Position numbers and translations under genes: made by a program. A model generated the notes under the pieces. It had not been told where the DNA came from and did no database searches. It saw only the letters and a program-made list of their open reading frames with translations. Shown in pieces: positions 1-64,000 of a DNA stretch of 64,000 nt. Source of the DNA: Xylogone sp. PMI_703 (Eukaryota > Ascomycota > Leotiomycetes). The stretch's first letter is position 1. Each line of letters starts with the position of its first letter. The stretch covers positions 5,704,001-5,768,000 of the forward strand of contig JAJTUQ010000002.1 of assembly GCA_021399445.1 (NCBI GenBank). Direction: 5' to 3'.

Positions 1-211
1 GTAACTCATCCTTGGCGGCTTGTTCTCCACAGAACTGGATCTTTTTGTAGCCAGCCTTGCTCTTGCCTGTTCCTTCCATTAAGTGTTTGAATGTAACCTC
101 TTCGTCATCTGCTCCCCAAGTATGAGAAAGTATAGCATACGGTGGAACCATATTGCCAGTAATTTCGATCATGTTGAACTCTCCATTTTCCTTGCGTTTC
201 AAGAGACGCAT
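1..211 (-). CDS. HET-domain protein, N-terminal fragment (runs off left edge)
   Basis: The minus strand opens with ATG at 211 and stays open to the window edge (70 codons). The protein starts MRLLKRKENGEF, continues with PPYAILSHTWGADDEEVTF and then KAGYKKIQFCGEQAAKD. PYAILSHTWG followed by a Lys-rich segment and C.EQA is the standard opening of fungal HET (heterokaryon incompatibility, PF06985) proteins. These are cytosolic allorecognition or cell-death regulators. No stop or frame break is seen in the visible part, so it may be intact beyond the edge, but the rest of the HET domain is not in view. Confidence 0.85.
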   Translation of the reverse strand, partial: MRLLKRKENGEFNMIEITGNMVPPYAILSHTWGADDEEVTFKHLMEGTGKSKAGYKKIQFCGEQAAKDEL

Positions 212-3200
212 TTTTATAATTAAATTTTCGTAGAGCTCTAGGGAAGAAGATCGTCAGGATATATATGAGCACAATTAAATTTTCTTTTCTTGTTTAATTA
301 CCAAAAAAATACGATTTTATTTGCTAGTAGATTATTTATAGAAGTATGGGTTTCGTTTAGGCGGCTGTGCATGGGGGCTGAGCTTCAACAGCAGGACTTC
401 GGATCACTAATACCATAATCTGTTCACCGTTTTGTATTTACTCTGGTGAAACATCATCAATCTAATTAAACTTCCTTCGGGCATTCATGCTAGTGATACC
501 GAAATGTTTATTTTGTAAAATCGGTTGCACCTTAAGATTAAGATGAGATAACGTAGAGACTAAGAATAAAGGTTATACATAAAATAATAAATTTTCGGGC
601 TGTAAGTTACTAAGTGTTAGACGGAAGGAGGGGGAGGCTAGACAAAGCAATTGCAATAGGATTATAGAAATTCTGATTTTTACGTTTTAAAGAAGAGTAT
701 TAAATGCCTAACATTAATCTTGAAGTTTAAAGGGTTATTAAACTTATGATGAAATTATCATCTTTGCTCGTCTGGGTCAACGTTACTTGTACTGCGAGGA
801 TGCAGAACCCGAATTGGCGGTTTACCCCACTACTGCCAGTAGTCCCTATTTACTTTGTACAGCCATTCTAACATCCCATCACTCCTTCTTTCTTCTTCTT
901 TCTTATCTTGCCATAGCCTATGCGTTCCTATAAGCCGCATCACAAATAATATATTCGGATATCTTGTGGGACGTCAATAAAACAAAGATGTGTAGTACGT
1001 GGCATTCATCGAATGGTGGGAAGCATCTCTTCAATTCTGTAGAGCTTCCGCAATTGTCTCGGTGCATAAAATAGTGTGTCACCTCGTGGCTGGGATAGGG
1101 AGTTCCTAGTGGTCATGGCCGAGGCATGTTACGATAGTTTTCAAATTCGGGGTTGACTGAAACTGCGACAGATCCGCGTGTAATTGCATCTCAAACATGC
1201 TCTTTGTATCACTTTGAAGCGGCGTTGGGCTGGAGGGACTTAGCCTGTAAAAGCTTGTCTTGTGTATCTGTCCTTTTGCCGCCACAATTGGGGAGGATTG
1301 GTTGCTTATGGATAAGTTCCTGCAACAAGTCACAAGGCTCCGCAAGCGCCGAGTCTTAAGATTATCACGTAGCTGTGTGGAAACAACCTCTTTGGACACT
1401 GTCAAGCTGTGTGTATTTATCAGCGACCTATGCTTGAGGCCATTTGGCCGTCCAGTGTTGTGGGTCTGCTATACTTGACCCTTCCTTTGGCCGGACCTTG
1501 TAGGCAATCTGCCTTGCCTTTTACAAGGCTAATAACACTAACCAAGGAACGGCGAATGAGTCTTCTCAGCTTTGCGGCTTCGAGAAGGCTATGCTCCTTT
1601 CCTAGAAACAACTGGTCTATTTGGTAACTAATCTCCAATCCGTACAACCATTACTAGGCAGCCAAAAGAATATCCTTTTCTACCTTCGTAAATAGTTGGT
1701 CCATATTTATAATCTGGTGTGTTTCTTCCCTTATTGCATCATCTACCTTCTAAGTTGAACATTAGCTCTATTCCTCTTATCTCTTTTTAGTTGCGAGTTT
1801 ACAAGAGTTATAATAGAATAACTCACAGTTATTATTCTAAGGTCTTCACCTAAAAAGTAAATCAACGTACACTACACCTGGGAGATAATGTCGAAGAGCA
1901 GAAATGAAACAAAGAATGTTCGGAAATTGAGGTAATAACTTCTTCCATAATCCAGTCATATAAGATCAATGAGACAGCATAAATGATAAATCTCTGTTGC
2001 ATAGACCAGCGAGTCGTACTTCTGTGACTACTCCCGTAAGCAAATCGTTCTAATCGATTGTTCGAACAATTAGACGTCAACCACCAGCAAATCCTCGCGT
2101 GAACTGGTCCAACCAGGAAAACAGTGCTTTACCTGACCTGGTATCTAGACTGAAGTTTACGACGTACCACGTGCTATATGTCATAAACAACGATACCTGG
2201 GATAATACATCTTTGAGCTTACTAGAAAAATTCAGAATTACAATATTTTGGGATCACCCTGGAGATTCCACAATGATATTGCTATCAACAAATAACAAAA
2301 GTCAAAGTAGTATTATAAGGACACACTTGAATACGTGTCAGATCTAGAACAACAAATATATTAACTACATAGATAACAGGAAGAAAATTAGACAGACAAA
2401 TCTGTTCAATAAGGAAATAACACAAGATAATAATTCTGCAGACAAAGACTATAATATAGAGATTCCTTTTTTCCAAAAGCTAATTTGGAAAACATAGTTT
2501 ATATAAAACTTCGACAAAATTAGACATATATACTTGTTTTCTGGAACTGCTATAACTTTACTATCCGCCTTACTTATATTATTACATTACTATCTTTGGA
2601 TATGATCAGATTTCTCAAAAACCTTATGATTTTACTCAGTTTAGCTTACTACAAGGAAATTGGCTGGTATTCTACAGTAGATAAAGTGTGCTTAAGTTGA
2701 TAGTCAGCAGTTATACTCGCTAGTATTGCTGTTATGCCGTTGTTAGTAATAGCTGGCATTTGTGTTTTTATAGTTGGATAGTCTGTAGGATTTTTTGGAT
2801 TATTCACGTTATATTCAAAGGAAAGGACAAAGTATCAGTTTATGATCAAACTAGAAGAACGTTTCTTCAAGCTCAAGTTGTTTCATAATTAGATAACTTA
2901 ATATGATGTCATGTCTTTTCTTATCTTATATCGTAACTAAGACGTTTTATTTGTTTATTTAGTAATCTTTAACATTCAGCTAGATTAATCCGTTGATTTT
3001 GGATTTTGTAATTATGATAAGTTGTCGGTCTTTTCATTTATTATAGTCTTCGTATATCGTTTTTAATTATAGTTAAGGTAACAAAGTGTTCTCTTATAGC
3101 TTTTTACTATGGTAACTTCACATAAATGAAATGTTACTTATCACCTGAGTCATCTGAATTACAATAATATTATACTATAAAACAATTTCCTAAATGTATA

Positions 3201-3547
3201 TTATTAAAATCCGTCTTTTTTTCCTTATAACTACTATCATCAATGTCGTTATTGTTATATATATGTTCTAGCCTATTTATTTATTATTGACTTCACTTTT
3301 CTTCTTCTTTTAGGATTCTTATTGATCTTAGTATATATTTGCTTTTTTAAATATTATATACTGATTCAGATTAACTTATTACTTATATGACCATTAATTA
3401 ATTATAATTACTTCTTTCTAAACTTTAAAAATATAAATAGAGTATATTGTTTAATATTAGTGGTTCAGGTTTAGGCTTTCTCCAGGAAGATATTCTTAAT
3501 AACATTCTTACTAAGGTTTCCCCTTTTATATTATTTTATTTAGTATA
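212..3547. other. Gene-free stretch, increasingly AT-rich to the right
   Basis: I found no gene I can support here. Up to about 2.3 kb the base composition is ordinary and the open frames are short and unlike any family I know. From about 2.35 kb the sequence becomes strongly AT-rich with dense stops in all frames. This matches the composition of the RIP-affected element that follows, so it is probably older mutated repeat DNA into which that element inserted. No terminal repeat was identified in it. Confidence 0.6.
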
Positions 3548-3552
3548 CCTTT

Positions 3553-3786
3553 TGTTAAGGGATAAGCATCCCGGGGTAGTCAACAGCGAATCACAGGCAA
3601 GACAAAAGGTATACACAGGTGTCTCTCATACATTCCACAGACTAAATCTTGTCCCTTACATCATTAAGCTTAAACTCTACTTTATACTATACAATAATCA
3701 CATGAATATCCTAGGCAAGGTCCTTTCGCTGGGGCTGTATTCCCCCCTGGTGAGCATAATACCTCCTTTATACCTAACCTTTAACA
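3553..3786 (-). repeat. 3' LTR of the Gypsy element
   Basis: This 234 bp direct repeat has its partner at 12061-12294. It begins TGTTAAGG and ends CCTTTAACA, giving short terminal inverted repeats. Compared by eye with its partner it shows about 30 differences, all transitions and no indels. In about 25 of them this copy carries A or T where the partner carries G or C, so this copy took most of the mutations. The outer flank is CCTTT (3548-3552), half of the target-site duplication. Confidence 0.93.
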
Positions 3787-3801
3787 TTTATCCCCCCTCC
3801 C
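3787..3801 (-). other. Polypurine tract of the Gypsy element
   Basis: On the minus strand this reads GGGAGGGGGGATAAA and ends exactly at the first base of the 3' LTR. A purine run in this position primes plus-strand DNA synthesis in LTR retroelements. It independently supports the minus-strand orientation of the element. Confidence 0.8.
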
Positions 3802-5595
3802 TAAGACTCTTATCCTCAAAAGCCAGACATAAAAACTTCATATTCAATTCCTTTGTATAACATATAGTTCTATGATATAACACTGCAGAAGTAATACATA
3901 TAAACTTCAACTAATAACCTTTATCCTTCTTTCTCTGATGAAATTCTAGCCACAACGTCCTTTTATGTCTTCTGGTTGTCCTACAAGGACCAGGCCACTA
4001 ATACGTTAATAACATACAGCTTAACCATTACCCTTTGTTCTTATACATAAAGGTAAACTTCCTTCACATATACTAAGACAATAGATTTCTTGATTTAGAC
4101 AATAACCTTATAGCACAATATACACTTTGTTATTATTCTAGATCAACAGATTAAAAAATTCAATAATTACTTTTCGTGATCTGGCTAACCTTAATAATTC
4201 ACTAATTATACATACCAAATCACTGGCTACTTAACTTGCCTATAAATACTTCTGATTCTTTCTTTTTTCTCCTTTTTCCACTTTGTCCTTAATATCTTTA
4301 CTTATAACAAAAATAAATATTCCCCCTTCTTTTTATAATCTCCCCCTTACTTTTCTATAATATTAAATACTATATTTATTCCTTTTCGAGTTATTTCTCT
4401 TACTTCTTTTTCGAATTATCAATAATCTGGTAAATTTTTACTTTTCATTTCTTCTTTGAACTACTATCGAACTTTCCTGACTTTCTTTGCCTGGTTTAAC
4501 TTTAATTCTAAGACTTTTCATCCTATGGATATTTCTCCTTTTTCAGCTTTAACTTTACGTTAATATGTCAGTAATATAATAATTATCTTTTTTACTTTAA
4601 GAGATCTTGGGCTAGTCACTGTTCCCCTTTTGTACCCATATTGTCTCAAATGTACCAAACATTTAGCTAAAACTCCTAGCCTAATTTGTAAAAAGATCAT
4701 TAAGTCTACTAAATATAAAGCCTGTACCACAAAACACAAAGACTATCCCTGTATCCTTAGAAAGTTTTATGTATATATAAATACATTAATAACCTTCTCT
4801 GATCATACTACTTGTTACCTTCGTCTTTAACCTGAGTTAAATATAAAGTAAACTTCTTTTACCAAGTATGTAGAATTGTTTATTAAGTATTATACTTAAT
4901 ATAATATTTAAGTATAAACTTTAAAAGATATTACAATTATCAAACACTCCTTGGATAAACTTATTCGTTCTATTAAGACTTTTATTAATATATATTATAT
5001 GATTATAAGTTTATTTGTCCTATGTATCCCTTTCTCTTAGTTAATATTCATAGAACTAAATAAATGATGATGATCTCTGGTTATTCTCCGAGGATAATAA
5101 TAATGAAGATGACCAAGTCTCTGTTCTTAAATATTGTTATACCAAGACTATATTAACTCCTCACGATAGATCTTCTTCTTCTTCTGTTCTGGATCCTTTG
5201 ATTATTGTTGTAAGTACGACTTTTACTAATCTTATGAGTACTCCTGCTAACACAGCAGGAGGCCCTGTCACCTCCAGTATACCCTCTGCTGTGTCTACGT
5301 CCAGTGCCTCCTCTCCTCTCCTGGGAGGTGATAACGACTCTGATCCTCTTGCTAATAGCTGGGGTTTCGCTAAGTCTTCGCTAGGTTTTTTACTAGGTTT
5401 TATCATAGTTCTATGCTAAGTCTTCTTGTTATGAGTTTTTGTAAGCTTTGTCTAAATAAATCTTATACATTTTCGCCCCCTTTTCGCTGGTGTTCTTGTG
5501 ACTTGTATAGATTTATTCTTTTTTTCCTTTAGTACCTTTTCATACTCTTGTTTATACTTCTTGAGTTCTTCTTGCATATGACACAGATAACTTAC

Positions 5596-5646
5596 TGATT
5601 CCTAAGTATCTTCTTCTGGTGAATATCCTTTTCATTTTACCAGGTA
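5596..5646 (-). pseudogene. Chromodomain remnant of the Gypsy polyprotein
   Basis: One minus-strand frame reads YLVK*KGYSPEEDT*ES. This matches the chromodomain consensus in which both stop positions are Trp. The codons are TGA and TAG, each one G-to-A step from TGG. In chromoviruses this domain follows the integrase and directs insertion to particular chromatin. Its place near the 3' end of the element fits that layout. The rest of the integrase to the right is too mutated to outline by eye. Confidence 0.85.
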
Positions 5647-6969
5647 AAACCTCCCTTTCTTTGTATCTTTATAGATTAATATAGATTTTATTTTATATTC
5701 TTCATCTTTATCAATGATTTCCTCTTTCGGAAACTCTAGTATGACACTAAGTCATATATAATATAATTCCAAGAATAATATATAAAATACTAGGTATACT
5801 TTTATGTTTGAGAATATCTTCACTTTATATACTAATTTATTACTTATTATTTTAGTGATTTCTAACAATCCTAAATACTTATCTAATAACTTCTTGTTTA
5901 ATCTTCATTGTCACAAGTTCTTCATGAATATTATAACTTACTGACTTACTTTGAATATTATAAGTTTTCGTTTTTTGTCATAATACTTTTTCTGTGTCTC
6001 AGTAACGTTATACCATTATTCTATCATTACCTTCTTTTCTTTTTTTAGTATTTTTATTCTTTCATGTACAACTACTACTTTCCCCTTTAAAATATTATCC
6101 TTGATGTCAAACTGGATTTATGGGTCAAACCCATAAAGAGCCTTGAACAAGATTAATTATATTAAACTATAAATATTATTATTATATATGAACTCTATAA
6201 GTATTAACTTCAAGGCCTAATTATCTTATTTGTACGAACAAAATACCCAGAGATAATGTTCTAAAGTCTGGTTTTATACTTCTGTTTATCTGTCAGTTTA
6301 CAAGTGAAATGCCATCAAGAGCTATCTTTGTATTTATAAATAAAAGTATACAAAAGCCCAGAATTTGTTAGTAAACTGTAGTCCCTTATCAGAGATTATA
6401 TTTTCTAGTATTCCAAAATCCTTAATAATATACTAAATAAATAAGTCTACTAGTTAAGGAGCTATAATCATTTTCCAACATAATATATATTGTATTATTT
6501 TCAAGTACTTATTGATAATAACATAATATATATCATAAACATTATTATTTTACTTACTAAAGGGTAAATTTATGATAAAATCTATAATAATTTCTTTTTA
6601 TAGTACTGTAAGTTGTAAGAAGGATATTAATATTTTATATAATATATAATACCTCATCTTCGTTCTTTAGTATATAATATAAGTATAAATCTAAGACTTT
6701 ATATCTTTGTTAATACTTGTCCAGAAGTACTTCCTCTAGATCAACTATAATGTTTTATTGAATTCTAAATATTTTATTATTAAAGCATTATAATATATAA
6801 TCATTATTTCTGCCTTAATAACCTTATTATCAAGAATATAAATCTTTCCTCTGTATCTGAGAAGACTAATCTAATCTATTCTCCAAAGTTACTCTTTACT
6901 TTTAACTTATCATTATTCTTGGCTTATTATTTCTTTAATTATTTATTTGTCTAAGTCTTGGTTTTTGGT

Positions 6970-7200
6970 CTTATTGTAGAAGCGATAGTGTGAGCGTAAC
7001 AATAACGCTGGCTAGAGCATACAGGAATAGAGCTTATGCGACGGGATCACGCAGAACCATATAAACAACAAGTACACAAGGCAAACGAACGAACCACTCC
7101 CTTGGTTGAGTATGAAAAGGTTGTTGGTTTACTATCCGGGGCTTGCCATCAATATATGCTGGCTCGGCTTGGCATAACTATTACTAATACATGACGGGTT
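6970..7200. repeat. Non-AT-rich island inside the dead Gypsy element
   Basis: About 200 bp with ordinary base composition interrupts the very AT-rich coding part of the element. It is likely a later insertion such as a short transposon or another solo LTR. I looked for TG...CA ends with a flanking duplication and found only ambiguous possibilities (for example TTAT near 6971-6974 and 7212-7215), so the boundaries are approximate and the class is unknown. Confidence 0.45.
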
Positions 7201-8914
7201 TCCCTACCACATTATCCGAAGTCTTTACCTCATTATTCATAATCTTTACGTTAGATTTTTTGAAGTTCTTCTCCTTACCCTTTCTTGTAACGTTTTGGTC
7301 CTCAAGGATTAATTTACCCTGAGGCTTACTTTATTTATAATATCTCAAATCTCTCTTGATAACTTTAGTAGTGTTTTTCTTTCTTTAGATAAGTTTTTAT
7401 CGTTGACCTTGTACAAAAACATCTTTTTGTTAAAACTCACAAATTAGATTAGTTATTAAGTTTGTTGATATACTATATACTATTTCAAGTACTCTGACTA
7501 GACAGATCTATGTTTGTAAGATAAGGTGTTTATAACTATTAATTTTAACGACAAGCTTAAACTTTCCCTAAGCTATATTATACTTAGTTACAGTTTTAGT
7601 GTTTTATATAGCCTGATCTACACTTACTTATATATATACTAGCCCTGGTTTATACCCAGACCCAGAGTATTTATCTCCTTAGTATTTCGCCACTTCCTCA
7701 CTGTTATAACTTTATGTAATAATAAGAGTAAAGTCTTCTTGAACTTCTCTGCTTGTCAGCCTTTTCTCGGCTTCATCGTCACCTCATTAAGTCAACTCTA
7801 ACTTATAACCCTTCTAAATCTAGCCCTCATAACCCTTCTCTCAAGTTTCTCTACTCGTCAGCTTTTCTTGGCCATCATAATCATTTTTTTGGGTTAACTT
7901 CAGTATATAACATTTTTGTGCTTAGTCATTACTCAACTATTCACTTTCATTATTCTAAACATTACTCCTTGGACTCAGGTTCAGTATCCTCATGTTGTCC
8001 TCAGGTCTTAACATTTCTTCGATCTTGATATATAAAACTTTTTTCAGTTTTTCTCTCAAATTTAACATTAAATCCTTAATTACTTTATTTACTTTTAACT
8101 TGTAGTTTGAGCACTTTAATAGTACATTAACAAGATTACTCTTTCCTGACCAGTGTTTAATCTTAAAGTCATATTCAGTTAATTTCTGAATTTATTATAC
8201 TTATCTTTTATTAAATTTCTCTTTATCCATAAAGTACTTTAAGTTATTATAATCAATTTTGATTATAACTGTCACAGAGGTATAAACTAAGTAGTATTTT
8301 TATTACTTTAATATAATTACAATAACTAACATCTCCTAGTTAAATATCTTATATACTTATTGTACAAAGTCTAACTTCTTCGAATAAAATATAACAAAGT
8401 ATTATCAGGACTGTTTTTCTTTTTTAACTAACTAGGATAACACTCTTCTTATAACATAGTTAAATATATCAGTCTCCAGTATGACTAGTCACTTTAGTAC
8501 ATAATATGTTAATATAAGTATTGTCATGAACACTTTCTTGAGCTCCTCGAACATACCTTTTGCCTTCTCATCAAATTTGAGTAGCCCTGTTTTCTTTCTC
8601 TTTTTCATACCCTTCAGGAGATTGGTTAAAGGTACAGTAATCTTTGAATAATTCTGAATAAATTTTTGGTAAAAGTTTGTAAATTCTAAAAATACCTAAA
8701 TGTCTTTATACAATATCAAGGTTAACTAATCTATGATTATAATTATATAATTCTTCTTTATTAACACATTATCTGGAGAGATAATATATCCTAAAAATTT
8801 AACTTGTTAGACATAAAACTTATATTTAACCAGATTAATATATAGATTATATTGTTATAATTGTTCAAAGACTTGTTATATATGTTGTACATATATCTCT
8901 TTATCTTTTAATAA

Positions 8915-8944
8915 GATCAGGATATTGTTAAAGTAAATGATGTA
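8915..8944 (-). pseudogene. Reverse transcriptase catalytic motif, inactivated
   Basis: The minus strand reads YIIYFNNILI, corresponding to the Gypsy reverse transcriptase motif (Y/F)xDDILI. Both catalytic aspartates are encoded as asparagine (AAC, AAT), that is GAC/GAT with G-to-A changes. This motif lies downstream, on the minus strand, of the fragment at 9140-9256, as it should. Confidence 0.85.
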
Positions 8945-9139
8945 TATTTTATTTATTAAGCTTATTAATACTTTATTAATATATTATTAAAATATTGTTA
9001 ATATGTTACATAAACCAAAAGGTATTATATAGTATTTATAATAACTATACCTAGTCCGGAAAATTATTTTTTACTTATTGTCTGGGCAAATGTAAATATA
9101 ATGATATATATTTTTTAGGTTAAGCTTTGTATAGATTTT

Positions 9140-9256
9140 GGCTCTTCTTAATATGTTTAACGTCTCGGAGATCAAGGGTAATAATATTTTATTCTTGATA
9201 ATAATCTTGTTTAATCTTCAGTAATTGACACAAAGTTATAATTTTCCGTCTTTCTT
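9140..9256 (-). pseudogene. Reverse transcriptase palm fragment, inactivated
   Basis: Read on the minus strand, the frame gives KKDGKL*LCVNY*RLNKI and continues with LLPLISETLNILRRA and then AKIYTKLNLKNIYH. These match the Gypsy reverse transcriptase blocks KKDGxLRLCVDYRxLN, PLPLI.E.LD.L and ARxFTKLDLRNAYH. The first catalytic Asp (KLDL) is Asn here and former Arg codons are stops. All visible changes are C:G to T:A. Confidence 0.88.
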
Positions 9257-9399
9257 CAGGGCGAACATCATTAATATTCTCGTTAAATTAAAGAATTACT
9301 TAATTTATCTTTTTTTTAATATATTATAAAAGTATTCCCTTAAGACTTCTATTTCCTTTTTAGTCAGTAAGTATACCAGTTTCTATGACAACATCTTAC

Positions 9400-9753
9400 T
9401 GTTACGAACCTAAGTCTCTTCTCAGGTCCTATAGGGTATATAGGTATATACTAGGGTCGTAAAGGGGTTGGTGAGAGCTCGGGGATCAGTGCAATACAGT
9501 ATATGATCGTAACTACAATTGTATGGGTAACAATCTGTATTGTAAGTTGAGCACGAGGCTCCTATCTAAGTAACTATCTGGTTTATATAGACTATGAATT
9601 ACCTTGGATCATCTGGATCCTTTGGATCATCGCAATGATCCCAATGATCCCAATGATCCATGTCACGTGACCTTAGTCCCTACGTCAGGTTCTCTGTGCA
9701 GTGTTTCACCTGCCGAGCCTCAGGCCTTCAGTAGTCCTAGCTGGTTCGTGACA
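9400..9753. mobile_element. Solo LTR nested in the Gypsy element, 354 bp
   Basis: The segment starts TGTTACGAACC and ends GGTTCGTGACA, so the ends form a near-perfect 11 bp inverted repeat. It is flanked on both sides by CTTAC (9395-9399 and 9754-9758), a 5 bp target duplication. The interior lacks coding potential and has ordinary base composition, unlike the AT-rich surroundings. It contains a cluster of GGATC/GATCC-type units around 9606-9660. This is the expected product of LTR-LTR recombination of a second, unrelated LTR element that inserted after the host element existed. Confidence 0.92.
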
Positions 9754-11345
9754 CTTACTTTCTTTGAGTTTAATCATATGTTACAATCCGTCAAAGCTTA
9801 ATACTTTACTTACTTTCTCTTCGTTAAATATATTTATAAACTCTTGGTAATCAAGAATTATATAATTTATTCAATGTCTTAATACTTTTATACATTTTAC
9901 ATAAGTAGTTCTTATTCACTTTTGCTGTCTTTCCCCTGTTACTTCGATAATATTTTGATTAAGTAATATCACTTCCCTTTCTCTGTCTTTGGTAAATTAA
10001 AAGAAGGCTCTATATAAAGGGGTGTCTTTCTCCTTCTTTAGTATTTGGGCAAACTTAGATATTAAGTATATTATATACTTTTCCATCTTTAAGTAATATT
10101 ATTATACCTTTTTGTATTATCCAATCAATGAGTCTACACTGATAAGCCATAAGTATCTTAGTATAAGATTATATTCATCTGTTATGATGTTAATAAACCA
10201 ATACCTTGACAGCCTAGTTTCTCTTTTGTTGTTCATCACTTTCGTAAAAAAAGTATATGCCTTGTACACATAAATCTTTGTGTTATTAATTAAGTAGAGG
10301 CCTAGGAGTTTTATACCATCATTTTCTTATTTATATTCTTACATAAGAAATAATAAGATAATATTTTTTTGTACTTCATTATTAATTAATATTATATTTA
10401 TTTTTTATTTCCTCTCTTTATCTTAGATCTAGATTAGTATTTTTATACATAAACACTTTAACTTATTTACTTTAACGAAGAAGATTTACCTTGTTTTCTC
10501 CTCATTGTTTTTGAGTATAATTAACATAAGTTAAGTACTTAGAACTTGTCACAAGACTTTATGTCTTTTTGTAGTCTAGTCCAGAAAAGTTAAAGTAATT
10601 AAGTCTTCTGGATATTACTGTTTCCCTGGCCTATAAGTATCATTACTTTTGCCCCTTTGTTGTCTTGGTTTAAATATAATATTAAATAATACTTTGTTTA
10701 TTTACAAAAATAACATTAAATGTTTAGTCTAATCATTGTATTATTATTGTTCTTATTTCAATAATCTTTTATATAATAACTTGGTTTTTCATATTTATAG
10801 CAAATAATAACTTTTCATGATTTGAGTAATATAAAGTTCATTGTTATTATTAATGTTGCCCTGTTCTAGTCAGATTTTGGCTTATAAGAGATTTTGGTCA
10901 CTTGTTTAAAAGAATTATTTTGTTACTTCTTCTTATATTCTTAGCTTTTCTGATTATATATTAATATTAAACTATTTTTACTTTGGGACAATTTATTTTT
11001 TTAGTTTTTGTCATTAAGCTTAATTCATTTTATTATTATTATTAACTTATTATATATAATTAAAAGTTAATTATATCTTATAACTTTCTCCCTCAGCTTT
11101 GAGGTCAGTTTTACGAGGAAAATCTTTATTCTAACCTCGTTGCCCAGGTCTAAGAACTAAACTTTGATAATATTTAAGTATTCCACGAAGAAATGTACAG
11201 ATTAAGTCTTCTTCATTTATGTCTCGTCATATTATACTCAAAGCTTGATCTTTCTGTTATCTTTATTCCTTAAGGATATTAACAAAAGTCTTTTGAATAC
11301 TTCTTATGATCATGTCTCCTTGCCTTTAATGTCCTTTGCTTACTG

Positions 11346-12017
11346 TCATCTTGCCCTCAGCTTGTTGTAGAATAATAACACTGTATAAAGTATCTTGTCC
11401 TTATCATTATCCTCGTAAAACTCTAGAAATGTTTTGAACTCGAAGTCATAAACGTGCAAGAAGTCATTAAACTGTTTAATCGTTTTCTTCTTGTATGGTT
11501 CAGGCCTTGAAGGGCATACATATTTTACGTTCTTGACAATAGTCATAATAGTTTATTACTGGTCCGTACTTTGTACACTGCCATATCGCTGGGGTTCTGC
11601 CTCTGGTGACCTGCTTGAGGTTCTGTCGTTCACTTCCCGCGTCACTAAGAGCGTCTTATTATATTAGTATAACTTTTCTCTCTTTTGCGTCAATTCCTCA
11701 ATCTGTCTGTCCAATTCCTCAATTTCATGTTACTCCTCATCTTTCTGCTCGTTGTATCTCTCCAGCTCCTCCGTTTCTCGTCGTAATACCTTTATGATAT
11801 ACCTTCTTATGTCTAACACATCTCGTGCCTTTGTCGTGTCGCTAGGGTTAGCCTCTGAGGGTACTTTACTAATGACCGTTATTGTGGCTTTCTGTATCGT
11901 TATCGCTGGCGTTATTCTACGAGTGTCCGTCTCTCTTACTATATGTACGGCACTGACTCGCTGTCTCCTCGAGGACTCGACGCCGTCAGTCGTGTTTCCT
12001 GAGTAACTGGTCACCAT
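11346..12017 (-). pseudogene. Gag-like remnant of the Gypsy element
   Basis: Two minus-strand open stretches lie just inside the 5' LTR. One (12017-11730) starts MVTSYSGNTTDGVESSRR and is charged with a Glu/Arg-rich end. The other (11546-11346) is rich in Lys, Asp and Phe. Their position right after the 5' LTR and their charged, low-complexity composition fit Gag. They are not in one frame and no zinc knuckle was seen, so this is a positional call. Confidence 0.55.
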
Positions 12018-12060
12018 TGTCTTACTATGACGGGCTGTCCCCGAAAAAAAAAATTTAGAA

Positions 12061-12294
12061 TGTTAGAGGATAAGCATCCCGGGGTGGTCGACAGTAAATC
12101 ACAGGCAAGACGAAGGGTGTGCACAGGTATCTCTCATATATTCCACAGACTAAATCTTGTCCCTTACATCGTTAAGCTTAAGCTCTACTTTATACTGTAC
12201 AATGGTCACGTGAATGTCCTAGGCGAGGTCCCTTCGCTGGGGCTGCATTCCCCCCTGGTGGGCGTAACACCCCCTTTACACCTGGCCCTTAACA
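12061..12294 (-). repeat. 5' LTR of the Gypsy element
   Basis: This 234 bp direct repeat is the partner of 3553-3786, starting TGTTAGAGG and ending CCCTTAACA, followed by the target duplication CCTTT (12295-12299). It is clearly less AT-rich than the internal region. I could not identify a tRNA primer binding site in the sequence just inside it, which is a C/G-poor run. Confidence 0.93.
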
Positions 12295-12299
12295 CCTTT

Positions 12300-12703
12300 A
12301 TTTCTTTTTCCTCTCGGTAACTTTCTGACGTAGCATTTACGCTTATCCTTAACTTTCTCTTTACTAGTTACCCTGTTCTCATTTTCTATAAAACATTATA
12401 ATCCTATTCTACAGTTTACTCTTTTTCTTTTTGGACTTGTCGATGACTTATTATTTTTTTTTGTAGTTAAGCTTTTTTGTGATTCCTAATATCTCTGATC
12501 TTGAGTATATCTAGTGGATCACAGGATCAATGGATCGAATTATGGATCCCCGGGAACCGGACTGGGCTCCCAATAGGATTTCAAGTCATTGAGATTCACG
12601 TAATACAAAATTTTATACATATTTAAATAGTATTCCTTTAGAGAAGACTATCATAGCCAGATCTGAAAATCTGCCAAATTGTGACTTGCAGACTTCACTC
12701 ATG
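12300..12703. other. AT-rich remnant right of the Gypsy element
   Basis: This is the continuation of the mutated DNA into which the element inserted. It contains a small cluster of GGATC-type units near 12515-12555, loosely like those in the solo LTR at 9606-9660. No gene is visible until the HET fragment that begins at about 12707. Confidence 0.5.
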
Positions 12704-12706
12704 TAG

Positions 12707-14097
12707 GTTGACCTATTATGCATAGATCAGAACAATCTTCAGGAAAGGAATCATCAAGTCGAACAAATGCCGAGCATATATGGCGCTGCAGAGGAAGTAG
12801 TCGCCTGGCTTGGAGAAGCAGCAGACAACAGCGATCTGGCAATGGACTAGATCGCATATCACGGCAAACAGAAGCGACCGCGGAACTCTGCAACGATTTG
12901 ACATACGAAACTCAAGAGGCCCTTAATTATCTCTGGTCTCGACCGTATTGGAGCCGTGCTTGGGTTGTTCAGGAGTTGGCGTCGGCTCGTAGGTCGCGAA
13001 GTAGATGCACGTTTCGCTGTGGTAGCAGAACTGTATCATACAATGTCTTTCAAAAATTCCTGTCTGGCTTCCTGAGCAAAGTATTCTTCACAAAAGGCGA
13101 CCCGGTCTTAGAAGCTAGGCGGATGCTCACCCTGAGCTCCTCCGGTTCTCGTGTACCATTCCTAGAGGTTCTCTGGGAGTCAGCTCACCTTAAGTCCACC
13201 GATCCCCGAGACAGGATATATGGGATTCGCGGTATATGCCCTCAGTATTACAGGGATACCATAAAAGTCGATTATAGCTTGGAATTCCATAAATTATGCA
13301 GCAGATTTATGGCCTATCATATCAAGAAGGAACGAAGTCTTGATATTCTCTGTTGCTTTCACAAGTTCCCATTTGATAGCCAGTACCCATCCTGGCTGTG
13401 CGACTTACGCAACCGGAGTTCTGGGATTTCTCCTTTAACGTTCTCTGCTTCTGCAGATCGTTTAGCTACTGCGAATATTGCCAATGGTATTCTACACGCC
13501 AAAGGTATCCAGATTAGCGTTGTAGAAGAGGTTAAAGGCCCATATCAGTTACCGCCTCTTACTGCTACCGACATCTTTTCTAGCTATTCTCCGTATCCGC
13601 CATCACTAGAGGAGATGGAAGAACTGGCATTCGCAACATTGCAGATGCGGTACCCTGCCGAGAGTCACCAGCTCCGAGAGAGCCGTTTCTGGCACATGGT
13701 TGCCGGAAATCAACATGAAGTCGGGGGTATATCTAAACTTCAGTTTCAAGATTCTTGCAGCCAACTCTGGAGAAGATATTGCGAAATAGGGTTGATAGCA
13801 GGAGGGGGAACTTGGGAAGATCGCAGAAATTTCAGCTTCATTTTTGAGAGGTTACTTGGCCGATGCTTTTTCACTACATCCGATCAGCATATAGGCCTAG
13901 GTCCCCCAGACCTGAAGAGAGGTGATGCTGTCTGTATCCTCTACGGTTGCAGTGTATGTATAATTCTACGGAAAACAGACCTCGGGTATTCTTTTGTTGG
14001 ATCAGTGTATGTTGATGGGGCGATGAGTGGAGACTACGTCCGTTTCAAGAGCAGCGAGGAGAATAGACTGAAAGAAACCAAATTCTCGATACGATAA
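12707..14097 (+). pseudogene. HET-domain gene fragment, 5'-truncated and frameshifted
   Basis: From 12707 one frame reads VDLLCIDQNNLQERNHQ and then AEEVVAWLGEAADNSDLA, the middle of a HET domain, until a TAG near 12851. The codon just upstream (12704) is TAG where HET proteins have Trp. Homology then continues in the neighbouring frame with NYLWSRPYWSRAWVVQEL, DPRDRIYGIRGI and a long C-terminal region to the stop at 14097. So there is at least one frame break between about 12840 and 12880, and the N-terminal motif (YxALSYxWG) is missing upstream. An ATG at 12718 opens a long frame, but its first 40 or so residues are out of frame with the HET homology, so it is not a credible start. The left part borders mutated repeat DNA and shows RIP-like change. 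Confidence 0.85.
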
Positions 14098-14914
14098 GTC
14101 GTGTGGATGGGGCAAGTATGATTCACAAAGCTCTAGTGTCTGATGGCAGCTGGCACTGTAGAATATATCTCAAGTTTATGACGAGCTCATTGATATCTTG
14201 AGCATGTCACTAGGCAAATACTTGGTTGTAAGAAGTGTCTGGACATAATAGGCGCTGACTCCATGTTTTTGCTAGCTCAATATTCCCAGTTGAAGAGATC
14301 TTTATCTCATACATTTGATATACTGGATGGAACTTGAGGAACTACTTGTTGAAGTTAGGATTAAGATTTTACCTAAATTAGACTCCAACTCGCTATATTA
14401 GCTAAGCCCAGGAAGTTATAGCTTGATAGAATTTAGAAAGATATCGCTAAGCCATAACGTTGTTAGAAAGACATCACTAAGCCATAATACTGTTAAGTTC
14501 AATGGTACCGAGTCCATCGTTGCTAGATCCCGAAAGCGCCGCACATTCATCAAAGTCTGGATCACTAAAAGTCCTTGGAGATCCACTTACCCCAAGTTCC
14601 CAAGTTTGGATTAATTTGGTTGAGGTCCCCGAAATCCACTTATTACAAAGCAGGTCGCCGAAGCCTTTATAAGTCGGCGGTTGACAGGACCCGGCACCGT
14701 AGCAGACCGAGGTGGTATTAGCTGGACTGAAGCAATCACGCAATTTCTACGCCGTGGCAAATCGGAACTCTCCATATTCAGACACTACGCTCTAGTTGAT
14801 ATCTTCTTGCTTAAAAGGCACGTTGAAGAACGTGAATAATAGTCACTTGTGAATTTTTGGCCATCAACATCAGATTTCAGTGTTCTAATTAACGAAAGAT
14901 AGCGTATTGGGAAG
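14098..14914. other. Intergenic region with a short tandem duplication
   Basis: No gene is supported here. A 25 bp unit (TTAGAAAG, AYATCRCTAAGCCATAA) occurs twice with a 30 bp period, at 14433-14457 and 14463-14487. The rest shows no recognisable feature. Confidence 0.6.
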
Positions 14915-15978
14915 ATGTCAGCAAATGTGGCAACGTCGACTGCTGCAGGCACCTTGTTCGGTGCGGCCCTCGCGGCTTCAGGGGTGTATTCGCCCGAGGT
15001 CATCATCGCGCAGATGCGATTGCGAAACTTCCATATGTTAGAAGTCTTTCTCAGCGCCAGTGCGACCAGCGCGTATGTCTTGTCACTCAATTGCCACTGT
15101 TGGTTCTCTAATGCTAACAAATTTTGTCTAGTTTGATTATCATCATTTTCGACCGTCTTGGTCTCTCCAAAACTACACCTCGAAATGCTTCATCTCTTGG
15201 CTGGTTCGGCAAGTATGATGGCAATATACTGGGAGGGCTATTGATCGGTGCTGGAATGAGTCTTTCGGGAGCATGTCCTGGGACATCGCTCGTTCAAGCC
15301 ATGACTGGTGTCCCAACTGGTTCGCTCGTCATGGCTGGTGGAACACTTGGGGGACTCTTCTATGTCCAGATTTCCAAATATCTCCGCCGCAACAACCCTC
15401 CTTCGGATCCTGAGATTGTACGTACAATATATGAGAAGTTTCACCTGAGTAAGAGCTCCGGTGTTCTTCTCTATGAATCAGTATGCCTCGCAGCGATATC
15501 AACAGTGATGTCTCTCAGGCAAAGTCGACCTATTCTTTACCACTCGGCGCTTGGTGGTCTTCTCATTGGTGGCGCACAAGCCGCGTCCCTGCTTCTCACA
15601 GGTAATCTTGTTGGAGTGTCCAGTGCATATGAAGAATTTGCGCGCTACTTCTGGGAAGGTATAGCATATATACGCGGAGGAAGGTCTGGTGGCGAGAAGC
15701 CTACCTCCATAAGATCGATCGCTTTCGCTGCTGGGATTTTAGCTGGAAGCTTTGCTGTTGCTTCTTCTTTCCCACAGTTAATAACTAAGAGCAACTTCCA
15801 GGTATCAGCAACTCGAGCTATCGCAGGAGGTTTCTCAATGGTCCTTGGTGCGAGGATTGCTGGAGGATGCACCTCTGGACATGGAATCAGCGGTATGTCT
15901 ATGCTTTCGGTATCCAGTATAATCAGTGTTGCTTCTATGTTTGCAGGTGGTATTGGATTGGCTGCATTTCTCTACTAG
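14915..15978 (+). CDS. YeeE/YedE-family (sulfur transport) membrane protein
   Basis: Two exons, 14915-15072 and 15132-15978, join in frame to 334 residues. The 59 bp intron has GTATGT, a TGCTAAC branch point and CTAG. The protein is strongly hydrophobic with two internal repeats. Each carries a signature: GAGMSLSGACPGTSLVQ near residue 100 and GARIAGGCTSGHGISG near residue 297. The conserved cysteines in CPG and GGCTSGHG are those of bacterial YeeE/YedE proteins, which import thiosulfate or related reduced sulfur compounds. The domain is plasma-membrane type; cellular location in the fungus is not shown. A persulfide-dioxygenase-like gene lies 5.6 kb away at 21557, and in bacteria such genes share operons. 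The family is bacterial in origin, so old horizontal transfer is plausible. The specific substrate is inference. Confidence 0.88.
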
Positions 15979-16133
15979 AGAATATAGGATCTTCTGGCGT
16001 TAGGCGCCGATATTACAATTTTAAAAGTTCAATCGTAAGTACGTATGTTAAAAAATTTGGATAGAATATTGGGGCAGATACCAGTAACCAGTAATCATTA
16101 AGGATATAATAACAGTGTCTATCTCTCTTATTC

Positions 16134-19100
16134 TTAGAGTTTTTCTACAACATCATTTTCCATTAGAAACTCCACCACTTTCTTATGCCCTTTCTTTGCA
16201 GCTCGCGAGAGTGGTGTCTGTCCGTACTTGTCCTCAGAGTGTATTCTAGCACCATTCCTTACCAGGAACCTTACCACTTCCCTATGTCCGTTCTCTGCAG
16301 CTCGTAAGAGTGGTGTCCGTCCTTTTATATCCTTAGAGTCTACTACAGCCCCATTTTTTACCAGAAGCTTGACCACCTCCTCATGTCCGTATCTTGCAGC
16401 TCGTGCAAGTGGTGTCGATCCATATTTATTCTTAACATTTACTACGGCACCATTCTCTAACAATAACTTTACTGCTGCTGTGTATCCACCTCCTGCAGCA
16501 AATGAAAGTGGTGTCAATCCACTTTTCGCGTTTGCTACGTTCACTGTAGCATTATGCTCAATCATTAGCTTCAGCACTGTTTGACGTCCAGCCCTTGCTG
16601 CTACATGCAATGGTGTCAGGCCATTTTCGTCTTCTGATTGCGAATCTGCACCTTTCTCCAGCAGCTGCCTTACCACCGTCTCATGTCCCATAAGTGCTGC
16701 CATGTGCACTGGTGTCCACCCATCTTCACTCTGTGACTGCGGATCAGCTCCTTTCTCTAATAGCATCTTTGAAATTATCTCATCTCCCGCCATTGCTGCC
16801 ACGTGCACTGGTGTCTGCTCATCTTCACTCCTTGGCTGTGGATCAGCACCATTTTCTAACAATTGCTTCACAACTGCTTCATGTCGTGCCCTGGCCTCGC
16901 CCCATTTCTTTACAGTTCTATATAATGACATCCGTCTTCCTTCATTCTCAGATTTTATCCAGTTACCAATCGTTGTATACTCCTCTATTATCATCTTAGG
17001 TATTGCTCCTCCACCTCCCAATACGAGTTGCTTAAATAAGGTTTTACGATCACCATTATTTAACTCCTTATGAGCGCCTCTCTCCAGCAGCAGCTTCACT
17101 ACTGCCTCGTGCCCTCCCATTACAGCCACATGTAGTGGTGTCTGGCCATATTTGTCCTTGGCATTAATATTAGCACCCTTCTCTAGTAGCAACTTCGCTA
17201 CTTCCTGGTGGCCTTTCCGTGCTGCCCATAATAGCGGCGTGTGACGATATTGGTCCTTGGCATCAAGGCTCAACCCAGCTGAAAGTAGGTTAATCATAAT
17301 TCTCGGGATACCAAAGAATGCTACTATGTGAATGGGCAATACATCATCGAGGAGCTTCTGTCGGAGCCGATTTGAGTACATGCCTTTGTATAATAAGCGT
17401 AGGCTTAACACATTGTTTTGCAAACCGGTATTGAGGTACTCTATAGCAAGGCTCTCGGTTGCATGAAGGAGATGTCCGCCCCTTCGGAGGTGATGACCCC
17501 ATTGCGTGGCAGCGTACGACAAGAATGCTGCGTCCGCGTGCTTCTGTTCCTGGTATTCCCTGACTATTACAGACGGGAATTGTAGGAATGTAAGACACTG
17601 GCATGCAATTTTGCAGTGCCACTGTGCTTTAGTAAAACCAAATATTTGATCTTGCTGACTGAGATATTCTTCAAGAGAGTAGTGGACCAAGCGGATGGTA
17701 GAAGTCTCTTCGTAATCACCACCAAACCATGACAGCAGTTTAGCAGTGTACTGCTAGGGGGCATACCCCTCGGATTAAAAAATGTATCTCCATCTCTAAT
17801 TGCCAGTGCACATAATACTTCGTCAAGAGTAAGTGACCATTCCGCTAAATGAATCCGTGCAATGATTTTCTGTACCTGCTGTGATTGGGCGTTTGGCTGT
17901 TGCTTGATTCTTGTCATGGTTCCTGCAAAAGCCTCACCGATATTTGACGGTAGTGTTTTCAATGCTTCTTCGCGATCACGTAGAGTTGTAGCCTGGAGAA
18001 CAGTCTGAATTTGCAACACAGGTAGGAGAAATCTAGTTCATTTTCATTAGAATGGCATGCAACGCAAAGCGTAACCATACTAACATCCCCCTGAGCTGCT
18101 TTAACAACTTTGTCAAGGATCTCTATTCTCAACATTTCGTCCATGGCGTCAGGCTCGATATCATAAGGTCCACCAATTTCTTGGGTAACAAATTGCTGAA
18201 TATCGGTGTCTTGCGCTTTGATATAAATGCTCTTCTCCCTGCTCAGATATTTTTGGACAGTTTCCTGCACGTGAGGCCGGCCAGTAATGAACATACGTAA
18301 GGAAGATGGTCTGCCCTGCAATTCCGTTAAAATGCTCCTTAGATCTTTCATTTCATCAACTGCGTCAAAGCAAACGTAAATCTTATCGGATTGGTTACTC
18401 AATATGTTGAGAAAGCGGATTGCATCAGTCGAACTCAGCGGTTTCTCCTGTCCAATCAGTTCTTCATATAGCTTTAAAAGCGGCTCAGGTATACTCGGTA
18501 AAAGCTTTAGTAACTGCTTCACGATTTCGCCGAGAATATTTTCTGTCGTTTGCTTTTCCTGGTCACGATAATCACAATATATGTAAGCCATTCCTACTTT
18601 CGACTCGGATGCCATGTATTCTCTCAATTTGTCGATCGCAAAAGATCTATTCCAAATTGTCAGCTACTTGGTAAAGGTTTCCTCGTTTACTCACGAGATA
18701 ATTGTTTTGCCAACGCCTGGATCTCCATAGCAGCATAGCGTTTCAAACTCTGCTCTCCCCGAGGACCATTCGGCGAATATAGGGCCGTCAATTAACCATC
18801 TGCCTGTTCCTTTAGCTCGCTTCTTTTGGTTCTCGGAGTGCCGCGCGGATGGATTGAGCGGAGAGAGCCATTTAAACATTTGTTGTTGCTTTTGATCATA
18901 GGCGATATCTTTTATAGCTGACTTAATTTCCTGCACTACGTCTGGAATCAGCAAAGGTTCTATCAGCCACAAATGAAGCATCACTCGGTTGAAATGGCCG
19001 GGAAATCAGAATTATCTTCAATTTGCATAGTCCATTATCTTTCCCAGCGCCTTTGCCACCTAGAACCGAAAATGGAAAGGCCACAACTAACACTCATGGA

Positions 19101-20196
19101 TAACCTTGCGCGCCTCTGGGGTGCTTCTAATATCTGCAACGTCTGTAATCTGTAAAAGCTCCTTGGCATATGCCGCAGCTACAGCTGCAGCATATGCCTG
19201 CCAATACTTGTTCTTTCTCGAGTCTGCATAATCACATATGCCTCGGATAACAATGCACGGGAAGTCATTCATCAGCCCGGCTGCTTCCATTTCAATACAT
19301 AACACATTGCCACCGAGGCTTTCGTTGAGACGGTCACGGAATTTAGCATCCTTAATTACGTGGTTACCGGACGCAATTAGACCGTAATGTATATGTATAT
19401 CTTCCGGATTCCTTGGGGCTCTGTCCGCACCAACTTGTACGGTCCCGCTTGTCATTTGACTAGTGTCATGATCTATAGAAGTAATTGCTGACCAGCCTAG
19501 GAAGTACTTGAGAAGAGCTAGAATTACCTCCCAGATCATTAAACATATGACCTGCCATCCGTTCCGAGAGTGATAAAAGCTACGTGATGTAGACAGCGGG
19601 TCCTCAAGGGAATTAGGCCGGGCATATTTTGACGCCAATTTTGGATATTTCTCCCCCAAATCGTCTAGATGATGATATATCTGAGATCCATACATCTCAT
19701 GCTTGGTCTCCAGTTTCGCTAATGCTGTCAACAGTGCACTTGGGGGATTGTTCAATGCGCCGGTTCGTTTGAAGTTGCCATTCTTCTCTGCTTTACCCAT
19801 ATCCCATTGAACGACCCCAGGATACAAATCAATAGGGGTGCTGACTACAATATCGCCTAGCCTGACCTTTGGTGGAATACCGCCGCCGATACCAACCAGA
19901 AGACCGACTTTCACTGATGGAAAGGTGTTAATCATCCGAGTTGCGACCGTTGCTGCTGAATTAGTGCCATACTTTCCTTTCGGGAGGCAGGCTATGACGA
20001 TATTGTGCTTGCCAATAGACCCCAAGGTATATGTATTATGGTCATTCACTCGCTTGCTCAGATCTGGATGTATTTGGTCTAGTATAGCTGTCGCCGCAGT
20101 CTGCTCCTTAGGTAGAGCGCAAATCCATCCCACAGTGTAGTCACTATAGGTAAAACGGCACTCATCCACTATTGTCTTCTCCCTGTTTCCGTCCAT
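16134..20196 (-). pseudogene. NLR-type protein: phosphorylase-NACHT-ankyrin, with frame breaks
   Basis: Domains in order: a PNP/UDP phosphorylase-like domain from ATG 20196 (YTVGWICALPKEQTAA, VGIGGGIPPKVRLGDIV, VLCIEMEAAGLMNDFP), a NACHT NTPase (P-loop GDPGVGKT, Walker B-like VCFDAVDE) at about 18.1-19.0 kb, then about eleven ankyrin repeats (TPLHVAARAGRQTVLKL type) to the stop at 16134. The intron 18647-18694 is clear. Another lies near 19.0-19.09 kb but I could not fix its ends. After an intron near 18.05-18.08 kb the frame matches the family only if the five-G run at 18087-18091 were one base shorter. A second mismatch lies near 17712-17728, between LLNCCHGLV and LVHYSLEEYL. Such proteins act as cytosolic sensors in fungal non-self recognition. 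Two frame breaks suggest a pseudogene, though base errors in the assembly would give the same picture. The ankyrin tract alone is open and long (518 codons). Confidence 0.8.
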
Positions 20197-21556
20197 TTTT
20201 CAGTCGTTCGGTATAAGTACCAATCTAATGTCGGGCAGCCTGCTTACGACCGACCACTCTCCCCTGAGCAGACGTCCATCGAGTAAAGAAGGTATAATTG
20301 TTGGGACAGAGTGTTGCCCAAAATTATTGAGCCCAGTGTTTGCTATGTTCGACAACGGAATAATGTCCGATCTCAAGAAGAGGGAGATGTATACAATGTT
20401 GAAAGACGACTCGAACAGATTCTTCGCAATCCAAACCGAAGCTTAGATTTTGATGCCCTTATTAGTGTACACTTGGCTAAATGACGAGATTGGAGTACCT
20501 ACATCACGCTGTGTGAATAGAAGATGAATGTAGAATGTGAGGCTGTGATCTGGATCCTACTGGAGGAAATTTTTCAAACGCATGGGCTCAGAAGCAGAAA
20601 AGAGCAAGAGGGAAATATAGCATTACTGTCAGCCTCACTAACCTATCTAAGCCTGCCGCGCTAAATTACATGTGAGGCTGTCACATTTCACTCCCGACAC
20701 TTCAAGAAAATGTTGACCAAACTTTTAACCCTGCTACCTAGCCCGTCCGATGTGCTCACTTATTGCTTGAACTGTGCTTTATCAAAAACACATTCACCTT
20801 GCTAAGTCACAATCTATAAAGACAGGAAGATTCATGTAACATATATAACAGCCGATTCTTGAATGAGCGCTGTGCCATACGGAGTGAGTGATGCCACGAT
20901 GCGGCGGAAAAGGCGCTTCCATGGCTGAGAACATCGCCACAGTATTGCGAACACTTCATGCAACATAGAGCCGAAGTATCAGCAAGCGATAAGAACTTTT
21001 GCTATCTTAAGTCTCAATTATTTACACTTATTTGTCCCTTTTCTCTTTACTTGAGAATCGTCTCATCCTTTCTAATAATAACAAAATTCTACCAGCTAGT
21101 TCCGAAACCGCTTTCTAACAACCGACTCAGCGGTACAAGAGCATATGACTTTTAGCATACTGTGCTTTCACCCTTCTTTTATCATATTCATTCTCGTCAC
21201 TTTAAGTTCCATAAATATATCTACTAGTTATCTTGCAAAACATGTTGAATTTTGTCGAGATTATTGTTGGCGTGGTCACACACTATCATTCTATGGAGGG
21301 AAAAGGTGATACTAGGTTGTAACATTCTGTTATATTGTAATATTAATTTCCTCATTTTTGTATTTTATAAAGTTCTTGAAAATTTTAACATATTCTCTTC
21401 ATCAATACAAGTAAAAACCTACGTTTATGTAGAGCACTCTTTAGATTGACCATGCAGTAAACTATTTTGAAGATCTTTATGATTTGACTAAAAAGACAAC
21501 TAATACTTTATGAAACAAATTAGAACCTTAAGTTACACCCTCTAAAGACTCCAGCA
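20197..21556. other. Intergenic region between NLR locus and metallohydrolase
   Basis: I see no supported gene. A 72-codon frame at 20228-20446 has no family resemblance and I leave it uncalled. The right part (about 20.95-21.5 kb) becomes AT-rich and would hold the 3' end of the metallohydrolase transcript, which reads leftward. Confidence 0.55.
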
Positions 21557-22477
21557 TTAAATGAGACTCTTCAAATCACTTGTCATCTTCAAAGGCACCT
21601 TCAAGAAAATATCCCCGTTTGAACTTTTTACCGGCAATCTCCCGCCGCGGATATTGAACTGCAGAGCCTGATGTAACAACCTTGGTTCTCCCAAGGTGGC
21701 ATCCCTTTCGCTACGCCACTTCACGAATTCACCTTCTGATGTACCGAGCTTCACATGTTTGTTCTCCTTCCTATGCTGCTCCACCGTTGCATAGGGCTGG
21801 TACTTCTCTTCTCCAGGACCTACTTCTCTAGTTGAGGGAGGATAATCGTGTCCCGTGTACAACCGATAGTGCGGTGGTAGAGAGAGCAAGGTCGTGATAG
21901 ATTTGTACAGCTCGGTGGCTGATCCATTAGGAAAATCACAACGCGCGGATCCGACATCCGGGTTGAATATGGAGTCTCCCGTGAAGACGTTCTCGCCGAT
22001 GAGGTAACCTACGTGGTCTGGTGTATGTCCTGGAAGGTGCAACACCTTGGCCTTGAGGTTGCCGATGGTAAAAGCTTCATTATCTTCGAAAAGATGATTA
22101 AATACGTTCGCAAGTTGTGTCTGATCAATGCCGTATTTAGCGGCAAAGGTAGATTGCACTTGGGTGATCCGTTTACCAATGCCGATAGCTGGAAGAGGAT
22201 TCCCTTTCTGAAAAAGTCGTTTCTGAATGTATTTTGCCGCAGTGAGATGGTCTGCATGTGCATGAGTCTCGAGAATATATTTGACGTTCAAATTGTGGTC
22301 TTCTACTAGCGAGAGAAGTGTGTCTGCCGACTCTGTGCTGATGAGGTTCTTTGCAGGGTCGAAATCGAGCACGGAGTCTATAATCACGGCATCCCTTGTA
22401 TCTGGGTCTGAGACAATGTATTGCCAAGTTCCAGTGACTGGCTCAAAAGAAGTGTATATGACAGGTGTTTTCTCCAT
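21557..22477 (-). CDS. Persulfide dioxygenase-like metallo-beta-lactamase-fold hydrolase
   Basis: Without introns, 306 residues from the ATG at 22477 (MEKTPVIYTSFEPVTGTW). An upstream in-frame ATG at 22573 would add 32 residues, but it lies only about 15 bp from a TATATATA-like stretch near 22590, so transcription would probably start downstream of it; the family also normally begins near the chosen start. Metal ligands are intact: THAHADHL near residue 73, LPGHTPDHVGY near 149, FTGDSIF and YTGHDYPP near 207. Together with SxxxADxLL and the RCDFPNGSA segment these indicate the ETHE1/BLH group, which oxidises glutathione persulfide to sulfite using Fe(II). With the YeeE-like transporter at 14915 it makes a plausible reduced-sulfur uptake and detoxification pair. 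No clear mitochondrial presequence is seen from this start. Confidence 0.87.
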   Translation of the reverse strand: MEKTPVIYTSFEPVTGTWQYIVSDPDTRDAVIIDSVLDFDPAKNLISTESADTLLSLVEDHNLNVKYILETHAHADHLTAAKYIQKRLFQKGNPLPAIGIGKRITQVQSTFAAKYGIDQTQLANVFNHLFEDNEAFTIGNLKAKVLHLPGHTPDHVGYLIGENVFTGDSIFNPDVGSARCDFPNGSATELYKSITTLLSLPPHYRLYTGHDYPPSTREVGPGEEKYQPYATVEQHRKENKHVKLGTSEGEFVKWRSERDATLGEPRLLHQALQFNIRGGRLPVKSSNGDIFLKVPLKMTSDLKSLI

Positions 22478-22573
22478 GATTTTTGTGAAATGAATATAAT
22501 AACAGTGGGATAAAACTCTGGTATTGTGGCCTCTCAAGTCTTTTACTGTGTATGTTTGGCGGGAGCTAAACAA

Positions 22574-24130
22574 TAGCCATTTGGCTTATATATAGTAGAA
22601 TAGCTACAGTAATCGGGAGGCTTCAATACAGAGGCAAATTGCCCCATGAAACATGAATACTAATATGAAATAATAGCGGTGGTCATCAGAATCCCGAATA
22701 CTCATACAATAAGCTCTGGTGCTGTACACCGGTAGAACAAGACGGCATATTCACCATGATTTGTATTTTGTGTTGCCTCAATTCTAGCTACTAGAACTTT
22801 TTCTAGCAATGTTCATTAATCGTATAAAGCATACCGAATCTCGCCGTTTCTAACAGAAGCATGTGTAGCACGGCTATAATATCGGGACTTCTGCCAAGCC
22901 CATATTCGGCGACGACTGAGAACGCCGTCAGCTTCGCCACGCAACCTCGCTAGGGCTTCAAGAAATCTATCAGTAGGTCCCCGTATTTGTATTTAGAAGT
23001 TCGCCATTCTAGCAAGAGTTTATCAATCGCATGCGTTGTTATTAGCTGTGAGACTTCGACACTCAGAAATTAGGTGTTCTCTCCCGAAATGGTCTTCGGC
23101 GACCAAAGCTCGGCGACCTGAGTTTTAGCTTCCATGACGCAATATCCTCTAACTTAGAACGAACATCTACGGAGTACCGGTATTCTTTCCAGGCCTGTTG
23201 TTACAGGGGTAATGTGCATTTAGATAGTAATTAATACACGTTTTGATTATGTAATTTTGCTATTTCCAGTAACTATAGTATGAATATATTTTAATACTGC
23301 CTTCTTAAAAGGTATAGCCCTAGTCATGTAATAAAACGGTTTTAGCTAAATACCCTTATGGGACACCTGCCGTCTTTTGCTACGGAGACGGCTAATTGAG
23401 CACGACCTACTCGAATCTTACTTGCAAAGCAGAGCAGTTACAGGTCTCGCAAAGTAGCCACCGACACTTGTTGAGGCGACGGTATAACTCTCAATGGAAA
23501 TCGGGAAACAATGCGAGTCACCCCCCCGTCTCTCGTCTAGTGTGGTGGCCAGAGCCACAGGATTCGAATGTCGATGCTTGAGACAAGATTATGGCTAGTT
23601 TCTTGTATTAATTAGACCTCTTTAGATGATGGCTATTGTAAAGCTTCTTCTGCGTTGTATATCATACGTGAAGGCCATCTGTCAAAGGTATCGCCGAGTC
23701 AGGCTTACTTTTGGTAGGCTCTTTGAACACTATATGAGGGCAAGTAAAATGGCCAACTCGTCGATACAAGCCAGCAACTTCTTCTGTATATTCGAGAATT
23801 AGACCGCGTACGTCAGCCTCGTTTCTCCAGGCGTTGGGGCTGGACTGAGAGAGAATAGGCAGGCAGCATACCTTGGTCAGGGTTAGCGAGTGAATTGTTA
23901 ACAGCTTGCTATAATTTCGGAGCTGTTTTTCATAGCTTGCAGGCTCTATTTTGTCTGCTAGACCAATGTTTTAGCATTTTTCATTGGAGGTTAGCGAAGA
24001 GAGGAAGATAGACCTAGTTTCAGAGCCTCACGTCGAAGGGTTTTGTCTTGCTCGAATTCATGTGCACCAACATAGTTAAAACCTCATCTAATTATCCAAT
24101 TCGGGTCCATAGGTGGTGGAGGCTCTATGC
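22574..24130. other. Intergenic region, no gene recognised
   Basis: This 1.5 kb between the metallohydrolase promoter and the HET pseudogene contains only short frames. The TATA-like stretch near 22590 and a TACAGTA near 22604 probably belong to the promoter of the metallohydrolase. A TRNA-like B-box sequence near 23560 was checked and not accepted. Confidence 0.5.
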
Positions 24131-25612
24131 TCAACAAATATACGAATGCCACACTTCGGTATATAGGAAACAGTGGCCCGTGAGATTAATTTGTCCGCCT
24201 TCGATTGCTCCGGTGACATCGTCTCCACTAAGTTTGACATCAATTGTTAGAATATTGATGCAACTAGGTACATGAAGATCCACTAGCGCTTCAAATGGAT
24301 GTCGAGTTTCTGCACAAGAGAAATCGGTGGTCCGATCGCTCATGTAGTACGAGAGAACCGCACGACAGTCTAGTGATGACCATGACCAAGATGGGCTACA
24401 ATTTTGCCGAAAGCCGTGCTTTCCCCCGTGGTTAACGGAACAGAAACTGTCATGACGCTAGAGGAGCTGACTTGGCAGATATCTTTCCCATAAACCTGCT
24501 GCATATTCCCCAAGTATCGGCTGCAGCCGTTTAGCAATGGCGGAGCAAGCTGGAAGCCAATCCTGTGGGAATGTTATTTTAATTGAAGTAAAAAGACCGA
24601 CAATCTGGCTCCATCTTTCAAGATACCGTCGCCTCTCATTCAAGTGAAGGTGCCAAAACGAAGGCTGTTTTAAAAGTGGAGAAGCCTGGTATAGCTCTCG
24701 CCATACGTCTTTAACCATACTTCCACCAGAAGTTAATACGGGATGGCTTTCCGATCTCATTCCTCTACAACACTCCCAGACAAACTCAACGGCTGTGCAG
24801 TGGAGGATCCGTGGCACAAACATACGTTCTTGGAGAACCCAAGCACGTTGATTTAGAGGTGCCTTATCCACCGCCCATTCAGATAGTGTGCGCATTCTGT
24901 GGCTCCACTTTGCCTGTGCTATGTTAAGATTTGTTTCTGCCATAGCAATATCTGCGTGTATTGCAAGATTCTCATAAACTAAAGGCTGCCGCCAATTATT
25001 GCGGTGCTTCTCGAGAAATCCGCTGTTATTGTCTGTACTCGCTGAAGCGGCAATGCAGAGATATGAGTTCTCACATATAGCTCCCATTTTCGTTGACTCA
25101 CGACGCCAGTCATCTGGTGAGTCCTCTACAATGCAGAGCGAGTCAATCCATAAATATGGAATCTGCAGGTAACGGGCGAGGATTATAGCATCGCGATAAA
25201 GCCTAGGTGGTCCTTCGAGTGATATGCCTTACTTGAGGACGTTTGCTGTTTTTTCATTCAATTGTGGCTCGTGGGTAGTCCCCCAGCAATGAGACACAGC
25301 CGCATATCTAATTGAGTGATTCGTTCTCGTGCTGGTGAGAGTGTCCGTGTTGATCAGCCGCACCATATTCGTGGATTGAACGTCGATGAGGCGTGCTGGG
25401 CCGGGTTGTGAGCTGCCTCTGGGGTCTCGTCTGCACTCAGTATGCTCTTTGTCGCACGTGTCTAGCCAGAAATCAAACATCTTCCAGGTAGCGGAAGAAG
25501 GAGTCTCAAACTTCAGGTCCATCAACATATTCAACAGGCTCTGGGATGAAGTGGATGATGGAGCTACCACATCAACAAGAAGAGAAGCTTCTTCATCATC
25601 CCTAAGAGACAT
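24131..25612 (-). pseudogene. HET-domain pseudogene with two in-frame stops
   Basis: One continuous minus-strand frame runs from ATG 25612 to a stop at 24131, broken only by TAA at 25229-25231 and TAG at 24458-24460. The HET motifs are well kept: RYAAVSHCWGTTHEPQL, then after the first stop GISLE, LYRDAIILARYLQIPYLW, IDSLCIVEDS, MGAICENSYLCIAASAS, LNQRAWVLQERMFVPRIL, and after the second stop PSWSWSS and a typical C-terminal beta-rich tail. The first stop lies in LK*GISLE, where relatives have Gln or Lys; the second in SQLL*R, where relatives have Trp. CAA to TAA and TGG to TAG are both C:G to T:A changes, as RIP makes. No indel is needed, so assembly error is unlikely. A 30 bp pseudo-intron (GTAAGG...CTAG) covering the first stop is too short and would delete conserved residues. 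Confidence 0.9.
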
Positions 25613-25946
25613 TAGGACGCTGTTGTAAAGTCATCACAATGCTTGTCGTTCGCAGAATCACGGCTAGGGCAAGCACCTTTGGATCTTCTGGAGTGGGACG
25701 TTTCAGAAACGAGGCTGAAGAGGGTCGTGCGGATATACAGTAACCGTCGGAGATTGGTAACAACAGTCTCAGAAACCGGAGGTTCGAACCACCAATCAGC
25801 GGTTGCTGAGAGAAAAGCGAGCCTTTTCCACAATCCAGCCACATCTACCCTCGTCGCATTCCGACAACAACATCCTAGGACACTTATTGTTGAGCACGTT
25901 ACTCTCTGGATCTGCTCTTGCCCATATTTGACATCTGTTTCGACCA
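25613..25946. promoter_or_regulatory. Shared divergent promoter region of two HET loci
   Basis: These 334 bp separate the start of the HET pseudogene (minus strand) from the start of the intact HET gene (plus strand). Both genes must be, or have been, transcribed from it. No specific binding site is identified. Confidence 0.5.
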
Positions 25947-28574
25947 ATGGCTGCGGGGTATGTGTATAGGCCACTTAAAGAGAACGAGATCCGAGTCCTA
26001 GAGCTTTTCTCAGGGTCCCAAGGAGACCAGATCTCATGTCGTCTAGTCCACGTTTCCCTCTCTCATAACCCCAGTTACGAGGCCGTTTCGTACACATGGG
26101 GGAACGAGTCTCAAGGCTGTTCAATTCAGATCGATGGGAAAGTGAAACGTGTGACGCCAAATGTACTGGCAATTCTAAGGGAATATCGTCGGGACTGCTC
26201 GGGGGCATGTTCAACGAAACAAAACGCCGAAGAAACAGCCGTCCGTATATTGAATGTAGAAAGAGAAGATCTGTATCGAGCGGAAAATATTTTGGATTTA
26301 TCCTCTCATCATGGTATCAAGGTGGAGGAGCTAACAATTGCCACAACGCTCCGTGATATTCAGGCTGCTAAGAAGACAAGATCGGCAAGGTTACTGAATT
26401 GGCACGATGTAGTACTAGCAAATATGGAGCCAGAAGCTAGATCTAAGCTTGAATTGATCATGTTCAACAGGAGGCCTTCACACGAGAAGACTCCTGCAGA
26501 TGGCTTAGTTTCAAAGGGAGATCAATCTGATCTACCGCTGGGCCAAAAAGAGTTTGAGAGTATCTCTATACCACACAGCATGGTGGATCATACACTCGGA
26601 TCTGATAGCGTTGAAACATCTCCAGGTGATGGAATAACAAGCAAGCAACCTCTGTCAGTATCGATTACTGGTCAAGAATCCTTTCAGCGTCCCAGTTCTC
26701 GCTTTCTGTGGATTGATGCCATTTGTATAGATCAAAACAATATCGAAGAACGAAACGAACAGGTGTTGCTTATGAATAAAATATATTCACAAGCGGAAGG
26801 CCTTCTCATTTGGCTTGGCGAGGAGGACGAGTGGAGCAGAATAGCAGTAGCTAGTATCTCGATGCTCTCAAGTAGATACAGACACTGTAACGCAGCAGAG
26901 GGAGATTCTTGTAACCTTTCCGGTACAATCGACCTTATTGAAGGGGGAACTCATGCCAAGACGGCAAATGATGCTGCTCAGCGGTGGTTCAGGGAGTCTC
27001 AGGACTCAGAATTTCTTACTATCATGTGGCATTCCTTGGCTACGTGGTTCTCTCGGCCTTGGTTTCTGCGAGTGTGGATTATCCAGGAATACATTGTTGG
27101 GAAAAAGGACAGAAGTGCAATATTTTATTGCGGATCATGCCGGTTATCGGAGCAAGAGTTAAAGGATTTTGACGGCTTATATTCCAGCATGTTCTCTTAC
27201 TTCGGCAAATTAAAGTCGAATAAAATCCAGGCCCTAGAGGTAGAGATCAGCAGGACATTGAGATTGGAGAACGCCAGCGCGCCGCCTTCTGAAGCTCAGC
27301 TACGGTTGGATGGCATGTATCCCACAATAGTGAAACACGGAGCCAAGTTTTTGTACAGTTTCATGGCTCTTAGTTTTAGCACAGGCGTAGGGAGATGGAC
27401 TTCATTATTTGGTCATCGTCAAAATAAACTTCTGAGAGATGAGGGCCGTTTACTACCGCAAGTTGAGAGGGCGAGCAGATGGAATGGTCTCTTATATTAC
27501 CTTACCATACACCGCGCTGCGCTGTCAACAGACCCACGCGACAAGATATACGCACTGTTAGGTCTAGCTATGGACAGAAGCGATGAAGATAGCTCTCTTG
27601 ATTTTGATCCAAGCCTATTGCTAGTAGATTATAGGAAGTCAACACAAGATGTATTCGCCAGCCTAGTTCAGTCAATAGAGAGAAGGACTGGTCGACTAGA
27701 TATTCTCATTACACGCTCTCCAAGTGCACCTAAGGCTCTCGTTGGATATACCAACAAATCTTCAGACGTGCAGCCAACCTGGGTCCCAGACTGGACTCAA
27801 CCGACAATGGGTACTAGCATCTCAGGTACCCAGATAGGAACATTAGCAGCATCCCCATTCAATGCAGATGCTAGATCTTCTACTATAGCTACTTTTTCTG
27901 ATGACTTGACAGTTCTCACTGTTAAAGGTATTCTCTGGGGTTGTGTCTCCGCAGTCTCTATCCATGGTCAAGATGAGGATGTTGTCGACCTCAAAGAGAC
28001 ATGTAAAGCCTTCTTAGATATCATGATAACCAGCAAGATTTTTAACTCGACTAGAGAAGCTAAAGAAAGCTTGTGGCGGAATTTAACGCTGAATGGAAGC
28101 GTTATATCAAACCGGGCGCAACGCCAAATTATCAAACCGCATGAGCTGGGCAGTGTACAGCCCCTACTTTCCATGGGGCAAGAAGTGGTTTTTGATACCT
28201 GGCTCTGCCGATCACTTAACTCCTTGAGTTATGATGACCCCAACCGCATGGGAAGTGCGGCGATAAATGATAGAGTGCATGATCATCCGAACATAATCGA
28301 GAGCTTCCAATCAGATATCACTCATGGACTGGAACGCCGTCAGCTCGTTCTCACAGGTCAAGGATATGTTGGCCAAGTACCTAATGAGACTCGGGTCAAC
28401 GATATTATCTGCGTGATTCTTGGGTGTGCTAGTCCTTTAGTTCTCAGAGCTATGGAAGGAGGGAAATATTACGAACTTGTCGGCGAGGCTTATTTTCATG
28501 AAATCATGAATGGAGAGATTATAGAGCTTTTGGGGAATAAAAGGGTTGAGTTGAAGGATTTTGAACTACACTGA
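25947..28574 (+). CDS. HET-domain protein, apparently intact (875 aa)
   Basis: An intronless frame of 875 codons. The HET domain is complete but split: YEAVSYTWGNES near residue 44, FLWIDAICIDQNNIEERN near 251, WLGEEDEW near 289, SRPWFLRVWIIQEYIVG near 368, and DPRDKIYALLGLAMD near 529. Between the first and second motif lies about 165 residues, far more than usual, rich in Ser, Glu and Lys and without a recognised fold. The C-terminal half is a long region typical of large HET proteins (DVFASLVQSIERR, WVPDWTQP). The expected role is allorecognition or incompatibility signalling in the cytosol. It is the only fully visible HET gene in the window without a stop or frame break. Adjacent bases give no sign of RIP. 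Confidence 0.93.
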   Translation: MAAGYVYRPLKENEIRVLELFSGSQGDQISCRLVHVSLSHNPSYEAVSYTWGNESQGCSIQIDGKVKRVTPNVLAILREYRRDCSGACSTKQNAEETAVRILNVEREDLYRAENILDLSSHHGIKVEELTIATTLRDIQAAKKTRSARLLNWHDVVLANMEPEARSKLELIMFNRRPSHEKTPADGLVSKGDQSDLPLGQKEFESISIPHSMVDHTLGSDSVETSPGDGITSKQPLSVSITGQESFQRPSSRFLWIDAICIDQNNIEERNEQVLLMNKIYSQAEGLLIWLGEEDEWSRIAVASISMLSSRYRHCNAAEGDSCNLSGTIDLIEGGTHAKTANDAAQRWFRESQDSEFLTIMWHSLATWFSRPWFLRVWIIQEYIVGKKDRSAIFYCGSCRLSEQELKDFDGLYSSMFSYFGKLKSNKIQALEVEISRTLRLENASAPPSEAQLRLDGMYPTIVKHGAKFLYSFMALSFSTGVGRWTSLFGHRQNKLLRDEGRLLPQVERASRWNGLLYYLTIHRAALSTDPRDKIYALLGLAMDRSDEDSSLDFDPSLLLVDYRKSTQDVFASLVQSIERRTGRLDILITRSPSAPKALVGYTNKSSDVQPTWVPDWTQPTMGTSISGTQIGTLAASPFNADARSSTIATFSDDLTVLTVKGILWGCVSAVSIHGQDEDVVDLKETCKAFLDIMITSKIFNSTREAKESLWRNLTLNGSVISNRAQRQIIKPHELGSVQPLLSMGQEVVFDTWLCRSLNSLSYDDPNRMGSAAINDRVHDHPNIIESFQSDITHGLERRQLVLTGQGYVGQVPNETRVNDIICVILGCASPLVLRAMEGGKYYELVGEAYFHEIMNGEIIELLGNKRVELKDFELH

Positions 28575-28931
28575 TTATAATGCCTTGAAAAGTATTGTAG
28601 AAATTATCCTTTATAGTATTTGTTTCATAAAGTTACATAACTCTAATTAGCTTTTTATCATTACCGACAAGTTTGGTCGTGATGAATTATCCCAAATGAA
28701 TTCAATGGTTCGATTTTTGCGGTAATTTGGTTGGCTGGTGTGCTGGTGAACTAGTAATTGGCATGTTAAACTACGCTCTATAGCTAGTCTAATCGGAAAC
28801 GGTGTTAAGCCGTAGCCTTACACGTGTAGGCACAAGCCGTTGAGGTCTCCTTAAGTAGCAAATATATTTACAATGTAGAAATATCAAACTACATACAGAT
28901 CGAGTCGGTTTAATGTCGTGCCATGTCACCT
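28575..28931. other. Convergent 3' intergenic region
   Basis: This stretch lies between the ends of the HET gene (plus) and the PGS1-like gene (minus). It presumably holds both 3' ends. Nothing else is recognised. Confidence 0.5.
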
Positions 28932-30528
28932 TTATAATAGCCTTCCCAAAAACACCATAGCCAACCGAAGCAGCAACACCCAAAACCAGCTAATGTCTTC
29001 AAACCATTTCCATTCCGCACTGGAACTAGCCATTTCCCTCGCATGTCGTAATATTTCTCGTCTCTCATTTTCCATCTTGTCCTTTAGCGCCAACGACTTT
29101 GTCATAATGAGCAAGTCAAGCTCTAAATCCAAATTTTGTGATCTATGACCGAAATTACTTGATCCAATAATTGTCATGTCTGTTGAGTCACCATCTATTG
29201 ATATCCAAAATCCCTTGGCGTGATACGTCCATCCCTCAGGCTGTCCATGCGTACCCCGTCTCCATTCTTGAAAATGAGTCCTTCCGGTAAAGGTGTATTT
29301 ATTGGCTAAGCCCATAAAGTCCAATGTTGCCATTTTATATGCCGCCGGCAGGAAGCTAGACAGTCCTCTCGACCCAAAAAATCCATTTGCTTCTGGGGCG
29401 GCAGTCACGATTGTGCTTTGCTGGCCCGATCCTATGTTTAGAACGGCAGACTTTAATATTGGTACACGTGAGAAATATGCCGTGGAGAAGGTCCACTTAG
29501 CTGACGAGAATAGTGAAGATTCGTGAAATTGTTCGAACAAGATGGAAAGGGCCCTCCATTCCGTGGAGCCATTCAGGCCTAGGAGGGGCGTGAACTGGAG
29601 AAGAGGGTAAATGCGGGTGTCATAACTCCTCGATTGCGTTTTTTCCTCACCAACAGGTGGAGGTCGATAGATTAGTGGAATAAGGATCTTTCGTGCAGTA
29701 TACTGGAAACATTTCGGATCTACAGTGGCGGGACGACATGGGTTTGTTGGCGGCCAGTGCAGCACAAAACCACAGCGGTCCGACACGGAAGGCAATAAGC
29801 AATAGCTAAGGCTTCCAATTATCTTCTGAATTGAGAACAAGTAGTCAGATAGATGTGGACAATTGATTGTATAGTATCGATCTTGACGATTTGTAAAGTA
29901 ATCTCTCGATAAATTTGCCCTGCGCTATGTTCAGTATGGCCGAACCCCCTGCGCGTATATGAAATGTACACCCACCCAGATATGATCACTCTGTCGTCAG
30001 CACCATACATTTTCATATGAGTTAGTCCCCATACTTCGCGGAATCGCCTTGGCAAAAGTCTCTGCCACACCGTTCCCCTAAAGGCAGGGTTCTGGAATAA
30101 TCGCACCCCTACCCGGTCTGGACCAAAGTCTGAGATAAGCGATGCTAGAAGTGATGCAGATGACGCGGCTGGCGATTCACGAGTTCCTCGTAGAGCATCG
30201 ATCAGGATGTGCAAATTCAAGTTTGGGTGAGCTGCTAGGGAGGTCCATAGCGCTTGTTTCTAGATTGAATCAGCACAACACCTTTTGAGACCACTCGAAA
30301 GTGACTACAACTCACCAGATCATACTCTTCGTGCCCAATGTATAGTGATGATAGAAATATACGATCTTTTGCTTCTGATATCAGCGAATTCAATGCTACC
30401 ACGAACTCTCTGGGAGAATGTAAAATGTCTATGTGCGACGAATCGAGCTCGAACGAAGGCAGAAACGATTCTAGACGAGTTTCAAGATAATCCATAAGTA
30501 TCAGGTAGATAATTGCTGAGATGGACAA
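28932..30528 (-). CDS. PGS1-like phosphatidylglycerophosphate synthase (phospholipase D fold)
   Basis: Three exons on the minus strand (30528-30316, 30259-29976, 29919-28932) join in frame to 494 residues; both introns are 56 bp (GTGAGT...CTAG and GTGGGT...GCAG). Two HKD-type motifs are present: HMKMYGAD near residue 152 and HAKG near 398. The first is followed by VIISG, then ANLSRDYFTNRQDRYY across the second intron, which is diagnostic for PGS1. The family transfers a phosphatidyl group from CDP-diacylglycerol to glycerol-3-phosphate, the committed step to phosphatidylglycerol and cardiolipin, normally in mitochondria. The visible start (MSISAIIYLILMDYLETR) is not a typical mitochondrial presequence; Met12 is another possible start. 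It may be a second, non-mitochondrial paralogue, but an unrecognised upstream exon cannot be excluded. A hydrophobic segment closes the C-terminus. Confidence 0.9.
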
Positions 30529-31633
30529 TTGTAGTTAACTTAGTTTAGTAATCAAATACCCCCATCAACTAAGAGGTATGCCTCTAGTTATACCGGTATT
30601 TCACACCATCGGTTGTAAAATCCGGCTTTTCACTACTGTAATACTTCTGGGTCTCGCGTACGCGTACCGGGGTTTCGTACAGGATCAAAGAAACAATTTC
30701 GGCTTCTGCTTCTAGCAGACCGGCGTAGAAAGTAATTATTGAGCCAGGGAAACTTGGCAAGCATGCACTGAGGATGCGGTGTTTCGTAAACACCAGCCCG
30801 ATAGAGGATGTACAGTGCTTACACTAGTACCCACGCATAAGTACCGTCAAAGAGGGACTGAATATGTTACATTTTGAGTGTGTGTGAGGTATTGATCTAG
30901 TACCGAGGCTCGCAACTCGTAAGACACTTTCCACCTACCACGGTAGATGTTTGTAGGGTTTTGGCTCCGCAGGTGGGCCGCTCAAAGACATGTAAGTAAT
31001 ACTCGGTGATACACTTTACATTGCTGTAGCTCCCGGTGGATAAAATAGTTGGCACAGTGTCACCTAACCAAACACCAATACGCAGTGGCATGTCAAGTAC
31101 CACCGTGCCAATTATTTTGTCCACCGGGAGGAGTGTAGCCCTCTTGGGCGCTGAATAGCTAGATGGTGGCGGTTTCCATCACACGCCGTCTGTCAGCTTA
31201 GTAAGGTCCAAACCCCTTAAGGGAAGTTGTCCTAGACTGATCAAAATTCGTTAGACTGGGCAGCTTGGCCCCCGATTAGCCAAGGGATTTGAACACTATA
31301 ACGTACCAATATTATTTTACCCACAATTTAGGATGAAGGTATTTAGATCCTAGTTATCTGATCCATGTAAAGTTAATTATCATGGGCTAGTACTAATCAA
31401 GCTAACGCATAAACCCTTTACCGCGAGAAAGTATTTGGAACTTCTATGATATTCAAGCGCCAGGGGTGTACTGTACGTCCGTTAGGACATCCATCAAACA
31501 TCCCGTTCAGAAGACAGGACAGGATCAGATATATGCAAGCTAAGTTGAGGTTTTCATCTAGAACATCTTCATGCGACGAGATTGAAGGCTGTTCTAAAGT
31601 CTTTTATCTATATCTATGTCTATGGCTGTATGT
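30529..31633. other. Intergenic region with a small inverted repeat
   Basis: This is the upstream region of the PGS1-like gene and the 3' side of the PAQR gene. It holds the inverted repeat at 31030-31130 and a TACTGTAATA element at 30634-30643, about 105 bp from the PGS1-like start. No gene is supported. Confidence 0.55.
31030..31130. repeat. Imperfect 30 bp inverted repeat, MITE-like
   Basis: The arms are 31030-31059 and 31101-31130, with a 41 bp spacer. The left arm begins CTCCCGGTGGATAAAAT; the reverse complement of the right arm begins CTCCCGGTGGACAAAAT. They match at 27 of 30 positions and all three differences are transitions. TA dinucleotides occur just outside but no clear target duplication was found. 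It could be a miniature inverted-repeat transposon remnant or a hairpin-forming element. Confidence 0.6.
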
Positions 31634-32662
31634 CTAAGGCACAAAGCCACATCCGTACCGCGCCTCGTTCAGGACCATCTCGAGTATCTCTCCCATTGCA
31701 ATGTATCCGCCATATACTGTGATTAACACAGCAATATGCCACAGATTATGGCTTGAACCAAGGAAGTCAAACCGGCCGGGCCAGATAGACTCAGGAAATT
31801 TGCTTCCATATACCATCGCACCAGTAAAGATAGGTACCACCATCCTCAGGACCAGCGGTCGGTAGAACGCCGTTGCCCACTCCAAATTTTGCATCCAGGC
31901 AAGATGAATGAAGGGTATCAACCCGGTAACCCCTAGAAGGACGAATAGCGTGACACGAATCCATGCGAATTCGGGATTGCGTAGGATTGGCTGCCAGACT
32001 GCCACCAAGCAGGAGATGGTGCATATAGTGGTGAAACCTATGTAGATAGACTGCAATACAGGATTGCAATAAAACGCAGCGTACTGGGTTAAGACGCCAG
32101 TGACAGATATCATTACCGATACGCCCATCAAGTCGACCGACGCACAGCTCCGGAGGAGATCTGGGTACGCAATAGATTTCATCGTATGCCAGAAGACGCT
32201 ACAACCAAAACAGATCGTGGCAGCGAACAGGTAGCTTGCTATGATGGCCTTGTCCAGTACTGAGTGGGAAATATCAGACTCAGACAATCTTAAAGCAAAA
32301 AGTCGTGCGCAGACGAGCCCGAGAATATGAGACCAGACATTGAAAGACTCGTTGGAGAGCCGGAAAACACCGACACAGCATTGCCAGATGGATGTATTGA
32401 AGTGGTATCCAGAACGGATGTACGAGTTGATTCGCCATGGGTCAGGCAGATCCTCGAAATGGATCAGAGCTCCCCCAGTGCCTTTGGCAATGGCATGCTT
32501 GATTTGGGCCGCAAGAGAATTTTCAGGTATACCTTCAAAAGGTAAGCCTTTGTCTATTGTTTCATTTATATCTCTTTTGCTGGAAGTGGCATAATTACCC
32601 AAATGCTGGCAGTCTGATTTTTCGGGTGTTTCAACCTGAGTTTGAGTTTGAGTTTGAAGCAT
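31634..32662 (-). CDS. PAQR / hemolysin III-family membrane protein
   Basis: An intronless frame of 342 residues with a soluble N-terminus of about 85 residues (starting with a TQ-repeat encoded by a GAGTTT microsatellite), followed by seven or so membrane segments. PAQR hallmarks are present: SNESFNVWSHILG, then CSVFWHTM, DLMGVSVMIS and near the C-terminus SSHNLWHIAVL. The His of WHT, the Asp and the two His of HNLWH are the metal ligands of this family. Fungal members (Izh type) and the related alkaline ceramidases act on or respond to membrane lipids. Substrate is not deducible. It lies between a PGS1-like and a TLC-domain gene. A TACTGTAATA element occurs 254 bp upstream, as upstream of the PGS1-like gene. 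Confidence 0.88.
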   Translation of the reverse strand: MLQTQTQTQVETPEKSDCQHLGNYATSSKRDINETIDKGLPFEGIPENSLAAQIKHAIAKGTGGALIHFEDLPDPWRINSYIRSGYHFNTSIWQCCVGVFRLSNESFNVWSHILGLVCARLFALRLSESDISHSVLDKAIIASYLFAATICFGCSVFWHTMKSIAYPDLLRSCASVDLMGVSVMISVTGVLTQYAAFYCNPVLQSIYIGFTTICTISCLVAVWQPILRNPEFAWIRVTLFVLLGVTGLIPFIHLAWMQNLEWATAFYRPLVLRMVVPIFTGAMVYGSKFPESIWPGRFDFLGSSHNLWHIAVLITVYGGYIAMGEILEMVLNEARYGCGFVP

Positions 32663-33603
32663 TGTCGTTTATTGCTCTAGTTGTAAAAAAGCAAGATTGC
32701 TTTCCTGTTATTGGGCCATAGGTGGGAGAGTATTTGAACGATAGTCACTTTTCAGAATCCAATGATCGACCATAGTACTGGAGGATTACTCTCTAAATAT
32801 GTTCCAGGCCATACACAAATACTCGTTGGTGTATGGGCTAGTCCATGCGCCAATATTCGCGTATGGGCCGGAACGTATACGCCAATAATACCATAATGTC
32901 TTGAATACCGAATCATACTGTAATAACTTTGAACTAATTAAGGACATCTTGTACGAAGTATGTGAAAGCTATTACCGTATTATGTGACATAATATGCTGA
33001 CCAAATGACCCACATTGTAGGAATAGGGTCACATTCTCCGGTTGGTGTACCGTAAGCTTGGCAAGTAATATTACCAGACAATTTATGCGCACGTGGCGCT
33101 GGGTTGTAGAACCAGATCCCCAGATCCAAGCTTTACGATGGTACGTTATTCTGAGATGCACCGTAGTTACCCAATATGATACGGCCTATTTCATCTCTAT
33201 TCACTCCATAACAGCACCTCAATATTCTGCCGGCAACTTTGCCAGGGACTCCAACGTAGATCAAGGGCTCTAGAAGTCATAATTTAAGGAGAATATGATT
33301 ACTGTACTTGATTCCAAAGCAATTGAGGGAGAGTATTCAGGGGTTCGGTAATTTTTCGTTGCCACTTATGTATCCAACTGCCAAATAGCCTTGTCCACAA
33401 CGAGCCAGCTTCTGTAACCAGGCGGCACGATATCCCGCTGACGTTGTCATTTAACCATAGACTATCTAAAGCAAATAATTCAATAATTTGCATGAAAATG
33501 AGAATGGTAATAAATCAAATCAGTCTTCATGAAGCTTCAATTTGATTGGTTTCAGAAATCTACTTTTGCTTTCTTCTCATTGCTGCTTGATCGTTACCTT
33601 CTT
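32663..33603. other. Intergenic region between PAQR and TLC genes
   Basis: No gene recognised. It contains TACTGTAATA at 32916-32925. The frames present are short and without resemblance to families. Confidence 0.5.
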
Positions 33604-34548
33604 CTAGCTAGTCTTTCCTCTCAAAAGTTTCCGGTATACCGATCTCGCAATCATATAGAACCACATGAAATTCAGCGCCTGTAGGAGCGTTCCCGAGAAT
33701 GCATACATTGCCAGAAGCCACAGGGGCATTCTCTCCTCGCCGACGGGAATTTGATCATTAGTTGCGGTGAAGGCCGTCCAGATATCCCGGCAAAACCATC
33801 CTGTCAGGTATGTACCCCAGATGATGCGACTGAGAAAGAAGGAGATGAATAGGGCCACGCCGTTCATGACTTGCATCCTCGTTCCTTCCATGCGCAGCTT
33901 GAGCATACAGCGATGAATGTTGAGAAAAATGTTGGAGAATTCGTAGAGGTAGGAGGCGGGCGCGTAGGTCATGAATGCAGGCCGCTAGGGAGAGTTAAAT
34001 AGAAGATATCAGCAACAAATTTACATGTAATCATGTATTCGAGATGAGATGAACTGTTTCGCACTTACAAACCCACATATCATCAATGAAGATGTGGCCA
34101 CACCGTGCGCAACCATTGACCAGCCGTATATCTTCCAGTATCGCACCATCATGATCAGATGCCAGGTGAAGTATCCATTGGCAATGGCAAGCACCTTAGC
34201 AGTCGGTTCAGTGTATCCCCATACCCTCTCCTGCCAGTTCATCCGTTTCCTCTCATCATCAAAGAGGACGACTTGAAGGGCCAGATAGAAATTGAGAAGA
34301 GCTTGGGTGAAGGACACAACATCTATATCCCAGTCGAGCTTCTCTTTTCCTTTGAAGTGAGCGTAGCTTTTGGGGAAGAAGCGCGCAGATATCCCCGGTC
34401 CAATGTGGATGTAAAATAGCTGATATGCGAGAAAAGTAAGGAGGAATTGAAGTAGGTATGGCGGTAGGAGGGGGAGATGAATTCGGTCGCAAGCCGACTG
34501 GATGTATGCGTAAGTTTCAGGATAAAGCTGAGCAATGAGATTGTCCAT
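33604..34548 (-). CDS. TLC-domain (TRAM-LAG1-CLN8) membrane protein
   Basis: Two exons, 34548-34069 and 33984-33604, join in frame to 286 residues; the 84 bp intron has GTAAGT and CCCTAG. Several hydrophobic segments are visible. TLC features: a soluble loop with KSYAHFKGKEKLDWDIDVVS, a second half with GYFTWHLIMMVRYWKIYG, MVAHGVATSS and, across the intron, RPAFMTYAPASYLYEFSNIF followed by NIH. This pattern belongs to the TLCD/TMEM56 branch rather than to canonical ceramide synthases, which carry a HHxxDH motif not seen here. The domain occurs in ER proteins handling ceramide or phospholipid. It shares the region 34549-35736 with the divergently transcribed MFS gene. Confidence 0.85.
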
Positions 34549-35736
34549 TGTGACAATAATGACCCAAACGAACGAGGTTGATCAAGTTCCGGCAGTCAAA
34601 TTATCGACCCTCCGCAGAAGCCGTTTGGATGCGGATTATCAACTACTACGTGCGTAAGTCCTTAAAGATTAGTATGGTAAGTAATACTTATCTCCGAACC
34701 ACACCCAATAGTCATCTTTACCTCGTAAGTTGGAATATTGAAAGGTCTCACCAGGGCCAGTGTGAAGCTACAGTAAAGGATAAATGTAACCCAATATAGA
34801 GTAGATATTCTAAGCACTAGAAAGTAAATCATTCGCTAGTTTAACAAATTGCGAGTCTTAGCTCGTCAGCCAGCCTACAGTATTTCCGTACGATGCTAGC
34901 ACTGTATCGTATATCCGCCTTTAGCCCTACCAGGAACTCTCCAATACCGTAAACCTTGAACAAACGGCAGGATACAACGCTACCCAGTGTGCAGTGTCAG
35001 CACTAAAGGGTACGGAACGCTCGGTTGGCATACTGTATTGGTACAGTAATACAACACCGGTTCACCACATCTCGTTTCTTGGCGATTCCCAACCTCATAT
35101 CTGGGCATACGGAGAAGCTACTATTCTCAGTAGTATGTAGCGTGTTCTATTTCTACTAGCGGGATAACGGCTGAATAGCGCGCAGAAGTGGGAGGTTATG
35201 ATCGAACAATACCTGCCTTCTCAGTGTTGATGCTTACGGAGGCGGTTCGGGCTATGAGATTTGGTGTGCTGCTGCTTATCCTTCTCGGCCCGCAAAAGAG
35301 CCTCCTATGCACAGTACAGTATTTCGTATCTAGAGCTGCTCCTTTGACGAGCACCGGATCTCTCTACAGACTAGATTCGTCATCTAGAGTAATCCAAAAG
35401 CAGGCCATGGGTCCCGCGTGAGTGCCGGGTATCGCAGGGACTCTAGATTTGTAAACTACCGGCTCGTAGCGTTGCGGATACTAGATTCTATAATAAGGGT
35501 GTATTTTACCACAGAATGTTAGTTCAACGATAGGTAGCGGATGAACATCCTGGCAGGAGTAGGTCTCATAAAATTGTTCCGTAATAGATTTTCCTAGGTC
35601 ATGTAGTATCCTATCTTTTTGGAATCTCCTGATATACTGCTCTGGACGTACGACAGCCAATACGCGTTTATCTATAGGAGGAGGAGGAATTCCCATTCAT
35701 CTACAGTTACTGTGCTGCTAGTTTTTACAATCTCCA
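34549..35736. promoter_or_regulatory. Divergent promoter region of TLC and MFS genes
   Basis: The 1.19 kb serves the TLC gene (minus) and the MFS gene (plus). It contains a perfect palindrome TACTGTA-TTGG-TACAGTA at 35031-35048 and two further TACAGTA sites at 34876-34882 and 35315-35321, both followed by TTTC. No gene is supported inside it. Whether the palindrome is a regulator site is inference. Confidence 0.45.
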
Positions 35737-37523
35737 ATGCGCAGATCCAAAACCTCTCAAGATGATTCATCAAGGGCGCCAACATTCTATCTCGCCGTGG
35801 CCGCTGTCTGCATCTGCTCATTCATGTCCTCAATTGATACCGTGATTGTCGCATCTGCCTTGCCCAGGATTGCCCAAGCCCTTCACGCAGATAGTGTTGA
35901 AGCATACTGGTGTGGCACAGGATTCCTATTCTCCCAGACCATCGCCCAGCCAATCTATGGCGTCTTTTCGTCGGTAGTGGGCATGAAGTCGTGCATGATG
36001 GTTGCGGTTGGTGTATTTCTTGTAGCCAGCGCTTTCTGTGCTGCGGCGCAGAGTATTGCGTGGCTGATTGCAGCGAGAGTAGTACGATTAGCATTCCATG
36101 ATAGTCATAAAGTAATCTAATAGATACATATAGGTTCAAGGAATCGGTGCTGGTGGAATTAATGCTATGATTAATGTCATTATATCGGCCATGGTCCCAT
36201 TAGCAGAGAGAGGGAAGTATATTGGTATCGTGTCGCTATGTGCTGCCGTAGGTCTTGTATCAGGGGTGGTGCTCGGTGCTGTGTTTGCCCAACATGCATC
36301 TTGGAGAGTGTAAGTACAATCCTGTGTACATAAATGGCAAGCACACACCGCTGATTGCTTGAAAATACTAGGATTTTCTATATAAATCTTCCCATCTGTA
36401 CCGTTGCGCTGCTCGGAGTGTATTTCTTTATACATCTCCCGAAACCTCAAGGTCGGCTATGGGAGCAGATAAAAGGGATTGACTGGGTAGGGGTAGTGAT
36501 ACTGTCGGGCTCACTTGTTGGAGTTCTATATGGTATCACAGGCGGAAATGTGCTCTATCCCTGGGATTCGCCCCGAATTATTGTGCCGTTGATCGTAGGT
36601 GGTCTCGGTGTTTTACTCTTTGTATACTATGAGCACCGCTGGGCCACAGATCCGATCATCCCTTTGCGTCTATTTTCATCCCGGACTGCCGCGTCGGGGT
36701 ACTATATTACTTTCATCCATGCAGTAGTACTTTGGTCTATCGCATATTATCTAATCCTCTATGTAAGTTTAAATATCTCTCCCCATACATAACACCATCA
36801 GCCACTGATAATGAGCAGTTCATCGTTGCCCAACATCATTCTCTTGTAGGTGCGGCAGTTGCAACTTTACCAGGCATGGCGGTGGTCCCTCCGATGGCCA
36901 CGGTCTGCGGTATTGGGATTGCCATCACGAAACGTTTCTTCCATTTCAACCTCTTTGCATGGATCTGTGTTGCAATTGGCCTGGGTCTATTTGCCACTCT
37001 CACTCCCTCAACACCTCGAGCGGCTCAGTACGGATTTCAGATTATCACTGCAGTAGGTGGTGGTTTTCTCTTTCCAGGGCGCGTGATTGCTGTACAGGCA
37101 CCACAAAAGGATCAAGGCGATATACCTATTGCAACAACTATGGTGTCTTTCTTCACCTCTCTTGGTGAAGCTTTCGGACTAGGAATTGGTAGCACTATAT
37201 TTCAGAACGCATGGACGGTGCAAGTCAACCGGCAGATTGCCAACGGAGCCATAAGGGAACCTTACATAGTCCTTGCATCGAATGCAGTGAGAGATTCGTT
37301 GCTCTTCTCTTCATTTCCACTCGGGACTAGGGATGCGTATGGGACGGTTATCTCGGGGAGCTTGAGGGTCTTGTGGATTACATTGGCAGGATTATCCGCA
37401 TCAGCGTGTTTGATTACTTTGTTGCAAAAGAATTTGTCGACTGCGAAGCCTTCTGAGGACAGTGAGTCCAGTGTAGTTGGAGAAGATGAAAACAGCATAG
37501 TTAGGGCTGGCGAGGAAAAATGA
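35737..37523 (+). CDS. MFS transporter, multidrug-type, 538 aa
   Basis: Four exons (35737-36081, 36134-36309, 36372-36762, 36819-37523) join in frame to 538 residues; introns are 52, 62 and 56 bp with standard ends. The protein has an acidic-Ser N-terminus, then about 14 hydrophobic segments, as in DHA2 drug:H+ antiporters. Motifs: SSIDTVIVASALPRIAQAL, ARVVQGIGAGGINAMIN across the first intron, SWRVIFYINLPI across the second, and a C-terminal acidic tail. It likely exports a small amphipathic compound across the plasma membrane. Location amid lipid-enzyme genes and next to a regulator is typical of the exporter in a fungal gene cluster. Confidence 0.92.
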
Positions 37524-38291
37524 ACAATAAGGCTGCTACTTCAGTTATGGTGTTTTGTGAGCCAATTACATATCTAGGGCTTCCAGAATTAGTAGCACTC
37601 TGGTTTGATAATTCATCTTGGTTAGAGATCTATGTTCCATGAAGTATACTTGTATGGAAATCAAGGCCATACTTTCTCCAAATCACAGCCTCGTTCTAAC
37701 TTCGATCAGTAATGTCGAGTCTGATTACAGCTATGATACATACAATGCCCTGGGCCAGCCTTTTCTGAAGTGGAATGTGGCTTCGAACAAAGCAAGTATA
37801 CATAAAATCGACTCTCCAATGGGCCGTCTGCGTTATACTGCACGATGATACGGACATACAAGCATTAGGATTAATACAGTATAGTATATCCAAATATGAA
37901 TCCTATGAGCAAATATGGTTATGTAAAGTGCTTCTAAAACCTTTTCCCCATTCATTCCGTACCTTAGAGTTTAAGCACCATTTCCACAACATGTTCACGA
38001 TTACAGTGACTCTTATTCTTTTTGTGGCGTTAATCGGGTTGTTGCGCACGTAAGCCACTGCAACAGTGCTTGAAGACGTATTAGCTTATAGAATTTTGCG
38101 CGCGTAGGGACATAAATTTTAAAGTACTTTGAATGCTTGATACAAATATGGAGGTAGTCCTGAGAAGGGCAAACTTATAAAGACCGCCCTTGAAAACCTA
38201 ACACAGCGCTGTGAGTGAGACCTAAGTGTTGAGATATCTCGTCATACATAGATTGGTTCTTTCATATACAGATCTTGGTTAGAATCTTGCT
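37524..38291. other. Intergenic region upstream of the alpha/beta hydrolase
   Basis: No gene recognised. A TACAGTA site lies at 37875-37881, about 410 bp upstream of the hydrolase start. Confidence 0.5.
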
Positions 38292-39380
38292 ATGGATTCA
38301 AGATCTTCCAAAAGTCTAGACTTCGACAAATGGGAGTCGATTCGTCTGAGCTGCAAGGATGTCAGTCTCTTCGCTCGATATGCAGGGACTGGGCCTGTTG
38401 TACTGCTCATCCACGGTTGTCCTCAACATTCAGTATGTCCTTCTCATTTAGGTGCCAATACAATGAAACTAACTATGGTCGTACAAAGCTTATGTGGCAT
38501 ACGGTAGGGCCTATACTTGCTGCGAAATATACAGTCATCACCCCTGATCTACCCGGCATGGGCCAATCGACCCTGACAGAATCCGGAAGTTATACCACTG
38601 AAGGCGCTACTCAAGCTATCTTAACCTTAATGAATTTTCTCTCTATTGATAAATTCGCAGTGTTTGGCTATGACAAAGGAGCTTCTGTAGCAAGTCTGCT
38701 CGCTTGGAAGCATCCCCAACGTATTGCAGAGCTGATTGTCGGAGAATATGCGCTTCCATCATTCGGCCACGAGATCGCACAAAATCCGTCTCCATCCAAC
38801 AATCTCTTTGGTCATTGGCACCTTTCTCTCTTTACAGTACCTGAAGCAGCAGAATTCCTAATAAGTGGACGCGAAAAGGAGTTTCTCAACTGGTACTTCT
38901 GGCATGCATCCTACTCAGCGGGTGCGACTATCCCCATCGATCATGTTGAACGTTATGCAGCATCATTGAGAAAACCAGGTTATCTTCGTGCAATGACGGA
39001 GTTTCTAAACGGAAATATTTGGAAGGAGATCGAATTTTTCAAGCCATTGAGACAAGACCCGATTTCTATCCCCATGACTGTCCTATGGGGCGAGGGCAGC
39101 ATGGCAACGGAGGAAATAAGTCAAACTTTTTGGGGTCCCACAGCAAAGCAAATACAAACTATTTTTGTTCCTAAGGCTGGACATTGGCTTGGTATGAAGT
39201 GATTCCAAAAGAGTTAAACAGTAGAGGTGACTTATGCTGACTTCATACCTCCGACGGGTTTTAGCGGATGAGAATCCCCGATGGGTTGCCAAATTCATTG
39301 AACAACTTCTTAGTGAATGTACTTCACAGCCAAGCACTGTGGATCTGGGCTGGCTAGAGGATCGAATAACAATGCAATAA
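38292..39380 (+). CDS. Alpha/beta hydrolase, epoxide hydrolase / dehalogenase type
   Basis: Three exons (38292-38432, 38489-39191, 39265-39380) join in frame to 319 residues. Introns are 56 bp and 73 bp. The oxyanion motif HGCPQ lies near residue 41. The nucleophile elbow reads FGYDKGAS with Asp108 as nucleophile, not Ser, which places it with epoxide hydrolases and haloacetate dehalogenases rather than lipases. The catalytic His279 lies in AGHWLADENP across the second intron. The intervening cap region is Trp/Phe rich. The enzyme should form an alkyl-enzyme ester intermediate and hydrolyse an epoxide or C-halogen bond. The substrate is unknown. Confidence 0.88.
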
Positions 39381-39689
39381 AAACTATTAGATCAACAGTG
39401 GTGTTTCAAATTCAATTAGGCCACGGAAAGTGCAATGGATCAACCTGAATTTATTCCATTGGAAGATATATGATCTTTAGTGTTAAGAGATGATTTTTTG
39501 GATACATGTCTATCTAGTTAACAAATAATAAAGTAGTCATTGCGCCTAGGATGCTCACAGTCTAATGAGGGAATATGAGTTTAGCTAGAGTCAGTTTGCC
39601 CAATTCAAACCTCTGGAATTAAAATCCGTCAGATGGAAAAAGCTCAGGAAAATCTCCCTGTTAGTCATTGTTAGAGGTCTTTTCGTTAT
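39381..39689. other. Convergent 3' intergenic region
   Basis: This lies between the ends of the hydrolase gene (plus) and the regulator gene (minus). No feature recognised. Confidence 0.5.
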
Positions 39690-42063
39690 TCAAAATAAGA
39701 TGAGTCGCGATCGTACTAAATCAATATTCATATTCTCCAACCAGTTATCATTTGTCATCGCAGCCTGCCAGTTGTGATCATGTATTGATTGGGTATCCGC
39801 TGACAATATCGTACTTGAATCTTTATTTGCAATAGAATCGTTCATAGACGGAACTGCCAGTGCAGAATGTTTATATTGTGACTCAGTGGCAAGAGGCTGG
39901 CGTGGTCGGACCCCAGCCTGAATATGGATTTCATGAATTTTTATCATCAGTTGATCCAGTATAATCCTAGGCTTAGAAGCACGGGGTGTGGATAGATCTA
40001 GATCAAATACAAAATTGAGAATTGCCCAGATTCGCTCTATGTCAGGTCTCATTGGATGCCTCATGCTTTCCACAAATAGTACGTATGCAGAATGATATTG
40101 GCAATATGAGATGTTATTCCAAGACCAGACGTCGTATTCTGCAGTATTCTCCACTTCTTTTACAGTTTCTAACGCGCCAATAGCATGGGCTACGATGCTA
40201 TAAACCTCATATTAGATTGGTAGTATCAATGGTGAGACAAGATATTTCTTACAGATTGCGTAATTCCTCATGCACACCGCTGAGAGAACTATCATTCCTG
40301 TTAGCTCCCAGTACAACTTCTCACATTGTGTACAAACCTTGTGTAATAAGGTAGTAGAACCATAACATAAATATTCTCAATCAATAGTTTCATTATTGAC
40401 CTAGTATAAGTTGGGAACGCAACAGTATCGTCTAGGAGGTGGCCATACTTGAGAGACATAATACCCTCAAATCTCTCAATCTTACGGAGAACTGTTGCGA
40501 GACTGGACTTGCCTATTTCCAATTTGGCCATATCGCTCCAAACCAACCTCGTCATTTGATTGCATTCAAATCTCATAGAATTGAAGCTATTCGCGGAGCA
40601 GTTTTCCGTTTCTAGCATTGTTGCGAAATCTACCGGATCCATCTGATCCATATCTTCCAGTGATAAGGTGACATCGAAGTCTTCAAGTCGGATTGCTGGC
40701 CGAGGTCCGTATGATTCACATATTCTCATGTCCAAAACGCATAGTTGAAACCACAAAAGTCGTCTGTTGAACGTTTCATCCTCGGAACACCCATAAAGAC
40801 TACCTTCACGATGTAGACCCATGCATTCAGTAATCTGGAGGGTGGAACGAAAAAGAGTACCGTGGGAGACGGTTACTGGGCCTCTGAATTGACATATCTG
40901 AAAAGGATGTAAATATAGCTCCTATTTCGACGCACCCAAAAGAACCCATACCATATATATAACTAGCGCTTGTAAAGTCTCTATATCTGAGGTCTGGAGG
41001 CACTCGGCTTGGATCAAAGCTTCCTCTGTTTTCTGTTGCATGCTATTCAGAAATTCTGTGGCCGAATAACCCGAAGCCACTGATTCCAATCTAGCACGGC
41101 TCATGCTAGCGGCTGCTGAAAACAGAATAGATGATATCAGAGCTAAAAGTGATGGGGGCATATTAGTCTCAATAGACTGGTAGCTCCAGAACGCCTCATA
41201 GTTTCTCTGAAGGAGAGACCGCTGTATTACACAAGCAATTGGATGAACAGCAAAAAGGTAATGTTGTATTAACTCGTCGGACTGGGACCTAGTAAGGGAA
41301 AATCCAACTATAGAGGATTGTATCTGTGCTTTATCCTTGGTTAAAAGATTTGATACATCGTTCATTAAATCGCCTGGGCGAGGTTGTGGATTCCAGCTCC
41401 GAGCATCTTCTACTCTCTCAGGATTACTTGTATACGCACTGCTATTACCTGCTAGATTCTGTACCTGTGGTTTCCGTGATTCTCCCAACATTAGTCATGT
41501 ATGCATTAAAATGGGAATATGAGGTAAAGATGCTATCAGCTCTCGCTATAGCTACTCACTTCTTCCAATACCTCAGGGCGATAGAAGCCAGCAATTCGAC
41601 TTGCCAAGAACATGCGTCCAACGCGCATATTAGATAATTGACTACTCTGAGCTGCCATATGTCTCACACTCACAACCCCTGTAGTCATTGGCCATGGTCG
41701 AAGGCCCTCCTCCCATCTGGTTGGGGGAAACTCCTCACTTCCAATCACCTCGAGCCAACGGCATTCACTCACAGGCCGTGATAATCCAGTTCGTAGCCCA
41801 AGCGATACTTCATCCGGATCTCGCTCATCTTCAGGAAACTGCGATGAAAGTAGCTCTTCTGACTTAGTTAAACTACGCTTGTACTCTGAGACTCTGTGGT
41901 TGACGCTGTCTTGGCTGGTACTAGCGCGAGACAGAAAAACACAATTGAGTCCAGTAGCTACACAATTTTGGCACGGGTCATTTCGGTCACACTTACGACG
42001 ACGGCGACGACACTCTAGACAAGCTGTAATAGGACGGTTGCGACGGCGAACACTGGTCGACAT
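39690..42063 (-). CDS. Zn2Cys6 transcription factor with fungal-specific domain, 716 aa
   Basis: Five exons on the minus strand (42063-41556, 41481-40952, 40897-40338, 40297-40253, 40197-39690) join in frame to 716 residues; introns are 74, 54, 40 and 55 bp. The N-terminus has the binuclear zinc cluster with six Cys at residues 15, 18, 25, 31, 34 and 41 (spacing C-2-C-6-C-5-C-2-C-6-C), surrounded by Arg. The middle homology region has the LQALVIYM segment, then ITECMGLHREGSLYG and NRRLLWFQLCVLDMRICESYG, as in Fungal_trans proteins. The first intron uses a less usual GTAGCT donor, chosen because a nearby GTGAGT breaks the frame. It is the likely local regulator of the surrounding lipid genes. 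Confidence 0.9.
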
Positions 42064-43398
42064 CTGGATATTTGTAAATGTGGTGCTAATAAGTCCACGG
42101 TGTTAGGTAGTAGATTTTTATGAGCTAGATATCGGCACTGCAAAGTGACTTAGTAATGCCAGAAACTTAGTAAGCTGCAGAGCGGTGGAATTTGTCATGG
42201 ATATCAGCAACGTGGCGACTGAAGACCTCCTCAGCTCTAGTAGCTTCTGTGCTGAAGATACGGTATTGATTTTGTTTTAGTATCTTGTAGGGGAAAGCTT
42301 ACCCAAGTTCTCTCTGACCTGATTTAGGAGAAAAAGGTTCGATCTGTGTTCAGCGATTATGTGAGTTGATCGATAGGTAAACGCTAGAGAATTCTCCCCA
42401 ATTGGCTAAGTGGGGTTAGTCATCCCAACTGTGGATAACTAGCTTTGCCTAGCACAGTCCACCAATGAGATGAGAATAGCTGGCCCATTGTTACTTGGTT
42501 AAAAGTATATATATATTAGCTGCTTATATTATCTGTAATTCTGAGAAAAGTGTTTGCTTTAGCTGTGCACGTTACTGCTCTGGAAGTATGATCACGGTAG
42601 ATTGAGACATGAATCAAAATAATAAGCTTTAGCATAGAGAATTTTCTGAGAGTGGAGTGGTATTATTTAAGTAGAACACTGATGAGAGAAATCCAGACCA
42701 TCTTTTCTGAAAAGATGTTGATAATATATAGTCGAACCCTGTTATTAATAAAAGCTATACTGATCCGGGCGTGGTATATCTCACATTTATACGCTGTACA
42801 TCATAGTAAGTGCGTTGGCTAGTCCATATATATTCTGTACTCTATCTTCGCATGTTGCTAAACGACTTGTGATTGTGTAGTCCTACGGGTAGCGGTTCAT
42901 ATTTCCACAATCGTCGGCAATATATGACAATTATATGAGACACAAGATAACACGCTGTAGATTCATATCTCAGGCCCAATGCATTAATCCCGTGAACAAG
43001 GCTGAGCATCTGGCCAAGCCACAAGTGCTTGGAAAAGGGCCTGGGAAATTGCCACGAGCCTGGGGCTGAAGCTGGGTGCTGTGTTATGACGACACTAGCC
43101 AATCACATTGCCATGTTATGCTAAAAGAAACACCAACCCCTTCAACAGCTGTCAGCTGTCGGTCGCCAATTCAAGACCAGCCTTCTTCGCCGCAGCTGAT
43201 CTTACGTACATCTCCCATCCATTGATGGCCAAGTTATGGCCAAGTGAAGCCAAGATCTTCTGACTTCATTATTTAGAGTTCTGCATTCCTACCTCTCACC
43301 CGCCCAAGATCGCTCTTTGAGTCGCTAGCTACCCCACTACTCGTTTGATCTTCAGTGAATAACTGCAGGTTGCTAGGCTCAACAATTTACAGTCAACC
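42064..43398. promoter_or_regulatory. Divergent upstream region of regulator and App1-type genes
   Basis: The 1.3 kb serves the Zn2Cys6 gene (minus) and the App1-type gene (plus). Short CT-rich stretches occur before the App1 start. No gene and no clear repeat were recognised. Confidence 0.45.
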
Positions 43399-44809
43399 AT
43401 GACGGAAATCACAAATCTGTATAACAAAGGAGAGGCAATCCTTGATAGTGTTGGGACAATGATCCAAAATTACCATGCCAGCAAAAATGAAGAACGTATG
43501 CGAAAGGAACGAGGCTTCCATGAGACGGAATCGGAGCTTCCAAACATTAGAATCGCAGCTCCGGACCATCGTCCTACGCTCACTGACAGGATCCTATCTC
43601 TACTTGGAAAGCGCAATCCTTTGACGCACCCAATAAGCGCAGATGATACTCTCTGGCTCCTTGATAATACTGCGTACAAAGATACATCGGGGCAATGGCG
43701 GGGCGAATTCGTTGCTGCGGTCTTCGACCAGAGCACGGGGGTGGAAGTGAGTACCGTTGTAGCAGACATTGCTGAGAAGGTTGGGCTTGGTAAAGGAGAT
43801 GCCCAAGAGGCAACCATTCGGCAGAGGCTCATGCCATTCATGCAATCTATTCTGCCAGGACGAGTTACTACTGTGGACTTCAACAAAGAGATTAAGCTGA
43901 AGCTGGGACCTGGCGGTACTAATGCCATTAGCAGCGACATTAAAGTCATTCCACGTCATAACAATGGCGAAATTATTACAAGCAAGGCAGTTGTACCAAA
44001 AGGGACAAATGGAATATTGGAGATGAAGACCGTATATGCAGAGCCGACTGGATGGGGCGTAATATCAGGTATGTGCAACTGTGGTTAGAACTCTTTAATC
44101 AATTTCAGTCATACACTAACATAATAGTACCTAGATATCGATGATACCATCAAAATAACGCAGACTGGTGACCCTATAGGAATCTTAAAATCTACGTTCG
44201 TTTCAGACCCACAGCCGACTCCTGGCATGCCCGAATTCTACACCCATCTCCAGAACGCCGTTACCAAATCAGCTCCCTTCTTTTACCTCTCTGCCTCACC
44301 CTACAACCTATACTCGTTCCTACGCAGTTTCCAAGATCAGTATTACCCGCATGGTACCATGATCCTTCGAGATGCAAGCTGGATGAGTCTTGCTGGCTTA
44401 CTATCCAGTCTCACTCTTGGTACACAACAGTACAAAGTGGATCGTATGAATAAGATATACTCATGGCTTCCCCAGAGGAAGATGATTTGCATTGGTGATT
44501 CTACTCAGTCCGATCCAGAAGCCTATGGAGAGATGTAAGTAGCGCATCTGAACGAAAGGAGGGATTTCTAAATTATTTCCTTGCACTTAAGCTAATGATG
44601 TCCCTCGCAGTTATCGTAAGTATCCGGGGTGGATTCAGTTAATCCTCATCCGCAAAGTAACAGATATTGCGGCTGTGGGAATTGAAGAGAAGAATGAGCC
44701 GGCGCGGTTTGAAGAGGCATTCAAGGGAATTCCTTCATCGGCTTGGCACGTCTTCGAAGACCCCCAGGAGTGCTACCAGATGGTCAGTGATGTCACAAAA
44801 AATAAATAA
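43399..44809 (+). CDS. App1/DUF2183-type phosphatidate phosphatase-like protein
   Basis: Three exons (43399-44068, 44135-44534, 44611-44809) join in frame to 422 residues; introns are 66 and 76 bp. The catalytic motif DIDDTIK (DxDxT of HAD-type phosphatases) lies at residues 224-230 and is assembled across the first intron. It is followed by SASPYNLYSFLRSF, then YKVDRM and CIGDSTQSDPEAYG, all features of DUF2183 (App1p) proteins. Yeast App1p dephosphorylates phosphatidate and related lipid phosphates at endocytic sites. The N-terminal part (residues 80-220) is the usual App1 accessory region. There is no membrane segment. In this neighbourhood a lipid-phosphate substrate is plausible. Confidence 0.9.
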
Positions 44810-46306
44810 CTGTATAAATATTGAGTGTGGGTGGATTGTGGCTGTATTCTACGAAGGCCTTGAGTTCGTTTTGGCAAGGCGAGCCATAGGTACCGGGGTA
44901 ATGAAAGTTACGGAGGCTATCATGCCCATTGGGATGGACTTCTATGAGCAGAGGCAAGGCATAGGTTTAAATGGACTGTATTAAGATCATTGTGTTTCAG
45001 ATATATCAGTAACTGTGGTTTATCAACAGAGAAGACCGAGATAGCTAATTCGCACGCTGCATTTGAATCATTCCCTGGCATATTACAAAGGCAGGAGTGA
45101 TGTCTTTCAAGATTTTTGGAACAGCCAGATATAAAATCTCAGGAATATCTATGCCGCTTGACATATACTTTTAGGTCCTATTGTGGGAAAGATAGCTTAA
45201 CAATAAGCTATCTATAGGTGAGCCCCGAAAACCCTGTATAGCAGGTAGAGACATGAGAACCCAACGCTGAGAACAAAGTACTTATGATAACTAATTATTA
45301 ACTAACAATGCAAGGACCATATCGAGCCGTTCGACAGGTAGAACAGAGTTATGTAGTATTTGTAATCTATTTAGATCTTCTAACAGTCGGGCCACAATCT
45401 TGAGATAGCCATTCCAGGTCAGACAACCGAAACAGTTGCACAGCTTCCCCTTCTATTTGTACGTCAGTACGTTCACCGATGATAATGTTAATGCCTCACT
45501 TTGAGAGCATAGGCCAACAGACTATAACCAAAAAACATCATTGATTACTGGCAGAATTTCCAAATTGATAGGGTATTTTACGTCGGCGTCTGGAAAAGGC
45601 AGTGCTGACGGAGCGCAATGCCCCGAAAGAGAACCTGTACACACTTAGTTAGTGCTGACAACACCTCTGCCCCATAGAGTGTTAATTCGCCCATGCTGCA
45701 GTGCAGCTAGCCTCGTTCATGCAGTTTTCCGGCGGGGCATGGATAGGTGATCAATCATTGACTGCACAACCTTGTAAGTGCAGTTGATATCGAGCCGTTT
45801 TTGGATGTCAATACAGTAGTTTGGGAATAAGATTTATAAGGCTAGAGTGAACTAAAACCTGCCGTCTCGCAAAAATACGCCTCTAGCCATAAATAGTGGA
45901 AAGTAGCCTTTTAATAATGTCAAAGCTCCTTATTACGATTTAGCCAACGAGATGTTTCGTTCCCTCATGAGACGATACAAAACTTTACAGTACTACACCG
46001 GCATCGCACGTACGTACTGTGAATCCTAATCAATCAAACGTGTCATAATATACCGACGAGACATTCTCCTACTGTATTTCAAATCAAAGTTTATCTGATC
46101 TTGATATAAACGCATACAAGGCTATTACAGAGACCAGTCCTTTTACAAATACAGGCTGAAAAGAAAGGAAAGTTCTTGGCAAATTATGTTTATATTACAA
46201 CGCATCGGTAATCTGGGTGGGGAAGCTGTGAGTCTATAACATTGCTGCCCAAAGCAAGAAGTGATACTGTACGGTATCCAAAACGATTCATTTTGGAATT
46301 TGATTC
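44810..46306. promoter_or_regulatory. Long upstream region of the TLC-Lgt-like gene
   Basis: About 1.5 kb without a recognised gene. Its last 500 bp hold four copies of TACTGTA or its complement (45812-45818, 45986-45992, 46070-46076, 46265-46271), the densest group in the window. This could be the operator region of the next gene. Confidence 0.4.
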
Positions 46307-47935
46307 ATGGTTCCTAGAACTATATCCGCCAAGATGGACGAATCGAACGATTTACGCTCATTGAGGTTATCTACTTCCATATTTCCTCTATTTCTAACCA
46401 TATTCATGGTTTATTACCTTATCGAGAGGAATGTGATCCGTTATCTATCCCAGAATTACCCAACCATCTATGATAGACTGAAGAAAAGAGAGCAGCTTGC
46501 AGGATATGTCGCCTTCATCATGGGCATGCTAGTCACTCTTCTCTCAACACCTGCTTGTACAGTTGCCTGGCTGGGTTCTATGAATACCAACGATAAGCCT
46601 GGTTCACCGTTTTACTCAACGGCCGGTAACATTTGTATTGCTTCGAAATCGCTACTCTGGACGGCAGAGCTTAACAGACTAAACTTTGCGACTGTTTATG
46701 TACTACACCACGTATTCTCTCTGATGTCGTTACTTCATCACTTGTATTTTGACATACAACTGGGGCCGCTCTATGCCATCTACGCTTCTCTGGTCACGGA
46801 ATTACTCTCAGATTTCATTGCCATCCTAGGGTATCACCGATTGAATTTCGCAACATCCAGATTAGCATATGTTACCGAACTGTCAAACTTTGTAGCCTTG
46901 ATGTTTATCCGCATCTCTGCCGCAGTTTATGCCGCCACTACGATAAGGGATTTCTCATCGAAGAGTATAGTGTTTTGGACAAATGCGTTCTCGATCTCGT
47001 TTTATATCTGGGTTCTGCTGTCGAGGATATGGACGAAGTCACGAATATTGATGATAGTTCAAGTTATTGAAAACAAGGTCGTTGTTGCCCAAAGATTTAC
47101 TATTACTCTCTATGGGATATTCTTCAGCCTCTCTTCGCTATTGACGGCTGCTGCTGCTCTGATTATCACACTGAACGATCCATCCTCCACTCTAAGTCCA
47201 TTAGCTGTCTCGTTAGTTGCACGAACCGCATTCTACACGGCAATTATATCATTAATTGGATCGCGCATACCAGGGACTATATATTATCATGGACCACTAG
47301 CACTATTATCATCTCGTCTGATCACTGCACACTCAGGCTTTAGTCTACAGGGGGCGATGTTGGCAGGTGCTCTCTTCATCTGCTTCCCGAAAAAAGGAAT
47401 TACTTTTGATCAGAGGCTCGATATTCTTTCATCAGTAGCCGTAGCGTCTCTACTGGGAGAAGCTGTTGGAAGAATTGGCTGCCATTTTGGGGCTTGCTGT
47501 GGCTCCAGTTACGAAAGGAAGTCACAAGACAAGGGACAGCTGGTAAAACAGTCAGATAAACGGTCTATACCACTCTATGTAACGATGATCACTATACCAT
47601 GCTGGGTAGCTATTCTTGTGCTATATACCAGTGGGACACTATCTCTCCGTGTGACTGGTGCCCTCGCATTGGGGACACAGAGCCTCGTTCGAATACATGC
47701 GTCGCAATATCGAAATGACGTCGCTCTATACATGCAGGTTCTAGCATATGCACAACTTCTCCTAAGCGCTGCTATGTTGATTAAGTCTAGCAATTATAAG
47801 ATGCCTCCTCACCATGGCGAGTACCCCAAGTCAGACTATTACTTTGCGGTTCAGACTCTGGCAAGTGAGCCTTGGATCTGGGGATTGACAGTGATACTTA
47901 TCATTTCGGGAACAGTCACCAAATACGGCACCTAA
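46307..47935 (+). CDS. TLC-like / Lgt-like fusion membrane protein, 542 aa
   Basis: An intronless frame of 542 codons with ten or more hydrophobic segments; Met10 (46334) is an alternative start. Residues about 20-245 resemble a TLC domain (KKREQLAGYVAFIMG, ATVYVLHHVFSLMS, LYAIYASLVTELLSD). Residues about 270-540 resemble bacterial prolipoprotein diacylglyceryl transferase (PF01790): SLQGAMLAGAL at about 346-356, the signature GRIGCHFGACCGSSY at 388-402, and a C-terminal LVRIHASQYRND...YAQLL block around 460-485 that parallels the R...R.D...Q..S pattern of Lgt. Arg389 matches the essential Arg of the GRxG motif; the His of the HGG motif is Gln348 here, 41 residues earlier, close to the family spacing. 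Lgt transfers diacylglyceryl from phosphatidylglycerol. Activity is therefore uncertain, but a lipid-binding or acyl-glyceryl transfer role in an internal membrane is reasonable. I know of no characterised eukaryotic protein of this make-up. Confidence 0.75.
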   Translation: MVPRTISAKMDESNDLRSLRLSTSIFPLFLTIFMVYYLIERNVIRYLSQNYPTIYDRLKKREQLAGYVAFIMGMLVTLLSTPACTVAWLGSMNTNDKPGSPFYSTAGNICIASKSLLWTAELNRLNFATVYVLHHVFSLMSLLHHLYFDIQLGPLYAIYASLVTELLSDFIAILGYHRLNFATSRLAYVTELSNFVALMFIRISAAVYAATTIRDFSSKSIVFWTNAFSISFYIWVLLSRIWTKSRILMIVQVIENKVVVAQRFTITLYGIFFSLSSLLTAAAALIITLNDPSSTLSPLAVSLVARTAFYTAIISLIGSRIPGTIYYHGPLALLSSRLITAHSGFSLQGAMLAGALFICFPKKGITFDQRLDILSSVAVASLLGEAVGRIGCHFGACCGSSYERKSQDKGQLVKQSDKRSIPLYVTMITIPCWVAILVLYTSGTLSLRVTGALALGTQSLVRIHASQYRNDVALYMQVLAYAQLLLSAAMLIKSSNYKMPPHHGEYPKSDYYFAVQTLASEPWIWGLTVILIISGTVTKYGT

Positions 47936-48550
47936 ACAGCTTTAGGAAGGCCAAGTTCCTAGTAATCAGCGCAAGTAGGAATATTCTCCAACATGATTAA
48001 TGATGCCAGCATATCTTTGCGATATAATCGATTATAATATACAACTAGATAGAACACATGCGACATGTATGATAGTGCTTATCCAAGTTAAAGCTGGCGC
48101 AGAGTTTGATGCATCAAGTACAACCTAAGCTCTTGTATGCTATTCAAATGTTCCTGTATCAAGATTCAAGCCATTAGATCACTCAAGAATAAAATATTGT
48201 ACAACCTACATAAACTTATAGACATTCTCACGAATGTAACATAGAAGCGAGGATATTACGAGTGAACTTTTAAGTGGATGTACCAAGGTAGACGCTGACT
48301 AGGGTGACTAAGTCAATAACACAAATGGAACAAACTTGGTCATAGAAATATCTATTATGAAAAGACAATACCAAATACGTTTATAAAAGTACAAAGAATA
48401 CTCCTACGCTCACAACCGCCGCTCCTTCACGCTTATTCCATCATATCATATCGTACAAAGGAAATTCAATGCTTGTAGAAGTACAGTGGTATCTTTGCTT
48501 GCGTATCACAAAGGATAAGAAGTGGTATCAACGTTTAGACATTGGGTCGA
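47936..48550. other. Convergent 3' intergenic region
   Basis: This lies between the TLC-Lgt-like gene (plus) and the small coiled-coil gene (minus). No feature recognised. Confidence 0.5.
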
Positions 48551-49121
48551 TTAAAATCGGTCGAAGCCTGAAAGAGTGTTGTGTTAGTTAATGCCAGTGA
48601 ATAGGAGTCAAGGAAGATAACTTACGGCCAAGAGGCTTAGCTCTCTTTGAAATACTAGCAGCCTGGTCTTGTTTGATCTTTGCAAGACGTGCCCTAGAGA
48701 GGTGCTATATTAGTACCATTGTCTTGTAGCTAGGCCAAGGTAGAACTCACTCTTCAGCAGCTTCTTGCTCCAATTTTCTGACATGCTCTCTGGCCAGTCT
48801 CACAGCTTGTCTTGCTTGTTGGAGAGCCCTATCCGCGTCCCGCTCAGCTGCCTCGGCACTAAATACTCTGTCTCGGGCTGCACTGATGCTAGGGTCCTCG
48901 TCGCTACGGCGATGGAGAACACTGCCGTTATGGCGCTGGGGTGAGACTGAAGTGCCGTTGACGGAACGAGTTCCAGCTGTGGACCTGGAAGTAGTTGATG
49001 GGGAGACGGACTGACGTCGGCCGCCGAAGAAACCGCTGCTCCTCTTTTCTTGAACGGGAGGTTGTGGCTGGACAACTTCGTGCTCAGGGGTGGTATCTTT
49101 GTGGTGATGGAAGAGAGGCAT
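48551..49121 (-). CDS. Small conserved-looking coiled-coil protein, 151 aa
   Basis: Three exons (49121-48751, 48693-48626, 48567-48551) join in frame to 151 residues; introns are 57 and 58 bp. The N-terminus starts MPLFHHHKD and is disordered and rich in Ser, Arg and Pro (FFGGRRQSVSPSTTSRS). From about residue 78 a regular Ala/Arg/Glu/Gln helix follows (AERDADRALQQARQAVRLAR), continuing to a short tail ending in RAKPLGRFDRF. The tiny last exon encodes only the final residues. The pattern suggests a single long helix, possibly self-associating. I recall similar small ascomycete proteins without assigned function, so no role is given. It does not obviously belong to either neighbouring cluster. 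Confidence 0.75.
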
Positions 49122-51326
49122 TTTGAGTTTAGAGGTTTTGTATATAAGAAAAGAGTAAAATCTAAGAAGCGATGGTAGGCTTAGGTGTTTTGGTTGGTAG
49201 ATGATTGTTTTGAAATGCGTAAATTAATCGCTGCATCTTCAAGCCAGATGAGGGAAAGCAAATACTTATAGAGCGGAGAGTACATAACGTCAAAGGGGGT
49301 GATTGTCGTCAACGATGATGATATCGATATGGCTGTTGGACAGGTTTTGGGGAAAGGGCGCTGGCGGATGTGACGTCAAGCGGCTGGGGGTCGCAGCCAC
49401 ACAGGACCCTGAAATTCGCTGTGGCGATGTTTATCACAACCTTCTATTTGCGCATCGACCGGCACGTGAGCAGAAGCATAATTTGTTCATGCCCCTCCCT
49501 CCCTACGTGTCAGCTTATCTGTTCTCTTATCAGGTCTGATATTAATTACACAGTATTTCGTTTCCAATGCGCTCGCAGAAGTCGTATTAATGAAGTCAGC
49601 CATGATCCAGCACTGTTGGCCGGTGAAGGGTATTAATAACAAGGATGCGCCCATTATATGGACTGCATATCCCTTGACTTCCGCACTATTTCAAGTCATT
49701 TCTGTGAATGTAACAACCGAATAAACTTTGGGTTTAAATCTCATTGAAAATAATGATTTCGCTGCTATTATTCCTTTCTCTGGGGTACCCTCTATTTGGA
49801 TCCTCTACTACGGTTCTGTGTTGGTGAGCAGAATACATAAGAGACAAGCTTGGTTTCAAGGAATAATTGGATTGATTCCTTTATCTTTGCCTTTATTTCG
49901 GCTGTAGAACGGGTGACTCGCTCATTATTTGATTCAATAGCTGTCAGCGTTATACAAAGTATGATCCTCTTTTGATACTGATGGTGGCATACAGTCTGAA
50001 CGTCAATTTACTTCTTCGCAGTTCCATGTCTACCCAAATCAGTTAAGATGCATATTAAATGGCGATATCTTACTGGCTACTTGCGGCTAGGGAAATGTAC
50101 CCTGTGTAACCATTGGGAAGATCACTGTCGCATGATGTCATTGGTAAAGACGAGCCCTCAACCGTTCCCCGTTCCCCTTTCCACTTTCCCCTTTTCTGCG
50201 AAAGCCAAATGAACAGGAGTTATAAAAGTCAAAATACTTGACCAAAAAAGATATTTCACAGGATCGCACCTTCCATACTTAGGCGCTGACCATTCTGGAC
50301 TCGCCCTCAGCGCAGTAAACTCGTATGAACAGCCATGGATAATCCCTGAACAGCCCGAGCACTTCATCATATCGTCTCCGAAATTCATCAAAGTTTGGCT
50401 ATGAAGCTCATAAAGCGCCTTCTATCATCCCCTAGATAGTTTCAATATTTTCTCTCAATCGTATGTTGATTCGACACGGAAGCCGCCACGAGGCGTATTA
50501 TCACTCCTGGTGTTAATTCCTTCCTTTCACACAGCAATCGCCGCAAAGTTTTGTGTCATTCAGTCTCATCATTCGGTACGCTTGAACTCACATAGCCTCC
50601 TTGGCCAATTTCATCTTATTTAGTTTTAGTGTGGGTTGAATCCCTAACAATACTTTTGCTCCCGCAACCCAAGCGAGCCAAGCTATCGTTACAGTTGAGC
50701 TGATCGTATGTAATTTTTACTACTCAGCACAATCTCCATACTACCAGTCGGGTCCGCTCACATTCTTGTTATTGTCGGTGATTAAACAAACCCGTCGCCC
50801 CGTAGCTTACGTATCTCTTGTAGCTGTACTTAGTGACTGCTTTGATGTTGTCCCCGCTACCTGCATCTTTGCAGCGTAACTAGGAGTAAGTACATGAGGA
50901 CAAGAAAAGACATCCTGACGGATACTCTGAAAGAAAAGAATCTTTTCTGCTAATACTTTAGACAATTGGGATACTCTCTGGGCTTTACTGAATATGTTCT
51001 AATTAATGGATGGGCTTAGAAGTGTCTCATTCATTGAGCCAATAGAAATCGAGAATTCAATAGCTAACATCCAATCGGCTGATCTATATTGATTACTTGA
51101 ATATTATGTTAGCGCGAAAGAGTTTAGTAATCTGGTAAGTAATCCGCCCTCCGCCGATATGGAGGAGGAAACCGAAGTACCGGGACAGTCTGCTGCATCC
51201 TTCAGTGAAAAATCTCAACGAATTCCATGTTCATCTCACTCAAACGTTAGTGAAATACACATTCTGATATTATATCCCATTAATTACTACCATCTATTGC
51301 ATCAATATCGGCAATAGTTCAATACT
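49122..51326. other. 2.2 kb intergenic region, no gene recognised
   Basis: It contains the divergent upstream regions of the coiled-coil gene (minus) and the second Zn2Cys6 gene (plus). Short open frames at 49.3-49.6 and 50.2-50.4 kb show no family features. I saw no repeats or RNA genes. Confidence 0.5.
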
Positions 51327-53670
51327 ATGGAATCTGGAGATTCGGACTCTGAACGGCATTCGACAGGGTTTGGCGAGCCCGAGAGCAAACGCCGAAAGCT
51401 GAGAAAGGGTACCACTTCATGTTGGGCCTGCAGAAAGCGCAAAGTAAAATGTACTTTTGCTTCACCGTTGGACTCAGAATGTATTGCCTGTCGGCAACGT
51501 GGATCATCTTGCATCAGCCAGGAGTTTCCTGAAGGCACCAGAGAATCGACTGCTCAAGAATTAATGGCAGAACGGATGGCTCGAGTTGAAGCACTCCTGA
51601 CTCAAGTGGTGAAAGAATTGCGTCCGAGCACACGCAAGAATGGCCCTCACAAATCTGAAGTCCCTACTCCTTATGTCGATCCTAAGACGCCATCATTCGA
51701 ATCCAATTCACAATACTCTCCGGTAAGACTTAAGTTTGAGTGATTAGAAGCATATGCTCGCTTACCAAAAGCCCCTGCGTGGATGCGACTAGTCTAATAA
51801 TGTTTTCTCACATAGACATTGTCTTGACAGCAAATACTATACGTAGCACTAACTTCTAATAGGCCGTAGAATCCTATCAAGAACCTACTGAGCAAATTGA
51901 GAATTGGAAGATACACCATAGCCTAATACTACAAAGCCCGAGAACATATCAAGAACTTTCAGATGTACTTATTATGGCCTTTCCTTCCCAGAAAGATATC
52001 AACTACCTGTGCGGATTAGGCGCTGAATCTCGGCTTTATTTTCGGAGTATTATCAGAATCCCAGAAAGCAAACTAGAACACAATCAAGTCCAAAATAAGA
52101 CAGAGTTTACCCAAATTCCCAGCCGGGATACCCATCCTGTTCTCATAGCTGTTCGAATGATATCTTACGCCATTTTAATTCAACACCTGACTCTCCAAGA
52201 GGCCGCTGCCCTTTTAGAACCTCCAGGTGACCTAGCGAGGCGACTGGTTGATGCTGTAAAGCTAGTAACAATGAGAAACGAGCTTCTTGGGACTCTTGAA
52301 GGACTTGAATGCCTCATGCTGGAAGGCACATTCCAAGCAAATTCAGGAAACCTTCGTCAAGCCTGGCTTGCAGGAAAGAGAGCTCTATCAGTTGCTCAGC
52401 TTATGGGAATTCATCGAGGGACTGATACCTGGGCGAAAACTATAGATCCCAGAAACAAATTTAATACTCAATCCATGTGGTTTAGATTGGTCTACGTTGA
52501 CCATTTTCTCTGTCTTCTACTTGGTCTCCCTCGTGGGACTGATGATACAAACTTAACAAGGGATATTAACTGGGACCACCACGCACCAAACGGGAATTTA
52601 AGCGGACGCATATCCGAATCGCAGCTCGTATACTTGATCGTAACCAGATAGCATCTGATTCGGATTATTGGTCGACCGGCCACATCGAAATTACGAGACA
52701 GCTTGATTCAGAGCTTCTAAACGCCGCCAACGAAATGCCTGCCGAATTCTGGAGACCTCCAAACTTCAACGGGTTATCAGCACACTCAGGTGATGCTATC
52801 ATGGAATCGGGACGGTTAGCTGACCAAATATTCCACTACAGTCTACTCATTCAACTACATCTCCCCTATCTAGTCCGTTTCGGTTCAGAAAAGAGATACG
52901 AATATTCTAACATAGCATGTGTAAATGCTAGTCGTGAGATTCTCACAAGATTTCTTAGCCTTCGAACCTTTAATAGAGTCGCATCTGCTTGCCGGTTTGT
53001 TGATTTCCATTCCCTGATGGCTGCAATGACGTTATTACTTTCACATCTCGATAGCCATCGGTATCCACGGAATACTCTGGCACACCAACGACTTGGGGAT
53101 CGAGCTGTGATTGAACAAGTGCTCAAGAAGATGGATTTGATTTCTAAATTAAATGATGATGATGTTTGGATGGATAAGAGTGCCTGTTTACTGCGACAAT
53201 TACTGAATATCGAAGCGGAAGCGGCTAGTGGCCAGCCATATAGTGCGGAGAGAGTAGCCGATGGTCATCAAGAAGAGGAAGGTCATGTTCTGGTACTCTC
53301 CGTACCATACTTTGGCACCATCAGGTTCGCACGTAAAGGCATTGAAACTATAAGGAATAATCCACCTCCTAGTTCATTGAGTATACAAAACTTTAATGAG
53401 CTGGGCTTTCCAAATTCTACGATATTAGACCTTTCACTGCGTCAGAATTCTACAGAGGGACTCGTACCACAATCTACTGCGCCAGAGCTCAATCAGATTG
53501 AGCTGGATCCATTCATGTATAGTGATCAGCAATTTCAAACTGAAAATCCAGATCTTTTTGCAGACTTAAATGACTGGGTATTCCAAGGTGTCGATGGAGC
53601 TTATTTTGATAATTTGATGAGGGGCCAAACTTGGAGCGGCCCAAGTGATGGCAATATCGACAATTTTTAA
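51327..53670 (+). pseudogene. Second Zn2Cys6 transcription factor, one base short of open
   Basis: Exon 1 (51327-51722) has a zinc cluster (SCWACRKRKVKC then CIACRQRGSSC, with nine residues between the third and fourth Cys) followed by a short helix (AERMARVEALLTQVVKEL). After a 140 bp intron (51723-51862) the frame runs through a fungal-specific middle region (LMGIHRGTDTWAKTID, FRLVYVDHFLCLLLGLPRG) to NGNLSGRISESQ and a stop near 52650. From about 52600 homology continues in another frame (RIAARILDRNQIASDSDYW) to 53670. Adding one base at about 52600 would give 734 codons without interruption, and no intron fits there. So the gene is either freshly inactivated or carries an assembly error. 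It would be the natural regulator of the MFS, methyltransferase and reductase genes nearby. Confidence 0.82.
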
Positions 53671-53845
53671 ATGCTCATGTATCAGTATCACGAGTCCGAT
53701 AAATGATGATTAGAGTCCAGAGTAGTATTACATAGAAATATTATCTAACATCTAAGTGGGAGATGTCTCTTTTACTAATACTAATGATAACAGTAAATAA
53801 GATCCAGTTTGAATAATTCAATTTTGAAGAGAAGGTCTTAGATGC

Positions 53846-55654
53846 TTAAGCAACTCCTCCGGCTTCTTTCAGTGCATTTCCATACAGCTTCTTCCAGCTG
53901 AGGCAGAAACTAAAAACTAAAGCCATACCGGCGGTGGCAATTGAAACTGCAAATGGAATTTTCACTGCACTCATGTAGGCAGCCACAATGTGTGGTACTT
54001 GTTCTGGGCTGAATGCTGATCGAATCTGGGTAGCACCAGTTGCAATGAGAAGGACTGGATTCACACTTGGTGCGGTGTTTGCGAGAGTTTTTATTAAATG
54101 GTTAACAAAACCAGATTGTGCCGCCGAATTGGTAAAAGCACCGCTGATTGATTGAGCAACTGCATTTGGTTAGTGGGCTGTGATGGAGTAAAAGTGATAA
54201 GCTTACACATAATCATTGCAGTCACAGATGATATATCCTCGGGTTTAGCATTAGCTTGAGCCATGATCATAGTTATCTGCCAAGCTGTGCCAACTCCTGC
54301 ACCGCAGAGAATTTGATATCCGATCCATTTGCCAGAGGTAGTTCCAATATCAAGAGAGTAGAAGAGACCAGCAGCAATAACTACCAGCACACTACCAGCG
54401 GCAGCCATGGGAGCAGCATGTCCGGTTTTTGAAACGGCGATACCCGAAATTATACTGGACATGCCGATTGGTATAATTAAAGCTAGAGTACGCACTCCCG
54501 AGCCAATTGGGCTGGCGTTGTCAACACTTTGGAAGTAAATTGGCAGGTAATAGAGAACGATAAAGTATGAGCCGGCGAAGAAAAATTGAAAGGTCGCACC
54601 GGCCCACACTGATCTGTGTTTTACCAATCTTGGAACCAACATTGCACGCTCTCCTAGGTATACCTCCCATATACCCATAGCAATAAATATGAGGACGAAT
54701 CCGACAAGCAAACCAATAACATCACTATCGTTCCAAGATTTGGTTTGTCCACCGTATTGCATTGCAAGAATGAATGAGATGATGCCAACCATAACAAGAC
54801 AGACACCAACAAGATCTATCTGCAAAATCTTCTCTGCAAGGCTGGCTTGAACTGGCTTCGTCCTAGACGGAATGGCAAAAAAGAACAAGATCAACGCGCA
54901 GGCTAAACCGCCAATTGGTAAGTTGATATAGAAGCACCAGCGCCAGCTGACGCTTTGTGCAAAGGCACCACCGATGAGAGGCCCACTGACACTTGCAATG
55001 CCATATGTGGCGCCAATAATACCAGTGAAGGAAGCACGAGATTTTGGTTCAACTGCAAAAGCAACGATTGTGTATGCTCCTGTCCCAACACCGGCACCAC
55101 CGATGCCCGATATAGCACGACCGATGATGAATGTAATTGGATTGGGTGCGACTGCGCAAATCAAACTACCTACCTCAAAAATGAAGATGGCAATAATGAA
55201 GCAAAGTTTCAAGGGGAAATACTTGTATATCTTCCCCCATGATGACTGAAACCCTCCAAACGTCATAAAGTATCCAGATGCATACCAAGTAACTTTGTCG
55301 AGGCCATGAAATTCGTCAGTTATTTTCGGAATTGCGGTTGCAAGGATGGTCTGGTGAAAAGTTAGTACTTGGTTGCTTCAGATAGAGGGTACTTACTTGA
55401 TCGAGACAGACTAGGAATATGCTGAGGACTAGAGCAGCGATGATGACAGCCAGTCGGCTGCCATGTGGATAGTCGTCGGCGGATTGAACTTCGGTCTTCT
55501 CTGGGGTTTCTGGTTCATCTTGCTGGATCTTGTCATCATCGATTTTGTAATCTTCCGCCTTGTTATTCATGTCTAGTTCTGCCAGTGTTCCAGTAGAAGA
55601 TACATCGTATTCAACGTGCACCTTCTCCTCTTGGGTAGGCTCAAGAGTGGACAT
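53846..55654 (-). CDS. MFS multidrug transporter, 14-TM type, 571 aa
   Basis: Three exons (55654-55397, 55350-54207, 54159-53846) join in frame to 571 residues; introns are 46 and 47 bp. A hydrophilic acidic N-terminus of about 65 residues precedes some 14 membrane segments. Motifs: [20 protein letters not shown] across the first intron, [31 protein letters not shown], and [11 protein letters not shown] near the end. These are typical of DHA2 exporters found in secondary-metabolite clusters (toxin or drug efflux). It is convergent with the Zn2Cys6 gene at 51327-53670, only 175 bp away. Confidence 0.93.
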
Positions 55655-56554
55655 AGTTATGGAACGTTTGTTCCTTAAATGTCGAAAATTTAAGCTAAGA
55701 AATAAAGTGTGCTAATTGAAAATTATTGGGAGAGAGAATAAGGAGTGTTAAACCGTCTGGAGTTCGAGTCTGAATGAATTGACCATTGTTGAACATTCAA
55801 GGCAGTGAGTCTCCTTTATAAGGATGCTCGCACCTAGTGTCCAAGCACCAGAGAAGGTCAGAGATTTGTCCGATACTGGGTTCCGATTACAAATAGTACT
55901 TTGTCTTGGTTGGAAATCTTCAAGCTATCCAAACATCTTCGTCCGAGATTTGTAGGTGGGTCGGAGGAGGACTCCATGTTGGCCTCAGGAAAGAGATTGA
56001 TCTCACCAAAATATGCCCAAAATAGATCAGACTTGGAGCAACAGTTACATCATAGAACGTGGCCACCTCTTTCAGTATTCAATTCTGCCGCTAAATCTGT
56101 ATCTCAGCTCTCCGTTTCGGTCCAAGCCCCTTTTCATTTTTAGTCATGTACTCACTCGCTATGGTAAATAACTCAGCAGATAGAGGACATTAGCAGTATT
56201 AGCTTCAATCTTGATTTGGTAATGAGCAAAAGCAAGTGCCTTCAATGTTTCAACTTCTCCCATGTCGTGAATTGCATCGTCCGCCGAGCCGGAGAAGGAG
56301 TTTAAGGAGAGGAAATTAAACACTCCCATCTTAAGATAGGCTCCCTTTGGGCTTCGTCAGCAGATATATAGGCTGTACGTTAATAGCCACTATAATATTA
56401 CTAATAATTCAAGAAATGCAATTAATTCGATTTTTGATTATGTGCTGCCAATTGCATCATGAGGTTATGCCTAGCAGGAAAATGTTGTATTGTTCTGAGA
56501 TGGACTTATAGCTAAGCCCCCAACAAATTCTTTTGTTCAATATAATACGTGGCT
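55655..56554. other. Intergenic region upstream of the MFS gene
   Basis: This holds the MFS promoter (right to left) and the 3' side of the methyltransferase gene. No gene recognised. Confidence 0.5.
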
Positions 56555-57211
56555 TTACTGATTCCCCTTAACAACTGCAAGAAGAAATCCATCATAGATC
56601 TCCTCAGCCTTGCCCTTATGGCTCGAGATCATAGGCACAAGAGTTGCTGTTACCCCGTCCTCTCTACCAACTTTGGTTAGTAGCGACTCACTCTCGCCTA
56701 GGTTCTCATCTTCCAACAGCTCCCTGATTACATTATCAACATAAATACAGCCATTTGCCCTGGCAAGTTTTGTTGACCACTGAAAATATTCCCACTGCTC
56801 CTCCCAATCTGCATCTATAAAAATGAGATCGAATTTACGCCCTTCCTCTGCGAGTTTGGGGAGTACATCTAGGGCTGCACCTAGGATAACCTCTACATCC
56901 AATCCTTTCGTGTTCTCCAGCGCGACATCTCTATGCTTCGGATCAATCTCGATACTAGTGACTTTTGCACCAGCACTTGCAAACCAGATTGATGAATAAC
57001 CTCCCAGCGTACCAATTTCAAGGACTGACTTGGCGTTTATTAGCTGACACTGGATGGCGAGGTACTGACCCTGCAATTCCGAAATGGTTATTGGAGGCAA
57101 GCCCTTGGCGGCGGAGTTGGCAAGTGCATAGTCGAGTTGTGGGGAGAGCTTGAGAAGAGAATTACGCGCAAGCGCATCAATTTGGGCGGCTTTATAAAGC
57201 TTGTCGGACAT
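56555..57211 (-). CDS. SAM-dependent O-methyltransferase, CCoAMT class
   Basis: An intronless frame of 218 residues, the normal size for the small cation-dependent class. SAM motif I is VLEIGTLGGYSSIWFA; the acidic residue of the next strand lies in VTSIEID; the metal-binding Asp residues lie in FIDADWEEQWEYF and in YVDNVI. The C-terminus lies in DGFLLAVVKG, as in relatives. The family methylates vicinal hydroxyls of catechol-like or other phenolic compounds in the cytosol. It sits between an MFS pump and an oxidoreductase region, suggesting a tailoring role for a small aromatic product. A TACAGTA site occurs about 25 bp upstream of the ATG. Confidence 0.93.
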   Translation of the reverse strand: MSDKLYKAAQIDALARNSLLKLSPQLDYALANSAAKGLPPITISELQGQYLAIQCQLINAKSVLEIGTLGGYSSIWFASAGAKVTSIEIDPKHRDVALENTKGLDVEVILGAALDVLPKLAEEGRKFDLIFIDADWEEQWEYFQWSTKLARANGCIYVDNVIRELLEDENLGESESLLTKVGREDGVTATLVPMISSHKGKAEEIYDGFLLAVVKGNQ

Positions 57212-59252
57212 GCTGATCTTTTACAGGTAACGGTTGTACAGTAGGTGCTGATTGAGTACACGTTTTGCACACCTGCTTGGAGCATATATAGGTTTACTGA
57301 GATGGCAACCATGATCCCAATAGCATACGTAATGTGCGCACCTTGCAATACTCAAACACACGCAATTCCTCTGTATGCCTGAGAGGCACAGCGGTTGCCT
57401 ATTAGGAAGACTTCTTCCTACAGGATTACTCGCAGTTCACAGTTCTCTCTAGGACCAATGGTTAATCCAAGTCACATAGACCAATGCGATTCTCGTCAAG
57501 CGTCGGTTTTATTTCTTCCAGTTTCATGGATTTAACTCCGAGAAGTGAAAAGCCGCAATCTTAATGGTCAGCCACTCACTCACGCCACATACCGGCATAT
57601 TGACCTTCTGTTATCTGATCCGATGTGGGTGAAAGACTGAGGCAATACGTTGACATCTCCGTTCGGATCCGGAATCTAACCTCCATTTTCCTCCTCGTAC
57701 ACCAAGTGGTATTAACTGGGCAGTCTAACATATCCTCTATCTTCTTATATAATGAAGGTGAACTGGATACTTAGTGTAGGACTTGTGAGCTGAGACGTTT
57801 TATGCTAATACTGACATCCTTGCAGGGTGAGGGGTATCTTGAGTCATTATGTAAAGAAATCGTTCCCATGTTTCCGAAGCAATTCAAGAGTTTACATCAC
57901 AGTAATAAAGGCTGTAGATGGGACGGAGTACGAATTTCATTCGATTATCTATGCTACCGAATTTAATGCCGCTTTTACTCCTTTTACTCTATCAATTGGA
58001 AGAGGAAAGGTCCGATCCGAGAGTGCAGAATGTTGAACGAAAGGTGAGAACTCTAGCAAAGTTCACTAAAAGGACTTTGCTGGTAGACTGTACCAGAGAG
58101 TGAGGTGTTCCAGATCCTTGGTTCCATTTAACCCGTAAGAGTAATTGGTCACTATAGGCTTACCTAACCAAGTTAGGTAGCTGTGTCCTCTCCAATTGCG
58201 CTGTATGCGCTAACTGCTTCTGGGATATACAGTAACCATATCGCCTAACCTGCTGCACATCAGCTTCCATTGCCATCAGCATAATAAGGACCGTATGTAA
58301 GTACCTTAAACAGCCGTAAGTTATGCCAGCATGTAGATAAGGTAATGAAATAAACACTTACAACAGCCATTAAGGCGATAAACAAGTTAAGTTAGTGCTG
58401 ACAAATTCAACGAGGCAGTTAGTCGAATGAACCGCCGTGGTCACATAATATTCAGGAATTATTCCGCTCTATTTTAGTAACCTACCTTTAATAATTCATT
58501 CAGTCAATTTGATACGCAAGGCATATTTGAAATAGCGAGTGGAAATAACAAAATTCTCATTATGGAAGACTCGGATAGAAGCTCTGATAATATTTTGGCT
58601 CACTGTATTCATAATATTTATTGAGGTCCCGAGATATTTGCGCAAATCATAAAGGCACACTCCGTGTCATCAATAGGGTTTGACGTATTGTAACTAAAAC
58701 CATCCCACCTAATGCTCTTTGTAAAGAGCAGTTGTATCAGAGAATATGGGTACGAATACAAGTCGAGATTGGTATGGCCGGCAAAGTCATAGCCGCATTA
58801 GGTAAGGTATGAAGTGTATATAAAATTATGGTAAAATTATGGTAAAACTCCTTTAATGCAAAGGTATTTTCTTTGTAATCTAACAGTACACTAGCCACCC
58901 TAAATTGTATGGTAGTTATATAGTAAGATAGTCGTTCGGTCAATTCCTTGCCTCAAGCCACGATCGGAACGTACCTGTTCCGACAAAGCTGTTGCTTAGC
59001 AATCCTCCCATCATTTCAAACTTTATCGACGAATTCAATGTGGATTCTAGCTAGTTGGAGTGAAAAGGGGTACAATATATGCTTATCCATGTCACTTTGT
59101 GATCGTTGTTACTAATGTATTGATATCCGCTGACCACTCCTAACTTTGCCTGTAAGGATAAATTTAGCTCTTCATATAAAACCGAACCATGTATATCTGG
59201 AATAGAATAATGTTGAATGTTTCTCACCTGAACAGGATTTGTCAACTGGAAA
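57212..59252. other. 2 kb intergenic region, no gene recognised
   Basis: Divergent upstream regions of the methyltransferase (minus) and the metallohydrolase (plus). The open frames at 57.8-58.1 and 58.7-58.9 kb are short and lack family features. Confidence 0.5.
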
Positions 59253-61386
59253 ATGATGCCTCCAATTTTTATCGTTGCCATTGTAGCAACTCTTGCATCC
59301 AGCATGAGAATTAGTAACAAGGCCGCCTTACCAGCATCCGTTCTTGTTCAACAAGGACTGGATGCTCTTGGAGGAGCTAAAATGATCGAGAGTGTTCTTG
59401 GTGTCACCTATCACGTACCAGAGTATTACCGGAGTATTGTAATGACTGATATAAGGACAACTGACATTCTCACCTACTTAGTTTATACCGCACGCAGACA
59501 TTAATGGAAGCATACTCTCTCACGGGTGTTGACCATTTTTGCGCAATAGCGGGAGAACAGAATATATCTTTCTCATATACTCTCCCAAGTCTGCAACAGC
59601 GAATTGATAGGAAACACAAACTGGACCGTGAGTAACATGTTAAGCCGACATATACAACGATAGTTGGTGCTAAGCAAAGATAGCTTTGTGGATATTTGGT
59701 TCGCCAACTCTTGCACCTATGGACTACTCGCTTGTAGTCAGAGAAGGGGCCGATGGATTTTCTTGCTTTTTGAAAGGGAATAACTATCTATACTTGCCTC
59801 CTGATTCTGTATTAGGCTATGCAGATGGTGTGTGAGTGATTAAAATGAGTGGATATGTCTTACTAACAATATTTATGTAGGGTTAGCTACCGCCTTTTAT
59901 ATTCGCGAAGCTCAGATGATGTCCCCTTTTCTTCTTTCGAAGGTCGGTGGCGCTAGAATTCTCAAAAGATTACCACTAATATTTAAATTATACAGATTCA
60001 GTCAAGCAAAGAGCTGTCTTCATTTTATGTAACCCTTGGAGATGGCATTGAAAGGCCTGCTGGTAGCTATTACTATATATCATAGCGTTTAAAAGGCTAA
60101 CCCTCTTCACCAGTCCACGATTCGATCCTCAACCTCACAATAATCATGGATCCAGATACATACTTACCTCAAATCATCCGTTCCTATGAATACCATGACA
60201 TATTTGGGCCTTCTACAAATGACCTATACGTGTATTAACTATACCATGGTGGATGGTGTGATGTTTCCCAGGCGATTCAAAACATTTTATAACGTCGACC
60301 ACATTCTCATGGACTTCCTTGTCGACAGCATTACTGTCAATCCCGAATTTCCTGATGGTTTCTTTGACGGCACTCCCGAGAATCAGACGCAAACGACGAA
60401 AGAATCGCCTATCCAGTCACCTGATTACGGGTTTGCGGAGATTGGGGAATATATATCTAATTTCATATGGGGTGGCAAGTATACGGGGACACTAGCTAAG
60501 CTCTCCGCAACTCACCCAATCCCAAATTTACCTAACCTGTGGCATCTCACATTCCAAGACGCCCCGAACTATTCTCAACTCGTAGTAGTATTTGAACATG
60601 CTGTCATTGTTATGGACGCAGCTCCACACCAGAGTTTACTTGTCATTGAGTGGGTTAGAGAGACACTGGAGAGAAACATTACGCACGTATGGGTAAGTGT
60701 TGCTATTATCAATTATCTCTAGAGACAGATTGTCAGTACGAACAGCTTTAATCATTTTTTATACTAGGTTACGCACCATCATCATGACCATAGCTACGGC
60801 GTTAAGGACTATGTAAATGTTGGCGCTAAGCTGATTGTCCTTGAATCTGCAATCTCGCATTGGTCTCGTGTTCCTCGTATTGAGATGTTGCCATATTCGT
60901 AAGTCACCAATTGCTTTGCTTCTTAAGTCATTGTTCTAAACTATACAGATCTAATAAACCTTTTGTTTATCGAGACTCGAGCACTGAAGTGCGTTTTTTG
61001 CACGTAGGTGGGGCTATGCACGCTGAAGATATGTCGTATGCGTATGTTTCAGCTGCCTGTCCCGAAGTCAATGATAGTGCCGTAATTTTCGAGGCAGATT
61101 ATTGGAATCCAGGCTCTTCTGGATATGAATTCAACCAAAACCAAGCACTGGAACTGTTACAACAGGTTAAGAAGGATGGAGTAGCGAGGGGAGCCACGTA
61201 AGTACTCTGAATTATTGTTGACTCCAAAATCAGACAAAGACAAGTCTACTGACACGACTTTTGCTCAGAGTTGTTCCTGCCCACGGTGTACCTGCCCCTT
61301 TATCTGAGCTAATTGATATAACCGGGTTCCTGTATCCTAATTTTACTGTTAGGGATTTCACCACTGGTGGGCCTTCACGGTGTTAA
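59253..61386 (+). pseudogene. Secreted metallo-beta-lactamase-fold hydrolase, one base too many
   Basis: Nine exons can be laid out: 59253-59438, 59498-59627, 59684-59827, 59881-59942, 59996-60062, 60114-60692, 60768-60898, 60949-61197 and 61269-61386. Together they give 554 codons plus one extra base. The N-terminus MMPPIFIVAIVATLASSM looks like a signal peptide. The metal motif THHHHDHSYG is assembled across the sixth intron, with a downstream HGVPAP and a GGAMHAEDM segment as further candidate ligands. The frame break is at about 60234 (NDLYVY then NYTMVDGVMFP): removing one T restores the frame. A 40 bp intron would also restore it but would remove residues that look coding. Substrate unknown; the fold covers many hydrolases. 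It may be a recent null allele or an assembly error. Confidence 0.8.
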
Positions 61387-61532
61387 TCCGCCGCATCTAA
61401 AAAGTGGTTGTCTGATAAATTCTATTCAATCATTCAAATAGCTAATCATTGAGTCTAATTATATCGATATCCCTTCATAATATTCCCTCAGACAAATCAT
61501 AATCTAATTATACAAAGAAAAGTCCCAAAGTT

Positions 61533-62678
61533 CTACGCCTGTACCTTCTGAGCCGAATTCGCAGCCAAATACTCCTTGCTATACTCCCAAGTAATGTATC
61601 CGTCCTCCTGTTTTGCGTTATAAAATTTTGACCGATCGTATGGAGTTAATGGAATATTCTCCTTTACTCTGAATGGAAGATCAGGATTGGTAATGTAATA
61701 CCGACCAAAGACAGTGACAATGTCTTTGTCTGGGTGCTCCTCGGTATACTTCTTTGCCAACTCTCCTGTAAAGCCACCGGCAATGAGAAGAGGGGACTGG
61801 TTGTTCCAGATGTCGATAAGGTAATCGATAGACTCCTGAGTTGCTACATCGACGTTGCCAGCGATGCGTGGAAGCACTATGTGAAGGAAGGCGAGATTGT
61901 ACTTCTTTAACTCTTGGACGAGGTAAGAGAATGTGGGCTTGGGGTCTTCCATCCTCATGCCTTGGAAGGGGCTGTATGGGCTCAGTCGGATACCAGTTCG
62001 CTCGGCCCCCACAGCTTCTACAACAGCCTTGGTAACTTCAAGGGCAAACCGTGACCGGTTCTCGATGCTCCCTCCCCACTTGTCAGTTCTCTTATTTGCA
62101 TTGTCTTGAATGAACTGATCAACGAGATATCCATTGGCACCATGGATTTCAACGGCATCAAATCCTGCCTTAATGGCGTTCTTAGCAGCTTGAGCATACA
62201 AGCCAATGAAATGTTGGATTTCCTCCTCGGTCAATGGAGTCGGCTTATCCCCACCCTCAAATGGTACATCGCTAGAGCTCACCACCTTTGCATCTGGTCC
62301 CAACTCCTTGGTCAATTGAGCTTGCTTTGCTGCTCGGCCTAATGCCCATAATTGCAATGAGATGTATGATTGTTTGGCATGCACCGCGGCAGTGACCTCA
62401 CTCCAAGCAGCGATTTGGGCTTCATTCCAGATGCCAGGGACATTAGCATAGCCGCCTGCTTCTGGAGCAATGAATGTTGCCTCGGTAGTTAAGAATGTGC
62501 CTGGTAATGAAGCTCGTTGTGCGTAATATTCCTTGACAAAAGGTAGAGGGACGTGTTCATCATTTGCGCGATATCGGGTCAATGGTGCCATAGCGATACG
62601 GTGCTTGAGTGAAGCATTTCCGAGCTTTAAGGGAGTGAATAACTTCGATGTCATCTTGCTGAACGGTTTGAAGGCCAA
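61533..62678 (-). CDS. Old Yellow Enzyme-type NADH:flavin oxidoreductase
   Basis: An intronless frame of 381 residues; Met9 (MTSKLFTPLKLG) is an equally good start and gives 373 residues. The FMN barrel pattern is clear: LFTPLKLGNASLKHRIAMAP, the active-site block EIHGANGYLVDQFIQD (His, Asn and Tyr of the family), RTDKWGGSIENRSRF, and the phosphate-binding FGRYYITNPDLPFR. The enzyme reduces activated C=C bonds of enones using NAD(P)H and FMN, in the cytosol. In fungal clusters such reductases tailor polyketide, alkaloid or terpenoid products. Length and catalytic residues are complete, so it should be active. Confidence 0.95.
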   Translation of the reverse strand: MAFKPFSKMTSKLFTPLKLGNASLKHRIAMAPLTRYRANDEHVPLPFVKEYYAQRASLPGTFLTTEATFIAPEAGGYANVPGIWNEAQIAAWSEVTAAVHAKQSYISLQLWALGRAAKQAQLTKELGPDAKVVSSSDVPFEGGDKPTPLTEEEIQHFIGLYAQAAKNAIKAGFDAVEIHGANGYLVDQFIQDNANKRTDKWGGSIENRSRFALEVTKAVVEAVGAERTGIRLSPYSPFQGMRMEDPKPTFSYLVQELKKYNLAFLHIVLPRIAGNVDVATQESIDYLIDIWNNQSPLLIAGGFTGELAKKYTEEHPDKDIVTVFGRYYITNPDLPFRVKENIPLTPYDRSKFYNAKQEDGYITWEYSKEYLAANSAQKVQA

Positions 62679-64000
62679 ATGTTATCTTGGTAATAGAAAG
62701 GATAAAATGTAGAATGATCAGCTCTTTGGAATTGAGGTGATTCAATCGGTCGGGTAGTTAAGATTGTGGGAAGTCTATGCCACGACTTTGCCTCGAACTG
62801 ATTGCTCCGAAGTGAAGAGAGAGGAAGAAGAGCTCCTTTTATTGTAGAGATCGTACGTATACGAAACACCTATCTCATTATTAAAGGTGGGATTAATAAT
62901 TGACTATCGTCAGAATGCTGCTTACTAACCCATCGGACCTAACACATTCGACATGTAATTAGGGCGCGGCGAACAAAAAATTCTTCTACGCCGGCGAGTT
63001 TATCGCCTAATTTCAGTGCCCAGCGCCGAATTGCGTCATTTGCTAAGAAGCGCTCAGCGCTACTAGATCGCTTCCGTCTCTTCCTCGCCTTCGTAACCAT
63101 CTGTAGAACACCACTGGTGTACCGCAAAGTAAATACTCTGTACTCGCTACCATTATCTCTGGCACATTCTCTTTCATAAAGTATCTTTTACTTGTCGGGC
63201 ATCTCTATTTTTGCACTGCCGCATGGATAGACTCATATCTCATAACATGCCGTAGTGATGTTTTACTCTCTAATGGTTTAAGGAAAATTATACAGATACT
63301 TCGATTAAGTGCGATATACTCCTATTAACTACTTGTAAGAGTGCTGATAACTTTGTACACGAATGACCCACATAACAAGCATCTCGGTTCCATTGTAGTG
63401 GCACTGGGTGGATGCTTCCGGAGCCATGCGTTGGCTTACTTTGCAAGGCGAGATTCTCTAATTTTAGGAACACTGCGGATGATATCAACACAGAATTCCT
63501 GTCATTCACGCCCTATTACTTATTGATCCCCCGCTCGACATCTGCTTTATTACTTGAAGAGGAAGTAAGCCATACAATTCCATGGCTGAGCACAGATATC
63601 AAATGGGGGATTCATCGGGCTTGTAGTAAAGTACGTCCCGGGAGAGTTATGAACAATAATTGAAACGCTTCGGTCGCTGTAATGGTATATGAAGCGCTTT
63701 AAATCATTTGATATCCGTGCAGCCGGGTTTCAATGTAATGGGAGTCTCATTATAAAGATATTGCATGGATTCCATACTTGGAAAGGGTTTGCGCTAAATC
63801 GTTACACCCCTCGTGGCTGGCTGTTAAGGGTATTTGGCTGCTTGGGTAACTTGACGCCACAATAATCTACTGTGTATTTCCCGCTGCTAGATTTAAGGTT
63901 AATAGGAGAGAATCGGGCTTTTTCTCCACTTACATTGATCCGTTGCTTCTATATCCTGCTCCAAATTATGGGCTACACGCAGAGGCTGTTCTTGTATTTC
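62679..64000. other. Right-end intergenic region, no gene recognised
   Basis: The first 200 bp are the promoter side of the reductase gene. The remaining 1.1 kb has only short frames with no family features, and no repeat was noticed. Confidence 0.5.

Follow-up and report, generated by a model that had tools for sequence, protein, structure and literature searches.

A TLC-like seven-helix half fused to an Lgt-fold half of cysteine-type signature in a fungal membrane protein

Lgt is an enzyme of bacterial lipoprotein synthesis, and in its accessible sections PMC8689077 treats bacterial lipoproteins and their enzymes as restricted to bacteria and as antibiotic targets. An open reading frame in the ascomycete Xylogone sp. 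PMI_703, predicted from its letters to fuse a TLC-like half to an Lgt-like half, raises the question of whether this fold occurs in a fungal protein and, if so, what it might do there. We find that the locus is an intact fungal gene whose product is a polytopic membrane protein, with a TLC-like seven-helix half and an Lgt-fold half that bears a cysteine-type signature.

The frame runs without an intron across 542 codons (46307-47935) of the window, as we term the whole 64,000-nucleotide stretch of DNA analysed. In the database the gene, P0001, is called from Met10 (46334) and yields 533 aa; with its context CCAAGATGG, this methionine looks the better start, as judged from the letters around it. 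The gene lies inside an 8.2-Mb contig of a 50.1-Mb genome assembled in 25 contigs, GC around it is similar to that of neighbouring DNA, and the fusion protein, searched against the genome in six frames, recovered only the gene itself and no second copy. Nearby frames show ankyrin, HET-like and zinc-cluster features when their translations are read, as would suit a filamentous ascomycete. Farther off in the window, an AT-rich block at 2001-12000 (27-31% GC per 2-kb step versus 40-48% elsewhere) resembles what repeat-induced point mutation presumably leaves. Two other genes, 5.6 kb apart, encode a YeeE/YedE-type sulphur-transport protein (15124-15978, + strand, PF04143) and a protein of the metallo-beta-lactamase fold that has the appearance of a persulfide dioxygenase (21557-22573, - strand).

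A second and distant sequence, P0002, has the same two-half layout and is ~40% identical overall; it comes from a 3387-base contig, and a fungal host is assumed for it. Protein searches for relatives, which scored the 7996 candidates with the most words in common, returned only P0001 (the protein itself) and P0002; a further protein search missed even P0002, and such searches say little about absence. Viral contigs yielded no relative, and plasmids gave no match to the fungal Lgt domain at E≤0.1. The features discussed below are as follows.

46307..47935, + strand: whole fusion gene, a single open frame of 542 aa (533 aa if the start is 46334)
46379..47041, + strand: N-terminal half, residues 25-245, seven long predicted helices, TLC-like (low-confidence AF2 models and a weak TLC match)
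46706..46711, + strand: His134-His135 in helix 4, putative equivalent of the ceramide-synthase catalytic HH, identical in P0002
46799..46813, + strand: Glu165-Leu-Leu-Ser168-Asp169 in helix 5, putative equivalent of CerS6 Asp239/Asp242; E165, S168 and D169 identical in P0002
47090..47782, + strand: Lgt-superfamily domain (PF01790), residues 262-492, by profile match
47111..47113, + strand: Tyr269, aligned with E. coli Tyr26; Y269 and G270 identical in P0002
47342..47359, + strand: SLQGAM block, residues 346-351, with Gln348 replacing His103 (alignment, P0002)
47468..47503, + strand: signature GRIGCHFGACCG, residues 388-399, with Arg389 (R143), Cys392 (N146) and Cys397 (E151), by alignment
47684..47719, + strand: arm block LVRIHASQYRND, residues 460-471, with Arg462 (R239), Ser466 (E243) and Arg469 (R246), by alignment
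47789..47932, + strand: C-terminal extension past the Lgt fold, residues 495-542, poorly conserved (13/47 identical in P0002)

Both halves are conserved in P0002, and the predicted fusion is thereby borne out. Of the aligned positions, 103 of 225 are identical in the N-terminal half (residues 25-251); the Lgt domain has fewer (88 of 215), and none of the 11 linker positions agree. Within the N-terminal half it reaches 29/45 in helices 3-4 and 16/28 in helix 5, the better-kept helices in which the HH and E/SD positions sit, as against 33/69 in helices 1-2 and 20/67 in helices 6-7. Among the stretches measured, conservation is highest in the Lgt signature (17/22, with 13/19 in the arm stretch); identity this high in a protein pair at ~40% overall is as expected of an active site.

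The C-terminal half had been called Lgt-like, and profile match, fold and core residues all agree. Scanned uncut, the 542-aa protein gave no Pfam match, and the relationship appeared only when the halves were scanned apart: the C-terminal half alone then matched PF01790 at E=1.4e-15 (57.7 bits, cut-off 24.9). P0002 scored 40.8 bits against the same cut-off, the database already assigns PF01790 to both P0001 and P0002, and a six-frame PF01790 search of the whole genome returned the fusion gene as its sole match (E=2.2e-14). The seven-helix Lgt fold is present in the C-terminal half of the AlphaFold model, with a structural match. NCBIfam gave the fusion protein only 21.6 bits (E 1.4e-4), far under its cut-off of 334, and no PDB sequence matched the fungal protein at E≤10. 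We consider homology of this half to Lgt virtually certain.

Active-site positions were assigned by MAFFT alignment with E. coli Lgt, with numbering anchored on Y26, H103, R143, N146, E151 and R239. The counterparts of Y26, R143, R239 and R246 are kept in both P0001 and P0002, and six positions are changed in both: H103>Q, N146>C, N149>G, E151>C, G154>S and E243>S. The fusion protein carries a trio of cysteines (C392, C397 and C398) with Ser400 at the place of G154, and the canonical signature, GRLGNFINGELWG in E. coli, is not matched by the fungal domain. The column of D129 holds Ser/Ala in the MAFFT alignment, with Asp372 in the conserved Asp column of another alignment, and counting four back from Arg462 puts Gln458 at the place of Tyr235. 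The spacing from Gln348 to Arg389, predicted to be close to that of the family, is indeed 41, compared with 40 (143 minus 103) in E. coli. Relative to E. coli Lgt (PDB 5azb/5azc, PF01790), the fungal domain differs in being fused to a second seven-helix half in a eukaryotic host, in the H103>Q, N146>C, E151>C, G154>S and E243>S replacements, and in having no HPxQLY and a shortened head loop.

Mutational data from E. coli, as given in the available portions of PMC4728403, put these changes in context. There R143 and R239 form the lipid pocket; mutants of R143, Y26 and E151 (including E151A/Q) are inactive; and H103A/N/Q/R/Y fail to complement. Since H196A/Q and Y201F retain activity in the same account, loss of HPxQLY would not by itself be disabling. 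In the mechanism proposed in the accessible part of PMC8689077, His103 serves as the base.

The cysteines of the fungal signature recur in a class of bacterial proteins that we call the cysteine type, defined by GRxGC with Cys at the place of E151 and at the residue after it. At least 118 stretches in genome contigs fitted a DNA pattern for GRxGCxxxGCCxG; among the matches listed, 118/118 have the motif in an open frame, which reaches 180 codons or more in 117, and the tree labels of the listed loci spread over many phyla. In an alignment of 156 distinct Lgt-like rows, 121 had C146 and C151, a number enriched by the search pattern because most were fetched by that motif, 33 had N146 and two had C146/G151. 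The last two, loci L157 and L159 from two genomes, represent a third Lgt-like type in which C146 is combined with Gly at 151 (GRxGCLLSGDGxYG). At the place of His103 the cysteine-type rows have Y in 86, F in 9, L in 8, Q in 6, H in 5 and other residues in the rest, so that 116 of 121 lack the histidine, compared with 3 of the 33 canonical rows (H in 30). The cysteine-type rows do keep G154 (121/121) and, for the most part, E243 (110/121). A 526-aa Knoellia frame (L020) that had been considered as a bacterial fusion was dropped, its N-terminal part reading like a non-coding frame in high-GC DNA.

Some bacterial genomes appear to have this type as their sole Lgt. A single PF01790 match was found in 9 of 20 genomes searched, all of them chosen from cysteine-type loci. 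In the phylum of an Akkermansia-labelled MAG (G020), all 59 genomes drawn, for which 90% completeness was requested, had a PF01790 match and 54 had exactly one, with the proviso that MAGs among the 59 may be incomplete. We typed the best-scoring 30 of the 59 loci (L137, L139 and L191-L218): 19 were H103/N146/E151 and 11 were Y103/C146/C151, with no mixed case, the two types standing in for one another in this phylum. In each of the 11 cysteine-type genomes, of which G020 and G002 had already been recognised as carriers, it was the only PF01790 match. As a sole match with Tyr103, the cysteine type would, on the simplest reading, do the Lgt job without His103.

This result changes how the glutamine is to be read. 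The original prediction had taken Gln in place of the conserved His as a sign of altered chemistry. E. coli H103Q does not work, according to the available text of PMC4728403, which speaks for that argument; but because the GRxGC...CC class is mostly free of His103 and forms the sole match in some genomes, Gln alone is no argument for altered chemistry, and this part of the prediction is weakened. Loss of Glu243, Tyr235 and Gly154, on the other hand, does argue for a putative change in chemistry.

How closely is the fungal domain related to the cysteine type? The two share Cys at the places of N146 and E151 and at the next residue, and in both His103 is absent, with the few exceptions among bacteria given above. 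They differ in that the fungal protein has Ser400 and Ser466 at the places of G154 and E243, where the bacteria keep Gly and mostly Glu, and in that the bacterial proteins are mostly stand-alone, at ~260 aa, whereas the fungal domain is fused. An HMM built from the Lgt domains of P0001 and P0002 gave the 121 cysteine-type rows a median of 18.4 bits and a top score of 41.6 (L050, a bacterial relative that also matched 507 plasmid records), compared with a median of 4.1 and a top score of 14.3 for the 33 canonical rows. With the signature masked, the cysteine type fell to a median of 1.4 (top 19.5) and the canonical rows to 2.0 (top 12.1); E. coli Lgt scored 1.3, masked or not. Because the median preference vanishes once the signature is masked, the assignment to the cysteine type rests on the signature. 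In a 111-row tree (13 chosen and 60 random cysteine-type rows, 2 C146/G151, 33 canonical, E. coli, and the P0001/P0002 pair), the fungal pair sat on a branch of 3.32 changes per column in an open fork, and grouping the pair with the 30-row canonical clade was not rejected (p-AU 0.351).

The N-terminal half is harder to place. Two AlphaFold models contain seven long helices and a short one at 52-60, with a pLDDT of 49.3 when the half is folded alone. The excerpted text of PMC11919693 describes His211/His212 (TM4) and Asp239/Asp242 (TM5 region) of CerS6 as essential and His211 as forming an acyl-imidazole. In its seven long predicted helices, its helix-4 HH and the acidic residues of its helix 5, the fungal half resembles CerS6 and the TLC (TRAM/LAG1/CLN8, PF03798) proteins; E165 and D169 lie 31 and 35 residues from H134, compared with 28 and 31 from His211 for the CerS6 aspartates, a likeness noticed after the fact and carrying no significance value. 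It differs from TLC proteins in having no match at the Pfam level and in its fusion to an Lgt fold. Pfam gave no match to the N-terminal half alone of either P0001 or P0002 (PF03798 cut-off 24.6 bits), and the 11 matches of a PF03798 search of the fungus's own genome did not include it. BLASTP of the N-terminal halves against the TLC/Lag1 proteins tested reached a best E of 2.7. A profile-profile comparison with TLC gave probabilities of 0.1 to 6.4%, with two controls at 0.1%. A Foldseek search with the poor model (pLDDT 49.3) returned no match at E≤0.001, an outcome that speaks neither for nor against TLC, and no ceramide synthase in the 50 rows listed; none appeared either in the rows listed by structure searches for the Lgt fold.

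Profiles built from TLC proteins, each compared with 1000 class-preserving shuffles per N-terminal half, gave a signal that depended on their make-up. The half aligned collinearly, if weakly, with three TLC proteins of its own genome over residues 13-215. A profile of those three, one of them partial (T), gave the window N-terminal half 3.9 bits, with 24/1000 shuffles as high, and that of P0002 9.8 bits, with 0/1000; it also scored both above the unrelated membrane proteins tried. Addition of one Lag1-type protein (TL) left 7/1000 shuffles as high for the window protein and 3/1000 for P0002; with two more (TL6) these rose to 480/1000 and 183/1000, and an unrelated MFS transporter encoded in the window outscored both halves (1.7, compared with 1.4 for P0002 and -2.7 for the fusion protein). 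Four Lag1-type proteins alone gave 862/1000 and 787/1000, and all seven TLC proteins together gave 988/1000 and 62/1000. Because the signal varies in this way, we do not claim TLC membership, although we judge homology to the TLC domain reasonably probable. The predicted TLC domain is plausible: it agrees with the helix count and the putative catalytic positions, and finds no Pfam match and no stable profile score. That the half is instead an undescribed membrane domain of seven helices, which would make the protein a fusion of the Lgt fold with a new domain, is in our view rather unlikely. The blank Pfam result, the silence of the ceramide-synthase-type profile, the rank of the transporter over both halves in the six-member profile and the absence of ceramide synthases from the 50 Foldseek rows listed for a poor model all fit such a domain. 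The T profile, which beats 976/1000 (window) and 1000/1000 (P0002) shuffles and the unrelated membrane proteins tried, the collinear match over 13-215, and the HH and E/SD at CerS-like places speak against it.

Two further TLC loci were noted in this genome. A two-exon TLC gene lies in the window 12 kb from the fusion gene (33604-34548, - strand; PF03798, 51 and 65 bits); it is itself without HH, as read from its sequence, and adjoins a gene for an HlyIII/PAQR-type membrane protein (31634-32662, - strand; PF03006, 146 bits). Elsewhere, at positions 1492-2277 of locus L129 (C19:3193958-3197365), the C-terminal part of a TLC domain is followed in one open frame by what resembles the start of a polyketide-synthase ketoacyl synthase, possibly a second TLC fusion.

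Loop charges offer a view of how the two halves face the membrane. We counted them with four flanking residues, alternating helices and helix 7 cut at 245. The side that holds the positive TLC-like loops, the linker and the Lgt head has K+R/D+E of 20/7 in P0001, compared with 15/11 on the other side, and the same count gives 20/12 and 9/10 in P0002. In 38 bacterial relatives the mean net charge is +6.7 for the loops opposite the head and -1.1 for those on its own side; the corresponding values are +2 and +5 for the fusion protein and +1 and +3 for P0002. Because the charges are reversed relative to the bacterial relatives, they suggest that the fungal Lgt half is inverted, with its head to the cytosol, an orientation that depends on the helix count of the low-confidence N-terminal model. 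Both catalytic faces would then probably lie on the same, cytosolic side. Against this orientation, the positive-inside rule holds less strictly in the ER.

What might such a protein do? The phospholipid-handling core is retained in Tyr269, Arg389, Arg462 and Arg469, from which we infer lipid binding. Our preferred reading, offered tentatively, is a cytosol-facing transferase that would use a phospholipid and an acceptor other than a lipoprotein. A glycerophospholipid would be bound between Arg389 and Arg462, and the Lgt half would activate the glycerol C3-O-phosphate bond of the bound lipid. Diacylglyceryl transfer, or lysis, would follow; given that E243, Y235, G154 and the greater part of the head loop are gone, the acceptor would be something other than a bacterial lipobox peptide. 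The TLC-like half, which has kept the HH of helix 4 and the E/D of helix 5, may bind a partner lipid or acylate it from acyl-CoA. That the protein is an active phospholipid-dependent transferase or lyase is itself a possibility to which we give somewhat less than an even chance. A more elaborate version, a new kind of bifunctional lipid enzyme in which one chain couples an inverted, cytosol-facing cysteine-type Lgt that draws diacylglyceryl from a phospholipid to an acyl-CoA-fed TLC acyl-histidine site to make an undescribed fungal lipid or lipidated product, seems to us quite unlikely.

Other explanations were weighed against the same residues. The Lgt half may be a dead pseudo-enzyme that binds or senses lipid, with the TLC-like half doing the work or the whole protein acting as a lipid regulator. 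The replaced residues include E243 and G154, which the cysteine type keeps in 110/121 and 121/121 rows, the fungal branch is very long at 3.32 changes per column, and the head loop is shortened, all as a lost activity would have it; both core arginines and the tyrosine are nonetheless kept, as are the cysteines of the bacterial cysteine-type signature, the signature stretch is the best conserved of those compared between P0001 and P0002, and we regard a dead enzyme as a doubtful but serious contender. Alternatively, a true protein-lipidating enzyme would attach diacylglyceryl to a cysteine of fungal proteins. Its cysteine-type relatives apparently are the only Lgt in some bacterial genomes and manage without His103, but loss of E243, G154, Y235 and most of the head loop, the altered charge pattern relative to bacteria and the description of bacterial lipoproteins as exclusive to bacteria in the available text of PMC8689077 make this improbable. 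Least credible of all is a chance resemblance or an artefact, whether the protein is a generic membrane protein, comes from contaminating bacterial DNA or is a fused prediction: the empty whole-protein Pfam scan and the poor N-terminal model are what it would produce, and it is contradicted by E=2.2e-14 genome-wide, the fold match, the same layout in P0002, a position inside an 8.2-Mb contig with GC like its neighbours, and an annotation in Fusarium.

That annotation bears on the earlier statement that no characterised eukaryotic counterpart is known. In its available text, PMC3577648 lists FGSG_06124 of Fusarium graminearum as annotated with two domains, one transmembrane and one of the prolipoprotein diacylglyceryl transferase, mentions a second intron and gives no function; by this description it may be a counterpart of the fusion gene, and the locus name was found in no other paper of the literature searched. 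The accessible part of PMC2868825 reports a Perkinsus marinus EST with a BLASTX match to the enzyme (2e-23), which may be contamination. A search of the literature, covering titles, the starts of abstracts and few subscription journals, found no functional study of a eukaryotic Lgt and no paper linking a diacylglyceryl transferase with a TLC domain, likewise for fungi. The statement holds for functional studies, in the literature so covered; as an annotated domain, the family had already been recorded in Fusarium and matched by the Perkinsus EST.

Together, the main point, a fusion that contains an Lgt fold, stands, and the reason originally proposed for altered chemistry is its weakest part. 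The large bacterial Lgt class that is mostly free of His103 matters for any mechanism in which this histidine is central. A eukaryotic protein of the Lgt fold that has kept the core arginines would extend the fold to fungi and indicate which further tasks it can perform.
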